From contig JACPZS010000039.1 of assembly GCA_016195385.1 (NCBI GenBank), positions 1-64,000 on the forward strand: DNA of 64,000 nucleotides, in the 5' to 3' direction. Positions 1 through 64,000 of this stretch are shown here, piece after piece (the stretch's first letter is position 1; each line of letters starts with the position of its first letter). This DNA is from Verrucomicrobiota bacterium. Lineage in GTDB: Bacteria; Verrucomicrobiota; Verrucomicrobiia; Limisphaerales; JACPZS01. Below the pieces are notes generated by a model, which saw only the letters and a list, made by a program, of their open reading frames with translations, had not been told where the DNA came from and did no database searches. The position numbers were made by a program, and so were the translations under genes.

Positions 1-2
1 GC

Positions 3-3000
3 CTGGCGAGTGCCACGACGAGATTGGAGGTGGCCACGGAGTTCGATGCCGCGCCCGTGCCGAAGATCACGCCGACGGTTCTGCGCGCGACGACCGATGA
101 CCAGTTGCGCCAGACGATGGCCGAGCCGGATTTTACGGATGCGTTTTTGGACTTCTCCTCCATGCAGATGTTGCCCGGTCGCGCCTTTGAGCTGGCGGGC
201 GAGAACGTGGGCGTAATGACGACGAACCAATTCATCCCCGTGGGGAAGCAATGGCAGGTGATTGACGGGCGAAGCTTCCTTTTTGAACAGGTGGAATATC
301 CGGCGGTGCTGCCGCTGCTCAAGGCCTTGCCCGATACGAAACAAGCCCGCGTGAATTCAACGAGCGCACCGCAGCGTCTGGCGGCTGCCCAGACCGGTGG
401 GGCAAGCGTCCCCACGCGCCCTAATCTTGTGCATTCGCGTGTGGATGAAGAAAATATCACGGCTCGTCCGGAGCCTCGCCCTCCCGTTCCGTCAACCGGG
501 AGGGTGAGCGTCCCCGCGAGCCGCGATCTCCATCGGCGCGCGTTTGCCGAGGCGCTGCCACCAGTTCCCATCACCAAACCAGCCACGAGCATTGTGCAAC
601 CGACCCAGATTGCTTCCCACCCGCGCGGCGTGGCGATTGATTACACGATCTTGGGCAGCCAATCGACCCCGTTCACCTTTCAAGGCGACGTTACTTACGC
701 CGTGGTCGCCGGTTGCAATTTCAGCGCGGCGGTTACGCTTGAAGGTGGCGCCGTAATCAAAAGCGCCCGCTACAACCAATTTACCACGCCGGATTACACT
801 ATGGGTGTGCATCTGTTCAATCCTGCCACCCTTAATTGCCTGACCACGCCCTATCGCCCGGCAATTTTCACATGCAAGGATGATGACAGCGTTGGTGAAA
901 AGCTGCCCAACATCACAGTCGGCACACAAACCTGGCCCGGCAGCACCGGCTCGCCCATCTATTGGTATGCTTATCGGGGCATCGCCTTCTGGTCGCCTTC
1001 ACTCCCGACGGATATGCATGATGTGCGCTTCTCCTACGCGGTTCAAGCATACGGCGCTTTCAATGCCCCGGCCAGCCCGCTGAACAGTCTGCGTCATGCG
1101 CAGATTACCTATTCCCAAGTCGGGCTGGATATTTACAATGCGAGCGTTGCCTTGCGCAACGTGCTCGTCTCTGGTTCCAGCTATGCCGCCTGTGGCGTTG
1201 CCGGTAATCCCAGCCCCTCCAGTTCGATCATCGCCGAAAATGTGACCTTTGATGGTGGTTCTTATCTTTTCACTCCCACGAGCAATGGCTCTATTTTCAC
1301 CTTCAACAATTGCCTCATCACCGGCATCTCCGCTCAGGGAAATGGCTTTTACACCGGCTTGGGCAACTACCAACCCGGCTCCAGCGCGGGTGTCTATCAA
1401 ACCATCGGCGCGGGCGCGCACTACCTCGCGGTGGGCAGCCCGCACCGTAACGCCGGCGTCACCTCGATCAATGCTCAACTGCTGGCTGATCTCCAATCTC
1501 GCACCACGTATCCGCCGACCGCCCCCACCACCGCATACTCGATCAACGCCACGCTGTCGCCCGATCTCGTGAACGTGCCGCGCGACAACGATAATATGCC
1601 TGACCGTGGTTATCATTACGATCCCATTGACTACGCTTGGGGCGGGCTTACGTTGAACAGCGGCGTCACGCTGGTTTTGACCAACGGCGTGGCCATCGCC
1701 GCGTATGGCAACAAAGGTCTCACGATGCAGAGCGGCAGCAAATTGATCAGCGAAGGCACGCCCACGGCGCTCAACCGGCTCACGCGCTTCCACACGGTGC
1801 AAGAATTGGCGACCAGTTCGTGGAACGGCAGCACTCTTTCGGCCGTGAGCATTCTCGAGGCGGCCACCAGCGCCACTTGGGAGACGCGCCTGCGCTTCAC
1901 GGATATCTCGCTCATGAACGACACCGAGACCCGCCACCAATTGTTGAGCAACACGCCCAGCGCCGCCAGCGGCGTGCTCGCGCTGGCCGACTGCCAGTTG
2001 CGCGGCGTGACCGCGCAGTTCTACAGCTACAACTCGTTCGGGCCGGCCTACAACTTCACCAACAACCTGGTGCTGCGCTCGCGCACGAGTTTCACGCAAA
2101 TCAGCGGGCTGGGTTTCCTGCCGCTCACGGTCAACCTCTACAACAACACGTTCTCCGGCGGCCTACTGAATCTGACGTATGGCGACAGCTCCTCGGTGTG
2201 GACGGTGCGGGATAATTTGTTTGACAGTTTGTCGCTGGGCGTCGGCACACAGTATTTCACCCACGACCATAATGCCTACTCGGCCACGACCGGCAACAGC
2301 ATCCTCAACGGGCCGACGAGTGGCAACATTACCACCGGTCTTGCCCAACCGCTGGATTATCAAAGCGGCCCGGCGGCCAACTGGTACGGCGTGGAAGGCG
2401 GGTGGTATTTGAACACGACGGGCGGCAAGTTGAGTCAATTATTGGCTCCGACGGCTGGCAGTCGTTCACCTGTCGCGGCGGGCCTTTATCACTACACTCC
2501 CCGAACAACACTAAACTACAAAGAAGGCACCGACGCGACCATCCAAAGGACCGCGATTGGCTTCCACTACGTCGGCGCGAACTCGCAAAGCCAACCCATC
2601 GACACCGACGCTGACGGCGCGCCCGACTATTGGGAGGATAGGAATGGGAATAATCAGTTTGACTTCGCCACCGGCACAAATCCCTTCGGTGTCACAACTA
2701 ATTCAATCGAGACTCAACTCAACGGCACGTTTACGCTACAGACCAGTTTTGCTGGCGCGCATCAAAGCGTGTTGGCCCCACCCGTACCTGACAACGGAGA
2801 ACTTGTCCCCGATGTTATGGGAGCAATCGGCCCGGGGCACTTTGTCGAACTAATCAATGGAGGTATTTATGTCTTCAACCGTGCAGGTGGGTTTCTTAAG
2901 TTTGCCACCCTGGACGCCTTTTTTGCCTTGACCCTGACTTCCTCAAGCGGGACCACGAATTTCCCGCGAAACGGCAGCTTTGATCCGCGCATCCTTTATG

Positions 3001-4109
3001 ATCCGTCGAATGGCGGCCACTGGATAGCTTGTGCTCTGGAACACAATGGTGACGTGGACAACCAATTCTTGATCGCGGTGAGCAAAACCAACGATCCACT
3101 TGGAAACGCAGGTAGTACTTGGATTCAGGACAATTGGAACAAATTCTGGGTCAATATCGCAACGGCATCAGGCAAATTAACAGATTTTGATACGTTGGGC
3201 ATGGACGCGAACGGTGTGTATGTCGCTGCTTTGAGGCGCACGACTGGCCCTCTGAATCCAGCGTCGGATTACTCCGCCATTGTCGCGATTCCGAAAAGTC
3301 TCTTGTACGCTACAGCCCCTTCCCCGACACTTTCCGCCGATCCCAAGGTGAAGAAATTTGATACAGCCGTGGGTGTCTTTTTTGTCCAACCCGCGATCAA
3401 TTTCGATGCCGTTGCCGCCACCGGCCCAGCTTGGTTTGTGCGCGTTCCGTACGATGTTGGCTCTTCGAGTATTTACTCCACGACAGTGACATGGGACGTC
3501 AACGGCGTGCCGCAAGCCCCCGGAGCTTGGCAGCCGATCAACAATGCAGGCATTGCCTACGAAGCCGTTCCAACAGGCGACATACCGCAGCCTGCCACTG
3601 GATCTACGATATTCAAAATAGTAGACCCAAAAGCTGGACTCTCCGCTACAGTAATCCGTAACGGTATTCTTTGGACCTCTCACACGGTCGGTGTTGGTGG
3701 TTCCGCCCGGAGCGGCTGCCAGTGGCTGAATTTCTCAATCAGTGGAACGACGCTCACCTTTGGAGCTTCGAGCACCGTCTCTCATTCTACTCGCTGGTAT
3801 TATTATCCTTCGCTGATGGTCAACGCGCGCGGCGAGATGCTGATGGGCTTTGCTGGCTCCAGCTCCGCAGAGAACGTGGGAGTTTGGTACGTAACTCGTA
3901 CGGCTGGTGGCTCCTTGGGGACGGTGCAGTCTCCCAAGGCTGGTGAAAATGCAATCTTTACCGTAACAAATCCAGGGGATTACAGCAGCACTACCTTGGA
4001 CCCGAACGATGGAGTAACATTCTGGACAATTCAGGAATATGCAAATCAGGTAGCGGTACCGTCCGGCCCCCCGTGGGGCACATGGATCATCGCAATCAGT
4101 CCATATTAG
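3..4109 (+). CDS. Large secreted protein, probably truncated at the window edge, with beta-helix-like repeats and a TSP3-like Asp-rich segment
   Basis: Frame is open to the window start; the listed start at 24 is a TTG. Contains DTDADGAPDYWEDRNGNNQFDFATGTNPFG (thrombospondin type-3-like). Confidence 0.75.
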   Translation: MASATTRLEVATEFDAAPVPKITPTVLRATTDDQLRQTMAEPDFTDAFLDFSSMQMLPGRAFELAGENVGVMTTNQFIPVGKQWQVIDGRSFLFEQVEYPAVLPLLKALPDTKQARVNSTSAPQRLAAAQTGGASVPTRPNLVHSRVDEENITARPEPRPPVPSTGRVSVPASRDLHRRAFAEALPPVPITKPATSIVQPTQIASHPRGVAIDYTILGSQSTPFTFQGDVTYAVVAGCNFSAAVTLEGGAVIKSARYNQFTTPDYTMGVHLFNPATLNCLTTPYRPAIFTCKDDDSVGEKLPNITVGTQTWPGSTGSPIYWYAYRGIAFWSPSLPTDMHDVRFSYAVQAYGAFNAPASPLNSLRHAQITYSQVGLDIYNASVALRNVLVSGSSYAACGVAGNPSPSSSIIAENVTFDGGSYLFTPTSNGSIFTFNNCLITGISAQGNGFYTGLGNYQPGSSAGVYQTIGAGAHYLAVGSPHRNAGVTSINAQLLADLQSRTTYPPTAPTTAYSINATLSPDLVNVPRDNDNMPDRGYHYDPIDYAWGGLTLNSGVTLVLTNGVAIAAYGNKGLTMQSGSKLISEGTPTALNRLTRFHTVQELATSSWNGSTLSAVSILEAATSATWETRLRFTDISLMNDTETRHQLLSNTPSAASGVLALADCQLRGVTAQFYSYNSFGPAYNFTNNLVLRSRTSFTQISGLGFLPLTVNLYNNTFSGGLLNLTYGDSSSVWTVRDNLFDSLSLGVGTQYFTHDHNAYSATTGNSILNGPTSGNITTGLAQPLDYQSGPAANWYGVEGGWYLNTTGGKLSQLLAPTAGSRSPVAAGLYHYTPRTTLNYKEGTDATIQRTAIGFHYVGANSQSQPIDTDADGAPDYWEDRNGNNQFDFATGTNPFGVTTNSIETQLNGTFTLQTSFAGAHQSVLAPPVPDNGELVPDVMGAIGPGHFVELINGGIYVFNRAGGFLKFATLDAFFALTLTSSSGTTNFPRNGSFDPRILYDPSNGGHWIACALEHNGDVDNQFLIAVSKTNDPLGNAGSTWIQDNWNKFWVNIATASGKLTDFDTLGMDANGVYVAALRRTTGPLNPASDYSAIVAIPKSLLYATAPSPTLSADPKVKKFDTAVGVFFVQPAINFDAVAATGPAWFVRVPYDVGSSSIYSTTVTWDVNGVPQAPGAWQPINNAGIAYEAVPTGDIPQPATGSTIFKIVDPKAGLSATVIRNGILWTSHTVGVGGSARSGCQWLNFSISGTTLTFGASSTVSHSTRWYYYPSLMVNARGEMLMGFAGSSSAENVGVWYVTRTAGGSLGTVQSPKAGENAIFTVTNPGDYSSTTLDPNDGVTFWTIQEYANQVAVPSGPPWGTWIIAISPY

Positions 4110-4112
4110 CCG

Positions 4113-4976
4113 ATGAGAAATATACGTTCACTCTTTTGTATTCACGGCTTCTACTGGTTTATTTTGATTAGCCACGGATCTACGAACAGCCTGCCGAATG
4201 TCACCATTGTATTTCCACCCGACAATGTCCGGGTACGTTGGTTGACCGGAGTCGCTCTAAGGGCGGACGCCAGTGCCTTGGTCGGAACTATTCAGGAAGT
4301 GCAATTCTTTTCCGATACCAATTTCATCGGAAGTGCGAGTTTTCCGCCATACACTAATTTGTTCAGTGCTTGGCCTGAAGGCATTCTGACGCTTACGGCT
4401 GTGGCCATCGACAATGCCGGCGCTCGAGCTACCTCCGCACCGGTGCATGTGATCGCCCAACAGCCTCCAACCACGTCGCGGCTGATCATCACCTCGCCTG
4501 CCAATCACGCGATATTGCCAGCACTCGTACCCTTTACCATCGAAGCCAATCTCGTAACTACCGACGGCCGCGAATGGCCGGCGGCTTTCTTCAATGGAAC
4601 AAATCTCATCGGAGAGGTGGCAGAGCCGCCGTATCGCCTCACGGTGAGTAATTTGCTGGCCGGCGATTATACCTTCCGCGTCCATGTGGACACCGGCGGC
4701 CGGTATGCCCCTTTCTACACCAACGATTTTAATCCGATTACAATTCATGTTGCTCCACTGCTTTTGCAATCGCCATCTTTGACGCAAACGAATGGACTTC
4801 AGTTTGAAGTGGCGGGCGACATTGTCCTGAAGACTAACCTTATTGAAGCATCGCTGGACTTATTGAACTGGCTACCGCTACAAACGAATGTGCCAAACGA
4901 AAATAGTTTCCTTTTCCTCGACACCGAGGCGACAAATTACTCGCGGCGCTTTTATCGCGTGCGCTTGGGGCCGTAG
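4113..4976 (+). CDS. Exported Ig-like-domain protein of unknown function
   Basis: 287-aa ORF beginning 4 nt after the upstream stop; hydrophobic N-terminus; C-terminus ends RRFYRVRLGP like other exported proteins in the window. Confidence 0.6.
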   Translation: MRNIRSLFCIHGFYWFILISHGSTNSLPNVTIVFPPDNVRVRWLTGVALRADASALVGTIQEVQFFSDTNFIGSASFPPYTNLFSAWPEGILTLTAVAIDNAGARATSAPVHVIAQQPPTTSRLIITSPANHAILPALVPFTIEANLVTTDGREWPAAFFNGTNLIGEVAEPPYRLTVSNLLAGDYTFRVHVDTGGRYAPFYTNDFNPITIHVAPLLLQSPSLTQTNGLQFEVAGDIVLKTNLIEASLDLLNWLPLQTNVPNENSFLFLDTEATNYSRRFYRVRLGP

Positions 4977-5018
4977 CGCAGTTTTAGCTGTTTCGCAGAG
5001 CAAGTTTATCAAACCAGC

Positions 5019-5112
5019 TTCGGCACGAAAGGCTTGACTGTGAAAGCGGGCGCAAAATTGATCAGCGAAGGCACGCCCACGGCGCTCAATTGTCTCACGC
5101 GTTTCATATCTG
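5019..5112 (+). pseudogene. Decayed fragment homologous to part of the 1361-aa ORF
   Basis: FGTKGLTVKAGAKLISEGTPTALNCLTRF matches YGNKGLTMQSGSKLISEGTPTALNRLTRF; 35 nt identical (1740-1774 = 5055-5089). Confidence 0.75.
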
Positions 5113-5292
5113 GCCAGCGCTATTGCTGTCTGCGCCCGGGGCCGTGCGCAGGCAAACAATCCTGGCCGCGGGGAATCCGTTCACAGAATTCTTCGCGTCA
5201 GGCAAGAACTGGTCTCGTTGCTTTTCCGAATTCCCATCACAACGAACCGGAATAACTCGATTCACCAGTTCGGGTATTCCAGCTTCACATTT

Positions 5293-8256
5293 TCACCGCA
5301 CCAGCCGCACGCGATACCAACGCCCGCGCAGTTGATTGGTGGCCGCGAACGTCGTGTCGTCGAAAAATTCCAGCGCCCCTTTCGCGCGACGCGGGAAATT
5401 CGTCGAAACCAATTCGACAAAATTCGTGAACGGGTAGTCGGCGATTTCGAGCTGGTAGCTGCGCCCGGCAACGGCGGACCACGTGATGCGATTGGCGCCG
5501 CGCCCGAGCACTTGCAATTGCACGCGCAGCACGGAGGCCGGGTCACGCGGGTTGGTGCCCGCGAGGAATTCCATCGCGTTGGAAAAGCCGTCGTGATCCG
5601 GATCGCCGCCCGCGCCATCATCACCGGCAGCCGAGAGCGGATTCAATCCATGCGCGACTTCCCAGCCGTCGGGCAAACCGTCGCCGTCCGTATCGGCGTT
5701 GTTCACATCGGTGCCAAGAGCCAATTCTTGTTCGACGTTCAGGCCGTCGTCATCGGCGTCGGGATCAGCCGCAAGTTGCACCGAAACACCTTCCAGCACG
5801 ACTGGTCCGATTCCTGAGCCGATCATCCGATTGCCGAGAAAACCATCGTCGAGCAAGCGTGTTTGCTGATCGAGGTTCGTGTTGAAAGTCTCGCCGCCCA
5901 CGACTGCGCCGAGTTTGATGCTGTCACCGGGGCGCGCGCCGCCGAGTTCGCGCAGCGGGATGGCGAGTTCGATGAAGTTGGCGTTTTCCTCGCCGGTGAT
6001 GCTGGTGATTTGCGGCGAGGAATGATGTTGCTGGAGGAGAATGCCCGGCACATCCGGAATCGCCGCGTCGAGTTTGAACACGCCCTGGCCGATGTTCACC
6101 GCGAGGTTGCTCCGCCTGAAATTGCGAAACTGTCCGTCGGCCAGTTCGTCGCCGAGGAGGCAGCCGATGGCGGGCGCGAAGTTGGTGAACGAAAGGTTGG
6201 CCAGGAAGTCGAGTCCATCGGCCCCCTGCCCTGCCGGATCGACGATGCCATTGCCGACGTTGAGCAAATTCGTAACGCCAGACAGGCGGGGCGATTCAAT
6301 GAAGAGGAAGATATTATTGTTCGCGTAGATCATCGTTTGCTCGAACCCGACGTAAAGATTGGTGCGGTCATTGTTCACAAACACACGACCGAGGTTGGAG
6401 AATTTTCCGCTGAACGTGGGAATGGGTGAACCCGCGAAATCGAATCGCTGATAAAACGTATTTCCCTGAAAATCATCGGCCGGCCTCGTGTTGATGTCCG
6501 GCGTGTGCCAGCTCGCGCGGTAAATTTGCGACGGCGGCACCGCGCGCTGGATGGTCATCGTGTCAAAGACTTCGCCAAATTGATCGATGGCCTCGGCCCG
6601 CAAAGTGTCGCCTTCGATTTCGACTCGCAGGCATTCATAGCGAAACCAGATCATTGAACTGGCGGCATCCAGAGCCGTGAAACCGTAAAGCCCAGCGCCC
6701 CCGCCGCCGCTCGTGATGGCGTGGACGCCGTTCGTCGGATTAAATCGTTCGTAGAGATGTTCGTGGCCGTTGAGCACAAGTTGCACGCCGTACCGGCTGA
6801 ACACGGGCAACAGCGTGTCGCGAATGTCGAGGTTGTCGCGAGTGCCGTTCAAATCCAAATCGTCGAAACGATGGGCCGACGAGGAATTCATCGCGATATG
6901 GAACAACGCGATTTTCCATGGCTTGGCCGTGCGCGCGAGGTCGTTCGTCAGCCATTGATATTGCGCGTCGCCGACGGTCAGCCGGTATTGGTTCTGGAAC
7001 GGCACGAACAGCACGACGAAATGCGCGTCGCCGTGGTCAAACGAGTAGTAGTGCTTCGGACTCGTGCCCGCGAGGAAATGGTCGCTGGCCGGAATGTTGT
7101 TTGTCGGCAGATAAAACGTGTTCAGATACGACTCGACGCCCGAATAGAGATCATGATTGCCGAGCGCGAAGTAATACGGAGTGCTCCGCATGTGCGCGCC
7201 GTAAATACTCAGGCAGCGCGTGTCGATGACGCCGTTGGTGAAACTCGGATAAATGATATCGCCCGCGTGCAACACGAGATCTGGCTGCGCGTCTGCCACA
7301 ACGCGCGCCACGCGCAATTGTTCAATCCGCCCAGAGCCGGTGTCACCGAGCATCATGAACCGCACGCCGCCGGAATTTTTCAGCGTGCGAAAGGAGGCGA
7401 CGGAGGACACTGCGGCGTTGGTGCCATCGCCGCTGCGGACGTGGTAATAGTAGAGGGAATCCGGCGCCAGGTTCCGCAACGTTACGACGTGAGTGGTGAC
7501 CAGATTGGTGTCGCCCACAATGTTCCTCAAATCCGGCGTGAGACCAAATTCCACTTGCGTGTCCGCGGCGACGGGAGTCTTCCAGATGATCTGGATTTGA
7601 TTCGTGCTGGCATTTTGCACGAACGGTCCGCGTTGAAAATTTGCCAGCAACTCCGGCACGATGACGAAGCCGAAAGGATAGTTGAAATTGTTGTGCCCTT
7701 GAATCGCCAACACATTTTCGCCTGGCACGAGCAGGCCGGCAAAATAGCTAACATCGATTTCCTCGGCGTCGCCCGCGAAATGATTCGTCCTCACTGGCGC
7801 GTCGAAGGGCACGTCCGAGCCGACTGCGCCGGGTAGATTTCGGCGCGCGATCTCCACTCCGTTCAAATAGGCGACGAAGCCGTCCTCGTAATCCATCCGC
7901 AACACGAGCCATTTGATCGCGGCTGGATCCGTCACGAGAAATTTCCGCCGCATGAACACCGAGGCATAATTGAAACCCACATCCGGCAGCCCGGTGGCGG
8001 CCGATAGCGTCCCGTAGCCAGGCCCGCCGAAGCCGATGCCCGCTGGGCCGGAAAGCCATTGCGAATCATCAAAACCGCGCTGCCTCCAAAGCGCGCGCGA
8101 ATTGGATGCCTCGGCCACGCCTTTCGCGTACTTCCATTCGTCACCCACGCGGACGAGCGAGACGTCATCCGCAACGAGTAAGCGCGCGCAAGTCAGCAGC
8201 ATGAGAATGGCGACCTGAAACTTTCGCTGCAACACGAAGCGACGGTACGCAAACAT
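5293..8256 (-). CDS. Exported purple-acid-phosphatase-like metallophosphoesterase with TSP3-like C-terminal repeats
   Basis: Motifs MLGDTGSG, LHAGDIIYPS, ALGNHDLY, NGHEHLYER; DADDDGLNVEQELALGTDVNNADTDGDGLPDGWE near the C-terminus. Confidence 0.85.
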   Translation of the reverse strand: MFAYRRFVLQRKFQVAILMLLTCARLLVADDVSLVRVGDEWKYAKGVAEASNSRALWRQRGFDDSQWLSGPAGIGFGGPGYGTLSAATGLPDVGFNYASVFMRRKFLVTDPAAIKWLVLRMDYEDGFVAYLNGVEIARRNLPGAVGSDVPFDAPVRTNHFAGDAEEIDVSYFAGLLVPGENVLAIQGHNNFNYPFGFVIVPELLANFQRGPFVQNASTNQIQIIWKTPVAADTQVEFGLTPDLRNIVGDTNLVTTHVVTLRNLAPDSLYYYHVRSGDGTNAAVSSVASFRTLKNSGGVRFMMLGDTGSGRIEQLRVARVVADAQPDLVLHAGDIIYPSFTNGVIDTRCLSIYGAHMRSTPYYFALGNHDLYSGVESYLNTFYLPTNNIPASDHFLAGTSPKHYYSFDHGDAHFVVLFVPFQNQYRLTVGDAQYQWLTNDLARTAKPWKIALFHIAMNSSSAHRFDDLDLNGTRDNLDIRDTLLPVFSRYGVQLVLNGHEHLYERFNPTNGVHAITSGGGGAGLYGFTALDAASSMIWFRYECLRVEIEGDTLRAEAIDQFGEVFDTMTIQRAVPPSQIYRASWHTPDINTRPADDFQGNTFYQRFDFAGSPIPTFSGKFSNLGRVFVNNDRTNLYVGFEQTMIYANNNIFLFIESPRLSGVTNLLNVGNGIVDPAGQGADGLDFLANLSFTNFAPAIGCLLGDELADGQFRNFRRSNLAVNIGQGVFKLDAAIPDVPGILLQQHHSSPQITSITGEENANFIELAIPLRELGGARPGDSIKLGAVVGGETFNTNLDQQTRLLDDGFLGNRMIGSGIGPVVLEGVSVQLAADPDADDDGLNVEQELALGTDVNNADTDGDGLPDGWEVAHGLNPLSAAGDDGAGGDPDHDGFSNAMEFLAGTNPRDPASVLRVQLQVLGRGANRITWSAVAGRSYQLEIADYPFTNFVELVSTNFPRRAKGALEFFDDTTFAATNQLRGRWYRVRLVR

Positions 8257-8359
8257 TCTGAAATTGCGAACTCGATTTCGCCGGCTTCACGCTTGCCCGT
8301 ACAAACGCCCACTTGAAGCCCACCTCATCATCCAGCATTGCCGGCAATTGGTCTTGCCA

Positions 8360-8776
8360 ATGACGACGCCAATTTTCTACCGTCCCAGCGTGGAATCGAC
8401 GCAACTTTCGCAATATGTGCCGGTGCTTTTGCTCGGCTTGGTCGCCATCGGGTTCGCCGGCGGGACACTGCTCGTTTCGGTGCTCGTCGGCTCTGCCAGC
8501 AAGCGATCCAAGACTAAGGACACCGCCTACGAATGCGGCATGTTGCCCATCGGCGAAGGCAGCACGCGCATGTCGGTGAAGTTTTATCTCGTCGCGATGC
8601 TGTTCATCCTCTTCGACATCGAGGTCGTGTTTCTCTATCCGTGGGCGGTGGTCTATCGGGAGATGCTCGCGACCAACGCCAACTTGATTTTGGGAGCGAT
8701 GCTTTCTTTCCTCGGCATTTTGTTCGTCGGCTACCTATACGCGCTCAAGAAAAACGCGTTCGACTGGAAGAAGTAG
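8360..8776 (+). CDS. nuoA: NADH-quinone oxidoreductase subunit A
   Basis: YVPVLLLGLVAIGFAGG, TAYECGMLPIGEG, VKFYLVAMLFILFDIEVVFLYPWAVVY; internal ATG at 8360 preferred to the 8264 start. Confidence 0.9.
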   Translation: MTTPIFYRPSVESTQLSQYVPVLLLGLVAIGFAGGTLLVSVLVGSASKRSKTKDTAYECGMLPIGEGSTRMSVKFYLVAMLFILFDIEVVFLYPWAVVYREMLATNANLILGAMLSFLGILFVGYLYALKKNAFDWKK

Positions 8777-8836
8777 CGCTCAGAGCTTCGGCACTAAAGG
8801 CCGAACCCGCAGCATGTCTTCAGTGGAATTTTCTTT

Positions 8837-10264
8837 ATGATCAAATTTGGAACCTCCGGCTGGCGCGGGTTGATCGCCCGCGACTTCACGTTCGACAACG
8901 TCCGCCTCGCTTCGCAAGGCATCGCGCTGTATCTCCAGACAGAATTGAAAAATCCCAAGTCCGCGATTCGCGGACGCAAGCCCGTCGTCATCCTCGGCCA
9001 CGACACGCGCTTTCTCGGCCACGAATTCACGCTCGCCGCCGCCGAAGTGTTGACGGCGAACGGTCTTACGCCGCTGATGTGCGGGCGCGACGCGCCCACG
9101 CCTGTCATCGCGCACGCGATTCGTTCGCGACGCGCCATCGGCGGCATCAACATGACGGCCAGTCACAATCCCGCCGAGTATCAAGGGCTAAAATTTTCGA
9201 CCAGCAATGGAGCCGCCGCGCCGCCCGAAGTCACGAAACAGATCGAAGCGAACATCGTGCAACTCGCGGCGCAGAATTGGAGTTTCAAGGCGGCGGTCGT
9301 CGGAAATTTCAAGTGCAATTCCTTCGATCCGCAGCCCGACTATTTCAAACAACTTCGCAAGTTGATCAACTTCGACGTCATCCGAAAGGCGAAGATGAAA
9401 ATCGCCATCGAGTTGATGTACGGCACTGGTCGCGGCTACCTCGACACGCTGCTCGCCAACGCGGGCGCGAAGCTGACTTTGTTCAATGACGAGGTCAACC
9501 CGCTCTTCGGCGGGCATCATCCCGAACCCAACGCTGAGGGCATGAGCGCCGTGCGCGACTGCATTCGTAGCGGCAAAGCGAGTCTCGGCCTCGGCCTCGA
9601 CGGCGATGCGGATCGTTTCGGCATCGTGGACAAAAGCGGCGTCTGGCTCACGCCGAATCAAATTCTCACGCTCGCGCTCTATCATTTGAAAAAGAATCGC
9701 GGCTGGACCGGCGCCGTCGTACGCACCGTGCCGACGAGCCATCAAGTGGATGCCGTTGCCGAATTGCTCGGTGTGCGCGTGCATGAAACGCCCGTGGGCT
9801 TCAAATTCATCGGCGCGTTAATGGAGAGCGAACCGATCATCGTCGGCGGCGAGGAATCCGGCGGCCTGAGCGTCAAGGGCCACGTGCCGGAGAAAGACGG
9901 CATCCTCGCCTGCCTTCTCATGGCGGAACTCGTCGCCACGGAGAACAAATCGCTGGGGCAAATTCTCAAGCATCTCGAAAAGCAGACGGGCGAGTTTCAC
10001 ACCGACCGCATCAACGTCGCGATTCCGGCGGACAAGAAGGAAGCGCTGTTGAAGCGGCTTGCCGCCGGACTCGACAAAATCGGCGCGTTCAAAGTCGAAA
10101 AATTCATCACAACGGATGGCTTCAAGTTTTTGCTGCCGAATCGCGAATGGGTCGCCTTCCGCGCCAGCGGTACCGAGCCGTTGATTCGTTGTTACGTCGA
10201 GGCGAAATCAGCGGCGCAGTTGAAAAAACTGCGTGCGTCGTGCGTGAAGTTGCTCCAAAGCTGA
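8837..10264 (+). CDS. Alpha-D-phosphohexomutase (phosphoglucomutase/phosphomannomutase family)
   Basis: GTSGWRG N-terminus, TASHNPAEYQG phosphoserine loop, GLDGDADRFG metal loop, GEESGG and RASGTEPLIR. Confidence 0.92.
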   Translation: MIKFGTSGWRGLIARDFTFDNVRLASQGIALYLQTELKNPKSAIRGRKPVVILGHDTRFLGHEFTLAAAEVLTANGLTPLMCGRDAPTPVIAHAIRSRRAIGGINMTASHNPAEYQGLKFSTSNGAAAPPEVTKQIEANIVQLAAQNWSFKAAVVGNFKCNSFDPQPDYFKQLRKLINFDVIRKAKMKIAIELMYGTGRGYLDTLLANAGAKLTLFNDEVNPLFGGHHPEPNAEGMSAVRDCIRSGKASLGLGLDGDADRFGIVDKSGVWLTPNQILTLALYHLKKNRGWTGAVVRTVPTSHQVDAVAELLGVRVHETPVGFKFIGALMESEPIIVGGEESGGLSVKGHVPEKDGILACLLMAELVATENKSLGQILKHLEKQTGEFHTDRINVAIPADKKEALLKRLAAGLDKIGAFKVEKFITTDGFKFLLPNREWVAFRASGTEPLIRCYVEAKSAAQLKKLRASCVKLLQS

Positions 10265-10272
10265 CACCGGCG

Positions 10273-10998
10273 ATGGCTCACGCGGTCAATCACTTGGGCC
10301 AACCAATCGGCCTGCCCCTCAACGGCTGGACTCCGCCCCCCGCCCCGCCGCGAGAACCGATGGCCGGTCGCTGCTGCCGGTTGGAGCCACTCGATGTCGA
10401 GCGGCACGCCGCCGATCTTTTTGCCGCATACTCACTTGATGGCGGAGGCGGGATCTGGACTTATCTGCCGTGCGGACCATTTGAAAATTTCGCCGCCTAT
10501 CGTGCCTGGCTGGTAGCGGAGGCGCTTGGAAACGATCCGCTTTTTTTTACGACCATTGATCGCGCGACCGACAAAGCGGTTGGCGTGATCAGCTATCTGC
10601 GCATCGCTCCGGCCAGCGGCTCCATCGAAGTCGGGCATGTCAATTTTTCACCTTTCCTCAGCCGGACGCCGGCGGCCACGGAAGCACAATACTTGATGAT
10701 GAAGCGGGCGTTCGAGCTTGGTTACCGACGCTACGAGTGGAAGTGCGATTCACTCAACGCGCCGTCGCGCGCCGCCGCGCAGCGCCTGGGCTTTTCGTTT
10801 GAGGGCGTGTTCCGGCAGGCCATCGTCTATAAAGAGCGAAGCCGCGACACTGCCTGGTATTCCGTCATCGACTCCGAGTGGCCGGCGCTGGAGCGCGCGT
10901 TCGTCACCTGGCTTGATCTGGAAAATTTTGACGCCGAAGGAAGACAACGGAAAAGGCTGTCGGATTTAACGCGGCCCATTCTCAAGCAGATCGGCTAA
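10273..10998 (+). CDS. GNAT family N-acetyltransferase
   Basis: GYRRYEWKCDSLNAPSRAAAQRLGFSFEGVFRQAIVYKERSRDTAWYSV is typical of RimJ/RimL-like acetyltransferases. Confidence 0.8.
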   Translation: MAHAVNHLGQPIGLPLNGWTPPPAPPREPMAGRCCRLEPLDVERHAADLFAAYSLDGGGGIWTYLPCGPFENFAAYRAWLVAEALGNDPLFFTTIDRATDKAVGVISYLRIAPASGSIEVGHVNFSPFLSRTPAATEAQYLMMKRAFELGYRRYEWKCDSLNAPSRAAAQRLGFSFEGVFRQAIVYKERSRDTAWYSVIDSEWPALERAFVTWLDLENFDAEGRQRKRLSDLTRPILKQIG

Positions 10999-11040
10999 AC
11001 CACCGTGCGGAAGGCAAATCGCTGGCGCGGACTTCCCCCT

Positions 11041-12594
11041 TCATGGCACCAGTAGCAAGCGATAGTATTTCTGCGCGCCCACGCCGCCGGTCTTTGAACC
11101 GTCATCCGCGAAGCTGAAATTTCCGTCCGTCGAAGTAATCGTGTTCGGGAGCGTAATCCAAACGGGCGGCAAATTCGTGGCGTATTGAATTTGAAATTTA
11201 TCCGATGCGAGCGCGTGCCACTTCAAACTGAAACCACCCGGCGCGAACGTCAGCCCGGCCGTATCAATCGTGATGGCTGCGGGTGCCGGCGAAGAAGTTG
11301 AGCCAGCGTCGGCGATTTCAACGACCTCAAAGAACCGGAAGCTCGTGGTCAGATCCAGGCAGAATTGCATCGTCGAAGTTGTCGCCTGGTTGGTAGTCGA
11401 AATCACGGACCAGTCCGTGTCACCCAGCGTGACTTTGGCCCGGGCGTAATAACGCCGCCCCGCAACCGAATCCCAATGCAGGCAGACTTGCGAATTTGTG
11501 AAACTCAGCGTCGGGCGAATGAAGGCATTCGTGGTGGTAGTCGATGGTGGCGCAGGAGGCGGCGTATTCGTTGAACCGGCACCGACTTGCACGACCCGGA
11601 AAAACTGGTAGCCGCTCGTGAGGTTCACGCAGAAGCTTGACCTGGCTGTCGTCGTCGCGGTGGCGGCACTGAGGGAACTCCAGGCCGCGTCGGTGATGTT
11701 TGATTTGCCTTCGACCAAGTAACCGCGTCCGGCGATGGAATCCCAAGCCACGCAAGCCTGCGTGTTCGAGATGACGAGCGACGAATTGACAATCGAGTCC
11801 GTCGTGACCGCGGGTGGCGGTATGTTGGTCGAGTTGGAGCCGAGCTGAACAACCCGGAAGAAGTGGCGCGGCGTCGAGAGATCCAGACAGAAAGTCACGC
11901 GCGTGGTGGTCGCGGTATTTGTCGGCGAGATGGCGAGCCAGGCGGCGTCGGTAAGATTTGTTTTTGCTTCGACAAAATATTGCCGGCCGATGGTTTCGTC
12001 CCAACTGAGGCAGATTTGGTTGTTCGTGACCGCGAGCGATGGGTTGATGAACGTGTTGGTCCCGCTCGCTGGTGGAGGCGGAGACGGAGGCGCGCCTTCG
12101 ATGAATTCCAAGACACGGAAGAAGCGATAGCCGCTCGATAAATCAACACAGTAGGACAATCGCTGCGTCCCGCCCGCCGGTGAATTGAGAATCTTCTGCA
12201 GCGGCGACAAGACCGCCCAGGCGAGATCTTCGACGTTTTTCTTGCCTTCGAGCAGATAGCTGCGACCGACGACCGCGTTCCAACTCAGGCACGCCTGCTT
12301 GTTCGTCAAGCTGAGGCTCGCGGCGATGATGTTGGTCCCGGCGGTGGCGGGCGGCGGCGGATTCGTGCGGCCGAGTTGCACGATGCGGAAGAAGCGATAC
12401 GGTGTCGTGATCGGCACGCAGTAGCTCAGATTCGTGGTGATCGCTGTGATCGTGCCGCTCAGGTTCGTCCAACCGCTGGTGTCAATGAGTTGTCGCGCTT
12501 CCACCTGGTAATCGCGAGCGATGATCGCGGGCCAGTTCAGACAAACCTGGTTGTTCGTGACGACGATGTTGGGCTCGATGATAGTATTGGTGCC
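11041..12594 (-). repeat. Six tandem ~78-92-aa C-terminal modules within the giant subtilase
   Basis: Five units share TNxQxCLxW...GRxYxVEAK...W...S/TFCxDL...FFRVVQ; the sixth is divergent and ends KYYRLLLVP. Confidence 0.85.
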
Positions 12595-15500
12595 CGGCGG
12601 CAATGTAATCAAACCCGGCGATTCCGTCGCGGTAACCAGGTATGTAATAGGAACGCCGCGAAATTGATTCGTCTCGCGGTTGAAGACGCCGAGATACCAG
12701 GTGCCGGGCGAAAGATTGCGGCCTATGGAAAGCCCGACAAGTTCGTTGGTGTTGCGCCCGTTGTTGCTGCTCAATTGGAATTTCGTATCCGTCGGCAACC
12801 CCGGAGCTTTGGACACGACGAGATCGACGTTGCCATTGAAGGGCGCCACGACGAACTCAACTTTGACATTCTCCAGCCGGTACGTGTCATTCGTGAAAAC
12901 CTCAAAGGAGTAATAATCAATTTCCGGCGGCGAACCGTCCGTGTTGCCGGGCGCGGTGTTCGTAAACGTCAGACCGTTGGTCAGCGGAGTGATCACCAGT
13001 TTCGGGTCGAGTGTGCAGGCCCGCAGATCGAACGAGATCGCGTTCGTTTCCTTGTTGAGCACCGCGAGATACCAGTCTCCGTTGATGGTCGGATAAAAAT
13101 CCACGTTCGTCCGGATGACAATTTTTCCCGAACCGGGCAGCGCGAGCGACGCCGGAGCTTTGCGGAAAAACGAATTCTTTGTCGGCAGTTCATTGTTCCC
13201 CAGCCACAACTCGGCTTCGCCAGTGAAATTGGAGATCGTGAATTTGGCCGCGGCATTCGTCTGGTCGATCGTGAAGACGAAATAGTTTGTGATCATCGCC
13301 CCCGGCGGCACCGTGAAGCTCAACGGTTCGCAATTGGTCAGGCGAACAAGGTTGACGGCGTTCGTGAGTTGCGTGGCGACCACGGAATAATCCACCGGTG
13401 CGCCGCCGGGGTGGTACACGCCGAGATAATAATCGCCCGGCTCCAACGGCTTCGGCGTGTTCGTAATCGTCAGCGTGATCCGCTCGGCGTTGGTGCTGGC
13501 ATTGGTGCTGCGGAAATTGAAGAAATTCGTGGTGGGCAGCGGGAAGCCCTGATTGACGTAAAGATCAACATTGCCGTTGGTCGGGAACAATTCAAAAGTG
13601 GCCTCGTAGGCCGTGGGCAGAATTGTGAATTGATAGTAATCAAACTTGCCGCCGCCCTTGATCGTGTTGTCGTGGGGAATTTTGTTGGTCAACACAATGA
13701 GCGTTTCGTCGATGCGGTCAAAGCCGAGGCAGAGCGTGAAATCATTCGTCTCGCCAGGGTTGAAATTCGCCACGCCCAGATAATAGCGCTGGCCCGGCTG
13801 CAATTGCGGCGTCGGAAAGGTCGCCAGCGTCGCGCCGCTCGGATCAAACGCTGTCGCCCCGTTCGTCGAAAGCAGCAACACTTCACCGTCACCCGGCCCA
13901 TTGAAGTCCACGGCGAAATCGCTCGTCCCGGCTGTCGGCGCCGCATTCTGATTGAAGTACAGCACGAGATCGCCGGTGCCCGTGAGTATGTTGGTTGCCT
14001 GCGTCGCCGCCTGCGGCACCTCGACGATGAAGTACTTAATCTCGTCGCCACTGACCTGGCCGGAAAAACACGCGCCATTGACGAGCGTCACCGCCGGCTT
14101 GGTTTCCTCGGCGAAGATGAACTCCAACTGCCAGTTCAATAATTTCCCGGCGAATTCGCTGCGCGTGTCGGCGATCTCCAGCCGCCAATTGCCGATCGCG
14201 CGTTCGCCCTTCAACAAATCGAGCGACTCCTCCGGTTGATAAAAAATTGTGCTGCCCCCCGTTTCGACCAACTCAAACGTGTCCAGCAACAAACCGGCGT
14301 GGCTGAACAGCGGCCGGATCTCGACCAGGGTGCCACTGCGATCCGCGGTGAAAGTGTGGGCCGCCTTTTGCCATTGGCTCGAAGCGGTGACGAAGCGCTT
14401 GAGTTGATCATCCAGGTAAAGTTGCAGGTTCACCGTGCCGCTCACCGAAGAGCGAAGCGCGAATCGCAGCGTGTATTGTTTGCCGGCCACGGTCGGGAAC
14501 ACCCGCCGGATGTAGGAGCGATTCAGGCTGAGCACGTTCGTGCCCGAGTCCGCCGCCCCGCCCAGGTTGAGCACCGCCGCGCGATTCGTCACCACGAACC
14601 ATCCGTCCACCGTCTGCCCGGCGGGATAGACAATGGCGGGAACCCCCTCGAATCCGCTGACGAAGTTGGTGATGACCACCGCGTTCGTCGCGTACGGCGG
14701 CACGGCAAATTTGAAGAGACCGGTGGACAACTCTGGCCGTTCCGTGAACCCCGTGTACGTAAGATTGCTTTCGAGCGAACCGGAACCGAAGTTTGCCGCC
14801 TGCAAGCCGCCGCGATCCTCCGCCAGCAAAATGCGCGTGCCTTGCGGGCTGATGAGATGCAGGGCCAGATCGGAAAGCCGCGGATGATCAATCCGCACCG
14901 CCACGTTGACATCCGCCACGACGCGGTCGATTGGCACTGTGATGATCGACTCGGTGAACGCGTCGTCGAGCAAGGGCACTTCGCCTTCCGAAGCGAACGA
15001 TGCGTCCGCCACGGTACCGATGTCGCGACCGATGGAGAAACGGAGCTTGAAATTCACGTCCACCGAATTGGGGTTGAAGATGCCGAGGAAGTAGCGGCCC
15101 GCGTTGAGCGGCGGAATGTCTCCCGTCGTGATCGTCAGGTTGCCGCCCGTCGGCGGGATGATGGCGAACTTGTCGTAAGTCGTTTGATCCGGCAGATCGG
15201 TGCGCCGGAAATACGCATCCAGCGAAAGCGACGGCGTGAAGTTGAACAATGTCGCCATCAGGTTCGTCGCGTCCACCGGCACATCCACGAAGTAATAGGC
15301 GAAGCGATGCGCACGCACCGTGCCGCTGATCAGGTTCGTGCCGGGCGACGGTGTAAGGACGACATTGAAATTATTGAGCCGGCCCGTGCCGCCGACTGCG
15401 TTGTCCACGAGCGTCATCAACCACAAACCACTTCCGTCTTCACCGATGAAATTGTTAAGGCTGCCGGGGCCGTCGGAGGGTTGATCGCCCAGGTTAACGG

Positions 15501-18500
15501 CGTCGCCCAATTCGTTGTCGTCGAAACCAAAACTGTAGAAACCGTTCAACGGTGGCGGCTCGATCAAATGGTGATTCAACAACACGGCGAACTGGTTGTT
15601 GTGGCTGAGGTTCGCCAGCAAATCTCCGAGGCTTTCGTGGGTCAGCGACAATTCCGCGACAGCTTTCTGCACTTGAATCGGCCGCGTCGCGATCCCGAAC
15701 ACGAGCGCCGCGCCGGGCTGCTGCGGCGAACCATCCGAGACTTGCGCGCTCAACGGAAATCCCTGCACGATCAGGTTGCCATTTTCCTCGCGGTTGAAAG
15801 GCGTGTTGCTCGACAACGTCACAAAGCCATACTCGCCACCCTGTTGATCCTCGGCCTTCACGCCCACATAGAACACCTCGCCATCGAACGAGTTTGTGAA
15901 GAAGACGACTTCCGTGCCGCCGCGTTTGGTCGAAGCCGTGATGCTGGCTCCGGTAAAATTCAGCGTCGTGATCGGCGTGCCGCGCGAAACGTAAAGGTCG
16001 ATGTCCGCATCGACGTTGCGCGGGTTGCCGATGTTCGGAGGATTGAAGGTGATGAACGCGACATTGGTGCCATTCGTAAGGGAGACTGAGTTGGTGAGGT
16101 TGAAACTGTTTGTGAAAACGTAGAAATTCCACTGGCTCGGCGTCCCGTTGGTGCCACCGAGCAACGGCGAATTCGCGCCGACGCGTTCGTGCAAAAGCGG
16201 CACGCCGTTGCTGACAATGGAAAGCGTTGGGGTTGTCAACGGGATGGCGGCAAGCGGCGCGAACGTGAACGCGTTCGTGACCGTGCCATCGCCAGACGAA
16301 ACCACGAGCGCAAAATCTTGCGCGATGCCGTCGGGATGCTGCGTGACCGCATTCACATTGACGCGGCGCGCGAACACGGTGACGGAAAAATTCGTGCCGA
16401 CCGGCGCGTTCAAGTAAACATTTTCCACGTTGTTCACCGGGTCGCTCGCGGTCACGCTTCCGGGCTGAACGGATTCAGGAAAACTGGGCGCGGTGAAGTC
16501 CGCGCCCGCCGGGATGTTGTTGCCGTAGTAAACGACCTGGTTGGTGGTCGCATCGAGATTGGTGACGATCAAATCGAGGTCGTTGACGAGTTTGACCGCC
16601 GCGTTGGGATTGCCGGGCGGGTCGGTCCACACCAGCGTCACGCGCAACGGTTGCTGTTGCGCTTCCTCGGAGAGTTGCAGGTTCCAGGTCAAACTCTGGC
16701 CGGTCACGAGCGCGTTGGTCACGCTTTGATCCACAAACCGGAGGGGCGAAGCGTCCGTGTTGCCGCTCTGCAACGCGGCCGGCAGGCTGTTTGCAATGTT
16801 CACGACGCCCCAGCCCTGATGGTTCAGCAGCGCGTTGACGTTGAAATCGTAGAGCGGCCCGACGGATCGCGCGCCGTTGATTAAAAGCGCTTTCATCAGC
16901 GCCGGGCTGTAGCTGACCTTTTGTTTTTCAAAAAATTCCTGCATCAGCGCGAGCAAGCCGGAGACGACCGGCGCGGCCATGCTCGTCCCGGAGTCGTAGC
17001 GATAATACGGCCCCAGCCCGTCGTCGGCCTGCTTGAGCGCCTTGAAATACGCTTCGTCCAGATTGGTGCGCGTTACGAATGCCTGCACATCGTAAAACAC
17101 CGGATGCGCGGTGGGATTGAACACGCGGTAGTTCCAGAATCCCGGCGTCAGTTGCACGTCCACGCTCGGGACTTGGATTTGGTTGGTGCCGACCGTGGTG
17201 AATATGTTGGTATCGGGAAAATCATCCAAGCGCGCATACAGCGGCAATTGCGGAAACGGCGTCGCTGAACGCGGGTTGGGCACGAGCACGATCCGCAGCT
17301 CGCTGGCGTCATCGGGGACGAGCACTTGATGCACGCCACTGAGCTGGCCGGGATCCACCGTTTCGTCGCTTACGGTCTGAATATCTACCTGTGTGAAATT
17401 TGTGGGGTCGGTCCAATCCTTGGATCGCGTCGAAATGGTAAATGAACCCGGCGCGACAACGTCCGGTTTGAAGCGACCGAACTGCCCTTCCAATCCCACA
17501 CCCACATTGCCGCGACTGGAAAAGGAAGCCACCTGATGATCGCTGTCCGTTGCCGCGAGGAAAAAAAAGTTGGTCGATACGTTCGTCACCAAATCGCCCG
17601 GGAGATCCGAATTCGCGACCACGTTCGTCACGATGATAAAGTTCGTCATCATTCGGACGCTTTCGATGGCACCAACAGAAATGACGTTTTTGGCGGTGGC
17701 CGGCGACACAATGCTGTTAGCTTCGCCGCCCAGCCCGTCGTCCGTGAGCGAACCGTTGTTGCCGGCGGCGAAAACGTAGAGCGTCGGCTGCGCACCGGTG
17801 ACGGCCGGCAGGGCATCGCGCACCGCCGCATCGTAACTCGCGGCCGAACTGTTGTAGTCGTTCACGGCGGGGTAGCCCCAACTGTTGTTCGAGATGAGCG
17901 GACGCGCCGGAAACTGGCGCTGGTTTTCCCCGGCGGCGGCTTCCTGCAAAAACGAATCCGACACCAGCGGCCCCGTGTTCAAATCAATCGGCAGGGCGAA
18001 CAATTTCGCGGCGGGCGCCAGGCCGCGAAAATCCGCGTTGGTCAGCGAGCCTTGCGCATTCGTCACGGTGGCTGAACTTTTCCCGCTGCTGGCAATGGTG
18101 CCGGCGACGTGCGTGCCGTGGCCGTCAAAATCCTGGAGCGTCTGAGGATCCGACGCCGTGACACGCCCCGTAAGATCCGGATGCGTTTGATCGACACCCG
18201 TGTCGTTGATGTTCACCAGCACGCCCGCACCCGTCAGCCCGAGGTAATTGTTGGTCGCCGTGCTGAACGTATCCGGCGACACGCCGACGCGCACGCGCGC
18301 GTGGTCGTTGAGCGGCGCGCGTTGATGGAAAGTTTCGAGTCCCTGGACACTGGACAAATTCGCCAGCGCGACCAGCGAATCTGCAGCCGGTTGGATGATT
18401 AACTGCGGTCCGAAAGGCGAACGATCTTCGCCGATGACTTCCGCGCCCAGTTTGCGCACCGCCGCCAACGTCTCGCCAGCGTCATCGGGAAAAGAAGTGA

Positions 18501-19134
18501 CGATCAGTCGTGCCGCTGCCGGTAGAAACTTTTGATCGACCGCGACCGCGAGCAGTTGTTCGTCGAGTTTGTAGTATGGCTCGTACGGCAGGACGGCCTG
18601 CGTGCGGGGAGACTGGGCGATCTGCCGCGCGCCGGCGCCGTCCATGCGGACAAGATACGCGTTGTTCGGAATGTAGGAAACAATCGTCGCGCCCGCCTGG
18701 CGGAGGTTCGAACGAAACGTGTCATCGAGGTTGCCCTTCGCCTGCACGATGTAGCTGCCGGGATCTTCCGGCGCGCGGAGGTGCTTAGGAACGTTCAACG
18801 GCGGCACACCCGCAGTCTCGATGAAAGCGTTGCGCAAGAGCACCGCGCGATCGCTGCGCGTCAACTCCGCGATTGGACGGGCCGTGTTGGTGAGTCGGTG
18901 GCCGGTGGGTCTTGCGGGAGCCGGGTTGGAGGAATGGAAGAGTGATTGTGACGTGAGCAGCCCCTGACGCAACGCCGCCGCGAGATTCGGGTTTAAACCG
19001 GAAACTCGGGACGGCACAATCGCCTCCGCCAACGCGGTTGCCGCCCGCCGCTGCGTGGCGCGATGCCACAACACAGCCCCGGCTCCACACAGGAGCAGGC
19101 TCAACAAAATCCAAGTTCTGGCTCGCACACGCAT
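11041..19134 (-). CDS. Giant secreted S8 (subtilisin-like) peptidase with P-domain-like, PPC-like and tandem C-terminal modules
   Basis: Catalytic blocks NINDTGVDQTHPDL, DFDGHGTHVAGTIA, DSGTSMAAPVVSGL; repeated YYLGVxN (PPC-like) segments; N-terminal hydrophobic segment. Confidence 0.88.
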   Translation of the reverse strand: MRVRARTWILLSLLLCGAGAVLWHRATQRRAATALAEAIVPSRVSGLNPNLAAALRQGLLTSQSLFHSSNPAPARPTGHRLTNTARPIAELTRSDRAVLLRNAFIETAGVPPLNVPKHLRAPEDPGSYIVQAKGNLDDTFRSNLRQAGATIVSYIPNNAYLVRMDGAGARQIAQSPRTQAVLPYEPYYKLDEQLLAVAVDQKFLPAAARLIVTSFPDDAGETLAAVRKLGAEVIGEDRSPFGPQLIIQPAADSLVALANLSSVQGLETFHQRAPLNDHARVRVGVSPDTFSTATNNYLGLTGAGVLVNINDTGVDQTHPDLTGRVTASDPQTLQDFDGHGTHVAGTIASSGKSSATVTNAQGSLTNADFRGLAPAAKLFALPIDLNTGPLVSDSFLQEAAAGENQRQFPARPLISNNSWGYPAVNDYNSSAASYDAAVRDALPAVTGAQPTLYVFAAGNNGSLTDDGLGGEANSIVSPATAKNVISVGAIESVRMMTNFIIVTNVVANSDLPGDLVTNVSTNFFFLAATDSDHQVASFSSRGNVGVGLEGQFGRFKPDVVAPGSFTISTRSKDWTDPTNFTQVDIQTVSDETVDPGQLSGVHQVLVPDDASELRIVLVPNPRSATPFPQLPLYARLDDFPDTNIFTTVGTNQIQVPSVDVQLTPGFWNYRVFNPTAHPVFYDVQAFVTRTNLDEAYFKALKQADDGLGPYYRYDSGTSMAAPVVSGLLALMQEFFEKQKVSYSPALMKALLINGARSVGPLYDFNVNALLNHQGWGVVNIANSLPAALQSGNTDASPLRFVDQSVTNALVTGQSLTWNLQLSEEAQQQPLRVTLVWTDPPGNPNAAVKLVNDLDLIVTNLDATTNQVVYYGNNIPAGADFTAPSFPESVQPGSVTASDPVNNVENVYLNAPVGTNFSVTVFARRVNVNAVTQHPDGIAQDFALVVSSGDGTVTNAFTFAPLAAIPLTTPTLSIVSNGVPLLHERVGANSPLLGGTNGTPSQWNFYVFTNSFNLTNSVSLTNGTNVAFITFNPPNIGNPRNVDADIDLYVSRGTPITTLNFTGASITASTKRGGTEVVFFTNSFDGEVFYVGVKAEDQQGGEYGFVTLSSNTPFNREENGNLIVQGFPLSAQVSDGSPQQPGAALVFGIATRPIQVQKAVAELSLTHESLGDLLANLSHNNQFAVLLNHHLIEPPPLNGFYSFGFDDNELGDAVNLGDQPSDGPGSLNNFIGEDGSGLWLMTLVDNAVGGTGRLNNFNVVLTPSPGTNLISGTVRAHRFAYYFVDVPVDATNLMATLFNFTPSLSLDAYFRRTDLPDQTTYDKFAIIPPTGGNLTITTGDIPPLNAGRYFLGIFNPNSVDVNFKLRFSIGRDIGTVADASFASEGEVPLLDDAFTESIITVPIDRVVADVNVAVRIDHPRLSDLALHLISPQGTRILLAEDRGGLQAANFGSGSLESNLTYTGFTERPELSTGLFKFAVPPYATNAVVITNFVSGFEGVPAIVYPAGQTVDGWFVVTNRAAVLNLGGAADSGTNVLSLNRSYIRRVFPTVAGKQYTLRFALRSSVSGTVNLQLYLDDQLKRFVTASSQWQKAAHTFTADRSGTLVEIRPLFSHAGLLLDTFELVETGGSTIFYQPEESLDLLKGERAIGNWRLEIADTRSEFAGKLLNWQLEFIFAEETKPAVTLVNGACFSGQVSGDEIKYFIVEVPQAATQATNILTGTGDLVLYFNQNAAPTAGTSDFAVDFNGPGDGEVLLLSTNGATAFDPSGATLATFPTPQLQPGQRYYLGVANFNPGETNDFTLCLGFDRIDETLIVLTNKIPHDNTIKGGGKFDYYQFTILPTAYEATFELFPTNGNVDLYVNQGFPLPTTNFFNFRSTNASTNAERITLTITNTPKPLEPGDYYLGVYHPGGAPVDYSVVATQLTNAVNLVRLTNCEPLSFTVPPGAMITNYFVFTIDQTNAAAKFTISNFTGEAELWLGNNELPTKNSFFRKAPASLALPGSGKIVIRTNVDFYPTINGDWYLAVLNKETNAISFDLRACTLDPKLVITPLTNGLTFTNTAPGNTDGSPPEIDYYSFEVFTNDTYRLENVKVEFVVAPFNGNVDLVVSKAPGLPTDTKFQLSSNNGRNTNELVGLSIGRNLSPGTWYLGVFNRETNQFRGVPITYLVTATESPGLITLPPGTNTIIEPNIVVTNNQVCLNWPAIIARDYQVEARQLIDTSGWTNLSGTITAITTNLSYCVPITTPYRFFRIVQLGRTNPPPPATAGTNIIAASLSLTNKQACLSWNAVVGRSYLLEGKKNVEDLAWAVLSPLQKILNSPAGGTQRLSYCVDLSSGYRFFRVLEFIEGAPPSPPPPASGTNTFINPSLAVTNNQICLSWDETIGRQYFVEAKTNLTDAAWLAISPTNTATTTRVTFCLDLSTPRHFFRVVQLGSNSTNIPPPAVTTDSIVNSSLVISNTQACVAWDSIAGRGYLVEGKSNITDAAWSSLSAATATTTARSSFCVNLTSGYQFFRVVQVGAGSTNTPPPAPPSTTTTNAFIRPTLSFTNSQVCLHWDSVAGRRYYARAKVTLGDTDWSVISTTNQATTSTMQFCLDLTTSFRFFEVVEIADAGSTSSPAPAAITIDTAGLTFAPGGFSLKWHALASDKFQIQYATNLPPVWITLPNTITSTDGNFSFADDGSKTGGVGAQKYYRLLLVP

Positions 19135-19282
19135 ACGTCAGTGACCACGGAGACCCGCCGGAAAGGAGATGGTTCTAATCGTGGTCATCGCAAAGCTCAA
19201 AGATAAAAGTTTAGACCGCCCTGTTTCATGATTCGCATGTTCACGAGGTTGAATGGCGATCCAGAGATGAACCAGGCGATCC

Positions 19283-22200
19283 TCACTCGGCGGGCAGGAC
19301 GTTGTAGCTTTCCACCACCGCGTTCGCGCCCGTCAGCACGCCGATGCGATTGGTCAGGCCATCCATGCGGATCATCGTTTTGATGGCCGCTTCGCCGGTG
19401 ATTTGGTAATTGGTGCAAAGCTGGAAGAACGGCCCCGGCTGCACAACGCGCGAGTTTTGCGCCGGCTGGAGCGTCTGGCCGTACGCGTAAATCACCACAC
19501 GCGGATCATCCTGCTTGAGCAACGACAAAATCTGCTGCGGGATCGCTTCGACCGCGCGGTCGTCCAAACCAACTTGCACTTGCAACGGAATCGCGGTGTT
19601 GAGGAATGGAGAATTGACCGTCAGTTCCGGCGTGGAAAGCACGCTGCCGAGGTGCGCGAATACGCCGCCGGGCTGCTGCTGGCGCGCGTTCATGACGCCG
19701 CCGACGATGTGCTGCAATTGCGGCGAATCCGGTTGCGCGACGAAGTTCGTAAAATGCCGGAAGCTGGTCAGTTTGATCGACTTGTTCGGAATGTCGTTCG
19801 TCAGCACGGCCACGCCGCTCAACGCCGCCGACCACGCGCCGATGTTCGTCTGGTTGACGGACAACAAACCGCGCGCCGCGTTGTCGTTGATCGCGGTCGT
19901 GAACAAGTCGGCCAAAATCCAATCGTTCGTCGGATGTGTCCAGCCGTACGTCGGCGTGAAGCGATTGAAATAGGCGCTCGACCCCGCCCACTGATCCCAT
20001 TCGTTTTGAGTCACGACCGGCGATTTTAAATAAACCGTCTGCCACGGCGTGCCGCGGTGAACGCGCCCCAACATGCCGAGCGTCGCCAGTTTGTTCGTTG
20101 GAAAATCCCAATCGTCCGAACTGCGCACACCGGGATCTTTGACGGCCATGTTGAACGCGTTCGGATCGCTGCTCGCCGTTTTGTTCGTGTTACCGCCCCA
20201 GGGATTGTAGCGAATGTTCACAACTCCCAGGTTAAAATCCGTGTTCGTGACGCCAAGTGAATTTGAATTCGGCAGCACGAGAATGTTGTTGGTGCGGGTC
20301 AAGTCGGTCAAATCTTCCAGCGCATAATGCACGAGGGGATCGTTCGCCTGCCACGTCGCATACTGCGACAAACGGCGCGTCGGCGTGTAGGGTGCCTGCA
20401 TGCTGAAGCCGAATTCGTGCAGGTTCGTCGAAGGCACGCGCCCCATGAATTCGTTGAAGCGTTGGATGGATTTCTGTTTGTCCCGGCCTTGTGCGCCTTG
20501 CGAAGTAAAGCTGTTCCAATCCGCGTCTTGGTCGCCAAGCGAAGCGAGGATTTGATTCTGGAGGCCAATCGGCGTTCGTTTCACCGTGTTCGTGTCCCAG
20601 AATTTACCGTCGCCAAAATTCGGATTGCCCATCAACTCGCGCGTGATGTTGATGCGGCTGACGAGGCCGGTGAGGTTTACGAAATCCACGACGCGACCGC
20701 TGCTCGAGTCGAGCAGGATGTATTGGAGCCGGTTGCTGATCGCCAGCGTCCACTGCGGCATGATGAAGTTCGTTGGGTTGTTATTGGGGTTGGTAACCTC
20801 GAAAATGAGATTCGTGTTGTACGGAGTAAACCGTGGCGGCACGGCGCGTGAAATGTATGCCGCGTTGTCGAGCACGATGCGGTTGTTCAGCAACGGCAGC
20901 TTGAACGACGCCCGATCGCGGGCTGCTTTCCAAGTGTTGCCGCTAATCAACATATTGGTGCCGATGGTGAAATTGTTGGTGCCCGTGGGCAGCACGGGCC
21001 GGTTGAATTGGTCCAGCACAGCCATCGTGACGCGGTTCGTGACCATCATGCGCAGCGGACGCGTGAAGACCTGGTTGTACGAATTCCAAGCTTCGACGCC
21101 AAACAAGTTGGAGATGCCGACGACGAAGAGTTGATTCGTCTGGAACGGGTATTGATCCAGCGCGGTGCGCTTGCGCAGTTCGAGGCGACGCGTTGCCTGG
21201 ACGGTCGTCTGCATCGCGAACTCGTTGAAGCTCGGATAGCCTTTCTTCGCGCCGATGATGAGCGGCACGCCATACACGTTCACGTTTTGGCCCCGGATGG
21301 CAGGCCGATCCGCCGGCACGCTCAGATCGCGCCACGGATTGGTGAGAAACGCCGAGCCAGTTTCCTCCACCCAACCGGTGATGTAGTTCGTCCGGCCATC
21401 CGCCGAAACGCCGAACACCGGCCGGAACACCGTCGGCAAATCGGGATCGCCCGGGCTGGCGAGTTTGCGCGTGCTGCTCGCGTCGTAAATGTTCGCCGAC
21501 AACTGCAAGAGACGGTGCACCTCTTTCGTGAAATAATTCGTCGGGTAAATCATCATGTTCGTCATGCCGAACGGATGTCCGTACGTTTCGAGCAGTTTTT
21601 GTGAAGTGAAGCGGAAGAAATTCGAGCCGCCGATGTTGGCCTTGGTGATTGGATCGATGTTCCAAGGAATAAGATTGGTGACCGATGTCGTGATGTTGTT
21701 GAAGTTCAGGTTGAGTTTGCCCTCGCTGGCTGGAAGCGAGTCTTGCCCGAGTTGCGACAGCAGCCGGTATATCGTGTAACGGTCGTAAGTGCTGTTCGCG
21801 CGGGAAGCCAGTTTGATGCGGTCGGTGAACCGTCTAAACGAATTGTTGCCCTGTTCGCCCAACGAAAACATTTCCTGGGTGTCGTAGTAAGAACGCGGGT
21901 TGTCGCTGCCCGGCCACGGCTTGCGCGCCCGGCTCAAATCGGTTTGCAATCCGTCCGTGTAGAGATCCATCACTCCATTCGTCTTCACGAAATTCTCACC
22001 GTTCGGGCCGAAGAGATCGAAGAAGTTGCTCAGGTTGCTGAAATTGTTGTTGTAGCGGTATTGCAGCAGCGCCGTGGCGTCATCGAACGCCAGCCCGCGG
22101 CTGGTCACGTTCAGATTGGTCACGTATTGATACTGGTTGACCGGCCAGATGTTCGTGTTGAGGTCGCGCAACAGACCGGCCAGGTTCAACTCCCACGAGC

Positions 22201-22939
22201 CGACACCCTGATCGCGGTAGTAAAGATTTGCATCCGGATTTCCTGACAGGCGCTTGGCCTGGTTGTGGATGAAGTTGAGGTCCAGATTTTTCCCGACCGG
22301 CACGCAGAGAAACGCGTAGCGGCCGACGAACAGGTTCGAGCCGGAGTGCGGTCGATCCGGATGCTGCAAAACGCCGATCCATTCCGGATCGCCCCAGTGG
22401 AAATTCGCCTGTCCAGTGAGGCGTCCGTTGTTGTCAACCTCACGCACGAGACCATTCGTTTCCACGAAACCATTGCGGTTGAAATCGAGGTAAAACCGGA
22501 AGTCGTTGGCGAAATCGCGGCGGCCGGGAGTGTTGGTCTGGACGTAAACGGGCGCACGGGGATCGTAGAGCAGGTTGGCGATGTTGCGGATTTGATCGTT
22601 TGCGTTAAGCGTCAGCCCGTTGGGATACGTGTAGCTGACGTTGCGTAGATCATTTCCCAACCCCGCGCTAAACCCCGCCGGATTGATGAAATTTGTCGAG
22701 ACGCAAAAATCGTGCGCGAGCAGATTGGAAGTCGTGACGATGCGAGCCGCCCACTCGGATTGCGCGCGCGCGATGGCGGCTTCGGCCATAAGCCGCGCGG
22801 TGGTCTGGTCGCGCGTCACCGCCACGGAAGCCCGCTCGCGCCGGCTCACGGCCAGAAAGGCGACCGACATCAGCACGACAACCGACAACATGATCAGGGT
22901 CGTGACGAGCGCAACGCCGCGTTGTGATTGACGATTCAT
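19283..22939 (-). CDS. Verru_Chthon cassette protein A-like (PilX/GspK-like exported protein)
   Basis: N-terminal GVALVTTLIMLSVVVLMSVAFLAVSRRERASVA, 1218 aa, adjacent to C, B and D-like genes. Confidence 0.75.
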   Translation of the reverse strand: MNRQSQRGVALVTTLIMLSVVVLMSVAFLAVSRRERASVAVTRDQTTARLMAEAAIARAQSEWAARIVTTSNLLAHDFCVSTNFINPAGFSAGLGNDLRNVSYTYPNGLTLNANDQIRNIANLLYDPRAPVYVQTNTPGRRDFANDFRFYLDFNRNGFVETNGLVREVDNNGRLTGQANFHWGDPEWIGVLQHPDRPHSGSNLFVGRYAFLCVPVGKNLDLNFIHNQAKRLSGNPDANLYYRDQGVGSWELNLAGLLRDLNTNIWPVNQYQYVTNLNVTSRGLAFDDATALLQYRYNNNFSNLSNFFDLFGPNGENFVKTNGVMDLYTDGLQTDLSRARKPWPGSDNPRSYYDTQEMFSLGEQGNNSFRRFTDRIKLASRANSTYDRYTIYRLLSQLGQDSLPASEGKLNLNFNNITTSVTNLIPWNIDPITKANIGGSNFFRFTSQKLLETYGHPFGMTNMMIYPTNYFTKEVHRLLQLSANIYDASSTRKLASPGDPDLPTVFRPVFGVSADGRTNYITGWVEETGSAFLTNPWRDLSVPADRPAIRGQNVNVYGVPLIIGAKKGYPSFNEFAMQTTVQATRRLELRKRTALDQYPFQTNQLFVVGISNLFGVEAWNSYNQVFTRPLRMMVTNRVTMAVLDQFNRPVLPTGTNNFTIGTNMLISGNTWKAARDRASFKLPLLNNRIVLDNAAYISRAVPPRFTPYNTNLIFEVTNPNNNPTNFIMPQWTLAISNRLQYILLDSSSGRVVDFVNLTGLVSRINITRELMGNPNFGDGKFWDTNTVKRTPIGLQNQILASLGDQDADWNSFTSQGAQGRDKQKSIQRFNEFMGRVPSTNLHEFGFSMQAPYTPTRRLSQYATWQANDPLVHYALEDLTDLTRTNNILVLPNSNSLGVTNTDFNLGVVNIRYNPWGGNTNKTASSDPNAFNMAVKDPGVRSSDDWDFPTNKLATLGMLGRVHRGTPWQTVYLKSPVVTQNEWDQWAGSSAYFNRFTPTYGWTHPTNDWILADLFTTAINDNAARGLLSVNQTNIGAWSAALSGVAVLTNDIPNKSIKLTSFRHFTNFVAQPDSPQLQHIVGGVMNARQQQPGGVFAHLGSVLSTPELTVNSPFLNTAIPLQVQVGLDDRAVEAIPQQILSLLKQDDPRVVIYAYGQTLQPAQNSRVVQPGPFFQLCTNYQITGEAAIKTMIRMDGLTNRIGVLTGANAVVESYNVLPAE

Positions 22940-23763
22940 CGGGAAGCAGTGCGAATGGGAATCCGCTCACGAAAGAGGTGTACCTTGCCGGCCTGTCGGG
23001 CGAGGAAATTCGCCGCCACGCTGCCGGACATCGCCTTGTATTGATTCACGACGTACGGTTCGAGAATTCCCAGCTCGACCTCAACGTACGGCGGCAGGCT
23101 GTTGCTGAGGAAATAGTAGGTGCCATTGGCAAAATACCGGTACGTAAGCGGCGAATTCGTGGCGACCATCAGGTTGCCATTGCGGTCATACGGCAGGATG
23201 GTCAATGAAACCACGCCATCAATGACTGGCTGATAATTGATGACCTCGCTCGAATCCCGGTTGATCAACTTCGCCATGATGCGGAACGGCACCGCCGACG
23301 CGACAGTGTTGGTCGTGAAACGCCCCAGAGAACCGACCGGACTGCCGGATTGAATGGGAAAAACTTTATAGCCGGAAGCCGTCCAGTTATTATTGAATTT
23401 GGTGAGGAATAAAAAATCATGCAGCCGGTTCGTGCGCTGCGGATTGGGGAATGACGCATCGCCGGGCAGGCTCTGATAGAACGGAGCCGTGTTGGTATTC
23501 AACTGCGCGTAGAAATTTGGCACGCCAGCCCCGCGCGCCGCGCTCATCTGTTCCAGATCACGTTTGATGAGTTCCATTGCCGCACGGCCCGATTCCAGCA
23601 CGTCCGTCTGGCTCACGCTGCCGCGCAACGCCTTTTGCGTATGATCAAACATCGCGTAAAGCGCGATAATGATCACCGTCATGATCGAAACCGCCGTCAG
23701 CAATTCGATCAGCGAAAACGCCCGGCGGGCGCGCGAAGACGGAATGAATTTGGACGGTTGCAT
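22936..23763 (-). CDS. Verru_Chthon cassette protein C-like pseudopilin
   Basis: Prepilin motif AFSLIELLTAVSIMTVIIIALYAMFDHTQKALR. Confidence 0.75.
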   Translation of the reverse strand: MQPSKFIPSSRARRAFSLIELLTAVSIMTVIIIALYAMFDHTQKALRGSVSQTDVLESGRAAMELIKRDLEQMSAARGAGVPNFYAQLNTNTAPFYQSLPGDASFPNPQRTNRLHDFLFLTKFNNNWTASGYKVFPIQSGSPVGSLGRFTTNTVASAVPFRIMAKLINRDSSEVINYQPVIDGVVSLTILPYDRNGNLMVATNSPLTYRYFANGTYYFLSNSLPPYVEVELGILEPYVVNQYKAMSGSVAANFLARQAGKVHLFRERIPIRTASR

Positions 23764-23765
23764 TT

Positions 23766-24563
23766 TCAGTGGAATACCATGGGCTGAAAGTAGAAGAAAC
23801 GATTGGCCTTGTTCGTCACTACTTCGATCTGCCCGCTGACGAGCGTGCTGAATACGCGCCGGCTGTTGCCGAGGCGGACGGTCAAGTCGTTTGGCTTCGG
23901 CGGCAAAACCGGCCAGCGAAACGTAAGCCGCAACTCGTGCAGGTTGTCGCCCAAGGCGAGCGCCCGTTGAAGCTCGGCTTTCGCCAGGCCGTTCGTGGGC
24001 GCGGGCGTGGCCGGGATCACTTCGGACGTGACTTGGTAATGAAAAACAAAGTCCCGGTCGCGCGGAATGGCCGGCGGTTTGTCCACCGCTGAACCGGTGA
24101 TGGCGCGGATGACGGCGGTGACGGTGTTGGTGATCGTTGTTTTTCCGGTAGTGTCGTATTTGGGTGTCGAGAGTTGGCCAATGATTTCGGCGGAGGTTAA
24201 ATTGGCGTAGCGTCTTGTCCCTGTCGCTCCACCTGTTCGCTGGATAGACACAAAATCAACGTAGTTCGACAAATCAGTCGCGCCCTTCAAGCCGTTGCGA
24301 ATCGCCTCCAGCAGATATGTCCCGTCCTGGTTGATAATGGTGTCTTCGCGATTATCCCGCTGGACCTGGTGGCCGGTGGGCAACACGCCCAGAATCGCCA
24401 CCAGCGCGAAGGAGACGACCGCGATGCTCAACGCGATCTCGATCATCGTGAACGCGGATTCGTGAGCGCGCGGACTGCCAGTTTGGGCGAACTTCGACGG
24501 CTGACCCGCGCAAGCAAACCCGCGCGGCAGCGCAAAAGTTTTGGTTGTAGGCGGGAAGATCAT
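23766..24563 (-). CDS. Verru_Chthon cassette protein B-like pseudopilin
   Basis: Prepilin-like AFTMIEIALSIAVVSFALVAILGVLPTGHQVQRDNREDTI; internal Met (MIFPPTT) used as start. Confidence 0.72.
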   Translation of the reverse strand: MIFPPTTKTFALPRGFACAGQPSKFAQTGSPRAHESAFTMIEIALSIAVVSFALVAILGVLPTGHQVQRDNREDTIINQDGTYLLEAIRNGLKGATDLSNYVDFVSIQRTGGATGTRRYANLTSAEIIGQLSTPKYDTTGKTTITNTVTAVIRAITGSAVDKPPAIPRDRDFVFHYQVTSEVIPATPAPTNGLAKAELQRALALGDNLHELRLTFRWPVLPPKPNDLTVRLGNSRRVFSTLVSGQIEVVTNKANRFFYFQPMVFH

Positions 24564-24591
24564 GAGCGTGGCTCGTAAATGGATTAACGTC

Positions 24592-25356
24592 TCACCGGAT
24601 GTCTGGCTGGAAGCCCCGGGCACGCCCCGTCAGCGCGCTCACGCGAATCCAGTTGTTTGAAAAATTGCCTCGCGGCGTTTCCTGCGCATCGACGGTGCCG
24701 TTATTCGTGTTGTAGAAAATGCTGCCTTTGGCGAGCGGGATGATTTCGTCGTGCTTGCCGATGTTGGCGTCGCGCGCGGCCGGAGTTTCGAGCTGGCCCT
24801 GCGCATTGAACGCGAGGTAGCGGTAAGGAATGTTGTTTGAAACCAGGAGAGTCGCATTCTTCGGACCGGCGAAATAGGAGACGTTCGTTACCGGCAGAGC
24901 GCGAAAGAAATCATTCGTCAGCAACAACGACGACAGGCCGTACTTGAACTCCGGAATGAAGACGCCATCGGGCAAATGCCGCCATTCCGTCAAATACCGT
25001 GGCCGCACCATGCCGGGCTGCTCGCCCACGGAACGTCTGGTGAAGAGCGCGTAGGAAGTCAGTTGATGGTTGTAGAGTTTGGTAACGCGTAACTGGGCGA
25101 CTTCCGGCGGGACGAACAGAACGAAAACCGTCGTGCGCTCGTTCATCGCGCGTTGGCGGGCAAGCGTGAGATCGTCGATCAACTGGCGTTTGGCGATGTC
25201 CACGGCATTGCCGCCCATCAAGCCGCGCAGCGCAGGCAGACCAATCGCCGCCAGCAGCCCAATGATTCCGATCACTACCAACAACTCGATCAAGCTGAAG
25301 GCGAACGGACGACCGAAGCCGCGCGACGATGACCGCGATGACGGGTGTTCACGCAT
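24592..25356 (-). CDS. Verru_Chthon cassette protein D-like pseudopilin
   Basis: [65 protein letters not shown]. Confidence 0.75.
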   Translation of the reverse strand: MREHPSSRSSSRGFGRPFAFSLIELLVVIGIIGLLAAIGLPALRGLMGGNAVDIAKRQLIDDLTLARQRAMNERTTVFVLFVPPEVAQLRVTKLYNHQLTSYALFTRRSVGEQPGMVRPRYLTEWRHLPDGVFIPEFKYGLSSLLLTNDFFRALPVTNVSYFAGPKNATLLVSNNIPYRYLAFNAQGQLETPAARDANIGKHDEIIPLAKGSIFYNTNNGTVDAQETPRGNFSNNWIRVSALTGRARGFQPDIR

Positions 25357-25362
25357 GACGCG

Positions 25363-26184
25363 CTATTTCCAACTGAGGATGTTGTCTTTGTTCACGCCTT
25401 GATCGGCGGGAATGGAGGCGTCAGCCATTCCATCCGGCCCAAGCGACCAAACCATCACGGTGGTACGCGCTTCGTAGGAATTGGGGTCGTTGGGCGCTTT
25501 TGACAAACCGTTCAAAGGGCTGCCGCTTTTCAGCGTCACATTCGGACTGCGATAAAACCCGTCGCGACACTGGTTGTCGTAGTTCAAATCGACGGTGACG
25601 ATGTACGGATTTCCCCACGGATCCCGAAACACGCCGTTCGGGTTGATGCCCGGCAGCATCGCCTCTTTGCGCGGATCGCCGACGTCTTTGGCGTTCAGAA
25701 AAACTTCCCGCTGGGGATTTTGCGAGTGACCAGAGTTGACCGTGTTGTCGCCGTTTCGGAAGACCTCCAAATCGCGCAAAATCGCAATCAACTCGGCATT
25801 GCTCGCCTGGTAGCCGTTGTTGCCCACGTTGCCGATGCGCGGCAGCACGCCTTTGTTTTTGTTTTTGCCGGCGAGCAGTTGAAAGCCCGTGCCGCCACGA
25901 TTGTGTACCGTACCGTAGGTAAAGTCAGGGCAACTGCTATCGTTCAACGATTGGCGAGCCGCCTTGCCTGAAGGATAGCGGCTGTATTTGGCGTTGTACG
26001 CGTTGATGGCACCCGCGATGTCGGCGATTTCTTTCTTGGCAATCGCGATTTTAGCCTTTTGCTTGGCTCCGGATATCGCCGGCAGCAACATGCTGGCAAG
26101 GATGCCGATGATCGAAATCACGACCAGTAATTCAATGAGCGTGAACCCGGGACAGAAGCGCCGGGGTCGAGTAGAGGTTTGCAT
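25363..26184 (-). CDS. Type II secretion/type IV pilin-like prepilin (GspG-like)
   Basis: [51 protein letters not shown]; start placed at MQTSTRP rather than 26472. Confidence 0.8.
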   Translation of the reverse strand: MQTSTRPRRFCPGFTLIELLVVISIIGILASMLLPAISGAKQKAKIAIAKKEIADIAGAINAYNAKYSRYPSGKAARQSLNDSSCPDFTYGTVHNRGGTGFQLLAGKNKNKGVLPRIGNVGNNGYQASNAELIAILRDLEVFRNGDNTVNSGHSQNPQREVFLNAKDVGDPRKEAMLPGINPNGVFRDPWGNPYIVTVDLNYDNQCRDGFYRSPNVTLKSGSPLNGLSKAPNDPNSYEARTTVMVWSLGPDGMADASIPADQGVNKDNILSWK

Positions 26185-26475
26185 AGTGAGGTTGATTTTT
26201 GCAAAACGTCGATACGTTTGGGAAGCCGTGACTTTAGCTTTTTTCTTGCTTGGGCTGGAGACGCATTTGATCCGCGCGGCGCCGGTAAAAAATAATTTCC
26301 GCGTGAATGACGAACTCGTTTTCACCGCCAGCAAACCGCCATCCGCGCGACGCGGAGCGAAGCCCAGCGAATTGCGCGCCGAACCGGCCACGATGCGCGG
26401 CATCCACTCGTGCGTGATCCAACTCACTGGCAGGCGGTGAATCGTCTCAAGTTGATTTGGTCGCGAGGTCATAAA

Positions 26476-27144
26476 TCACTCCTTCCAGTTTCCGATTAGT
26501 TTCACCTGATTCTTGCCGATCGGGACTTCGGCCCAGAGGTCGAACGAGTTGGGGTTGTTGGTCGGGTTGGTCGAAACGTAGCGCCAGGGGTTGACCCGCT
26601 GATTGCCGGCGCCGGGAACTACGGCCGGATCGCTTGGCCGCAAATCCACCGGAACCACCAGCAATTGAACCTGCACACCGTTGATTTGGACAGCCTTGGT
26701 TTGACTGCTTTTCCAGTTCGCGATGAAAGGCTTTAACTCTTTTGCTTCCACAGCCGCGTTGACGAATCCTGCGCGGCCAAAAAATGTTTGCACCTCGGAA
26801 CTCTTGAGCGAGATCCCATTGCCGGCTTGGAATGACTTGGCGACGTTATCGACTACGGTTCCACTAAGTTCGTAGTAGAGCGGGTTGAGCGCCGGATTAA
26901 CATTCGTGCCGCTCAAGCTATCCGGCGGATAGAAGCCGAAATGAGTTTTGAAACTATCGATTGCCGTGATGTATTGATTTAGTTCAGCCCGGATCCGCGA
27001 TTCCCGCGATCGGGCGGAAGCCACCGACGATAACCCGACCACCAAACTCGCCAGCACACCGATGATGGCGATGACAACCAACAACTCAATGAGCGAAAAT
27101 GCGGCTCTTTGCCCGCAATAAGTCTTTGCCGTCCAAGTCTTCAT
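26476..27144 (-). CDS. Prepilin-type N-terminal cleavage/methylation domain protein
   Basis: [65 protein letters not shown] at 27144 preferred over TTG at 27177. Confidence 0.8.
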   Translation of the reverse strand: MKTWTAKTYCGQRAAFSLIELLVVIAIIGVLASLVVGLSSVASARSRESRIRAELNQYITAIDSFKTHFGFYPPDSLSGTNVNPALNPLYYELSGTVVDNVAKSFQAGNGISLKSSEVQTFFGRAGFVNAAVEAKELKPFIANWKSSQTKAVQINGVQVQLLVVPVDLRPSDPAVVPGAGNQRVNPWRYVSTNPTNNPNSFDLWAEVPIGKNQVKLIGNWKE

Positions 27145-27173
27145 GAGTTCAAGAAATCGATCATTCCAAAAAT

Positions 27174-27449
27174 TCAACGCTCGCGCAGTTCATTTTCCAT
27201 CCGTTCGCTGATCCATTGTTTGATCATGCTTTGGTAATTCAGGTAGCGCGACCGGGCCAATCGTTTTATCCGGGAGAGCATGCGTGGATCGATCCGCAGC
27301 GTGATGGTAATGGATTCCGATGATTCCCCGCTTTCCGCCACTGCGGATTCCATCACGCGAACATCGACCCGGCTCTCCAACCAAAAGGCCGCCTCGGCCT
27401 CCTCGTTGTCGAAGAGCGGGACTTCGTCCCAATTCGCGATTGAGTTCAT
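27174..27449 (-). CDS. BrnA/CopG-like antitoxin
   Basis: ESITITLRIDPRMLSRIKRLARSRYLNYQSMIKQWISERMENELRER resembles a ribbon-helix-helix domain; lies downstream of a BrnT-like ORF. Confidence 0.72.
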   Translation of the reverse strand: MNSIANWDEVPLFDNEEAEAAFWLESRVDVRVMESAVAESGESSESITITLRIDPRMLSRIKRLARSRYLNYQSMIKQWISERMENELRER

Positions 27450-27484
27450 ACGGTGTCAATGTTGCAAGCGTCGGTTTCATCTGC

Positions 27485-27772
27485 CTACGGGGACAAGGTT
27501 TGGTTCAGCCGGCGCTGATACAGAAACGTTTCTTCAGGCTCGAAAACTCTGGCGGCAATTACGCGGATACATTTTCCATTGGTGCGATACACGCTAAAAA
27601 TCCCAATGCCATTAACTGCCTTGCCAAGGTTGAAAAACCTGGCCTGAACTGAGAATCGCGAAGAATCGGGCATCAACTTTACCGCGAATGGATCCTCAAA
27701 CGACTCTTCAATGTCCCGCTGCGTCAAAGAACCACTGCATTCAAACGGCGGTTTGTTCCAATCAAACTCCAT
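27485..27772 (-). CDS. BrnT-like toxin
   Basis: MEFDWNKPP...EESFEDPFAVKL...GIGIFSVYRTNGKCIRVIAARVFEPEETFLYQ fits the BrnT pattern (MEFxWD..., IRIISAR...E...Y). Confidence 0.7.
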   Translation of the reverse strand: MEFDWNKPPFECSGSLTQRDIEESFEDPFAVKLMPDSSRFSVQARFFNLGKAVNGIGIFSVYRTNGKCIRVIAARVFEPEETFLYQRRLNQTLSP

Positions 27773-27800
27773 ACTGAGCTTAACTGTAAATCAAAAGCGA

Positions 27801-27822
27801 ATGCAATGTAACTACATTGTAT
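27801..27822. promoter_or_regulatory. Palindromic operator candidate upstream of brnT
   Basis: ATgCAATGTA-ac-TACATTGtAT: 10-nt half-sites with one mismatch; 28 bp upstream of the BrnT start, with TTGACA on the minus strand at 27848-27843. Confidence 0.55.
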
Positions 27823-27869
27823 TTACAAGTGTCGGTTTCCATTGTCAAACATTTTTCACAAACTTCAAA

Positions 27870-27903
27870 GAAAAAATGGCCACTGGCTTGCGCCGGTGGC
27901 CAT
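27870..27903 (-). terminator. Rho-independent terminator after pilC
   Basis: Minus strand ATGGCCACCGGC-gcaa-GCCAGTGGCCAT followed by a T run; lies just past the pilC stop at 27921. Confidence 0.8.
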
Positions 27904-27920
27904 GCTAGATCTGCAACCGG

Positions 27921-29237
27921 CTATTCGCCACCGGAACCGCCACCTTCTTTCGAGGTATCGCCAACACCTTCGATAAGTTTGATTAGCGGCAGAAACAAGG
28001 CGATGACAATACTCCCAACAATGATTGCGAGGAAAACGATCATGATCGGTTCAAGCAGCGAGGTCATGGCGGAAACAGCATTATCCACCTCGTCGTCGTA
28101 GTTGTCCGCGATCTTCATCAACATTTCCGGGAGCGCACCCGTCTGCTCGCCAACGTCCACCATGCTGATCACCATGGGAGGAAACACACCAGATGCCTCC
28201 AGCGGAGCGGTAATTGTTTCACCCTCTTTTACACTTTCATGAATCATGGAAACGGCATTGCTGACAATGACATTCCCAGCCGTTTCTTTGACAATGGTCA
28301 GCGCTTGCAAAATCGGAACGCCGCTGCTGACCAGCGTCCCCAATGTTCTGGTAAAGCGAGAGATGGCTACTTTTTCAAAAACCGGCCCAAGCACCGGCAT
28401 TTTCAGTTTGAATTTGTCAAAAAGGCGTCGTCCGAACTTGGTCCTTACGAAAATCTTCAACGCAATGATGAATCCTATAAAGCAGCCCATGGAAGCCAAA
28501 ATATTGTTGGCAATCGCATCGCTGATGGCCAGAACGAACTCCGTGAAAGCCGGAAGCCCTTTGCCCTCCAACATATCCGCAAAAATAGTCTTAAACTTCG
28601 GCACCACGAAGACCATCAACACGGCAAGAATAATCACGGCCACCGTCATGACCGCCACGGGATAGAACATGGCCGCGATGACTTTTCCTTTAATCTTCTG
28701 CGCCTTCTCCATGAACTCAGAAAGACGGTTCAAGACGACTTCCAAAACACCGCCCAACTCGCCGGCCTTGACCATGTTCACGAAAAGGCGGTTGAAGATC
28801 TTGGGATGCTGCGCCAGAGCTTCGGAAAAAGTGCTCCCACCTTCAATCGCCGTTGCCAAATCGCCCAGTACTCGTTTGAGCGTAGGGTTTCGTTCCTGTT
28901 TCGCCAGCACGCGCAATCCCCGGAGTAAAGGCAACCCAGCATCGACGAGCGTCGCCAACTGGCGCGTGAAGGTCGTCAAGACTTTTGACTTTACCTTGCC
29001 GCCCAGTCCAGGGATTTTGATATTGATCTGACCCTTTTTCTTTTTAGCCCCTGATTGTGCAGGCGCTTTGGACTTCGATCCGCCTTTCTCTTTAGTCTTG
29101 TCGGCTTCGACAACTTTGGTCGGGAAAAGCCCCATTTCCTTGACGCGGTTGATCGCCTCGTTTTGGCTGCCGACCTCCAGCGTGCCCTTGGTTTCTTTGC
29201 CACGGGAATCCATGGCCACGTAATTAAATTTGGGCAT
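27921..29237 (-). CDS. pilC: PilC/GspF inner-membrane platform protein
   Basis: TFTRQLATLVDAGLPLLRGLRVL...FTRTLGTLVSSGVPILQALTIVKETAGN; duplicated T2SSF domain. Confidence 0.9.
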   Translation of the reverse strand: MPKFNYVAMDSRGKETKGTLEVGSQNEAINRVKEMGLFPTKVVEADKTKEKGGSKSKAPAQSGAKKKKGQINIKIPGLGGKVKSKVLTTFTRQLATLVDAGLPLLRGLRVLAKQERNPTLKRVLGDLATAIEGGSTFSEALAQHPKIFNRLFVNMVKAGELGGVLEVVLNRLSEFMEKAQKIKGKVIAAMFYPVAVMTVAVIILAVLMVFVVPKFKTIFADMLEGKGLPAFTEFVLAISDAIANNILASMGCFIGFIIALKIFVRTKFGRRLFDKFKLKMPVLGPVFEKVAISRFTRTLGTLVSSGVPILQALTIVKETAGNVIVSNAVSMIHESVKEGETITAPLEASGVFPPMVISMVDVGEQTGALPEMLMKIADNYDDEVDNAVSAMTSLLEPIMIVFLAIIVGSIVIALFLPLIKLIEGVGDTSKEGGGSGGE

Positions 29238-29251
29238 AAAGAACCTTTGGT

Positions 29252-30958
29252 TCAGGTGTATTTGACCACTTCTTCGATCGTTGTTTCGCCATCAAAAATT
29301 CCGCGCAACCCATCTTCCCGCAGCGTGATCATGCCCAGTTCGACTGCCTTCTGGCGCAAAACCACCGTCGGCGCACGTTCATTGATTAGAGTGCGGATCG
29401 GCTCGGAAATCACGAGCAATTCAAAAATTCCTTTCCGGCCCCGATAGCCGGTGTCGTTGCATGTGGCGCAGCCGCGGCCGTAATAGAAAACTTTGTCGCC
29501 GATATCGTGCGGGGAGAGGTTCAACAGCGACAACTGATTCTCGGTGGGTTCAAACGGGGTCCGACACTTCTTGCAAGTGGTGCGCACAAGCCGCTGGGCG
29601 AGCACGGCCATCAAAGTTGAGGAGATCAGGAAAGGCTCCACGCCCATGTCCACCAAGCGGGTCACGGCGCCCGTGGCGTCGTTCGTATGGAGCGTGCTCA
29701 AAACCAGGTGGCCCGTGAGCGATGCTTGTATGGCAATTTGGGAAGTTTCCAAATCGCGCATTTCACCAACCATGATCACATCAGGATCTTGCCGCAGGAA
29801 TGACCGCAGCGCCTTGCCGAAGGTCAGGCCGACACCTTCGTTGATCGCCACCTGCATGATTCCTTCGATGTCGTATTCGACGGGATCTTCCGCGGTGAGC
29901 AATTTGGAATCGATCGTGTTAATGCGCCGCAAGGCCGAGTAGAGCGTTGTGGTTTTCCCCGAGCCAGTTGGACCCGTGACCACGAAAATTCCGTTTGGCT
30001 GGAGAATTGCCTCTACAGCGTAGTCAAAAACATGTTTGGGCAATCCGAGTGCTTCGAGTTCCAACTTGGTGGCCGTGCGATCCAGCACACGCAACACGAC
30101 TGATTCGCCAAATTGCGTCGGCAGCGTCGAAACACGCAGATCGATTTGCCGGCCGGCGAGGTTCATCGCAATGCGGCCGTCCTGGGGCAGGCGGCGCTCC
30201 GAGATGTCGAGGTTGGCCATGACCTTGAGACGCGAAGTTACCGGCAGGGAAAGGTGTTTGGGAGGCGGCGACATTTCGTACAGCGCTCCATCCACGCGGT
30301 AGCGGATTTTGAACTCGTCCTCGAAGGGTTCAAAATGGATGTCGCTCGCCCGATCTTGAATCGCTTGATAAAGGACGAGATTTACGAATCGAATGATCGG
30401 GGTTTCGTTGGCCAAATCCGTCAGGTCAACCGTCGTCCCGCTCGATGCGGCCTGCGTGACTTCCTGAGCGATGTCTTCGTCGGCACCCAGTTGCTTCAGG
30501 ATGTCTGAAACGGTGTCGCTCTCCTGGCCATAGTGCTTGTTGATGGCTTTTTCGATCTGCGCGGGATCCATCACTACCAACTGAATTTCCTTGCCGATGG
30601 TTGCACGCAATTCATCCATCGCCGGCAGATTGAGCGGATCGGCCATCGCAATTTGAATGACACCGCCGGAGGCTTCTACCGGCAGGCATTGGTGCATCCG
30701 TGCGACTTCCGACGGAACTTCGGCGATCAGTTCGGGCGTCAGTTCTTTGTCGCGCAAATCAACAACCTCCGTTCCCAAATGGTCAGCCTCGATTTGCAGG
30801 ATGGTGTCCAGATCGAGCAACTGAAAATCCTGCAGCACCTGGATGATTGGTTTGCCGCTGCGCGCCAGTTCCTGCGAGACTTCTTCAAATTGCAGGTCGT
30901 CGATCAGGCTGCGCTCCTTGATGAGCGAAAGCAAGGGATTGGAAACGTAATCAGACAT
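29252..30958 (-). CDS. PilB/GspE-type secretion/assembly ATPase
   Basis: Walker [56 protein letters not shown], CxxC motifs CKKC and CATC; start placed at MSDYVSN. Confidence 0.9.
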
Positions 30959-30965
30959 AGTTAAA

Positions 30966-32063
30966 TCAACGCTCGGCCGCGAGCGCCTTCTCCGACTCAA
31001 GCTCCTGCAGCTTCTGCAAAATGGTCGTCGGATCTTGCGACTTGGTGATGACTTCCTCTTGGGATATTAAGCCCATTTGGTATTTTTCGATCAAGAAGGA
31101 ATCCAGCGAAACCATGCCGTACTTGGCCCCAGTCTGAATGTCCGAATTGATGCGAAACGTTTTGTTATCACGGATCAGCGCGGCGACGGAAGGCGTGTTG
31201 ACCATGATTTCAAACACGGCGACGCGGCCCGGTTTGTCGCAACGCGGGAGCAGCAACTGCGAGATGATTGCCTGGGTTACGGTTGAAAGCTGAATACGAA
31301 TTTGCTCCTGCTGGTTGGTCGGGAAGGCGTTTACCACACGGTCGATGGTCTTGGCGGCGCCAGTCGTATGCAAGGTGCCGAACACCAAGTGGCCCGTCTC
31401 GGCGGCGGTGATGGCTGCGTCAATGGTTTCCAAATCGCGCATTTCGCCGACGAGAATGATGTCCGGATCCTGCCGCAGCGCGCGGCGGATCGCTTCCGCA
31501 AAGTTCGGCACATCGACGTTGACCTCCCGTTGCGTAACTACGGCCTTCTTGTGCTTGTGGTAGTATTCGATCGGGTCTTCAATCGTGATGATGTGCGCGT
31601 CATCGCGCTCTTCGTTGATGATGTTGATCATCGACGCCAGCGTCGTCGTCTTTCCGGAACCGGTCGGTCCGGTGACAAGCACCAGCCCGCGCGGCTTGTA
31701 TAAAAGCTCCCGCGCCGACGGCGGCAGACCGATTTGCTCCATCGTGAGCAGTTTGGTGGGAATCTGCCGTAGCACGAGACCGAAGTTTCCCCTCTCCTTG
31801 AACACGCTGACCCGGAAACGCGCCAGTTCGCCAAACGCAAATCCAAAGTCAGCGCCGCCGCGCTCGCGCACTTGTCGGATCTGTTCCTCGGACGTGATGC
31901 TGCGCATCAACTCCTCCGTGTCCTCCGGCTTCAGCGACGGGCCTTCCACGCGATGGAGCACGCCATGCAAACGGATCACCGGAGGAACGTTGACGCGGAT
32001 GTGCAGGTCGGCGGCGCCTTCGGAGACGACGAGCTGCAGGAGGTCTGACATTGAATACGACAT
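30966..32063 (-). CDS. pilT: PilT-type retraction ATPase
   Basis: [90 protein letters not shown]. Confidence 0.92.
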
Positions 32064-32185
32064 AGGGATTAGTTATGGGCGGGCGGACATGAGAAAGCAA
32101 CTTTGCTTTGTGCGGAAGTAGGCGGGCCGTGGCGCATATCGGTCGGAAGCAGCGGCATTGTGAGTAGGAGCTTTCAACGGCGCGC

Positions 32186-33895
32186 TTATTCCGCGTCTCC
32201 CACCGTGGCGCGGATGACTTCTTCCGGCGTTGTAAGCCCGGCGAGCACTTTGCGGGCGCCATCCTCGCGCAATGAACGCATGCCCATCTCCCGCGCGCGG
32301 ATGCGCAGCACTGAGGACGACACTTTTTCGTAGATGAGCTTGCGCGCATCGTCATCGATCACGAAGATCTCGAAAATACCAAACCGCCCGCGGTTGCCCG
32401 TGTTGTTGCAGTTCGCGCATCCTTTGCCGCGCATGAATGTCGCGTTGCCGACGTTGTGCGGGTCGATGCTCAACGCCCGCAATTCACCTTCGGTAGGGGA
32501 ATACGGCACGGCACACTTGCGGCAGATTTTCCGCACGAGACGCTGGGCCATCAATGCGCGCGTCGAGGAAGCCACGAGGAACGGTTTCACGCCGATGTCG
32601 ATCAAACGCGTCACCGCGCTGGGCGCGTCGTTCGTGTGCAGCGTGGAGAAAACGAGGTGCCCGGTCAGTGATGCGTTGATGGCGATAGTGGCTGTTTCCA
32701 AGTCGCGAATTTCCCCCAGCATGATCACGTTCGGCGCCTGGCGGAGCATTGAACGGAGCGCCGCCCCGAACGTGAACCCGATGATTTCGCTGACTTGCAC
32801 CTGATTGATGCCGGCCAGTTGATATTCCACCGGGTCTTCCACGGTGATGATCTTGCGGTCGGGTCGATTGATGTAATTCAGACACGAGTAAAGCGTCGTT
32901 GTTTTTCCCGAACCGGTCGGCCCGGTAACAAGCAAGATTCCGTCAGGCAAACCGATCAGTCGCTCGAACGTCTGCTGGTCATCCGTAAAAAATCCCAGTT
33001 CCGCCAAGCCGAGGCGCAATCCTTCTTTGTCAAGAATACGCATCACGATGCTTTCGCCGTGATTCGTCGGGAGGCAGGACACGCGCAAGTCAATCGTCTT
33101 GCCGCCGACGTTCGTTTGGATGCGTCCGTCCTGCGGGATGCGCTTTTCCGCGATCGACATGTTCGACTGGATTTTCAGGCGGCTGATGATGGACGCTTGC
33201 AGGCGTTTGGGCGGGTTTTTCATCTCGTGCAACACGCCGTCAATGCGATAGCGCACGCGAAAAGTTTTCTCCATCGGCTCCAGGTGAATGTCCGAGGCGC
33301 GCAATTTAAACGCATCGACAATCAAGCCGTTGACCAGTTTGATGATCGGCGCATCGGCATCGACGGTCTGACCGTCATCCACCGTCACCCCTGTGCCCAC
33401 CGTGCCGATCTGGACCTCTCCCTCCGTGATGTCCTGAATCATCTTCCCAACGGAATCATCCTTCGCACCGTAGTAGCGATTGATGGCGGTCTCGATGTCA
33501 TCCTTGGTGGCCACGCGAATCTCGACTTCCTTGCCGAGCACATGCTTCAAACCATCAATGGTGTCCAAATCGGACGGATCGGCAATCGCGATGATAACGC
33601 GATCTTGTTCCACGGCCACTGGGACGACGTTATACTTCTTGGCCACGTGGCGCGGCACGGCGGCAATGACGTCGTCGGCCAGTTTCACGCCGGTCAACTC
33701 AACCATTTCCGCGCCAAAATTTGCGGCCTTGGCGCGGGTCACATCCACTGCGGTCAAAATGCCCTTGGCGATAAGTGTGTCGAGCACGCCCTCGCCGGTC
33801 TCATCGGCTTCGCCACGCACCGAAGCCACCTGCTCATGGGTGAGCACGCCGATGTCGATCAGGCCATCTATCAAATAATCGTCCGTTGACGCCAC
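32186..33895 (-). CDS. PilB/GspE-type ATPase (second copy)
   Basis: [59 protein letters not shown] and CANC zinc motifs. Confidence 0.9.
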   Translation of the reverse strand: MASTDDYLIDGLIDIGVLTHEQVASVRGEADETGEGVLDTLIAKGILTAVDVTRAKAANFGAEMVELTGVKLADDVIAAVPRHVAKKYNVVPVAVEQDRVIIAIADPSDLDTIDGLKHVLGKEVEIRVATKDDIETAINRYYGAKDDSVGKMIQDITEGEVQIGTVGTGVTVDDGQTVDADAPIIKLVNGLIVDAFKLRASDIHLEPMEKTFRVRYRIDGVLHEMKNPPKRLQASIISRLKIQSNMSIAEKRIPQDGRIQTNVGGKTIDLRVSCLPTNHGESIVMRILDKEGLRLGLAELGFFTDDQQTFERLIGLPDGILLVTGPTGSGKTTTLYSCLNYINRPDRKIITVEDPVEYQLAGINQVQVSEIIGFTFGAALRSMLRQAPNVIMLGEIRDLETATIAINASLTGHLVFSTLHTNDAPSAVTRLIDIGVKPFLVASSTRALMAQRLVRKICRKCAVPYSPTEGELRALSIDPHNVGNATFMRGKGCANCNNTGNRGRFGIFEIFVIDDDARKLIYEKVSSSVLRIRAREMGMRSLREDGARKVLAGLTTPEEVIRATVGDAE

Positions 33896-34067
33896 AGTTT
33901 GCCTTTCGTTTCCGTCAGGAAATTTGCACTAGGAAATCGGGAAAATAGTACCGGTCATCGCCTCGTTGTCAAACGCGGACGCGAAGATTCTCACCGTCCG
34001 TGGAATTTTTCTCCGACAAACCAATTGAATTCATACTGTTACCTGACAAACTCCAAGCCATTACGTT

Positions 34068-34649
34068 ATGGCTGAAAATTCAAACTCGCCGGGCCTGGCC
34101 TGGCTCTATTTCTCGCTCCTCACGGTTTTCTCGTGGGGCGTTTATGGTGTCATTCTGCACAAAGGTCGGAGCCTCATGCCGGACGTTTCGCCCCCCGGGC
34201 CGGAGGTGGCCAACGCAGGACTAAAAGCGTTTCTGTTCGTCGGCGTGGCGTATTTTGTCGTCGCCGTCCTTGGCCCCATCGTCGTGCTCATGCAGCGCGG
34301 CACGAACTGGAGCCTCACTGGCAACGGCGTCACATGGAGCTTCATCGCGGGCGTGGCCGGCGCGCTGGGCGCGTTCACGCTGGTGCTCGCGCTGGGTGCC
34401 GCCGCAGCGATTTACAAGGCCGCCGCACCAGCGGCCGTGATGCCGATTGTGTTCGCGGGCGCGCCCATCGTGAACACCATCACCGCGCTGCTGCTGCATC
34501 CTCCCAAAAACGGCTTCAAATCCCTGCCCTGGCAATTCCTGCTCGGCTGCGCGCTCGCGGCGTGCGGTGCCTTTCTCGTGGCCAAATTCGCGCCCACCAA
34601 CGTCGGTGCTCCGCCAAAACACGCCGCCACCACCACGCCAGCCAAGTAA
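34068..34649 (+). CDS. Multi-pass membrane protein of unknown function
   Basis: Several hydrophobic helices in a 193-aa ORF; loosely DMT-like. Confidence 0.6.
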   Translation: MAENSNSPGLAWLYFSLLTVFSWGVYGVILHKGRSLMPDVSPPGPEVANAGLKAFLFVGVAYFVVAVLGPIVVLMQRGTNWSLTGNGVTWSFIAGVAGALGAFTLVLALGAAAAIYKAAAPAAVMPIVFAGAPIVNTITALLLHPPKNGFKSLPWQFLLGCALAACGAFLVAKFAPTNVGAPPKHAATTTPAK

Positions 34650-34679
34650 GCGCGATGTTAGACGGCGTTCGCATCTCGC

Positions 34680-35561
34680 ATGAATCGGAGCGCATCACAC
34701 TGGAAAGTTGGTTTGTATGTCGCAGGAGTCGTCGCTGCGGCGTGGTTGTGGTTCTGGATTCTCAAGCTGGGCCTTCGGCTGGGCGAGTGGGCGGCCATTA
34801 CGGTGCTGATGTGGATTCCCGGACTGTTGTCGATTCTCTTTCGCGTGGTGTTCAAGGAGGGTTTCGGTGATGTCGGGTGGAGGGTTGGCAAGGCGCGGTT
34901 CTGGTTGTGGGCTTACCTTGGGCCACTGGGCTTGGCCTCGTTCTCCATCATGCTGGCTCTGCTTTTCGGGAGAGTGACACTGGCTCCTCATTTACAGGAT
35001 CAAACAATGCTGGACGCTTTATTCTTCAAGCTTTCCTGGCCGATGCGCGATTCATCCACCGCCGGCTTGCTGTGGCAGCGATTTCTTTCGGTCGCTTTGA
35101 TTGGCATAGTGCCAGGATTCTTTTGCGCTTTCGGCGAGGAGTTGGGCTGGCGCGGTTATCTGCTGCCCCGACTGATGCAGGCTGGCTGGCCATATCCACT
35201 GTTGCTCAGCGGTCTTGTCTGGGGCATTTGGCATTTTCCATTCATCATGTTGACTGGCTACGCACACGGGGCCGTGGCTTTATCTCTCCTCATGTTTACG
35301 TTGCTGACCGTTTTGGTTGGAGTCTTCATCGGTTGGCTGCGTCTGGCGTCAGGCAGCATTTTCGTTGCGGCGATGGCGCACGCGTCCTTCAATGCGTTTG
35401 TTCAGAGTTTCTTCGGTGCTTCTTTTGATGCGGATAAAGCATGGTTTTTGATTGGCGATTACGGAGTTTTGACGCTTATCCCTTACGGATTGCTGGGCGC
35501 ATGGCTTTACTGGTCGAGGAGAGTTGAGGCGGTGTCGGTGGAGCATGCGGTGGCACCATGA
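34680..35561 (+). CDS. CPBP family intramembrane metalloprotease
   Basis: FGEELGWRGYLLPRL, GIWHFPFIM, and a terminal HASFNAF-like motif in a multi-pass protein. Confidence 0.85.
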   Translation: MNRSASHWKVGLYVAGVVAAAWLWFWILKLGLRLGEWAAITVLMWIPGLLSILFRVVFKEGFGDVGWRVGKARFWLWAYLGPLGLASFSIMLALLFGRVTLAPHLQDQTMLDALFFKLSWPMRDSSTAGLLWQRFLSVALIGIVPGFFCAFGEELGWRGYLLPRLMQAGWPYPLLLSGLVWGIWHFPFIMLTGYAHGAVALSLLMFTLLTVLVGVFIGWLRLASGSIFVAAMAHASFNAFVQSFFGASFDADKAWFLIGDYGVLTLIPYGLLGAWLYWSRRVEAVSVEHAVAP

Positions 35562-35755
35562 AGACTTCACTTGCTGCGCTCCGAACCGCCGACTGGCTCT
35601 ACCTTCAACTGGCATGGACAATTTAATTATCAAAATTTCGCCCCACATTCACGGCCCGGTGGCCGTTGAGCTTAGGCCGATCCGTGATCAGCCGGAAGCA
35701 GGACGAAGATTTTTCCACAGCAGATTTGCTGTAGTTCATTTCGTCTGAAACGAAA

Positions 35756-37030
35756 ATGCCCGCCATCGCCGAACAGCTTGCGCAACTGCAAACTCTGCTC
35801 GCCTCACTTCGAGCGAACCCATTTTACAGACGCAAGCTGACAGGCACGGGCGTGCTTGATGGCACAACGAGCGTCCAGGATTTCACCGCGCGCTGCCCGT
35901 TCACAACCAAAGCCGAGCTGCTCGCCGACCAAGCGGCGCACCTGCCTTATGGCACGAATCTCACCTTCGCGCGCGAATGCTACACGCGCTGCCATCAAAC
36001 CAGCGGCAGCGGTGGCGCGCCGTTGCGCTGGCTCGACACACCCGAAAGCTGGGATTGGATGCTGGGCAATTGGGAGCAAATTTACGGAGCCGCCGGTGTG
36101 ACACGCGCCGACCGGATTTTTTTTGCGTTCTCCTTCGGTCCGTTCCTCGGGTTCTGGACGGCGTTTGAAGCCGCGCTGAAGTTGGGCTGCCTCTGTTTGC
36201 CCGGGGGCGGACTCGGCAGCGCGGCCCGACTGCGGGCGATGATCGAAAATGAAGCCACTGTCCTTTGCTGCACGCCCACGTACGCCATCCGTCTCGCCGA
36301 AGTTGCTCGCGAAGAAAAAATCGATCCGACGACGCTTCGCATTAAGAAGATCATCGTCGCCGGCGAACCGGGCGGCAGCGTGCCTGCGGTGCGCGCGCGG
36401 ATTGAACAACTCTGGCCCGGCGCGCGCGTGTGGGATCACCACGGCATGACGGAAGTCGGCCCCGTCACTTACGAATGCCCCGCCCGACCGGGCGTGCTGC
36501 ATGTCATCGAGAATTCTTACCTCGCTGAAATCGTTCATCCCGCGACGGGCCAGCCGGCCGCCGTCGGCGAAACTGGTGAACTGATTTTGACGACCCTCGG
36601 TCGCATCGGCTCGCCCTTGCTTCGTTATCGTACGGGCGACCTGGTAAAAGCCGCTTCCCGTACTGATGTACCATGCGTCTGCGGCCGGCACGAACTCGCA
36701 CTCGAAGGCGGGATTCTTGCGCGCACCGATGACATGCTCGTCGTGCGCGGCGTGAACATTTACCCGGCCGCCGTCGAGGAAATCATCCACCGCACCGGAC
36801 AGGTCGCCGAATACCAGGTCGAGGTGCGCACGCAAGCCGCGCTCACTGAATTGCTCGTGCGCGTCGAACCACGCGCCGCGAGCGTGGACGCCGTCGCGCT
36901 GGCGCAAGAACTTGCCCGAGATTTTCAAATCGCCTTCGCGCTCCGCATCCCCGTCGAAGTTGTAGCCCCCGGCTCATTGCCGCGTTTCGAGATGAAAGCC
37001 AGGCGATGGCTTCGAATCGGAGCTCGTTAA
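35756..37030 (+). CDS. Phenylacetate-CoA ligase-like adenylate-forming enzyme
   Basis: HQTSGSGGAPLRW, VWDHHGMTEVGPVTYEC, LRYRTGDLV, GRTDDMLVVRGVNIYP-type motifs. Confidence 0.82.
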   Translation: MPAIAEQLAQLQTLLASLRANPFYRRKLTGTGVLDGTTSVQDFTARCPFTTKAELLADQAAHLPYGTNLTFARECYTRCHQTSGSGGAPLRWLDTPESWDWMLGNWEQIYGAAGVTRADRIFFAFSFGPFLGFWTAFEAALKLGCLCLPGGGLGSAARLRAMIENEATVLCCTPTYAIRLAEVAREEKIDPTTLRIKKIIVAGEPGGSVPAVRARIEQLWPGARVWDHHGMTEVGPVTYECPARPGVLHVIENSYLAEIVHPATGQPAAVGETGELILTTLGRIGSPLLRYRTGDLVKAASRTDVPCVCGRHELALEGGILARTDDMLVVRGVNIYPAAVEEIIHRTGQVAEYQVEVRTQAALTELLVRVEPRAASVDAVALAQELARDFQIAFALRIPVEVVAPGSLPRFEMKARRWLRIGAR

Positions 37031-37135
37031 AGTTGCGCGGGAAGCTTGAGCCGCAAATCGTCACGCATTCCGTGCCGACACACCGCGACTGGAAAAACGA
37101 ACGCCCTCAGCGCCGCGACCCATTATTTCTCGTCG

Positions 37136-38206
37136 CTAAATTTTCACCTTGAATTGTTCGTTGCGCCGGAGCGAAGCCGCAAACGCCGCCATGAGTTCGG
37201 GAATTTTTTCCAAATCCTTCAGGCTGACCAACTCGACCGGCGAGTGCATGTAACGGTTGGGCAGGCTGAGGAGCGCGCTGGGAATCCCGCCGCGCGTCCA
37301 GAAAATTACGTCGGTGTCCGTGCCACTGGTCGCGGACATCGCCTCGTGCTGCAACGTGATCTTTTTTTGCTTCGCCAATATTTCCAGCCGACTGACCACT
37401 TCGCGATGATTGCAAGCGCCGTGCGTCAGCGTCGGCCCGCGCCCGATCTTGATGTCCCCGTGTTGCGCCTTGCTGACGGTCGGATAGTCGGTGGCATGCG
37501 TTACATCCACGACGAGCGCGACATCCGGCTTGAGCGAGTAGGCGATCTGCCGCGCGCCGAACAGGCCGACTTCCTCCATGATGTTCGAGACGGCGCAAAC
37601 TTCGCACCGCAGCTTCGTCTTCGCCTCGCGCAAAAGGCGCAGTGTCTCGGCCACGGCGAACGTGCCGATGCGGTTGTCGAATGCCCGCGCAATCGCAAGA
37701 TCATCGCGCAGTAATTCAAACTGGTCGTTCAGCGTGATTGGATCGCCGACCTGAATCAATTTCTCCGCCTCCTTGCGGCTGCCCACGCCGATGTCGATGA
37801 AAATTTCGTGAATCTTCGGCGGCTTGGGATCACTCTCTTGCTTGGTCAAGTGCGGCGCGACATTGCCGACGACGCCTTTCACGGGACCGCGCGTCGTGTG
37901 AATCAAAACGCGCTGCGCTTTCGTGATCGCCGCGTCCACTCCGCCGAGCTTGCGCACGTACACAAAGCCGTCGTCGTCGATGTAATTCACGGCCATCGCG
38001 ATTTCGTCGGCGTGGGCGGCGAGCATGAGGCGCGGGCCGCCGCCTTTGTTCAGTAGGGCGACGGCGTTGCCGTAGGCGTCGGAAAAAGTTTCGTCCGCGA
38101 ATGGCGCGACGTAATCGAGCCACACACGTTGCCCGCGCGCTTCGTGGCCGGACGGGCTGGGAGTGTTGACCAGTTTTTCCAGGAACTTGAGTGATTCAGT
38201 GCGCAT
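37136..38206 (-). CDS. M42 family metallopeptidase
   Basis: LMLAAHADEIAMAV, DNRIGTFAVAETLRLL, VSNIMEEVGLFGARQIAY, VVDVTHATDYP. Confidence 0.88.
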   Translation of the reverse strand: MRTESLKFLEKLVNTPSPSGHEARGQRVWLDYVAPFADETFSDAYGNAVALLNKGGGPRLMLAAHADEIAMAVNYIDDDGFVYVRKLGGVDAAITKAQRVLIHTTRGPVKGVVGNVAPHLTKQESDPKPPKIHEIFIDIGVGSRKEAEKLIQVGDPITLNDQFELLRDDLAIARAFDNRIGTFAVAETLRLLREAKTKLRCEVCAVSNIMEEVGLFGARQIAYSLKPDVALVVDVTHATDYPTVSKAQHGDIKIGRGPTLTHGACNHREVVSRLEILAKQKKITLQHEAMSATSGTDTDVIFWTRGGIPSALLSLPNRYMHSPVELVSLKDLEKIPELMAAFAASLRRNEQFKVKI

Positions 38207-38276
38207 GGAGGAAATTTAGGCGAGTTAACCGGAGGCTCCAAGCGCAAACGGCAAACCTGCTCTTTGCGGTCAGCGC

Positions 38277-40541
38277 TCAAAGTCCTTTGAGGCGGAAAAA
38301 CTGCGGTTGATTCGTCGCACGAATCGTCACCAGGTTTTGACTGGCGGCGATGACGGGCGTCGCGTCGGCGTTCGTCCACTGGACCGGCGACGTGAGCGAA
38401 GCAGCGACTTGAAGAATGAAGGCCTTGCTCGTAAGCGGCCAGGAAACCTGGAACTCGTTGAGGATGTCGGCGCGGATCGAAAGCGCCGGCGGCGTCTGCA
38501 ATCGCCAGTTCAAAATCACCTCGCCCATCGGCGGCGCATCGCGGTTCACGTCCGGAAAAATCTTGCCATCCACCGCGATGAAATAAGTTGCGTTCACAAG
38601 CGCGGAAAACTCAAGTCGGCTGTTCAAGTTGGTTGCCGTGTCGTCGTTGGCGGCGATCAAATTCAGCGCTGCAACATTCGTCCCCACATAGATCGCCAGC
38701 AATGTATCGAACGCCGTGCCCGCCGTGTCAAAGGTCGCGGCCCCGCTTTGCGGACACACCCAGCGAAACCAAATCGATGCGCCGCCGGCGTTGCCCGCGT
38801 GGCGCGGTTCGCCGGGCTGTTTGGTCGCGTTGCGGTTGTTGTTCGTTGCCGAACCGATCGCGCCCGTGATCAATCGGGCCTGCGCGAAATCATCGTTGAG
38901 CGGACTTGTGCGAAAGCTCCACGAAAAATCATCGACGGGCGTGCCTTGAGCGACGCGATTGAGATTTCCGTCGAGAGTTGCGCCGGTCACATCCGTGGCA
39001 GCGCCTGAAATTTTTACGGTGTAGTCCATCGCTGGCGCCAGCGGTGCGGCGGGTGTAAATTTCATTGTTTGATCGCCGTTCGTCCAAGCGAACGCTCCAC
39101 TGACGGCTGGCGAGATCGTAAACGCATCTTCGGCGCTCGCGCGATCCATCGGCTGCGTGAACGTGACGCTCACAACCGAATTCAGCGGCGTGCGGTTGCC
39201 GTTCGGTTCCACGAAATTTACGAACACCGGACTGTTCGAAGCCACCGTTAAATTCGCAAGCGCACGGGCGATGTTCAACCGGCCGTTGGCAATCACACGG
39301 TTCGTCCAGGCCGGAATCAAATCCACGGAACCCAGCAGCGCCGCTTTCAATTCCGCCGCGGACAAGTCGGGCGCGAACCCCGCGAGCAGTGCTGCCGCGC
39401 CCGCGACGTGCGGCGTGGCCGCCGACGTGCCGCTGAAAATGGAATACGCGCCCTGGCCCAGACCCGTCGTCCAAACGTTCACCCCCGGCGCCGCGAGGTG
39501 GACCGCGGTACGACCAAAATTGGAAAATGCGGCGACCGAGTCGTCCGTGTTCGCTGCGGCCACGCTGATGATGCTGGGCGAGTTCCACGACGCCGGAAAA
39601 AAGCGCGTAACGTCGTTGTCTCTGCTGCTGTTGCCTGCTGCGAAGATGTTCAAAATACCGAGCGCGCCGGCGGCATCAATGGCATCCTTCACCGCCGCGC
39701 CATTCTCGTCGCCGCCATAGCTGTTGTTCGTCACGCGAATGTTTACGCCGCGCTGCTTCATCGCGATGACATATTCAAAACACTCGACGAGATCGGCGTC
39801 ATAGCCAAATCCATCCGGCCCGGAGTATTTCAGCGCCATGAGTTTCACTGACCAGTTGATCCCCGCGATGCCTTTGCCGTTGTTGCCCACCGCGCCGATG
39901 ATGCCCGCGCACGCCGTGCCGTGGCCGCCGTCGTCAAGCGGATCGGCATCGTGGTTGTGCGCGTCGATGCCAAACACATCGTCCACGTAGCCGTTGCCGT
40001 CGTCGTCAATGCCGTTGCCGGGAATTTCGCCGGAGTTGCGCCACATGTTCGTGGCCAGATCTTCGTGCGGATAATAAATGCCCGAATCGATTACAGCGAC
40101 GACTACATTGGAAGTCCCGGTAAATTTGTTCCACGCACTGGGCGCGCCGATGCGCGTCAGATTGATCTGTGATGAAAAATTCGGATCGTTTGGCGTCGCC
40201 AAAAGCCGGCGGCGATGATTTGGTTCCACGTCCAACACGCCACCGATTTGTTGGTACTCCGCCAAGGCTTGCAGCACAGACTTCGACGCGGGCAGGCGGA
40301 CGAGTTGCCAGCCCGTCTGCGGATAAGTGCGGATGACTTGCGCGCCGACCCGCGCGTGCGGCGAGATGGAAGAACTCAACGCCGGGCTGGTGCGCAGCTT
40401 CACCAGCAGTTCCCCTTCGGCAAATTTTGCCGAATCGAGTCCGAACGCGCGCAACGGGCAGACCAAGATCGCCAACGACGCGACAACTCCAAGAAATCGT
40501 CGCACTCTGAACTTGTTTGCACGTTCGTTTCGTTTCAACAT
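38277..40541 (-). CDS. Exported S8 family serine peptidase
   Basis: DSGIYYPHEDL, GGHGTACAGIIGA, SGTSAATPHVAGAAALL; start placed at MLKRNERANKFRVRRFLGVVASLAILVCPLRA (signal peptide). Confidence 0.88.
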   Translation of the reverse strand: MLKRNERANKFRVRRFLGVVASLAILVCPLRAFGLDSAKFAEGELLVKLRTSPALSSSISPHARVGAQVIRTYPQTGWQLVRLPASKSVLQALAEYQQIGGVLDVEPNHRRRLLATPNDPNFSSQINLTRIGAPSAWNKFTGTSNVVVAVIDSGIYYPHEDLATNMWRNSGEIPGNGIDDDGNGYVDDVFGIDAHNHDADPLDDGGHGTACAGIIGAVGNNGKGIAGINWSVKLMALKYSGPDGFGYDADLVECFEYVIAMKQRGVNIRVTNNSYGGDENGAAVKDAIDAAGALGILNIFAAGNSSRDNDVTRFFPASWNSPSIISVAAANTDDSVAAFSNFGRTAVHLAAPGVNVWTTGLGQGAYSIFSGTSAATPHVAGAAALLAGFAPDLSAAELKAALLGSVDLIPAWTNRVIANGRLNIARALANLTVASNSPVFVNFVEPNGNRTPLNSVVSVTFTQPMDRASAEDAFTISPAVSGAFAWTNGDQTMKFTPAAPLAPAMDYTVKISGAATDVTGATLDGNLNRVAQGTPVDDFSWSFRTSPLNDDFAQARLITGAIGSATNNNRNATKQPGEPRHAGNAGGASIWFRWVCPQSGAATFDTAGTAFDTLLAIYVGTNVAALNLIAANDDTATNLNSRLEFSALVNATYFIAVDGKIFPDVNRDAPPMGEVILNWRLQTPPALSIRADILNEFQVSWPLTSKAFILQVAASLTSPVQWTNADATPVIAASQNLVTIRATNQPQFFRLKGL

Positions 40542-40569
40542 CGCGTCACGATAGACCGGACGAGTTTTT

Positions 40570-43362
40570 GTGAGAAGCCGATTCATTTTCATCGGGAGAT
40601 TTTGGCGACAGACAGTTGCGCTGGCGGTGGCTTGCTTGCGTTTCTGTACCGAGTGCCAGGCGGCGGAACTCGCGTCCACCAACGCCACGCCTGCGACCGC
40701 GGAAAAAGAATTCTGGTCGCTTGCGCCCTTGGAAAATTTCACGCCACCGCGTCCACACGACGCGCAGTCCAAGGCCTGGGCACGCACGCCGGTCGATTTG
40801 TTCATCCTCGACAAACTAGCCGCGAAAAATCTTCAGCCCAATCCGCCCGCCGACAAACGCACGCTGCTCCGTCGCATCCATTTCGATCTCATCGGCCTGC
40901 CCCCGACGCCGGAAGAAATGCGCGAATTTCTGCGCGACTCGTCGCCACACGCGTACGAGAAAGTCGTCGATCGATTGCTGGCCAGTCCGCGTTACGGCGA
41001 ACGTTGGGCGCGGCACTGGATGGATGTCGCGCATTACGCCGAGACGCACGGTCATGATCAGGATCGTCCGCGCACCAACGCCTGGCCTTACCGCGATTAC
41101 TTGATTCGTTCGTTCAACGAAGACAAGCCCTACGCCCGCTTCGTCGAAGAACAAATCGCCGGTGACGTTTTGTTTCCGCGCGATCCGCAGGGCATCGTCG
41201 CCACCGGTTTCCTCGCGACCGGGCCGTGGGACGAAAGTTCGCTGCGCGACATTCGCGAAGACACCATCGACCGCCAGGTCGCGCGCTACCTCGACCGCGA
41301 TGACATCGTGACCACCGTGATGTCCACGTTCACGAGCACGACGGTGCATTGCGCGCGCTGTCACGATCACAAATTCGACCCGATCAAACAGTCTGATTAC
41401 TACGCGCTGCAAGCGGTCTTCGCGGCCACGGACAAAGGCGAGCGGCAATTCGATCTCGATCCGGAAACGAATCTCATCCGGCAACGCTTGCTCAAGCAAC
41501 GCCGTGCCACAGAGAATCGAACGAAGGAGATGGTGACCGAGTTTTTGTCGGCGGGCAGCCAAGCAGAGACGGCAGCGTGGGAGGCAGGCCTAAAATCGAA
41601 GCCATCCATCTGGACTGCGCTCAAACCACAGCAAATCGTTTCCGAGGGCGGCGCGACGTTGACGAAGTTGCCGGACCAGTCGGTGTTGTCCAGCGGCACG
41701 CGACCCGAAGTTGATGTTTACACCTTTGTTGCGACAACGACGCTGACGAACATCACGGCGATTCGACTCGAAGTCCTGGCGGACGAAAGTCTGCCGCACC
41801 AAGGCCCGGGTCGGCAGGACAACGGCAATCTTCACCTCTCCGAGATTTCGTTGAACGCCGCGCCGCTGGCTGACGCGACGGCGACGAATGCGAGGGTTGT
41901 TCTGAAAAATGCGTCCGCAGATTTCAGTCAAACGGAATGGGGCATCGAGAGGGCCATCGATGGAAAGACCAACACCGCGTGGGGCATTTACCCCAAGGTG
42001 GGCGAATCCCATTTCGGCGTGTTCGAGACGAAAGAAAACCTCGGCTTCGTGCGCGGCGCGCGGCTGACCTTCGCGCTCGAACAACGCCACGGCGGCGGGC
42101 ATCTCATCGGACGCTTCCGGATTTCGATCACAACCGCCGAGCGGCCCGTGCGCGCGAATCCATTTCCAGAAAACATCACGACGATTCTCGCGTTGCCTTC
42201 GTCGCAGCGCAGCGATGAACAGCGCGTCGAATTGGCGGCGTTTGCGCGCAAAGAAAAAATTGAACAGCAACTCAAAGTTTTGCCGCCGCCGCGATTGGTT
42301 TATGCGGGCGCGAGCGAGTTCGTGCCCGATGCCAGTTTCGTTCCTGCCAAAGCGCCGCGCCCGGTTCATGTGCTCAAACGTGGTGACATCAACAAGCCGG
42401 GTGATGAAGCCACACCCGGAGCGCTGCCCTTGGTCCGTGGCTTGGATTCGCGATTCAATTTACCCGAGGCTCTGGACGAAGGTGCCCGCCGCGCCGCGCT
42501 CGCGAAGTGGATCACCGACCCGCGCAATGTTCTGACCTGGCGCTCGATTGTGAATCGCGTCTGGCAATACCACTTCGGCCGTGGCCTCGTCGATTCACCG
42601 AATGATTTTGGCCGCATGGGCGCGCGACCCACGCACCCCGAATTGCTCGACTGGCTCGCCGTGAAATTTCAGCAAAGCGGCGGCTCCTTCAAACAACTTC
42701 ACAAGCTCATCGTGACAAGCGCCGTATATCGCCAGTCCTCGCAAACGACGGAGACTTTGGTTGACCGAAAATCCAAGCCGGGGCCCGACCGTGCCGCCAT
42801 CGACGCCGACAACTCATTGCTCTGGCGCATGAATCGCGCGCGGCTCGACGCCGAATCCGTGCGCGACGCCGTGCTTCAAATCACCGGCAAGCTCGATCTC
42901 ACGATGGGCGGGCCATCCGTCAAACAATTCATGATGTCGCCGGGCATTCATGTGACGCCGGTCGTGGACTACAACAAGTTCGACGTGGACAGCCCGGAAA
43001 GCTGCCGCCGCAGCGTCTATCGCTTCATCTTCCGCACGCTACCCGACCCGTTCATGGACTCGCTCGACTGCGCCGACTCGTCGCAGCTAACCGCCAAGCG
43101 CAACGTTTCGATGACCTCCCTGCAGGCGCTCGCGATGTTGAACAACCACTTCATGGTGCGTCAGAGCGAACACTTTGCCGCGCATATCAGTGGTGTGGCG
43201 AAAAATCTTCCCGGCCAGATCAAAGCTATTTACGAACTCGCGTTGCACCGACCGCCCACGGCGAATGAACTCAAAGAGCTTGCCGCGTACGCCACGAAGC
43301 ACGGTCTCGCCAACGCCTGCCGGCTCATCCTCAACAGCAACGAGTTCATGTTTGTGAATTGA
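40570..43362 (+). CDS. DUF1549/DUF1553 (Planctomycete-type) domain protein
   Basis: TPVDLFILDKLAAKNLQPNPPADKRTLLRRIHFDLIGLPPTPEE, CARCHDHKFDPI, NRVWQYHFGRGLVDSPNDFGRMGARPTHPELLDWLA. Confidence 0.9.
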   Translation: MRSRFIFIGRFWRQTVALAVACLRFCTECQAAELASTNATPATAEKEFWSLAPLENFTPPRPHDAQSKAWARTPVDLFILDKLAAKNLQPNPPADKRTLLRRIHFDLIGLPPTPEEMREFLRDSSPHAYEKVVDRLLASPRYGERWARHWMDVAHYAETHGHDQDRPRTNAWPYRDYLIRSFNEDKPYARFVEEQIAGDVLFPRDPQGIVATGFLATGPWDESSLRDIREDTIDRQVARYLDRDDIVTTVMSTFTSTTVHCARCHDHKFDPIKQSDYYALQAVFAATDKGERQFDLDPETNLIRQRLLKQRRATENRTKEMVTEFLSAGSQAETAAWEAGLKSKPSIWTALKPQQIVSEGGATLTKLPDQSVLSSGTRPEVDVYTFVATTTLTNITAIRLEVLADESLPHQGPGRQDNGNLHLSEISLNAAPLADATATNARVVLKNASADFSQTEWGIERAIDGKTNTAWGIYPKVGESHFGVFETKENLGFVRGARLTFALEQRHGGGHLIGRFRISITTAERPVRANPFPENITTILALPSSQRSDEQRVELAAFARKEKIEQQLKVLPPPRLVYAGASEFVPDASFVPAKAPRPVHVLKRGDINKPGDEATPGALPLVRGLDSRFNLPEALDEGARRAALAKWITDPRNVLTWRSIVNRVWQYHFGRGLVDSPNDFGRMGARPTHPELLDWLAVKFQQSGGSFKQLHKLIVTSAVYRQSSQTTETLVDRKSKPGPDRAAIDADNSLLWRMNRARLDAESVRDAVLQITGKLDLTMGGPSVKQFMMSPGIHVTPVVDYNKFDVDSPESCRRSVYRFIFRTLPDPFMDSLDCADSSQLTAKRNVSMTSLQALAMLNNHFMVRQSEHFAAHISGVAKNLPGQIKAIYELALHRPPTANELKELAAYATKHGLANACRLILNSNEFMFVN

Positions 43363-43384
43363 ACCCCCTCAGGGAGGTAGAAAA

Positions 43385-43678
43385 ATGCTTCAAGGTAAAA
43401 ACAAGGGTGTATTTTTAATTGGAGTCTTCGGCCCCGCATCTCTCTTGCCAGCTTGGAACGTTGTTCTGTTGCTTTCGACTGGCCGCAGAGAAGGAAGACA
43501 ATTCGCCGCCATGAATCTACTGCTTTTGCTGATTATAGCTTTCCCCTTCGTTTTGCTGCTCAACCGCTGGGTTTATTTGAGATCGTGGGAGCGAAAGAGC
43601 CGCCTTTTTGCCGCTGGCCTGCTCGCGCCTGCGTTGGTAGCTTTGGTTGAATTTTTATACGTTTTTTCGTATCGGTAA
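43385..43678 (+). CDS. Small membrane protein of unknown function
   Basis: 97 aa with hydrophobic helices; strong Shine-Dalgarno GGGAGGT before ATG; tightly packed between flanking genes. Confidence 0.55.
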   Translation: MLQGKNKGVFLIGVFGPASLLPAWNVVLLLSTGRREGRQFAAMNLLLLLIIAFPFVLLLNRWVYLRSWERKSRLFAAGLLAPALVALVEFLYVFSYR

Positions 43679-43681
43679 TTT

Positions 43682-45160
43682 ATGGCCAACATGCGCTCTC
43701 GCTTCATCCCCAATCCGACCCCGTGTGGGCGCACGCGCCGCGAGTTTCTGTGGGAGGTCGGCGCCGGGTTTGCCGGACTCGGCTTGATTGATTTGCTTTC
43801 ACGCGATGGGTTTTTTTCCGCCAGCGCCGCCGAAGTTTCCAAGAAGAATTCAGCTTCGCCGCTCGCGCCCAAGCCGGCGCATTTTCCGACGCGCGCCAAG
43901 CATTGCATTTTTCTCTTCATGAATGGCGCGCCGAGCCAGGTCGATACGTTCGACCCCAAGCCGGCGCTGACGAAGTTTCACGGCTCGCCGTACACCGGAA
44001 AACTGAAAGTGGGTTCCAATGGAAGGCCGATTGGCTACTTGATGCAATCACCGTTCGAATTCAAAAAGCATGGGCAAGGTGGCCTGGACATCAGCAGCCT
44101 TTTTCCGCACACGGCCAGACACGCCGACCGCCTCTGCGTGTTGCGCTCGCTCTATACGGACACGGCGGCGCACGCTTCGGGCTGTTTGCAGATGAACACG
44201 GGCAACGTGCAAATAGGCAAGCCGAGTCTCGGCGCGTGGTTGAGTTACGGGCTGGGCACACTCAACGACAATCTGCCCAGCTTCGTGGTGATGACCGATC
44301 CGCGCGGCGGGCCGATTGGCAGCGCGTCAAACTGGACGGCTGGTTTCATGCCCGCGCCGTTTCAAGGCACGCTGTTTCGCAGCAAAGGTTCGCCGCTGCT
44401 TGATCTCGCCACGCCCGCCGGCGTCGGCCCGCGCACGCAGCGCCGCTCGCTAGATGTGCTGGAGCAGTTGAATCGCGAACATCTCAAATCGCACCCGAAC
44501 GACTCGGAGTTGCTCGCGCGCATCATGTCGTACGAACTCGCCTACCAGATGCAGACCAGCGCGGCGCAAGTCGTCGATGTGAACGATGAGTCGCCGCAGA
44601 CGCGCTCGCTCTACGGACTCGACGACAAGTTGACGGCCGACTTCGGCGCGAAGTGTCTGATCGCCCGGCGGCTCATCGAAAAAGGCGTTCGCTTTGTGCA
44701 GCTTTATTCCGGCGGCGGCCACATCGAAGACACGTGGGACGGCCACAATGATTGCATCAACAATCACAAACTCCACGCGGGCGAAACCGACAAACCCATC
44801 GCCGCGCTACTCACCGATCTCAAACGCACGGGCCTGCTTGATGAAACGCTCGTGGTCTGGGGTGGCGAATTTGGCCGCACGCCCACGAGTGAAGGCGTGG
44901 GCAAACCGGGACGCGATCACAACTGGCTCGGCTTTTCAATGTGGCTGGCGGGCGCGGGCGTGCGCGGCGGCCAATGGATCGGCGCGACGGATGAGCTGGG
45001 TTTTGAAGCGGTCGAGGAACGCGCGCATGTTTCCGATCTGCACGCGACGATTTTGCACTTGATGGGACTGGAGCACGAACGGCTGACTTATTTTTATCAA
45101 GGATTCGATCAACGCCTGACCGGCACGCGCGGCGAAGTGATCAAAAAAGTGCTGGCTTGA
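43682..45160 (+). CDS. DUF1501 family protein with Tat-like N-terminus
   Basis: TRREFLWEVGAGFAGLGLIDLL leader; FLFMNGAPSQVDTFDPKP; WGGEFGRTP. Confidence 0.9.
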   Translation: MANMRSRFIPNPTPCGRTRREFLWEVGAGFAGLGLIDLLSRDGFFSASAAEVSKKNSASPLAPKPAHFPTRAKHCIFLFMNGAPSQVDTFDPKPALTKFHGSPYTGKLKVGSNGRPIGYLMQSPFEFKKHGQGGLDISSLFPHTARHADRLCVLRSLYTDTAAHASGCLQMNTGNVQIGKPSLGAWLSYGLGTLNDNLPSFVVMTDPRGGPIGSASNWTAGFMPAPFQGTLFRSKGSPLLDLATPAGVGPRTQRRSLDVLEQLNREHLKSHPNDSELLARIMSYELAYQMQTSAAQVVDVNDESPQTRSLYGLDDKLTADFGAKCLIARRLIEKGVRFVQLYSGGGHIEDTWDGHNDCINNHKLHAGETDKPIAALLTDLKRTGLLDETLVVWGGEFGRTPTSEGVGKPGRDHNWLGFSMWLAGAGVRGGQWIGATDELGFEAVEERAHVSDLHATILHLMGLEHERLTYFYQGFDQRLTGTRGEVIKKVLA

Positions 45161-45263
45161 GCAGGGGCGCGCGGCGCGAAGCTCACGCTGCCGGGCGGGC
45201 TTGCAGGGAACGAGCCATTCAGCGTAGCGTTCGCGTCACAGCATGACTCGATAATTTACTACT

Positions 45264-46157
45264 ATGAAACGCACCTCTCGAATTTTCATTTTGCTCGCGT
45301 CGTTCGCTCTTGTGGTTGGCGTGACCGCTGCGGAACATTCCGGCTTCACGCGCACGGAAGACGTCATCTACGGCCGCAAGTTCGGCACGGCGCTCACGCT
45401 CGATGTGTTTCAGCCGGAGAAAACCAACGGCCACGGAATTTTCTTCATGGTGAGCGGCGGATTTTTTTCGAGCCACGAAGGAATCAACGCGAACTTTTAC
45501 AAACCTTTTCTCGATCGCGGCTACACCGTGTTCGCCGTCGTGCATGGCTCGCAGCCCAAGTTCACCATTCCGGAAATCACGCAAGACATCCATCGCGCCG
45601 TGCGCTTCGTGCGACACAACGCGGCAAAGTACGGCGTTGATCCGAATCACTTCGGCATCACCGGCGCAAGCGCGGGCGGCCATCTCTCCCTCACGATGGG
45701 CACGCAGGGCGTGAAGGGAGATGCGGCAGCGAAGGATGCCATCGACCGCGAAAGCAGCGCGATGCAGGCGGTCGCGTGCTTTTTTCCGCCGACTGATTTT
45801 TTGAACTACGGCCAGCCCGGTGAAGACGCGGTCGGAGTGGGAATTCTCAAAGACTTCAAACCCGCATTTGGCCCGCGTTCGGACACGGCGGAGGAGCGGC
45901 AAAAATACGGAAAGGAAATCTCGCCCTTCTATTTCATCACCTCGAACACGCCGCCAACGCTCATCATGCACGGCGATGCGGACAAACTGGTGCCGATTCA
46001 ACAAGCGGAAGTTTTTGTAAAGCGCGCCAAGGAATCAGGCGTGACCGCGCGTCTGGCTGTGAAGGAAGGCAAGCAACATGGCTGGGCGAATATCGGCGAG
46101 GATTTGACGCTGTTCGCCGATTGGTTCGACGAGCATTTGCGCGGATTGAAGCACTGA
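45264..46157 (+). CDS. Exported alpha/beta hydrolase (esterase-like)
   Basis: GASAGGHLSL nucleophile elbow, HGDADKLVPIQQAEVF, KQHGW. Confidence 0.82.
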   Translation: MKRTSRIFILLASFALVVGVTAAEHSGFTRTEDVIYGRKFGTALTLDVFQPEKTNGHGIFFMVSGGFFSSHEGINANFYKPFLDRGYTVFAVVHGSQPKFTIPEITQDIHRAVRFVRHNAAKYGVDPNHFGITGASAGGHLSLTMGTQGVKGDAAAKDAIDRESSAMQAVACFFPPTDFLNYGQPGEDAVGVGILKDFKPAFGPRSDTAEERQKYGKEISPFYFITSNTPPTLIMHGDADKLVPIQQAEVFVKRAKESGVTARLAVKEGKQHGWANIGEDLTLFADWFDEHLRGLKH

Positions 46158-46218
46158 GGCTGATTTAGGATTTGCCGTAACGCCATCGACCACGGAGAGG
46201 AAACCATCCGGTGCAACC

Positions 46219-46902
46219 TTAAATCCTCATGGCCTGCTCCAACTCCGCCACGCGCTTTTTCACCAGCGGCCCCAGCCGGTGTTTCGCGAGATAAACTCGC
46301 GCCGTGCTCACACCTATCGTCCGCGCCACTTCACGCGGTGAAAGCCCGCGCAGCACGTGCAGTTCGAACATCTGACAGTCCTTCAAATTCGCCTCCGCCT
46401 TCACACGAGTCAGTGCCGCCGCTAGGACCGTGCATTGCCAATCTTCATTCCACGCCGTTTCAAGTTTTTCAACGGTCGAATCGGCGACGCGTTCCACCGT
46501 CGCTGTCCGTGAAGTTCCATCGTTCGCTGGCGCGGCCCCATCGCCCGCCTTGGCCGGTGAACTGTGGATGAGTTTGCCTTCCCACGACTGCCGTTTGCGA
46601 AGCTGGTCCTGAACGCGCCACATCGTCTGATTCAGCAGCCACGTCTTGAAGGCGCACTTCGCCGGATCGTAACGAAACTCCGGCAGCTTGCGCGCCACGC
46701 CGATCACGGTTTCCTGCACGACTTCCTCCGCCTCGGTCTCCGTGCAACCGGCTTTGAGCGCGAAGCGGAAAATCAATTCGCGATACCGCGCAAAAAACTC
46801 GCGCCAACTCGCTTGATCTTCGCAATCCTTCAACCGCTCGAGCAAACTCGCGCGCGTCGCCAGCGAATCATCCTGCCGCTCCGAAATCACGTCGGCCATC
46901 AT
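46219..46902 (-). CDS. ECF-like RNA polymerase sigma factor
   Basis: ETEAEEVVQETVIGVARKLPEFRYDPAKCAFKTWLLNQTMWRVQDQLRKRQ (regions 2.x) and REVARTIGVSTARVYLAKHRL (region 4). Confidence 0.82.
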   Translation of the reverse strand: MMADVISERQDDSLATRASLLERLKDCEDQASWREFFARYRELIFRFALKAGCTETEAEEVVQETVIGVARKLPEFRYDPAKCAFKTWLLNQTMWRVQDQLRKRQSWEGKLIHSSPAKAGDGAAPANDGTSRTATVERVADSTVEKLETAWNEDWQCTVLAAALTRVKAEANLKDCQMFELHVLRGLSPREVARTIGVSTARVYLAKHRLGPLVKKRVAELEQAMRI

Positions 46903-47003
46903 ACCCGTTCAACGCGCTGGATGCAGGAAATCTTTCAAACGCAGCAGAAAACCGCCTTTGACTCCAGCCCCCCAATTTCGTTGGCCGTGGACCCTGGTGG
47001 TGA

Positions 47004-47035
47004 TTGACAGAGCTTCGCGGTAAGCCAATCTTACC
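47004..47035 (+). promoter_or_regulatory. Promoter/operator candidate of the VapBC-like operon
   Basis: TTGACA at 47004-47009 and a perfect inverted repeat GGTAAG-ccaat-CTTACC at 47019-47035, immediately upstream of the ATG at 47038. Confidence 0.55.
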
Positions 47036-47037
47036 AC

Positions 47038-47298
47038 ATGACAGCGAGCATTTCGACAAAAGGCCAGATTGTTCTCCCGAAGCAATTGCGTGAGTTGGAC
47101 AAGATTCAACCGGCGGATGATTTCCATGTTACCCGTTTAGGCCCCGGAAAGTATCTCTATCAGCGGATTCAAAAGCCGCGCCAGCAAAACGCGACACTAA
47201 CCATTGGCAAAGACGGGCTGCCCATCTTTCGAGTTCCGAAGGGCGCTCCGAGGTTAACGACCGAAGAAGTCAAACGATTGGAAGCTGAGTTGCCGTGA
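47038..47298 (+). CDS. AbrB/SpoVT-type antitoxin (VapB-like)
   Basis: MTASISTKGQIVLPKQLRELDKIQPADDFHV; 4-nt overlap with a PIN gene. Confidence 0.8.
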   Translation: MTASISTKGQIVLPKQLRELDKIQPADDFHVTRLGPGKYLYQRIQKPRQQNATLTIGKDGLPIFRVPKGAPRLTTEEVKRLEAELP

Positions 47299-47696
47299 CT
47301 CGCCTGCTCGACACCAATGTGCTCATTGCCCTGACGTGGCCGAACCACACCGAGCACCGCAAAACCAGACAATGGTTTCGAGGAGTGGACAGTTTTGCGA
47401 CCTGCCCGATCACTCAACTTGGCTTCTGCCGTATCTCCACGCACTTGAAGTACGCGGCCAGCCCGGATGATGCGTTGGCCGCCATTCGTGCGTGGATTGG
47501 GCATGTTAACCACGAATTCTGGCCGGACGATGTTAGGATGGATGACGCCCGGCTACCCAAGATTCGCGGCCACCAACAGTTCACGGACGCTTATCTCTTC
47601 GCCCTAGCCCGCAAACACTGCGGAAAGTTGGCCAGCTTGGATCTCGGCTTTCGCAGCCTGGCCACTGCCGCACCCGCTCATTTGGAACTCATTTAG
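47295..47696 (+). CDS. PIN-domain toxin (VapC-like)
   Basis: MTRLLDTNVLIALTWPNHTEHRKTRQWF, ITQLGFCRI, TDAYLFALARKHCGKLASLDLGF. Confidence 0.85.
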   Translation: MTRLLDTNVLIALTWPNHTEHRKTRQWFRGVDSFATCPITQLGFCRISTHLKYAASPDDALAAIRAWIGHVNHEFWPDDVRMDDARLPKIRGHQQFTDAYLFALARKHCGKLASLDLGFRSLATAAPAHLELI

Positions 47697-47738
47697 CGGC
47701 GCAACCACGCCGCTTCCGCCCACGCCGCCCATTTTCAT

Positions 47739-48299
47739 GTGTCGCAGCGGATACTTGGCGGGTTTCTCGGATTGGTAGTTCCACAAACGTTGGAGTCGCC
47801 GGCGGTGTTTTCAGAGAACTCCTCTGAAGTGATAGATTTTCCGAAACCCGTCCGTTTAACGGTTATGAAACGCATCGGAACATTCGCAACTTCTGGCCAC
47901 CGCTCAACGAAGAGGGGAATCACCATTTCATTGACTGCAAGAACGATTTCAGTCGCCGGGCAACTTTTCGCCGCGGCGGAATCAATTCTGCGACCTGTCG
48001 GGCGAAATTATTCGGCGGTTGCACAAACTTCTTCGACCAGCGCGCAAACCCTCGCTGCGACTACAACGCCCCTTGCAACGTCTGCGAGAACTTTTGCAGC
48101 CATTGAACAATCTCTTGCGACGGTTGCCAGAACTCTATCAGCGTCCGCAATAACTCTGGCGACCGTCAAAACAATTCTAGCAAAGCCCGCGAGAACTATT
48201 TCGGCGGTCCAAACAACTCTTGCAGCGGCTGCGAGAACTATTTTGACCGCCGCTACAACTGTTTTAGCCCCTAAAACAACCCTCGCAACGGCTCAATAA
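47739..48299 (+). CDS. Questionable ORF containing most of the 21-bp array as 7-residue repeats
   Basis: GTG start (alternative ATG at 47865); C-terminal heptads such as TLATVKT, TISAVQT, TLAAAAR, TVLAPKT. May not be a real protein. Confidence 0.3.
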   Translation: MSQRILGGFLGLVVPQTLESPAVFSENSSEVIDFPKPVRLTVMKRIGTFATSGHRSTKRGITISLTARTISVAGQLFAAAESILRPVGRNYSAVAQTSSTSAQTLAATTTPLATSARTFAAIEQSLATVARTLSASAITLATVKTILAKPARTISAVQTTLAAAARTILTAATTVLAPKTTLATAQ

Positions 48300-48341
48300 A
48301 CTGTTTTAACCGCTGAAATAACCCTCTCAACCATTGAAAAT
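47922..48341 (+). repeat. Degenerate tandem array: 20 units of exactly 21 bp
   Basis: Units fall at 47922+21k with no indels. Conservation over 20 units: pos1 A 17, pos5 T 18, pos11 C 17, pos21 A 18. Example units ACTCTTGCAGCGGCTGCGAGA and ACTGTTTTAGCCCCTAAAACA. Confidence 0.9.
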
Positions 48342-48443
48342 GGCCTAAAAACTCAAAAAACAGCAAAAAAGCCCGAAAAGCACCCAGACTTAGCACCCCA
48401 GATCCCAGACCCAAAACCCGAAACCCGAAACCCTAACAAGTTT

Positions 48444-49124
48444 ATGCCCAAAGCCTACTTCATCCCGCCCGACGATGCCGGCAAATGCACCTGGCTCAGT
48501 AACTTCGCCGCCAAACTGCCCACTCACGCCCCGCTCGTCGGCGTCACTCCGGCGGAAGTCGCTGCCGTCCAGTCCGACAACCTCATGTTCGCCTACGCCT
48601 GCGACGCCACCAACCAGTTCAAGCAATGCGCCCAGGAATGGGTCGCCTTCAAAAACGCGCTGCGCAACGGTTCCGCCGTGGGCAGCCTGCCCGTCGCGCC
48701 CGCGCTCGCTGGCCCGCCGGCTCTCGTGCCGGCGGATATTTTCGGGCGCAACTCCGCGCTCGGCTCGCGCCTCAAGAAACACGCGGCCTACACCGACGCG
48801 ATGGGCCAGGACCTGGGCTTGATTGGCGCGGAGCAAACCACCGATCTCGTCAACCTCAAGCCGGGCTTGAAAGTGCAGATGCAGGCGGGGCGGCCAAACA
48901 TTCTGTGGACGAAGCAGGGGATGGACGGCTTGGAGATTTGGGTGGATCGCGGCACAGGCACGTTTGCATTCCTCGCGATTGACACCGTGCCAGATTATCT
49001 GGACACGGCCGCGTTGCCCGCCGCTGGCGCGAGTGCGGTGTGGAAATACAAGGCGATCTATCGTCTGCACGACGAACAGGTTGGCCAGTGGAGTGACATC
49101 CTCAGCGTCAGTGTGATGGGATGA
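48444..49124 (+). CDS. Uncharacterised protein, possibly with a C-terminal FN3-like domain
   Basis: 226 aa; MPKAYFIPPDDAGKCTWLSNFAAKL... and C-terminal GLEIWVDRGTGTFAFLAIDTVPDYLD...YKAIYRLHDEQVGQWSDILSVSVMG. Confidence 0.7.
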   Translation: MPKAYFIPPDDAGKCTWLSNFAAKLPTHAPLVGVTPAEVAAVQSDNLMFAYACDATNQFKQCAQEWVAFKNALRNGSAVGSLPVAPALAGPPALVPADIFGRNSALGSRLKKHAAYTDAMGQDLGLIGAEQTTDLVNLKPGLKVQMQAGRPNILWTKQGMDGLEIWVDRGTGTFAFLAIDTVPDYLDTAALPAAGASAVWKYKAIYRLHDEQVGQWSDILSVSVMG

Positions 49125-49149
49125 ACAACCGAACCGGCAAACCGACGGG

Positions 49150-49173
49150 AGGGCCGCTGTCCCCAGCGGCCCT
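49150..49173. terminator. Strong GC-rich hairpin downstream of the 226-aa gene (terminator or REP-like)
   Basis: AGGGCCGCTG-tccc-CAGCGGCCCT: perfect 10-bp stem, 4-nt loop, 25 nt after the stop; no T tract. Confidence 0.5.
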
Positions 49174-49354
49174 GATCAAACGAAAGGCGAGCCTGTGCGG
49201 CAATTGCGGACGCACCGGAGGGAAAGATCAGAGCAACCGAGTTCGACGGCTTTCTCTTCGGGACACGAATTTCACCGATGACTGAGGATTCAATCCGTGA
49301 GAATCCGTGCAATTCGTGTCCAGTTAATTTTGCGCCGTAGCACAAGAACGATTT

Positions 49355-50158
49355 ATGAACTCAACTCGAACCCAAGACGGACAAAGGAACGGCTTCACGC
49401 TCATCGAACTGCTCGTCGTCATCGCCATCATCGCGATTTTGGCGTCAATGCTTCTCCCGGCGCTCGCGAAGGCCAAATCGAAAGCGCAATCTATAAAGTG
49501 CTTGGGCAATTTGCGACAGCTAGGCTTGGCATGGCACCTGTACACGCTCGATCACGACGACGCAATGCCTCCCAATTTTGAAGGCCCGGATAGCGGAGGA
49601 CTGAGTCGAGGCCTGCCGGGTTCGTGGGTTCTTGGTAATGCACAATCAGACACGACGACCAGCAATGTTCAGGGCGGCGTTCTCTACATTTATGTCAATA
49701 GCAGTGCTGTGTATCGATGCCCGGCAGACCGGTCCAGCGTCAGGGCTGTTCCAAGCCTCGTCCGTACACGCAGCTACTCGCTCAATGGCTGGTTGAACGA
49801 TGACGAAACTCGTTTGGGATACCCGCCCGAATTGTTCAAGCCCTACCTCAAGACAAAGTCCGCGCAACTGCTCAAGCCTGTGCAAGTCTTCACGTTCATT
49901 GATGAACATGAGCAAAGTATCGACGATGGTTCCTTTATCACGGTTTTCCCAGCAGTCGCAGCACCGGGCAACCAAGGCGATTGGATCAGCTTGCCTTCAG
50001 ACCGGCACGACCAAGGATGCAGCGTTGGATTCGCAGATGGTCATGCCGAGCACAAGCGATGGAAAGCTCCCAAACGGTTCGAAATCCCAAGGCGCCCTCC
50101 CGTCGGGGAAGATTTGAAGGATCTTCGTCAAATGCTTGAGTGGATCCAGCAGGAATAA
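49355..50158 (+). CDS. Prepilin-type protein with H-X9-DG motif
   Basis: [47 protein letters not shown] and [16 protein letters not shown]. Confidence 0.9.
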
Positions 50159-50232
50159 GGGCTTACTGTCGCTTGCTCCTCGCTGCCCGCGTCGTCTCGA
50201 ATACCTTTGTCATCGATCTCACAGTCAGCGAT

Positions 50233-52944
50233 ATGAAATTGCAAAACTACTTTCTCACACTGTTGCTTATTTTTGTGGTTTGCCCCGGCGACACCACTGC
50301 TCAGGCGCAAGCTTCCGTCGCTGTAGCGGCGTGGGGAAACAACGATAGTGGCCAAACGACCGTGCCCGTCGCGGCGCAAAGTGGTGTGATGGCAATTGCA
50401 GCCGGAGCGCGTCACACCGTGGCCTTAAAGAGCGACGGCTCGGTCGTAGCGTGGGGACGTAACGACAGCGGCCAAGCGACAGTGCCCGTCGTGGCGCAAA
50501 GCGGGGTCACAGCGATTGCAGCAGGAGGCAACCACACCGTGGCCTTAAAGAACGACGGCTCGGTTGTGGCGTGGGGATGGAACGAAAACGGCCAAACGAC
50601 CGTGCCCGTCGCGGCACAGAGTGGCGTTATAGCGATTGCAGCAGGAGACGCTCACAGCGTGGCCTTAAAGAGCGACGGCACCGTCGTGGCGTGGGGAGAC
50701 AACAATTCAGGCCAGGTTACAGCAGCTCCAACAACGAACGCTCCCTCTGCGACAGCAAGTCCAGTCACACTGAACGGCCAAGTCTTGAGCGGGGTGAAGG
50801 CGATTGCGGCCGGAGGTTATCACACCGTCGCCCTAAAAAGCGACGGCTCAGTGGTAGCTTGGGGACAAAACGACTCCGGCCAGGTCAATGGAACCACGTC
50901 ACGGTCGTTTGCGATAGCGAATCCAGTCAGACTGCGTGGGCAGACCTTGGACACGGTGTTATTGAGTGGAGTGATTGCGATTGCGGCTGGCGAATGGCAC
51001 ACTGTCGCCTTGAGGAACGACGGCTCAGTAGTGGCTTGGGGACACAACAGTTACGATGAAACAACAGTACCCGTCACGGCACAAAGCGGAGTGGTGGCGA
51101 TTGCGGCAGGCGGTTCCTACACAGTGGTTTTGAAGAGCGACGGAACAATTGTCGCATGGGGATATAATGAAAACGGCCAAATGATGGTGCCTATGGCGGC
51201 GCAGGGTAGAGTGACGGCGCTTGCTGCAGGCTGGTCTCACGTTGCGGCGCTCGTCATTCCAACTGCTCCCACCATCAACGTGTCTCCTGTGAGCTTGGCT
51301 GTAAGCGCGTGGCAAAGCCCCAGCTTTACCGTGACGGCCACCGGTTTCCCCCTTTACTACCGGTGGCGTAAAGACGGCGTAAATCTTGTGGGTGCGATGA
51401 ACGCCACTTACCGCCTGCCGTTCGCGCAGACGAATCATGCAGGCGAATATACCGTGGTGGTGAGCAATCCCGCCGGGAGTGTGACCAGCACCCCTCCGGC
51501 GGTGCTGACCGTGAACGCGAGCATTTCTCCAGGCACAGTCGTGGCGTGGGGAGAAAATGCTTCAGGCCAATTGGACGTACCAGTCGCGGCACAGAGCGGA
51601 GTGACGGCCATTTCGGCGGGAGGGATCCACTACTACGGCGATCGGTCGATTGGTTACAGCTTGGCCTTGAAGAACGACGGCTCAGTGGTGGCGTGGGGAA
51701 CCACCAATAATGCCTCGACCGGTCCAGACTTCCGCCAGTCGCAAGTGCCCGCTGCGGCCCAAAGCGGGGTGACGGCCATCTCGGCGGCAGACTTTCATGC
51801 CGCAGTTTTGAAGAATGACGGCACGGTGGTGGCATGGGGGGACAACCGTGCCGGCCAAGTGACAGGAATTCCAACATTCGACCAAGCAGGCGAGCCATAT
51901 TTTCCGATAGCAAGTCCCGTCACACTGAACGGCCAAGTGTTGAGAGGCGTGACGGCGATTGCGGCAGCAGGGCTTCACACGTTCGGCCTGGGCGGTTGGG
52001 GGCATACAGTGGCCCTGAAAAAGGACGGAACGGTCGTTGCTTGGGGCCACAACGGCGGCGGACAGGTCACAGGAACTCCGACGACCAACGACCCTCCGGC
52101 TGCGATCGCAAGTCCCGTCATATTGGACGGGCAGGTGTTGAGTAATATCACCGCGATCTCGGCGAGAGCAATTCACACTGTGGCATTGAAGAACGGCGGC
52201 ACGGTGGTGGCTTGGGGCTTCAACACGCACGGACAAGTCACTGGAACTCCATCAACCAACAATGGAGCTGAAGTTGCAATCGCAAATCCAGTCATACTGG
52301 ATGGCCAAGTCCTGAACGGCGTGAAAGAGATTTCGGCTGGAGCGTATCACACCGTGGCCTTGAAGTACGATGGCACAGTGGTGGCTTGGGGAGCCAACTT
52401 CTATGGCCAAGTGACAGGGACCCCAACGACTAACGAACCTTACTCCGCTATCGCAAGTCCAGTCACACTGGAAGGTCAGGTCTTGACCGGCGTGAAAACG
52501 ATCGCGGCAGGTGGTTATTACACCGCGGCCTTGAAGAACGACGGCACGGTCGTGGCGTGGGGAGACAATGGTGTGGGCGAGATCACAGGGGCTACAACAA
52601 CGAACAACTTTGGGGGTTGGGGGAGTGCAATAGCGAATCCAGTCACACTAAGAGGTCAAGTCTTGAGCGGCGTGACGGCAATCGCGGCGAGTTACATTCA
52701 CACCGTGGCTCTTCTCGGCAATGTCCCGCTGCTGCCCTCTCTAAATACTATGACCAGCGGCAATGAAATCATCATCTCCTGGCCCACGAATGCCGTCGGG
52801 TTCAGACTGCAAGCAACGACCAGTTTGGTTCCACTGGTCAATTGGATCGATTACGCCAGTCCTTCTGCGGTTCATGGTGGGCAATTCACCGTCACAAATA
52901 GTCTTTCCGGCGACGCACGTTTTTTTCGGCTACTGAAGCGGTAA
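50233..52944 (+). CDS. Exported RCC1-repeat protein with a central Ig-like domain
   Basis: Signal peptide MKLQNYFLTLLLIFVVCPGDTTAQA; repeated VVAWGxNxxGQ...AIAAGxxHTVALKxDGS; Ig-like PTINVSPVSLAVSAWQSPSFTVTATGFPLYYRWRKDGVNL. Confidence 0.88.
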   Translation: MKLQNYFLTLLLIFVVCPGDTTAQAQASVAVAAWGNNDSGQTTVPVAAQSGVMAIAAGARHTVALKSDGSVVAWGRNDSGQATVPVVAQSGVTAIAAGGNHTVALKNDGSVVAWGWNENGQTTVPVAAQSGVIAIAAGDAHSVALKSDGTVVAWGDNNSGQVTAAPTTNAPSATASPVTLNGQVLSGVKAIAAGGYHTVALKSDGSVVAWGQNDSGQVNGTTSRSFAIANPVRLRGQTLDTVLLSGVIAIAAGEWHTVALRNDGSVVAWGHNSYDETTVPVTAQSGVVAIAAGGSYTVVLKSDGTIVAWGYNENGQMMVPMAAQGRVTALAAGWSHVAALVIPTAPTINVSPVSLAVSAWQSPSFTVTATGFPLYYRWRKDGVNLVGAMNATYRLPFAQTNHAGEYTVVVSNPAGSVTSTPPAVLTVNASISPGTVVAWGENASGQLDVPVAAQSGVTAISAGGIHYYGDRSIGYSLALKNDGSVVAWGTTNNASTGPDFRQSQVPAAAQSGVTAISAADFHAAVLKNDGTVVAWGDNRAGQVTGIPTFDQAGEPYFPIASPVTLNGQVLRGVTAIAAAGLHTFGLGGWGHTVALKKDGTVVAWGHNGGGQVTGTPTTNDPPAAIASPVILDGQVLSNITAISARAIHTVALKNGGTVVAWGFNTHGQVTGTPSTNNGAEVAIANPVILDGQVLNGVKEISAGAYHTVALKYDGTVVAWGANFYGQVTGTPTTNEPYSAIASPVTLEGQVLTGVKTIAAGGYYTAALKNDGTVVAWGDNGVGEITGATTTNNFGGWGSAIANPVTLRGQVLSGVTAIAASYIHTVALLGNVPLLPSLNTMTSGNEIIISWPTNAVGFRLQATTSLVPLVNWIDYASPSAVHGGQFTVTNSLSGDARFFRLLKR

Positions 52945-53011
52945 TTGATTCAATATGGAGAATCTCAGAACTGGTCTATGCACCATGTAAAGTCAGGCAA
53001 CAATACCGCGC

Positions 53012-55075
53012 TCATTTTTTGTGCCACAGTGATTTCAGCAGTTCTTCGAATCGCGTGTCCGACCGAAGACCGTCAAAGCTTGCGTCCGTGTATATCGCAA
53101 TTGCGAAATCTGCTGGCACCTTTTCTTTCGCAAGCCGCAAGTATTCGATCGCTTTGTTCGGCTGATTTAGATGGGCGTGGATCGTTGCCAAACTCAAAAA
53201 GTTTTGGTTGTCGGCTTTGGAATTTTCCATTTCAAGTCGCCGTTGCCAATAACCTTCACGCCCTCCTTGCTTGAAAGCAGTTTCCAAAGCATCGAATTCT
53301 GCTTTCACCTGCTTCGGATTTTCGCCGCTCTCCAATGCCGACTGTCTTCCTAAGCGGATGGAATTTGTATAGTCGCCTTTCGCTAGATAAAATTGGGACT
53401 GCGCGTAATGCGGCGAGTCAACGCCATCCTTGAGCCAAGACTTCGAATTGTCGTACAATTCGATGGCGCGGTCATATTCTCGGCACCAACCATAAACAAA
53501 TCCCGAGTAAATTGTGCGAAGCTTTGAAGGAGTATGTCGGCCAACGTCGATGGCCTTCCTCAACTCCGCCAGCGCTTCCTTGGTGCGGCCCAGGGAGGCA
53601 AAATTCAGAGCAGCAACTAAAAGGACTTGTTCTGAATCCGGACTTAATTTGATTGCGAGTCTGTTTTCTCTTTCGGCGGCTACAAAATCCAAAGCGAATA
53701 CGTTAGCCGCCGCGAATGCGGAGCGGGCAAGACCGGATCGCGGATCCAGCAGCACGGCTTTTTTTGCCGCCTCTTGTCCATTCCGGTTGCTCGTCTGACT
53801 TGGAATCGAAAACCATGCGTCCGCCAATTGGGCATACGCGTCAGCAAACATGGGATCCCACTCGGTTGCTTTTTCAAAATGCTTGATCGCCTCTGCTGCA
53901 TTGAGATTGAGATGTAATTCGTCGTATCCCCTAACGTACTCCACGTTGGCTTCGACAACGGGTGATCTCTTGAAATCGGACGAGCGTGGTGCCCGAAAGG
54001 TCAGCGAATAGACGATCGCCGATACTACCGCGAGGCCGGCCAATGCCGCCGCAAGTTTCGTCGCAAGATGTTTAGTTCGCTGCCAGGCCCGCCGCTGTTT
54101 CACCGAGCGGCCAGCGTTCAGCAGTTCCAAGTCGGCGTGCAGTTCTTCGGCGTTCGTGTAGCGGTCCCGCGCATTGGAAGCACACGCTTTGACGATGATT
54201 TCGTTCAATTCGAGCAAGGCATCACGCTCCGGCACGTCGGGCCAGCCGAGCGGGAGGTCGGGAAAGTCGCGACGGTCGCGGCCCATCGCGGCTTCGTAGA
54301 GTACCTTGCCCAGCGCGTAGAGATCGGCTTGCGGCGTGCCGGGGCCTTCGGGCGCGAGGTAGCCTTCGGTGCCGACTATCGAGCGTGCGTCGTCGCCGGT
54401 GGCCGCGTGCGTCACGAGGCCGATGTCCGCCAGCTTGGGCCGTCCGCCGACGAAGATGATGTTCGACGGTTTCACGTCGCGATGCACGAGTCCTTGCGCG
54501 TGCAGGTGCGCGAGCGCGTGCGTTAGCGAGAGGCCGATTTCGATGACGCGCACGACGGACAGGCGGCCACGCTGCTTCAAGTCATGGCGGAGAGTGTGGG
54601 GGACGTACAATGACGAATCACGAACATTGAATGATGAAGGAAGTCCGAAGTCCAAAGCTCGAAGATTGCTATTTGTAGTTGCGTGTTCGGCATTGGAGAT
54701 TTGGGTTTCTTTCGGATTTCGACCTTCGTCATTCGGGTTTGGCACCGTGTCGGCCAGTTCCATCACATAGTAGAAGTGGCTGTCGTCAGGCGCGCGGCCG
54801 ACGTGGAGGATGGCGACCTGGCTGGGATCGGAGCGGGAGATGGGTTCGTAGCGGCGTATGCCGGCGAATTCACGCTCGAACGGGCGCGGGTCGTCGCCGA
54901 ACACGTCGCGCCGGACAATTTTCACCGCGCGAAATTCGCCGAGGACGGTTCGCGCGAGCCAGACTTCGCCGTACGCGCCGACACCGATGCAGCGGATCAA
55001 AGCGTGATCCGGGACTTGCGGTGGAACTCGCCCGGCAAATGAAGCAACGTCTGGCGGTGCCTCCAGTGGTTTCAT
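53012..55075 (-). CDS. Serine/threonine protein kinase with C-terminal TPR-like region
   Basis: CIGVGAYGEVWLAR, AVKIV, LVHRDVKPSNIIFVGGRPKLADIGLV, GTEGYLAPEG; a TM helix then TPR-like repeats. Confidence 0.88.
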   Translation of the reverse strand: MKPLEAPPDVASFAGRVPPQVPDHALIRCIGVGAYGEVWLARTVLGEFRAVKIVRRDVFGDDPRPFEREFAGIRRYEPISRSDPSQVAILHVGRAPDDSHFYYVMELADTVPNPNDEGRNPKETQISNAEHATTNSNLRALDFGLPSSFNVRDSSLYVPHTLRHDLKQRGRLSVVRVIEIGLSLTHALAHLHAQGLVHRDVKPSNIIFVGGRPKLADIGLVTHAATGDDARSIVGTEGYLAPEGPGTPQADLYALGKVLYEAAMGRDRRDFPDLPLGWPDVPERDALLELNEIIVKACASNARDRYTNAEELHADLELLNAGRSVKQRRAWQRTKHLATKLAAALAGLAVVSAIVYSLTFRAPRSSDFKRSPVVEANVEYVRGYDELHLNLNAAEAIKHFEKATEWDPMFADAYAQLADAWFSIPSQTSNRNGQEAAKKAVLLDPRSGLARSAFAAANVFALDFVAAERENRLAIKLSPDSEQVLLVAALNFASLGRTKEALAELRKAIDVGRHTPSKLRTIYSGFVYGWCREYDRAIELYDNSKSWLKDGVDSPHYAQSQFYLAKGDYTNSIRLGRQSALESGENPKQVKAEFDALETAFKQGGREGYWQRRLEMENSKADNQNFLSLATIHAHLNQPNKAIEYLRLAKEKVPADFAIAIYTDASFDGLRSDTRFEELLKSLWHKK
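54608..54742. repeat. Word-like imperfect inverted repeat embedded in the kinase CDS
   Basis: One arm is rich in GAATGATGAAGGAAGTCCGAAGTCCAAAG, the other in TTTCTTTCGGATTTCGACCTTCGTCATTC; encodes NPNDEGRNPKETQISNAEHATTNSNLRALDFGLPSSFNVRDSS. Confidence 0.65.
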
Positions 55076-55129
55076 GCACGCTCACCTTATTTTTCCGGCG
55101 GCTTGTTTGCGAGCACAAACGCGATACGC

Positions 55130-56155
55130 CTACAAAGGCTTTGGCGATAAGATTTTTCCCGCCGCTTGCCTGACCAATTCCATCAACTCAGTCGGCCGCA
55201 CAACGGTGGCGTTGCCGCCCCAACTCAGGATCCAGCGCTGCACTTCCAGCAGGCCAGAGAGTTTCAACGTGAGTTCCACGCCGCCGTCCTTGAGTTCGCG
55301 CAGCCGCTGCGAGGCGTGCCATTTTTTTTCGCGGATGAAATCAGCCACGCTCGCGTCGAAGCGGATGACAACTTCGTGTTCTTCCTGGCCGGAGTGAACC
55401 CCAAAACTGTCGCGAAGCTGGCGCTCCAAAGAAAATTTTTCGGGCCGCGAGAATTTCTCCCCCGTTGGCTCGACCGCCAGAATGCGCGCCGGCACAAAGG
55501 TTCGAATGGCTTTGCGCAAATGATCAAACGCGAAAAGGAACCACTCGCCATTGATGTTGGCCAGGTGATAAGGATCGACGATGCGGTCCTCGGTCTCGCG
55601 CCGGCCGGGTTTGCGATAGATCAACTTTAGCTGCTGCCGGCGAACGGTGGCTTTGGCGAGTGCATCAAAGTTCTGTAGATTCAGAATTGGCTCGGCGCTT
55701 GTGCGAAAACTGATCGTCTTTTCCCAGTCCGAGAGATTCAACGAAATGGTGTCAGGCAACGACGCGGCCATTTTTTTGAAGGCACTGAGCAGCGGCTTTT
55801 CAAAATTGGTGCCGCGATATTGTTGGAGCGCTTTTTCCGCGACGAGCAGCGCGAAGAGTTCGCCTTCGGTGATTTGCAGCGTCGGAAAGGAACTGACTTC
55901 CTGCGTGTAGAAATAGCCGTTGCGCCGTGAATCAAACTCGACGGGCAATTGGAGCCGGTCGCGCATGAATTCGAGGTCGCGATGGATGGACTTGGTGCTG
56001 ACTTCGAGTTCGCGCGCCAGCGTCACCGCGTTCGGATTGCCGCCCGCCTGGACGGCTTGATGAATGCGGAGCATCCGCTCCAAGGGGGGGCGGGTGAGTG
56101 GAAGCGATCCGGCTGTTGGCGCTCGCTTCTTCATGCGAGGCGAGGGGACGCGCAA
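55130..56155 (-). CDS. WYL-domain HTH transcriptional regulator
   Basis: LERMLRIHQAV...TLARELEVSTKSIHRDLEFMRDRL; KLIYRKPGRRETEDRIVDPYHLANINGEWFLFAFD. Confidence 0.88.
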   Translation of the reverse strand: MRVPSPRMKKRAPTAGSLPLTRPPLERMLRIHQAVQAGGNPNAVTLARELEVSTKSIHRDLEFMRDRLQLPVEFDSRRNGYFYTQEVSSFPTLQITEGELFALLVAEKALQQYRGTNFEKPLLSAFKKMAASLPDTISLNLSDWEKTISFRTSAEPILNLQNFDALAKATVRRQQLKLIYRKPGRRETEDRIVDPYHLANINGEWFLFAFDHLRKAIRTFVPARILAVEPTGEKFSRPEKFSLERQLRDSFGVHSGQEEHEVVIRFDASVADFIREKKWHASQRLRELKDGGVELTLKLSGLLEVQRWILSWGGNATVVRPTELMELVRQAAGKILSPKPL

Positions 56156-56158
56156 CGG

Positions 56159-57289
56159 CTAGTTGCCGAGTTTGAGCAGGAGTTCGTCGTTGGTCTTGTG
56201 CTTCTTGAGCGCGGCCAGCAACGTCTCCATCGCTTCGACGGGATTGAGATCGACCATCATCCGGCGAAGTTTGCGAATGGCTTCGAGATTTTTGGGCGCG
56301 AAGAGTTTTTCTTCTTTGCGCGTGCCGCTCTTCGGGATGTCGATGGCGGGGAACAAACGTCGATCCGACAGCTTGCGGTCAAGGATCAACTCCATGTTGC
56401 CGGTGCCTTTGAACTCCTGAAAAATCAGTTCGTCCATGCGCGACCCGGTATCCACCAACGCGGTGGCGAGAATCGTGAGCGAACCGCCCTCCTCGACTTT
56501 GCGCGCCGAGGCGAACATTTTGCGCGGGATTTCCAGTGCGCGCGCGTCCACACCGCCAGTCATCGTACGGCCGCTGCCGCCGTGAACGCTGTTGTAGGCG
56601 CGGGCGACGCGCGTGATGGAGTCGAGCAAAATAAAAACGTCTTTGCCGCATTCCACCATGCGGCGGCAGCGCTCGATCATGAAGCGCGAAAGGCGAACGT
56701 GCGTTTCCAGATCCTGATCGTTGGATGACGCGACGACTTCGGCTTTCACGGAACGTTGGAAATCGGTGACTTCCTCCGGGCGTTCGTCGATGAGCAGAAC
56801 CATGACGTAAACGTCCGGATGATTCGCGGTCACCGCGTTGGCGATCTGTTTGAGAATGGTGGTCTTGCCGGTGCGCGGCGGCGCGACGATGAGGCCGCGG
56901 GTGCCTTTGCCGATGGGCGTGACGAGGTCGATGACGCGCGTTTCCAAAATGTCGGGCGCGGTTTCGAGATTGAATTTCTGAATCGGGTCGATGGTGGTGA
57001 GATTTTCAAACCGCGTCGAGCGCGTGTAGTCCTCAAACGCCATGTCGTTGACCTTCTCGACTTCTTTCAGTTGCGGACTGCTGCCGCGATGCGGCGGTTG
57101 GAGCGTACCGCCGACCAGGCAGCCTTCGCGCAGGAAGCAGCGCTTGATCGTGTCCGGCGTGACAAAAATATCGGTCGGTTTTGGCTGGAAACGAGTTTCG
57201 GGCGAGCGCAGGAAGCCAAAACCCTTTTCGGAAATTTCCAGATAGCCCGAACCGTAATTGGGCGTTCCACCATTGTTGCTATTACTCAT
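56159..57289 (-). CDS. rho: Transcription termination factor Rho
   Basis: GYLEISEKGFGFLR, RVIDLVTPIGKGTRGLIVAPPRTGKTTILKQIA, LLIDERPEEVTDFQRSVKAEVVASS, FILLDSITRVARAYN. Confidence 0.95.
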   Translation of the reverse strand: MSNSNNGGTPNYGSGYLEISEKGFGFLRSPETRFQPKPTDIFVTPDTIKRCFLREGCLVGGTLQPPHRGSSPQLKEVEKVNDMAFEDYTRSTRFENLTTIDPIQKFNLETAPDILETRVIDLVTPIGKGTRGLIVAPPRTGKTTILKQIANAVTANHPDVYVMVLLIDERPEEVTDFQRSVKAEVVASSNDQDLETHVRLSRFMIERCRRMVECGKDVFILLDSITRVARAYNSVHGGSGRTMTGGVDARALEIPRKMFASARKVEEGGSLTILATALVDTGSRMDELIFQEFKGTGNMELILDRKLSDRRLFPAIDIPKSGTRKEEKLFAPKNLEAIRKLRRMMVDLNPVEAMETLLAALKKHKTNDELLLKLGN

Positions 57290-57350
57290 AATATATCGAA
57301 CTTGACGAAATCATTGCCGGACTGAAATCAGAAGCGGCCCGGAAAAAAGC

Positions 57351-57539
57351 TCAACGAGCTTTGAAAGTTTTTGGGAAAACCGGTGACTCGAACGTTACGA
57401 AACCCAACTCCGCACACCGTTGTTTCATCCGCCTTTCGGACGAACGACAGGCCATTTCTAAGAGCAAACCGCCGGGAACGCAATAAATAATTTTTCCGGG
57501 CTGTGCCGTTTTCAAAAGCGGCAGTAATTTTTTCACCAC
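57351..57539 (-). CDS. Small ORF, doubtful
   Basis: 62 aa (GTG start) between plsC-like and rho, in the same frame as the plsC-like gene and after its stop. Confidence 0.25.
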   Translation of the reverse strand: MVKKLLPLLKTAQPGKIIYCVPGGLLLEMACRSSERRMKQRCAELGFVTFESPVFPKTFKAR

Positions 57540-57560
57540 AAATTCCGGGTCGCGGCTCGC

Positions 57561-58424
57561 TCAACGTGTGTCCGTCCGCAATGAAAGCGGTTCCGTTCCA
57601 GCCGAACTGTTGGCGCGAGGACCCGACGCCGACGGGCAGCCGTGTTCGCTGGCGAGCGCGCAAACCCGTCGATGCAGTTCGCCGGCGAGTTCCTTGCGAC
57701 CAACTCCAACTGGCGCCAGCGCCTCGCCATAGGCGACGAACGCGCGAATTCGTTTTTTGGAAAACAGATTGAGCAAGTGCGGCCCAAAGGTCATGTCCCC
57801 CCAGTAACACACCTCCTCTTCGACCGAGCCGTCCTCGATCACGTAACTGATCCGCGCAGGTGACACCCGCCAGCCGTTGGCAGCGGCCGGCTCCAGCAGC
57901 GAAGAACGGAAAGGCAGAACTTGCCGTCCATCGCTGCTCGTGCCTTCGGGAAAAATCGCCACCACCGCTCCCTGCGCAATCAAGGGAACAAAAGCCTCCG
58001 CCACCCGCGCCACGTCCGATCTTTGCTCGCGCCGCAAAAACAAAGTTCCCGCGCACGCGGTCAACGGGCCGATGATCGGCCACTGGCGGACATCAGCTTT
58101 GGAGACGAACACCACCGGCTGCCGTTGGCCGAGCACCATGATGTCCAGGTAACTGAGATGGTTACAGACGAGCATTCCCTCCGCAGGCGGCTCGCCGGCG
58201 TAAGTGACCGTGACGTTCAGCCCGCGCAAAATCCGCGCCGAGGAGCGCCCCAGCCAAGCCGTGCGTTCATGCAGCAAAGCGGAGCGGTTGCGCACCCAGA
58301 TGAGAAAAAAATAATCCAGCGCGGCCACGCCCAGCGCGCCGCAAAGTTGCAGACATCGAAACCCAACGCGGAACGGATAACGGCGAAGCCCACTCATCGC
58401 CGGTCGTAAAAAACCGTCGCACAA
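57561..58424 (-). CDS. 1-acyl-sn-glycerol-3-phosphate acyltransferase-like (PlsC/OlsA-like)
   Basis: VCNHLSYLDIMVLG (HX4D motif) and FPEGTSSDGRQVLPFRSSLLEPA. Confidence 0.88.
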   Translation of the reverse strand: MCDGFLRPAMSGLRRYPFRVGFRCLQLCGALGVAALDYFFLIWVRNRSALLHERTAWLGRSSARILRGLNVTVTYAGEPPAEGMLVCNHLSYLDIMVLGQRQPVVFVSKADVRQWPIIGPLTACAGTLFLRREQRSDVARVAEAFVPLIAQGAVVAIFPEGTSSDGRQVLPFRSSLLEPAAANGWRVSPARISYVIEDGSVEEEVCYWGDMTFGPHLLNLFSKKRIRAFVAYGEALAPVGVGRKELAGELHRRVCALASEHGCPSASGPRANSSAGTEPLSLRTDTR

Positions 58425-58472
58425 GCCTTGCGAAAGTAACCGGCCAGAAGTTTCATTCCGATGCGCAATGAA

Positions 58473-59282
58473 TTAACTCAGATAACGTTCGACGATGCGC
58501 GGCGGAAGCGATTGCAAGTCGAGCAAGGTAAGGAAATCAATCGTCTTAAATTCACGGTCGATGGCTGGAGGCCCGCAGATTTTAGCACCGATGGAAAGAT
58601 ACGCGGATAAAAGTTTCGGGACTTTAGGCGCCAGCGGCGCCAGGCGCTCCAACGGGCAGGCAAATTCCGTCCGCGGCCGCGTCCGCAATTCTTCAGGCGC
58701 AAGCCGGGTACGCGAGAGTTCGGCGAACATCGACGCGCCCACAAGGGGATCTTGCGACGTCAGCGAACTGCAACCAATCAAGTAGCGTCCGCCACGTTCA
58801 CGGGCGTAGGCGGCGATGCCCTTCCACAACAAGCCGAGCACGGCGAGGTTGCGGTGCTCGCTGTGAACACAAGCGCGGCCGAGTTCGATCAATTCGCCAC
58901 GAATCGGCTCGAACGGAGCGAAGTCAAATTCCTGCGAACTGTAGTAGCCGCGTTTGGCAGCGGCCGTCCGCCCCGTTTGCAAGCGATAAGTCCCCACGAT
59001 TTCGTGCGTGGGCAGGTGTTCGACCAGAAGGTGTTCGCAAACTTCATCGAACGGATCGGCGTCCAGGCATGTGGCGAAGGATTGTTCCAGGCCCTCGTTC
59101 AATTCGATGTTGAAGACCAGAAAGCGGAGCGACTGCGCCGCGCGCACTTCATCCGGGCGGCTGGCCAAGCGGCTCGCGTAAAGCTGTGGCGTGCCGGCCC
59201 GCGCCAGGATGCGATCCCCCACGCTTGACTCCGGCATCACAATTGGATTGGTCTTCATGGCGGCCGGATTATTCACGGCCAT
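58473..59282 (-). CDS. GNAT-like N-acyltransferase (OlsB/hemolysin-like)
   Basis: RAAQSLRFLVFNIELNEG, DPFDEVCEHLLVEHLPTHEIVGTYRLQTG, ELGRACVHSEHRNLAVLGLLWKGIAAYARERGGRYLIGCSSL. Confidence 0.8.
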   Translation of the reverse strand: MAVNNPAAMKTNPIVMPESSVGDRILARAGTPQLYASRLASRPDEVRAAQSLRFLVFNIELNEGLEQSFATCLDADPFDEVCEHLLVEHLPTHEIVGTYRLQTGRTAAAKRGYYSSQEFDFAPFEPIRGELIELGRACVHSEHRNLAVLGLLWKGIAAYARERGGRYLIGCSSLTSQDPLVGASMFAELSRTRLAPEELRTRPRTEFACPLERLAPLAPKVPKLLSAYLSIGAKICGPPAIDREFKTIDFLTLLDLQSLPPRIVERYLS

Positions 59283-59507
59283 TGATTTCGATTGCTTGAA
59301 TTGATCGACCGGACCACGCGTTAAGTTCAGCCATGCCCCGGGCCATCGCTCCGACATATCTCGCGACCACGACTCGGAATCAAGCCCGGATTTGCATCCG
59401 GCGTGACAGCCGCGTGAAATTTTGGTTCCGCCGTGGCTTCGGAAACGCAGCCACATACGAGTCGGACGAAGCCTTCGCCACGCAGACGCGCGTGTCGTTA
59501 TCGCGGT

Positions 59508-62252
59508 TCAACGATCCAGGCTCTCACGCACGGTCTGCGCGAGCTTCATGGGATCGTACGGCTTCTGGAGAAAATTGAAGCCTTCGCGCAAAGTAAGATC
59601 CTGCCCCGCCATTTCGGCGCTGTAACCGCTGCTGTAAATGATTTTTAGGCCCGGTTTTTTGGCGGTCAGGTGCTCGGCCAATTCGCGGCCGCTGATGCCT
59701 TCGGGCATCACCATGTCGGTCAGGAGCAAGTCCACGCGGCCTTCCAGTTTTTCCCACAGTTTGAGCGCGGCCACGCCGGAGCCGGCAACCTCGACTTGAT
59801 AGCCGAAACGACTGAGAATCTGGCGTACGAGGGCACACAGCGCCGGTTCATCCTCGACGACAAGCACGCGTTCGTTGCCACCGCGGACTGCGGCCGCACT
59901 TCTGGGGATGGGCTTGGGCGGCACGATGCGATCGGCCACCGGCAAAAATATCTTGAACGTCGCGCCGTGGCCGAGTTCGCTCGCCACTTCGATCCAGCCT
60001 TCGTGCTGGCGCACGATGCCGTACACCGTGGCCAGGCCCAGCCCGGTGCCTTTGCCCACATCCTTGGTCGTGAAGAACGGTTCAAAAAGGCGGTGCAGAT
60101 TTTCGCGGGCGATCCCGCAGCCGGTGTCCTCGACACAAAGCCGGACAAATTGTCCGGGCCGGGCGAGGGGGTTCTGCGCCACGTATGCTTCGTCGATCGT
60201 CTGCGTCGTGGCGGTGATGTTGAGCCGGCCGCCCTTGGGCATGGCGTCGCGCGCGTTGACGGCCAGGTTTAACAGGATTTGCTCCATCATCCCTTGATCC
60301 GCGTGAATCGGCGGCAAGTCGCTGGCGTACTCGAATTGCAGTGTGATATCTTCGCCGAGAATCCGCGCCAGCATTTTGGTCAACTGGGTGATGACTTCGT
60401 GGAGTTCGAGTGTCCGCGGTTGCATGACCTGCTTGCGACTGAAGGTCAGCAATTGGCGCGTCAAATTGGAGGCCCGCTCCGTCGCGTCGGCCATCTGGCG
60501 GATGGATTCGATCTGTTCGGGCCGCAATTGCTTGTCATGCAGCAGCAGACCCGCGTGGCCGGTGATGACCGTAAGGACGTTGTTGAAGTCGTGCGCCAGT
60601 CCAGCCGCGAGCTGGCCGATGGATTCCATCTTCTGCGCCTGCCGCAATTGCGCCTCGATGTTCAGGCGTTCGGTAATTTCGACCGCGTAGCAGTGGACGG
60701 CGGGAATGGCCGGCACCGGGAAGAACGACCACGAGAGCGTCCGCAGGCCGAAGGCGGTGTTGAGTTGGAGCCGCGGCTGGTTGGTCGTCAGGCACTCATT
60801 CACAATTTGCGGCGTGCCAGGCGGCAGAATGTCGCGCATGTTGCCTTTGCCCAAATCATGCGCCATCGCCCGCGCGGCGGCATTGAAATAGGCGAGTTTC
60901 CCTTCCGGCGTAAACTCGATCACCATGTTTGGATTGTAACGGGGAAAAGCCGCGAGCGATTCGATCTCAGCCGCGCTTTTTTTCCGTTCCAGGGCGTTGA
61001 CGAAAATTTCGCCGACGAACCGCAGCAATGTCACTTCCTCCTCCGACCAGCGCCGCTCTTGTCGCATGGCATCGAATCCAAAAAATCCAACCGGAGACTT
61101 GCCGTAAACCATCGGCACGAGGAGCAGCGATTTGAGGCCGCCGCTCTCCATCAAAAAGCGCTCCGCGCCGGCCTCCGGCGGCAAGTCTTCAATGCTCGAC
61201 ACTTGGATCGGTACAAGCCTCGGAATCTGTTCCTTGAACCACGGAAACTTGTTGAGCGAAAGATTTTGAAAAGCGTCCCGGCGGGAGGAAATCCCTGCGG
61301 CACACCATTCATGTGTTCGGGAAGTCGAGGCTCCTTCGGCCGTGTACAAAAACACGTAGCTGCGCTCGAGCTGGCTGAATTCCGCCAGCCGCTGCAAGGC
61401 CTGGTGGATGCCGGCATCGATCTCCTCCGCGGCGATGTTGATGAAATGGGACGAGATGTCGGCGATCAACCTTTCGAGCTGCACGCGCAATTGAAGGGAT
61501 TTCTCAGCGCGGCGCCGTTCCGTCAGGTCGTTGACAATCGAGAAAATCAGTTTGCGGCCATTGACTTCCAGCGGGCCGGTGTGGAGTTCCACTTCGCGCA
61601 CTTCGCCGGAGGCCAGGCGGTGGCGGACTTCAAAATGATGATCATGCTGCTCGGCCGCGCGCTGAAGTAATTCCCGCACCCGCTCAGGCGAAGCAGAGTT
61701 GATGTGAAAAATCTCCATCCCCTTGAGCTGCGCCAGATCGTAGCCGTAGAAGCGGCTGGCCGCGCTGTTCGCGTCCACGATGCGGCCGCTGGCCGGATCC
61801 AACAGGAGCTTTATCGCCTGGTTCGTTTCAAACATGGCGCGATACAATTCGCTGGTCTCTCGCAGCGCGGTCTCGGCCAGTTTGCGATCCGTGATGTCCG
61901 TCACCGCGCCGACGGTGCCGACAATTTCGCCGTTCTCATCTCGCAACGGTGAGGCGTGGACTTGCGCCCAGAATGACCCGCCATTGCGGCAGAGCGTCAA
62001 AGTTTCGTAGGCTTCACTCTGCCCTTGCGCGCGCTGCTGATCACGCTGCAGAGCGAGCGACCACTCCTCGCGCCGCAACAATAATTCATAAGCCCGCGCC
62101 CCCAGGAATTCTTGCCGCGAAAATCCGGTCAACTCGCAAAGGCGCGAATTCACGTAGAGCACGACGTCGTCAAGGTCCGTGATCAACAGGCCTTCGGCCA
62201 AATTCTCGACCACGGATTGCAGGCGCGCGAGGTTATGTAAGAACTGTTGCAC
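59508..62252 (-). CDS. PAS/GAF hybrid sensor histidine kinase with receiver domain
   Basis: GLAHDFNNVLTVITGHAGLLL, LNLAVNARDAMPKGG, GKGTGLGLATVYGIV; receiver VVEDEP...LLLTDMVMP...QKPY. Confidence 0.93.
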   Translation of the reverse strand: MQQFLHNLARLQSVVENLAEGLLITDLDDVVLYVNSRLCELTGFSRQEFLGARAYELLLRREEWSLALQRDQQRAQGQSEAYETLTLCRNGGSFWAQVHASPLRDENGEIVGTVGAVTDITDRKLAETALRETSELYRAMFETNQAIKLLLDPASGRIVDANSAASRFYGYDLAQLKGMEIFHINSASPERVRELLQRAAEQHDHHFEVRHRLASGEVREVELHTGPLEVNGRKLIFSIVNDLTERRRAEKSLQLRVQLERLIADISSHFINIAAEEIDAGIHQALQRLAEFSQLERSYVFLYTAEGASTSRTHEWCAAGISSRRDAFQNLSLNKFPWFKEQIPRLVPIQVSSIEDLPPEAGAERFLMESGGLKSLLLVPMVYGKSPVGFFGFDAMRQERRWSEEEVTLLRFVGEIFVNALERKKSAAEIESLAAFPRYNPNMVIEFTPEGKLAYFNAAARAMAHDLGKGNMRDILPPGTPQIVNECLTTNQPRLQLNTAFGLRTLSWSFFPVPAIPAVHCYAVEITERLNIEAQLRQAQKMESIGQLAAGLAHDFNNVLTVITGHAGLLLHDKQLRPEQIESIRQMADATERASNLTRQLLTFSRKQVMQPRTLELHEVITQLTKMLARILGEDITLQFEYASDLPPIHADQGMMEQILLNLAVNARDAMPKGGRLNITATTQTIDEAYVAQNPLARPGQFVRLCVEDTGCGIARENLHRLFEPFFTTKDVGKGTGLGLATVYGIVRQHEGWIEVASELGHGATFKIFLPVADRIVPPKPIPRSAAAVRGGNERVLVVEDEPALCALVRQILSRFGYQVEVAGSGVAALKLWEKLEGRVDLLLTDMVMPEGISGRELAEHLTAKKPGLKIIYSSGYSAEMAGQDLTLREGFNFLQKPYDPMKLAQTVRESLDR

Positions 62253-62430
62253 GAGTTAAAGCCTTGAAGCACCGGCGGCTCATTTCACAAAAAAACAGCA
62301 GTCTCCAGAAAATTTATCTCGTTGAGAGATCTGTTCCGCGAAGGAACGTCTTTTTCAACCAGCCTGACCCATTGCGTTGACAAATGAATCCACGATCGCC
62401 TGGCGCGAAATTCTGCGAACTTGAAGGGAG

Positions 62431-62456
62431 CCTTCGCCGGCACGGCGCGGCGAAGG
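62431..62456. other. Hairpin-forming inverted repeat 3' of the glutaredoxin-like gene
   Basis: CCTTCGCCG-gcacggcg-CGGCGAAGG: perfect 9-bp stem; no T tract. Confidence 0.45.
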
Positions 62457-62499
62457 TTGACCGTGCTGGTTTCGGCGGCTTGCCGCGCCTCGCAACCTC

Positions 62500-62838
62500 T
62501 CAGCGTCGGAATTGCACGGCACCCGTCGCCGGAAGCTCATGCGCGCACGGGGCATTCGTCGGCGCGTCCGGGCGAATTTCATTCGACGAAACCAGACCGT
62601 TCGCCAAGAGGTAGGCCTCGACCTCGTCGCCGCTGATGTCCGGAAGCATCCGCCCGTTGACTTCGACACACGGACTGAGCATCTGCCCGCTCTTCTCGAT
62701 CATTTCCTGTCGCTGCTGCGGATTGTTAATGATGTCGCGATCTTCAAATGGCAGGTCGTATTTGCGCATGATGGCGCGCACGCCCTGGCTCCAGCCACAC
62801 GTTGGTTTCAAATAAGCGATTATTTTCGGTTTAGTCAT
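62500..62838 (-). CDS. Glutaredoxin-like protein, monothiol-type CGWS motif
   Basis: MTKPKIIAYLKPTCGWSQGVRAIMRKYDLPFEDRDIINNPQQRQEM...SPCVEVNGRMLPDISGDEVEAYL. Confidence 0.82.
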   Translation of the reverse strand: MTKPKIIAYLKPTCGWSQGVRAIMRKYDLPFEDRDIINNPQQRQEMIEKSGQMLSPCVEVNGRMLPDISGDEVEAYLLANGLVSSNEIRPDAPTNAPCAHELPATGAVQFRR

Positions 62839-63003
62839 AGTTTCAAATCTGACTGCCACCCTGCCAAAAAATCATAACTCCGCAACCTTTTCCTTTTTCG
62901 TTCGCTCCGTTCAGCCGCATCTGGTCGCATCCACAAATTGACGTTTTTGCGCGAAGCACCGCGCTCGGAGCCGGCGCGTTGGGACGATGCTCCTCGGCGG
63001 AGC

Positions 63004-63024
63004 CGGGCCGGAACTGCCGGCCCG
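63004..63024. other. Perfect GC-rich inverted repeat between divergent genes
   Basis: CGGGCCGG-aactg-CCGGCCCG, in the glutaredoxin/GDPD intergenic region. Confidence 0.45.
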
Positions 63025-63097
63025 CTTTTGCTTCATGGGCGACCGGTGATTTAGCGCCGTTGCGTTTCGCGACCGAAACGGTAAAATCTGTTTCCAG

Positions 63098-63919
63098 ATG
63101 AAGACAATTTTCCCGTTGCTTGGCGCGTGGTGCGTGGGGATCACGGCGCTGTTCAGTGCCGAGAGCCATTCGCCGACACCACTTCCGCAGGCCCATTCCC
63201 ACAACGACTACGAACAAAAGCGTCCGTTGTTCGATGCGCTCGCCCATGGCTTTTGCCACATCGAGGCGGACGTCCACCTCGTCGATGGCAAGTTGCTCGT
63301 GGCGCACGATCGATCCCAGGTCCAGAGCGGGAAAACACTGCAAGCGCTGTATCTCGATCCGTTGCGTGAGCAGGTCCGAAAAAATGGCGGACGGGTTTAC
63401 CGCGACGGCCCGCCGGTCACGTTGCTGATCGACGTGAAGTCCGAAGCTGAACCGACCTACACAGCGCTGCTCACCGTGCTAAAGGATTATCGCGAGCTGC
63501 TAACCTCCTTTCAAAAATCAAAAACAGAAATCCGCGCCATCACGGCCATCATTTCCGGCAATCGCGCCCGCGAGGCCATGGCTGCCGAAAGCAGCCGCAT
63601 CGCCGCCTACGATGGACGGTTGGAAGATTTGGATGCTCCCGACTCGGTTGGCTTCATCCCGTGGATTAGCAGTGACTGGTCGAGCGTCTCCCGCTGGCGC
63701 GGAACCGGTGAATTTCCTGACCAAGACAAACGCAAGCTCCGCGAAATCGTGGCGAAGGCCCACGCGCACGGACGCCAAGTGCGCTTCTGGGGCACGCCGG
63801 ACAAACCCGTTGTCTGGCGCGAGTTGCTCGACGCCGGCGTGGACATTCTCATCGCCGATGACTTGCCCGTGTTGAAGGATTTTTTGCTCGGCCAGCAAAA
63901 GGCAGCGCCAGCCAAGTGA
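63098..63919 (+). CDS. Exported phosphodiesterase of the PI-PLC/GDPD-like superfamily
   Basis: AHSHNDYEQKRPLFDALAHGFCHIEADVHLVDGKLLVAHDRSQV; VTLLIDVKSEAEPTY; N-terminal signal peptide. Confidence 0.82.
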   Translation: MKTIFPLLGAWCVGITALFSAESHSPTPLPQAHSHNDYEQKRPLFDALAHGFCHIEADVHLVDGKLLVAHDRSQVQSGKTLQALYLDPLREQVRKNGGRVYRDGPPVTLLIDVKSEAEPTYTALLTVLKDYRELLTSFQKSKTEIRAITAIISGNRAREAMAAESSRIAAYDGRLEDLDAPDSVGFIPWISSDWSSVSRWRGTGEFPDQDKRKLREIVAKAHAHGRQVRFWGTPDKPVVWRELLDAGVDILIADDLPVLKDFLLGQQKAAPAK

Positions 63920-64000
63920 GTGCGCCACACGGTTGATGCAAGTACGGGTGCGCGAATCATGCTGCGGATTCCAGCCAATAATTTCCAGAAATGTCTTTCG

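Follow-up and report, generated by a model that had tools for sequence, protein, structure and literature searches.

The locus in the window and its neighbours

The window, a stretch of 64,000 nucleotides of DNA, belongs to contig C98 of a genome of 5.9 Mb in 263 contigs (G000, hereafter the source genome). Around an array of repeats with a period of 21 bp, it carries an ECF-type sigma factor gene, a VapBC-like pair, a gene for a 226-aa orphan protein (P226) and a hairpin (Table 1). The initial annotation had described such a 21-bp array stopping about 100 bp before the ATG, and it is indeed there: about 20 consecutive units of exactly 21 bp, whose end lies 97 bp from the start codon of P226. 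Autocorrelation over 47880-48341 gives 0.526 at lag 42, 0.494 at lag 63 and 0.478 at lag 21, against a best value of 0.341 in 1000 shuffles (lags 5-69), and the multi-lag score reaches 297 for a null maximum of 8. All the units except one exceed the 99% background of the unit profile, and a weaker periodicity upstream of 47927 may be an extension of the array. Tandem Repeats Finder gives no entry for it, because the units are only around 50% alike. The array is palindromic (p=0.002-0.007, column permutation), and no second array of period 10-59 with a comparable score was found across the window.

Table 1. Parts of the locus and their positions in the window
Feature	Positions	Strand	Remarks
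ECF-type sigma factor gene	46219..46902	-	Pfam Sigma70_r2, E 1.6e-9; divergent from the array
VapB-like antitoxin gene	47038..47298	+	MazE/AbrB match weak, below the Pfam cut-off
VapC-like PIN-domain gene	47295..47696	+	Pfam PIN above cut-off, E 2.3e-10
Period-21 array, ~20 degenerate units	47927..48346	.	palindromic consensus CTCTTgCaaCggcTGcAA.AA
A/C-rich spacer, array to start codon	48347..48443	+	paralogs have a similar spacer
P226 gene (226-aa orphan family)	48444..49124	+	ORF; helical N-terminal domain and C-terminal FN3
FN3 domain of P226, residues ~143-225	48870..49118	+	seven strands in the model; PDB matches
Perfect hairpin 3' of P226	49150..49173	+	10-bp arms, 4-nt loop

The AlphaFold2 model of P226 (mean pLDDT 87.7, pTM 0.54) contains four helices, two of them long (residues 11-32 and 36-75), and, at the C-terminus, a beta-sandwich. 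Its best PDB matches in Foldseek are FN3 domains (E ~1e-4), and FN3 domains of phage tail or fibre proteins are matched as well, so that the suspected FN3-like C-terminus is borne out. At the sequence level, P226 falls in no family of Pfam, NCBIfam or PHROGs, matches none of the PADLOC models for anti-phage defence and retrieves nothing from the PDB; by eye, it has no signal peptide. Judged by its dN/dS (0.15 against the paralog of contig C258, and 0.09-0.32 among the comparisons), P226 is under purifying selection.

The VapBC-like pair is present on the + strand, as annotated. Its place in the proposed composite locus did not hold: by tblastn, it was found at no other P226 copy among all the loci fetched by then, and the C258 paralog (93% identical) has around 160 bp where the window has VapBC. 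Thus, VapBC adjoins the array in the window but its absence at every other copy puts it outside the conserved locus, and the caveat that it could be an unrelated neighbour was justified. TA-like genes of several kinds (RelE-like, DUF5615-like/antitoxin, PIN; identified by eye) were seen near other copies (L024:1523-2097, L019:3648-4435 and L018:740-1273). These genes, varied in type and position, look like frequent insertions.

Other neighbours recur. In the source genome, a divergent ECF sigma gene stands at 5 of the 7 arrays (window, C258, C37, C55 and C195). These five are the closest members of one ECF group (the window's own gene and those 46-51% identical to it), all located divergently upstream of array loci, and the next five ECF genes of this genome are not at array loci. 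As a general partner the ECF sigma factor was rejected, being seen at array loci of the source genome only. In other genomes of the order, around 16 loci have a small XRE-type HTH gene on the same strand as the FN3 gene, 22-375 bp upstream of the array, and two further loci have one of LuxR type at an upstream distance of 123-142 bp; Pfam supports the HTH_3/HTH_31 and GerE assignments for several of them. No regulator gene was recognised beside the array at loci other than these ~18 and the 5 with ECF in the source genome. Searching 196 genomes with an XRE query matched mostly ordinary, longer XRE proteins and brought no addition.

On the 3' side, the perfect 10-bp hairpin reported after P226 exists, and no T-run follows it. 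With up to 2 mismatches allowed, the source genome has five copies, of which four are located immediately 3' of this gene family; the hairpin does not follow every copy of the gene there (three or four have it), and the C37 copy is followed by a more diverged version. At three loci of the source genome, a gene of the prepilin-type N-methylation/DUF1559-like kind comes after P226 (window 49355-50158, L024:3423-4316 and L018:157-618). Farther on in the window, 50140-52944 encodes a 934-aa protein with repeated VVAWGxNxxGQ units, RCC1-like by eye, whose gene contains a 120-bp tandem repeat (50328-50697).

Period-21 arrays upstream of P226 homologs

The linkage between array and P226 had been proposed from adjacency, with the suggestion that a 21-bp period be looked for upstream of each homolog. 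We scanned the upstream DNA of P226 homologs, testing all periods from 10 up to at least 40, and the 21-bp period was recovered in several independent sets, the arrays found at most homologs supporting the linkage. The source genome has about 8 paralogs: full-length copies on C258, C37 (70%), C95, C256 and C55, a frameshifted copy on C255, and C-terminal fragments. Upstream of all 7 full-length or near-full-length copies, window included, 21 is the top period (scores of 57-399, for shuffle maxima of ~8-12). In another set of homologs, 17 of 24 have a period-21 array upstream, as do most of 12 public loci, including that of a Fimbriimonadaceae genome (Armatimonadota) whose protein is only 26% identical. 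A sample taken across the phylum gives the same picture. Finally, in a fresh set chosen by protein match, an array was found within ~600 bp upstream of 47 of the 56 copies, with its end usually 50-270 bp from the start codon. The repeat consensus varies by locus and the 21-bp period is constant. One clade (family f7, G660-G668) and the Chthonomonas homolog have no array; the other copies devoid of one include fragments, a pseudogene interrupted by two TAGs and copies whose available upstream DNA is short.

P226 homologs occur in 50 of 320 genomes of the order, in other Verrucomicrobiota and in Armatimonadota; the public relatives are mostly Verrucomicrobiota, including a Limisphaerales bacterium. 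Within the order they are unevenly scattered, and a single genome can have as many as 9 copies. No match to the locus was obtained in phages, plasmids or IMG/VR contigs, and a phage or plasmid origin was set aside on this ground.

Background frequencies of arrays were estimated on sampled genome stretches. In 723 kb of the source genome, 7 arrays were found, all 7 upstream of genes for helical-FN3 proteins, and ~400 kb of contigs of this genome not selected for the gene contain no period-21 array; one weaker array (C67) has no helical-FN3 gene before the contig end. The picture differs in genome G622, where 400 kb contain 25 arrays of period 21 (or 42), versus one each of periods 12 and 18. 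Seven of the 25 precede P226 genes (all 7 P226 genes of the stretch have an array directly upstream), three precede other small helical proteins, and around 15 are elsewhere, some between convergent genes. Genome G292 has 9 period-21 arrays in 800 kb. Hence, the association of arrays with P226 exceeds the background, strongly in the source genome and with weaker exclusivity in G622 and G292. Among the G622 arrays without a helical-FN3 gene downstream (L224-L243; e.g., C28:53367-53546 and C52:66574-66794), that of C28 is built of units with 12 constant and 9 variable bp. In G292, three highly homogeneous arrays (C4:44156-44747, C4:47737-48143 and C49:54083-54410) share a near-identical unit, ACCAAACGGCTRGCCGGAYG, in contrast with the usual locus-specific units.

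P226 is not the only family concerned. On contig C195 of the source genome, the array precedes a gene of a second helical-FN3 family, Q210, and several Q210 relatives in other genomes also have arrays. Both families consist of proteins of ~210-230 aa with N-terminal helices and a C-terminal FN3 domain, but BLASTP detects no sequence similarity between them, and Pfam fn3 is reached by Q210 and not by P226. The Q210-like proteins are presumably those annotated as "fibronectin type III domain-containing protein".

Nature and turnover of the arrays

When compared with column-permuted controls, 50 of 65 arrays are palindromic at p<0.05 and 31 at p<0.005, and their information content is symmetric about the dyad, with a peak at ~7 bp from it. 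The initial annotation had called the array a possible repeat leader for the gene; if this means a leader RNA in which the repeats form hairpins that control the translation of P226, we regard it as very unlikely. The array does precede the gene on the same strand, and the predicted fold of its sense strand is more stable than those of shuffles (z = -4.06), which is however what any tandem palindrome would give. In 5851 arm pairs from 64 strongly palindromic arrays (some loci are included twice, with two definitions of the array), the Watson-Crick fraction is 0.529, whereas arms that vary independently would give 0.544; G-T pairs (0.095) are no more frequent than A-C pairs (0.106). With neither compensatory covariation nor G-U bias among the arms, the arrays behave as double-stranded DNA sites and not as RNA hairpins. 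Moreover, no Rfam family was matched at gathering score, and it is hard to see what a rigid 21-bp spacing would do in an RNA. The array thus looks like a DNA-level element, with the pattern expected of double-stranded sites for a dimeric protein. Intrinsic curvature would be a DNA-level alternative: a repeat of two turns (2 x 10.5 bp) would bend coherently whatever its sequence, and an upstream curvature element that dispenses with specific protein recognition would, we infer, explain why the unit is so free to change. We hold this to be just as improbable as the RNA leader, since the 10.5-bp roll component barely exceeds that of column-permuted controls (p below 0.05 in 14% of the arrays) and curvature needs no palindromy. 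A coding role, in which the 21 bp would be the 7 codons of a heptad-repeat (coiled-coil) peptide, is the least credible of all these readings. Although a 21-bp unit would keep the reading frame and some arrays do have an open one, codon-phase signal is absent from 40 of 41 arrays and stop codons interrupt all three sense frames of several, including that of the window, so that we discarded it.

The arrays change faster than their surroundings. Between the window and C258, the alignment runs from the last array units through the gene at 85%. In two pairs of paralogous loci, in genomes G622 and G629, the proteins are 95% and 94% identical and the flanks are homologous on both sides (at 86% over ~410-430 bp upstream and at 91-92% across the gene), but the arrays in between have a similarity at or near background. 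One paralog pair even has near-identical XRE recognition helices and strongly diverged arrays. A phrase AACTT/AACTC... is nevertheless common to arrays across the clade of P226 type I; this tempers the idea of a wholesale replacement of arrays in place. The arrays therefore probably share a common ancestor and turn over much faster than their flanks, with period and symmetry kept. Units that are only ~50% alike but stand in exact 21-bp register over 10-20 copies speak for selection on spacing rather than recent slippage.

Whole units may also be exchanged. On C95 and C195, an array is followed by a different FN3 gene (of the Q210 family on C195) and then by the C-terminal part of a type I P226 gene, left as a remnant, and C-terminal P226 fragments are found in several genomes. 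These displaced remnants suggest an exchange of array-gene units, one displacing another. The remnants of type I are located at C95:80293-80466 (L021), C195:32522-32632 (L023) and C37:17781-17879 (L019), behind a different array and FN3 gene or behind an inserted TA-like pair.

A candidate operator array and its alternatives

We propose, tentatively and a little short of an even chance, that the array works as a set of phased operators: a dimeric regulator, in many cases the product of a gene just upstream, would assemble on it cooperatively and switch the helical-FN3 gene. What is observed is the association of array and gene, the fixed period, the palindromy, the missing RNA covariation and coding signal, the HTH genes directly upstream at many loci and the purifying selection; we infer that a protein binds the array and controls P226, as well as the identity of this binder and the function of P226. 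In the proposed mechanism, around 10-20 degenerate palindromic sites, exactly two helical turns apart, would constitute a DNA-level regulatory element. With such spacing, a dimeric DNA-binding protein could occupy neighbouring sites cooperatively, all on the same face of the helix, and the bound array would switch the helical-FN3 gene located just downstream. The likely binder would be the regulator encoded beside the array: in many relatives this is a small HTH protein of XRE or LuxR type, and in the source genome the binder may be linked to the ECF sigma system. Exchange between tandem repeats would make the unit sequence drift fast, while selection would keep spacing and symmetry. P226 itself is a less likely binder of its own array: the P226 proteins tested are acidic, and the AlphaFold2 model shows no DNA-binding fold. 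The main difficulties of the operator reading are the loci where no HTH gene is recognisable and the ~15 of 25 arrays of G622 with no helical-FN3 gene downstream. Moreover, diverged arrays beside near-identical proteins and XRE recognition helices are awkward for a specific binder.

Two other explanations take the array out of transcription. Helical-FN3 cassettes could be captured or exchanged beside phased arrays serving as a recombination or landing platform, so that protein binding would serve recombination. The remnants of P226 type I on C95 and C195, which look as if a unit had been displaced, go in this direction, as do the C-terminal fragments of several genomes, the patchy distribution with its many copies per genome and the existence of array-only loci. 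However, the loci have neither a linked recombinase nor target-site duplications that we could identify, and the diverged arrays of paralog pairs have homologous flanks on both sides, with no gene hopping in those pairs; we consider this explanation unlikely. Alternatively, the arrays could be lineage-specific minisatellites with a mutationally preferred step of 21 bp, found near P226 simply because this intergenic space is tolerant. The numerous period-21 arrays of G622, in varied contexts, and those of G292 would fit such an origin, but the upstream association is far above chance both in the G622 stretch and in the fresh set, and the units, too diverged for recent slippage, are still in register and palindromic. 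We rate the minisatellite origin as rather improbable.

The operator reading invites comparison with known systems. Iterons often have a spacing of about two turns. In plasmid pSM19035, parS consists of contiguous 7-bp heptads bound by the RHH protein ParB (PMC9499535). Like these plasmid arrays, the period-21 arrays are made of contiguous short sites, for which a cognate DNA-binding protein and cooperative loading are expected. They differ in being chromosomal and multi-locus, with 10-20 units, a different unit at each locus and a helical-FN3 gene after them, and no Rep, ParA or ParB gene was seen beside them. Another relevant case is RptR of defence islands, a small helical regulator whose gene lies upstream of the module that it controls and which attaches, as a homodimer, to palindromic repeats of the module's promoter (PMC12255303). 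RptR operators contain three 9-bp repeats with one 6-bp palindrome, whereas our arrays have 10-20 degenerate and locus-specific 21-bp units, other regulator families and no restriction-modification genes in sight. The fixed period, and the conserved and variable parts of the units in some arrays (such as that of C28 in G622), recall CRISPR, but 21-bp units are far too short for spacers, the variation is graded and no cas-like gene was noticed among the neighbouring ORFs. Finally, the palindromes of the REP/RAYT type are also short, intergenic and present in many copies, but REPs are dispersed and share their sequence (PMC3733652), whereas the period-21 arrays are tandem, period-locked and locus-specific, and no Y1-transposase gene was noticed at their loci. 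We file the locus as a variant within the multi-site operator arrays, one that goes with an orphan protein family, similar in its working to iterons, parS and RptR but distinct in period, unit number, locus-specificity and partner genes. More doubtfully, it could represent a class of its own, neither plain operator nor known mobile or defence system. It would comprise fast-evolving, locus-specific arrays of two-turn palindromes, each paired with a helical-FN3 protein and in many cases an HTH gene, in a multi-copy, diversifying system whose exchangeable array-gene units leave C-terminal remnants.

We found no description of the array and P226 locus in the open-access literature, and our results point to an undescribed kind of regulated locus. 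Here, an orphan family is coupled to a non-coding element that is recognised by its geometry (period and symmetry) and not by its sequence, and that is missed by ordinary homology and repeat searches. Each locus unit is a predicted binding site for the candidate regulator, which offers a handle on a multi-copy FN3 family without known role in Verrucomicrobiota and Armatimonadota. The fast turnover of the arrays under fixed spacing would also make them a natural system for studying the co-evolution of a binding array and its binder.

A last feature concerns the region upstream of the arrays. The window has no short tandem repeat tract there. At around a quarter of the loci, near-perfect short tandem repeats (e.g., CCACGGCT, CCACCGCG and CCAGCGCC) lie ~25-600 bp upstream of the 21-bp array; they are 8-mers at L022, L029, L046, L048, L049, L081 and L092, 7- or 14-mers at L047, L050 and L031, and a 17-mer at L032. 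These repeats are possible phase-variation tracts.

Follow-up and report, generated by a model that had tools for sequence, protein, structure and literature searches.

The 64,000-nucleotide stretch of Verrucomicrobiota DNA that we analyzed (the window) contains an array of 21-bp units followed, on the same strand, by an unannotated gene. The coordinates of these features and of their neighbors are collected in Table 1.

Table 1. Features in and around the array, numbered from the first nucleotide of the window.
Feature	Position	Strand	Remarks
Small MazE-like ORF, then PIN-domain ORF	47038-47693		just upstream of the array; MazE-like match weak (E 0.09), PIN-domain match E 2e-10; resembles a toxin-antitoxin pair
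ORF overlying the array	47739-48299		ends in unit 18; no convincing family match
Array	47922-48341	+	20 degenerate 21-bp units; column consensus dyad-symmetric
Spacer between array and gene	48342-48443	+	102 bp
7-bp tandem repeat, ACCCGAA x3.6	48409-48433		inside the spacer, before the gene
Linked gene, unannotated	48444-49124	+	226 aa, predicted helices and Fn3-like fold; accompanied by arrays
ORF with prepilin-like N-terminus	49355-50158		
934-aa ORF	50140-52944		VVAWG repeats, RCC1-like by eye
120-bp tandem repeat	50328-50697		

Division of the array sequence into 21-bp steps confirms the 20 units, with zero insertions or deletions, that a first-pass annotation had described. Re-reading of the units likewise bears out the column bias reported there at three positions, with A at position 1 in 17 of 20 units, C at position 11 in 17 of 20 and A at position 21 in 18 of 20. 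Units 1-2 and 6-20 are clear, the latter strongly so, and units 3-5 are weak. When the array is compared with itself, the fraction of matching positions is 0.496 at lag 21, 0.56 at lag 42 and 0.50 at lag 63, as compared with 0.252 for dinucleotide shuffles (z = 10.9, 12.6 and 10.5, respectively). Codon shuffles in the three frames give a mean of 0.311 ± 0.022 and a maximum of 0.40, and the 21-bp peak stays above them. Within the 64-kb window, a lag-21 score of 0.52 over 300 bp occurs solely at this array. Tandem Repeats Finder does not report the array when run on the window because its units are too divergent.

The 226-aa product of the linked gene has no sequence match in Pfam, NCBIfam, PHROG or PDB. 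Helices are predicted in its N-terminal part, at residues 11-31, 36-75, 99-112 and 118-124, and a fibronectin-III-like beta sandwich is predicted at residues 143-225. Using an AlphaFold2 model made from a 44-sequence alignment (mean pLDDT of 91, pTM of 0.56), Foldseek returns fibronectin-III-like domains as the best matches. A phage, plasmid or viral origin was rejected; tblastn searches with the gene gave zero matches in 72,556 plasmids and zero in 50,697 phages.

Relatives of the gene are often present in several copies per genome. The source genome itself has several paralogues (93, 70, 63 and 37% identity) plus fragments, and a 21-bp-periodic segment lies upstream of each paralogue that was fetched. 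A scan of named genomes yielded 61 loci from Verrucomicrobia, Methylococcaceae/Crenothrix/Methylobacter, Gallionella, Thiodictyon, Nitrosomonadales and one Bacteroidetes MAG, and for most of those with upstream DNA, lag 21 or 42 is the best of lags 8-60. Later searches found relatives in 6 of 291 genomes in the phylum (at most 9 copies each) and in 27 of 59 genomes of one family (at most 20 copies each); the loci fetched from these searches repeat the upstream 21-bp pattern. At a fixed threshold, a lag-21 array is found upstream of 46 of the 73 copies in a subset, and the same threshold gives 0 of 73 at lags 19, 20, 22 and 23 and 0 of 77 in regions downstream of the gene. In the final set, a 21/42-bp-periodic array lies directly upstream of 80 of 111 distinct copies. 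Approximately 28% of gene copies lack an above-threshold array, and many of these show a sub-threshold peak at lag 21. Arrays of this kind thus recur in other genomes, with the same gene beside them (46/73 and 80/111). The earlier suggestion of a length-constrained element is supported.

Spacing within the arrays is nearly invariant. In 41 arrays comprising 521 units, 466 of 480 steps from one unit to the next are 21 bp, nine are 20 bp and five are 22 bp; the step model penalized larger deviations slightly more yet permitted them, and none was chosen. The units also share a symmetry. A palindromic column consensus (p<0.05) was found in 32 of 46 arrays, against 4 of 46 for a mirror control, and in 19 of 34 later arrays, against 2 of 34. 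The total is therefore 51 of 80 arrays versus 6 of 80 for the control, with approximately 36% of arrays lacking a significant dyad. In the purine/pyrimidine profile of the arrays, power at 10.5 bp is higher than expected (z = 5.1).

The sequence of the units, in contrast, is not kept. Mean unit identity within the 41 arrays is 0.56, and in one genome (G364) each copy has units of its own, for example CCGCAAAACCATTCTGCGGAA, CGACCGGCCCGTCCAGGCAAA and GCTTGAACGGCCCAGCGGTTC. Loci L160 and L161, which belong to one genome, are 90.7% identical from approximately position -110 to the end of the gene, and their arrays have the same period and unrelated units. Locus L110 has flanks in common with L112 and L114, and its units differ from theirs, with half of the unit recognizably related. 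Within the arrays of L114, L157 and L159, the units are nearly identical to one another. The divergence of units in the window array therefore reflects the time since the last local amplification. This corrects the earlier reading, because high divergence alone does not show that an array is old. The array is a real, gene-linked element that keeps its period, near-freedom from indels and dyad symmetry while its sequence turns over.

Three functions had been offered in the first-pass annotation, namely a structured transcript, a phased protein-binding array and a heptad peptide. A phased array of DNA sites fits best because the 21-bp spacing corresponds to two helical turns, the units are dyad-symmetric, slips of ±1 bp are the only ones tolerated and the unit sequence turns over. 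The reading that we prefer, to which we assign a probability of roughly 0.45, is that the array is a set of palindromic putative DNA sites on one face of the helix that control the downstream gene. It would be a cis-acting element upstream of a multicopy gene cassette, in which approximately 6-21 palindromic sites spaced exactly two helical turns apart would all be presented on the same side of the DNA. The bound protein that we infer, either DNA-binding or architectural and acting as a dimer or oligomer, could then occupy the array cooperatively and set how the downstream helical/Fn3 gene is expressed, or its local topology. Local amplification of one unit or of a pair of units would give each copy its own sequence, and the 21-bp register and the dyad would be kept through this turnover. 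Weighing against phased sites is the finding that arrays within one genome differ in motif, and a single sequence-specific binder therefore cannot serve all of them. The gene copies without an above-threshold array and the arrays without a significant dyad, both counted above, also speak against it, as do the weak avoidance of forward-strand stops, the small number of copies with an HTH gene nearby and the MazE-like/PIN pair, in place of an HTH regulator, upstream of the window array.

More tentatively, the arrays may belong to a kind of bacterial cis-element not described before, one that passes on its spacing and dyad symmetry rather than its base sequence. Each copy would have its own 21-bp unit, repeated approximately 6-21 times, and might be recognized through its shape or through a partner protein specific to that copy. 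If this is true, then a DNA element present in at least two phyla is invisible to sequence-based searches (Rfam, Tandem Repeats Finder, BLAST), because period and symmetry are what is conserved. It would also permit a direct test of shape- or phase-read DNA arrays in bacteria, and would provide the unnamed, spreading gene family with a regulatory element that can be tested. Our literature searches found no paper describing the array.

The alternative that survives best, although we consider it unlikely, is that the cassette carries the array along as a neutral or selfish minisatellite, in which in-register misalignment keeps the 21-bp length and palindromic units amplify more readily. Like minisatellites and VNTRs upstream of genes, the arrays gain and lose units, mostly in multiples of 21 bp, and undergo local homogenization; some appear freshly homogenized (L114, with a lag-21 match of 1.00, and L157, L159 and L154), and unit sequence differs from copy to copy. 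However, a drifting satellite would be expected to fix other periods once a 20- or 22-bp unit had been amplified, whereas the period is always 21 (or 42) bp across unrelated bacterial groups, with no cases at lags 19, 20, 22 or 23. Such a satellite would also be expected to be often lost or to occur elsewhere, whereas the array keeps its place in front of a single gene family. Near-identical units together with drift of the period between lineages, as slippage would produce, is not the pattern found.

It is improbable that the array is translated, its 21 bp being seven codons of a fast-evolving heptad-repeat peptide. Some observations do point in this direction. A forward frame is open in 77 of 80 arrays where 68.5 ± 3.1 are expected (63 versus 61.5 on the reverse strand), differences between close copies number 189, 177 and 255 at codon positions 1, 2 and 3, and signal-peptide-like starts lie in frame with the arrays of L003 and L157. 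This avoidance of stops on the forward strand is weak, and we leave it unexplained rather than dismiss it. Nevertheless, the heptad peptide is disfavored because single-base shifts, which account for 14 of the 480 unit steps, break the reading frames. The frame changes mid-array in L019/L023, and stops interrupt every forward frame of four arrays (L001, L018, L028 and L072), that of the window included; in the window a TAA falls within unit 18. No one frame remains open and in register throughout the array, and no residue pattern is common to the copies. The forward strand has hardly more ATGs with a Shine-Dalgarno sequence than the reverse (12 versus 8), and the excess of entropy at codon position 3 is equal on the reverse strand.

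Transcription of the array as a chain of 21-nt hairpins, forming a structured leader RNA, is very unlikely. Compared with dinucleotide shuffles, the arrays show better folding (mean z = -3.0), and they keep a slight advantage over column shuffles (mean z = -1.3). In addition, the L057-type copies have a sigma70-like TTGACA...TATGAAT before the array. The folding is equally strong on the reverse strand, however, and RNA hairpins are disfavored because covariation within units (2519 pairs observed versus 2604 expected) and an excess of G·T over A·C on the best axis (401 versus 436) are both absent, which is what sites in duplex DNA would show. Covariation across array-wide long hairpins is absent as well, and searches of 12 loci against Rfam gave no gathering match and no family. 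Hairpins of individual units were rejected when compensatory changes in the proposed stems were not found, and a single long hairpin spanning the array was rejected as well; outliers such as L004, L011, L072 and L075 contain phase shifts.

The cassette as a whole appears to have spread by duplication, because homology among Methylumidiphilus-type (L057-type) copies runs from the promoter-like TTGACA to the stop codon of the gene with unrelated flanks on either side, and because the same internal-deletion derivative, with the array kept, is present at two loci of a single genome, L063 and L067. In this derivative, which L063, L065 and L067 have in common, a 48-bp inverted repeat (TTTTCTTTTCACCCCG...CGGGGTGAAAAGAAAA) replaces codons ~21-171. 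That the array serves as an end or recombination site during this spread is very doubtful: locus L179 of G364 does have an array copy and upstream flank with the family gene absent, but the unit contains no recombinase, no convincing target-site duplication was seen, and a clean empty site was not found in the genus of G364, where the flanks are rearranged.

The phased-site reading invites comparison with known systems. Partition sites and multi-site operators likewise consist of phased dyad sites on one helix face, and the arrays share their dyad sites at whole-turn spacing; they differ from centromere-like arrays in that no partition genes are seen beside the array here and the motif differs per copy. 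Iteron arrays at plasmid and phage replication origins are also tandem sites spaced by approximately two turns beside a gene. Iterons, however, are near-identical repeats with Rep encoded alongside, whereas the units here are conserved neither within nor between copies (identity of 0.56), the neighboring gene is not Rep and belongs to no Pfam, NCBIfam or PHROG family, and the arrays lie on chromosomal MAG contigs with no plasmid or phage match rather than on a plasmid or phage replicon. REP/BIME elements with RAYT transposases are palindromic, multicopy and intergenic as well, but the arrays are tandem, of fixed period and of differing sequence, and the linked gene encodes a helical and Fn3 protein and not a Y1 transposase. 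CRISPR and other guide arrays are similarly regular and beside a gene, but here there is no constant repeat with variable spacers. A role as RNA guides was rejected, since matches in G364 (≤3 mismatches) to two units lie in arrays, except for a single site at C2:700471.

Some arrays in one Verrucomicrobia family are preceded, at a distance of 101-157 bp and on the same strand, by small HTH genes, which we regard solely as a lead toward a candidate partner protein. Those at L107, L129 and L152 are LuxR/GerE-type genes that are homologous to one another (45-52% identical over 116-128 aa), and that at L155 is HTH_31-like. Other relatives of the LuxR/GerE-type protein have no array, and a general LuxR-array partnership was rejected with just these three loci known. 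Most copies lack an HTH gene, and the upstream neighbors of the window array are the MazE-like/PIN pair and not an HTH regulator.

Several further features were observed near individual copies. Locus L121 of the source genome (approximately 1268-1560, G000:C67) has a 21-bp array with the family gene not nearby, and this array adjoins a PemK-like reading frame that is seemingly interrupted. Microsatellite-like 8-bp repeats (lags 16 and 24) lie upstream of the array in L006, L021, L128, L138 and L150. In L157, L107, L092 and L179, a short tryptophan-rich ORF or N-terminal extension (MALWNSG.., MNWDxGTWDxGFWD) is situated between array and gene. A collagen-like or phage tail-fibre-like gene (MFDPNLP...) lies downstream of several G364 copies among L153-L160, at approximately 4.9-5.9 kb, and in L159 and L160 a 23S rRNA-intervening-sequence-type gene lies between it and the family gene copy. 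Locus L005 (= L007) contains the C-terminal 58 codons a second time, at 2283-2457, immediately 3' of the full gene.
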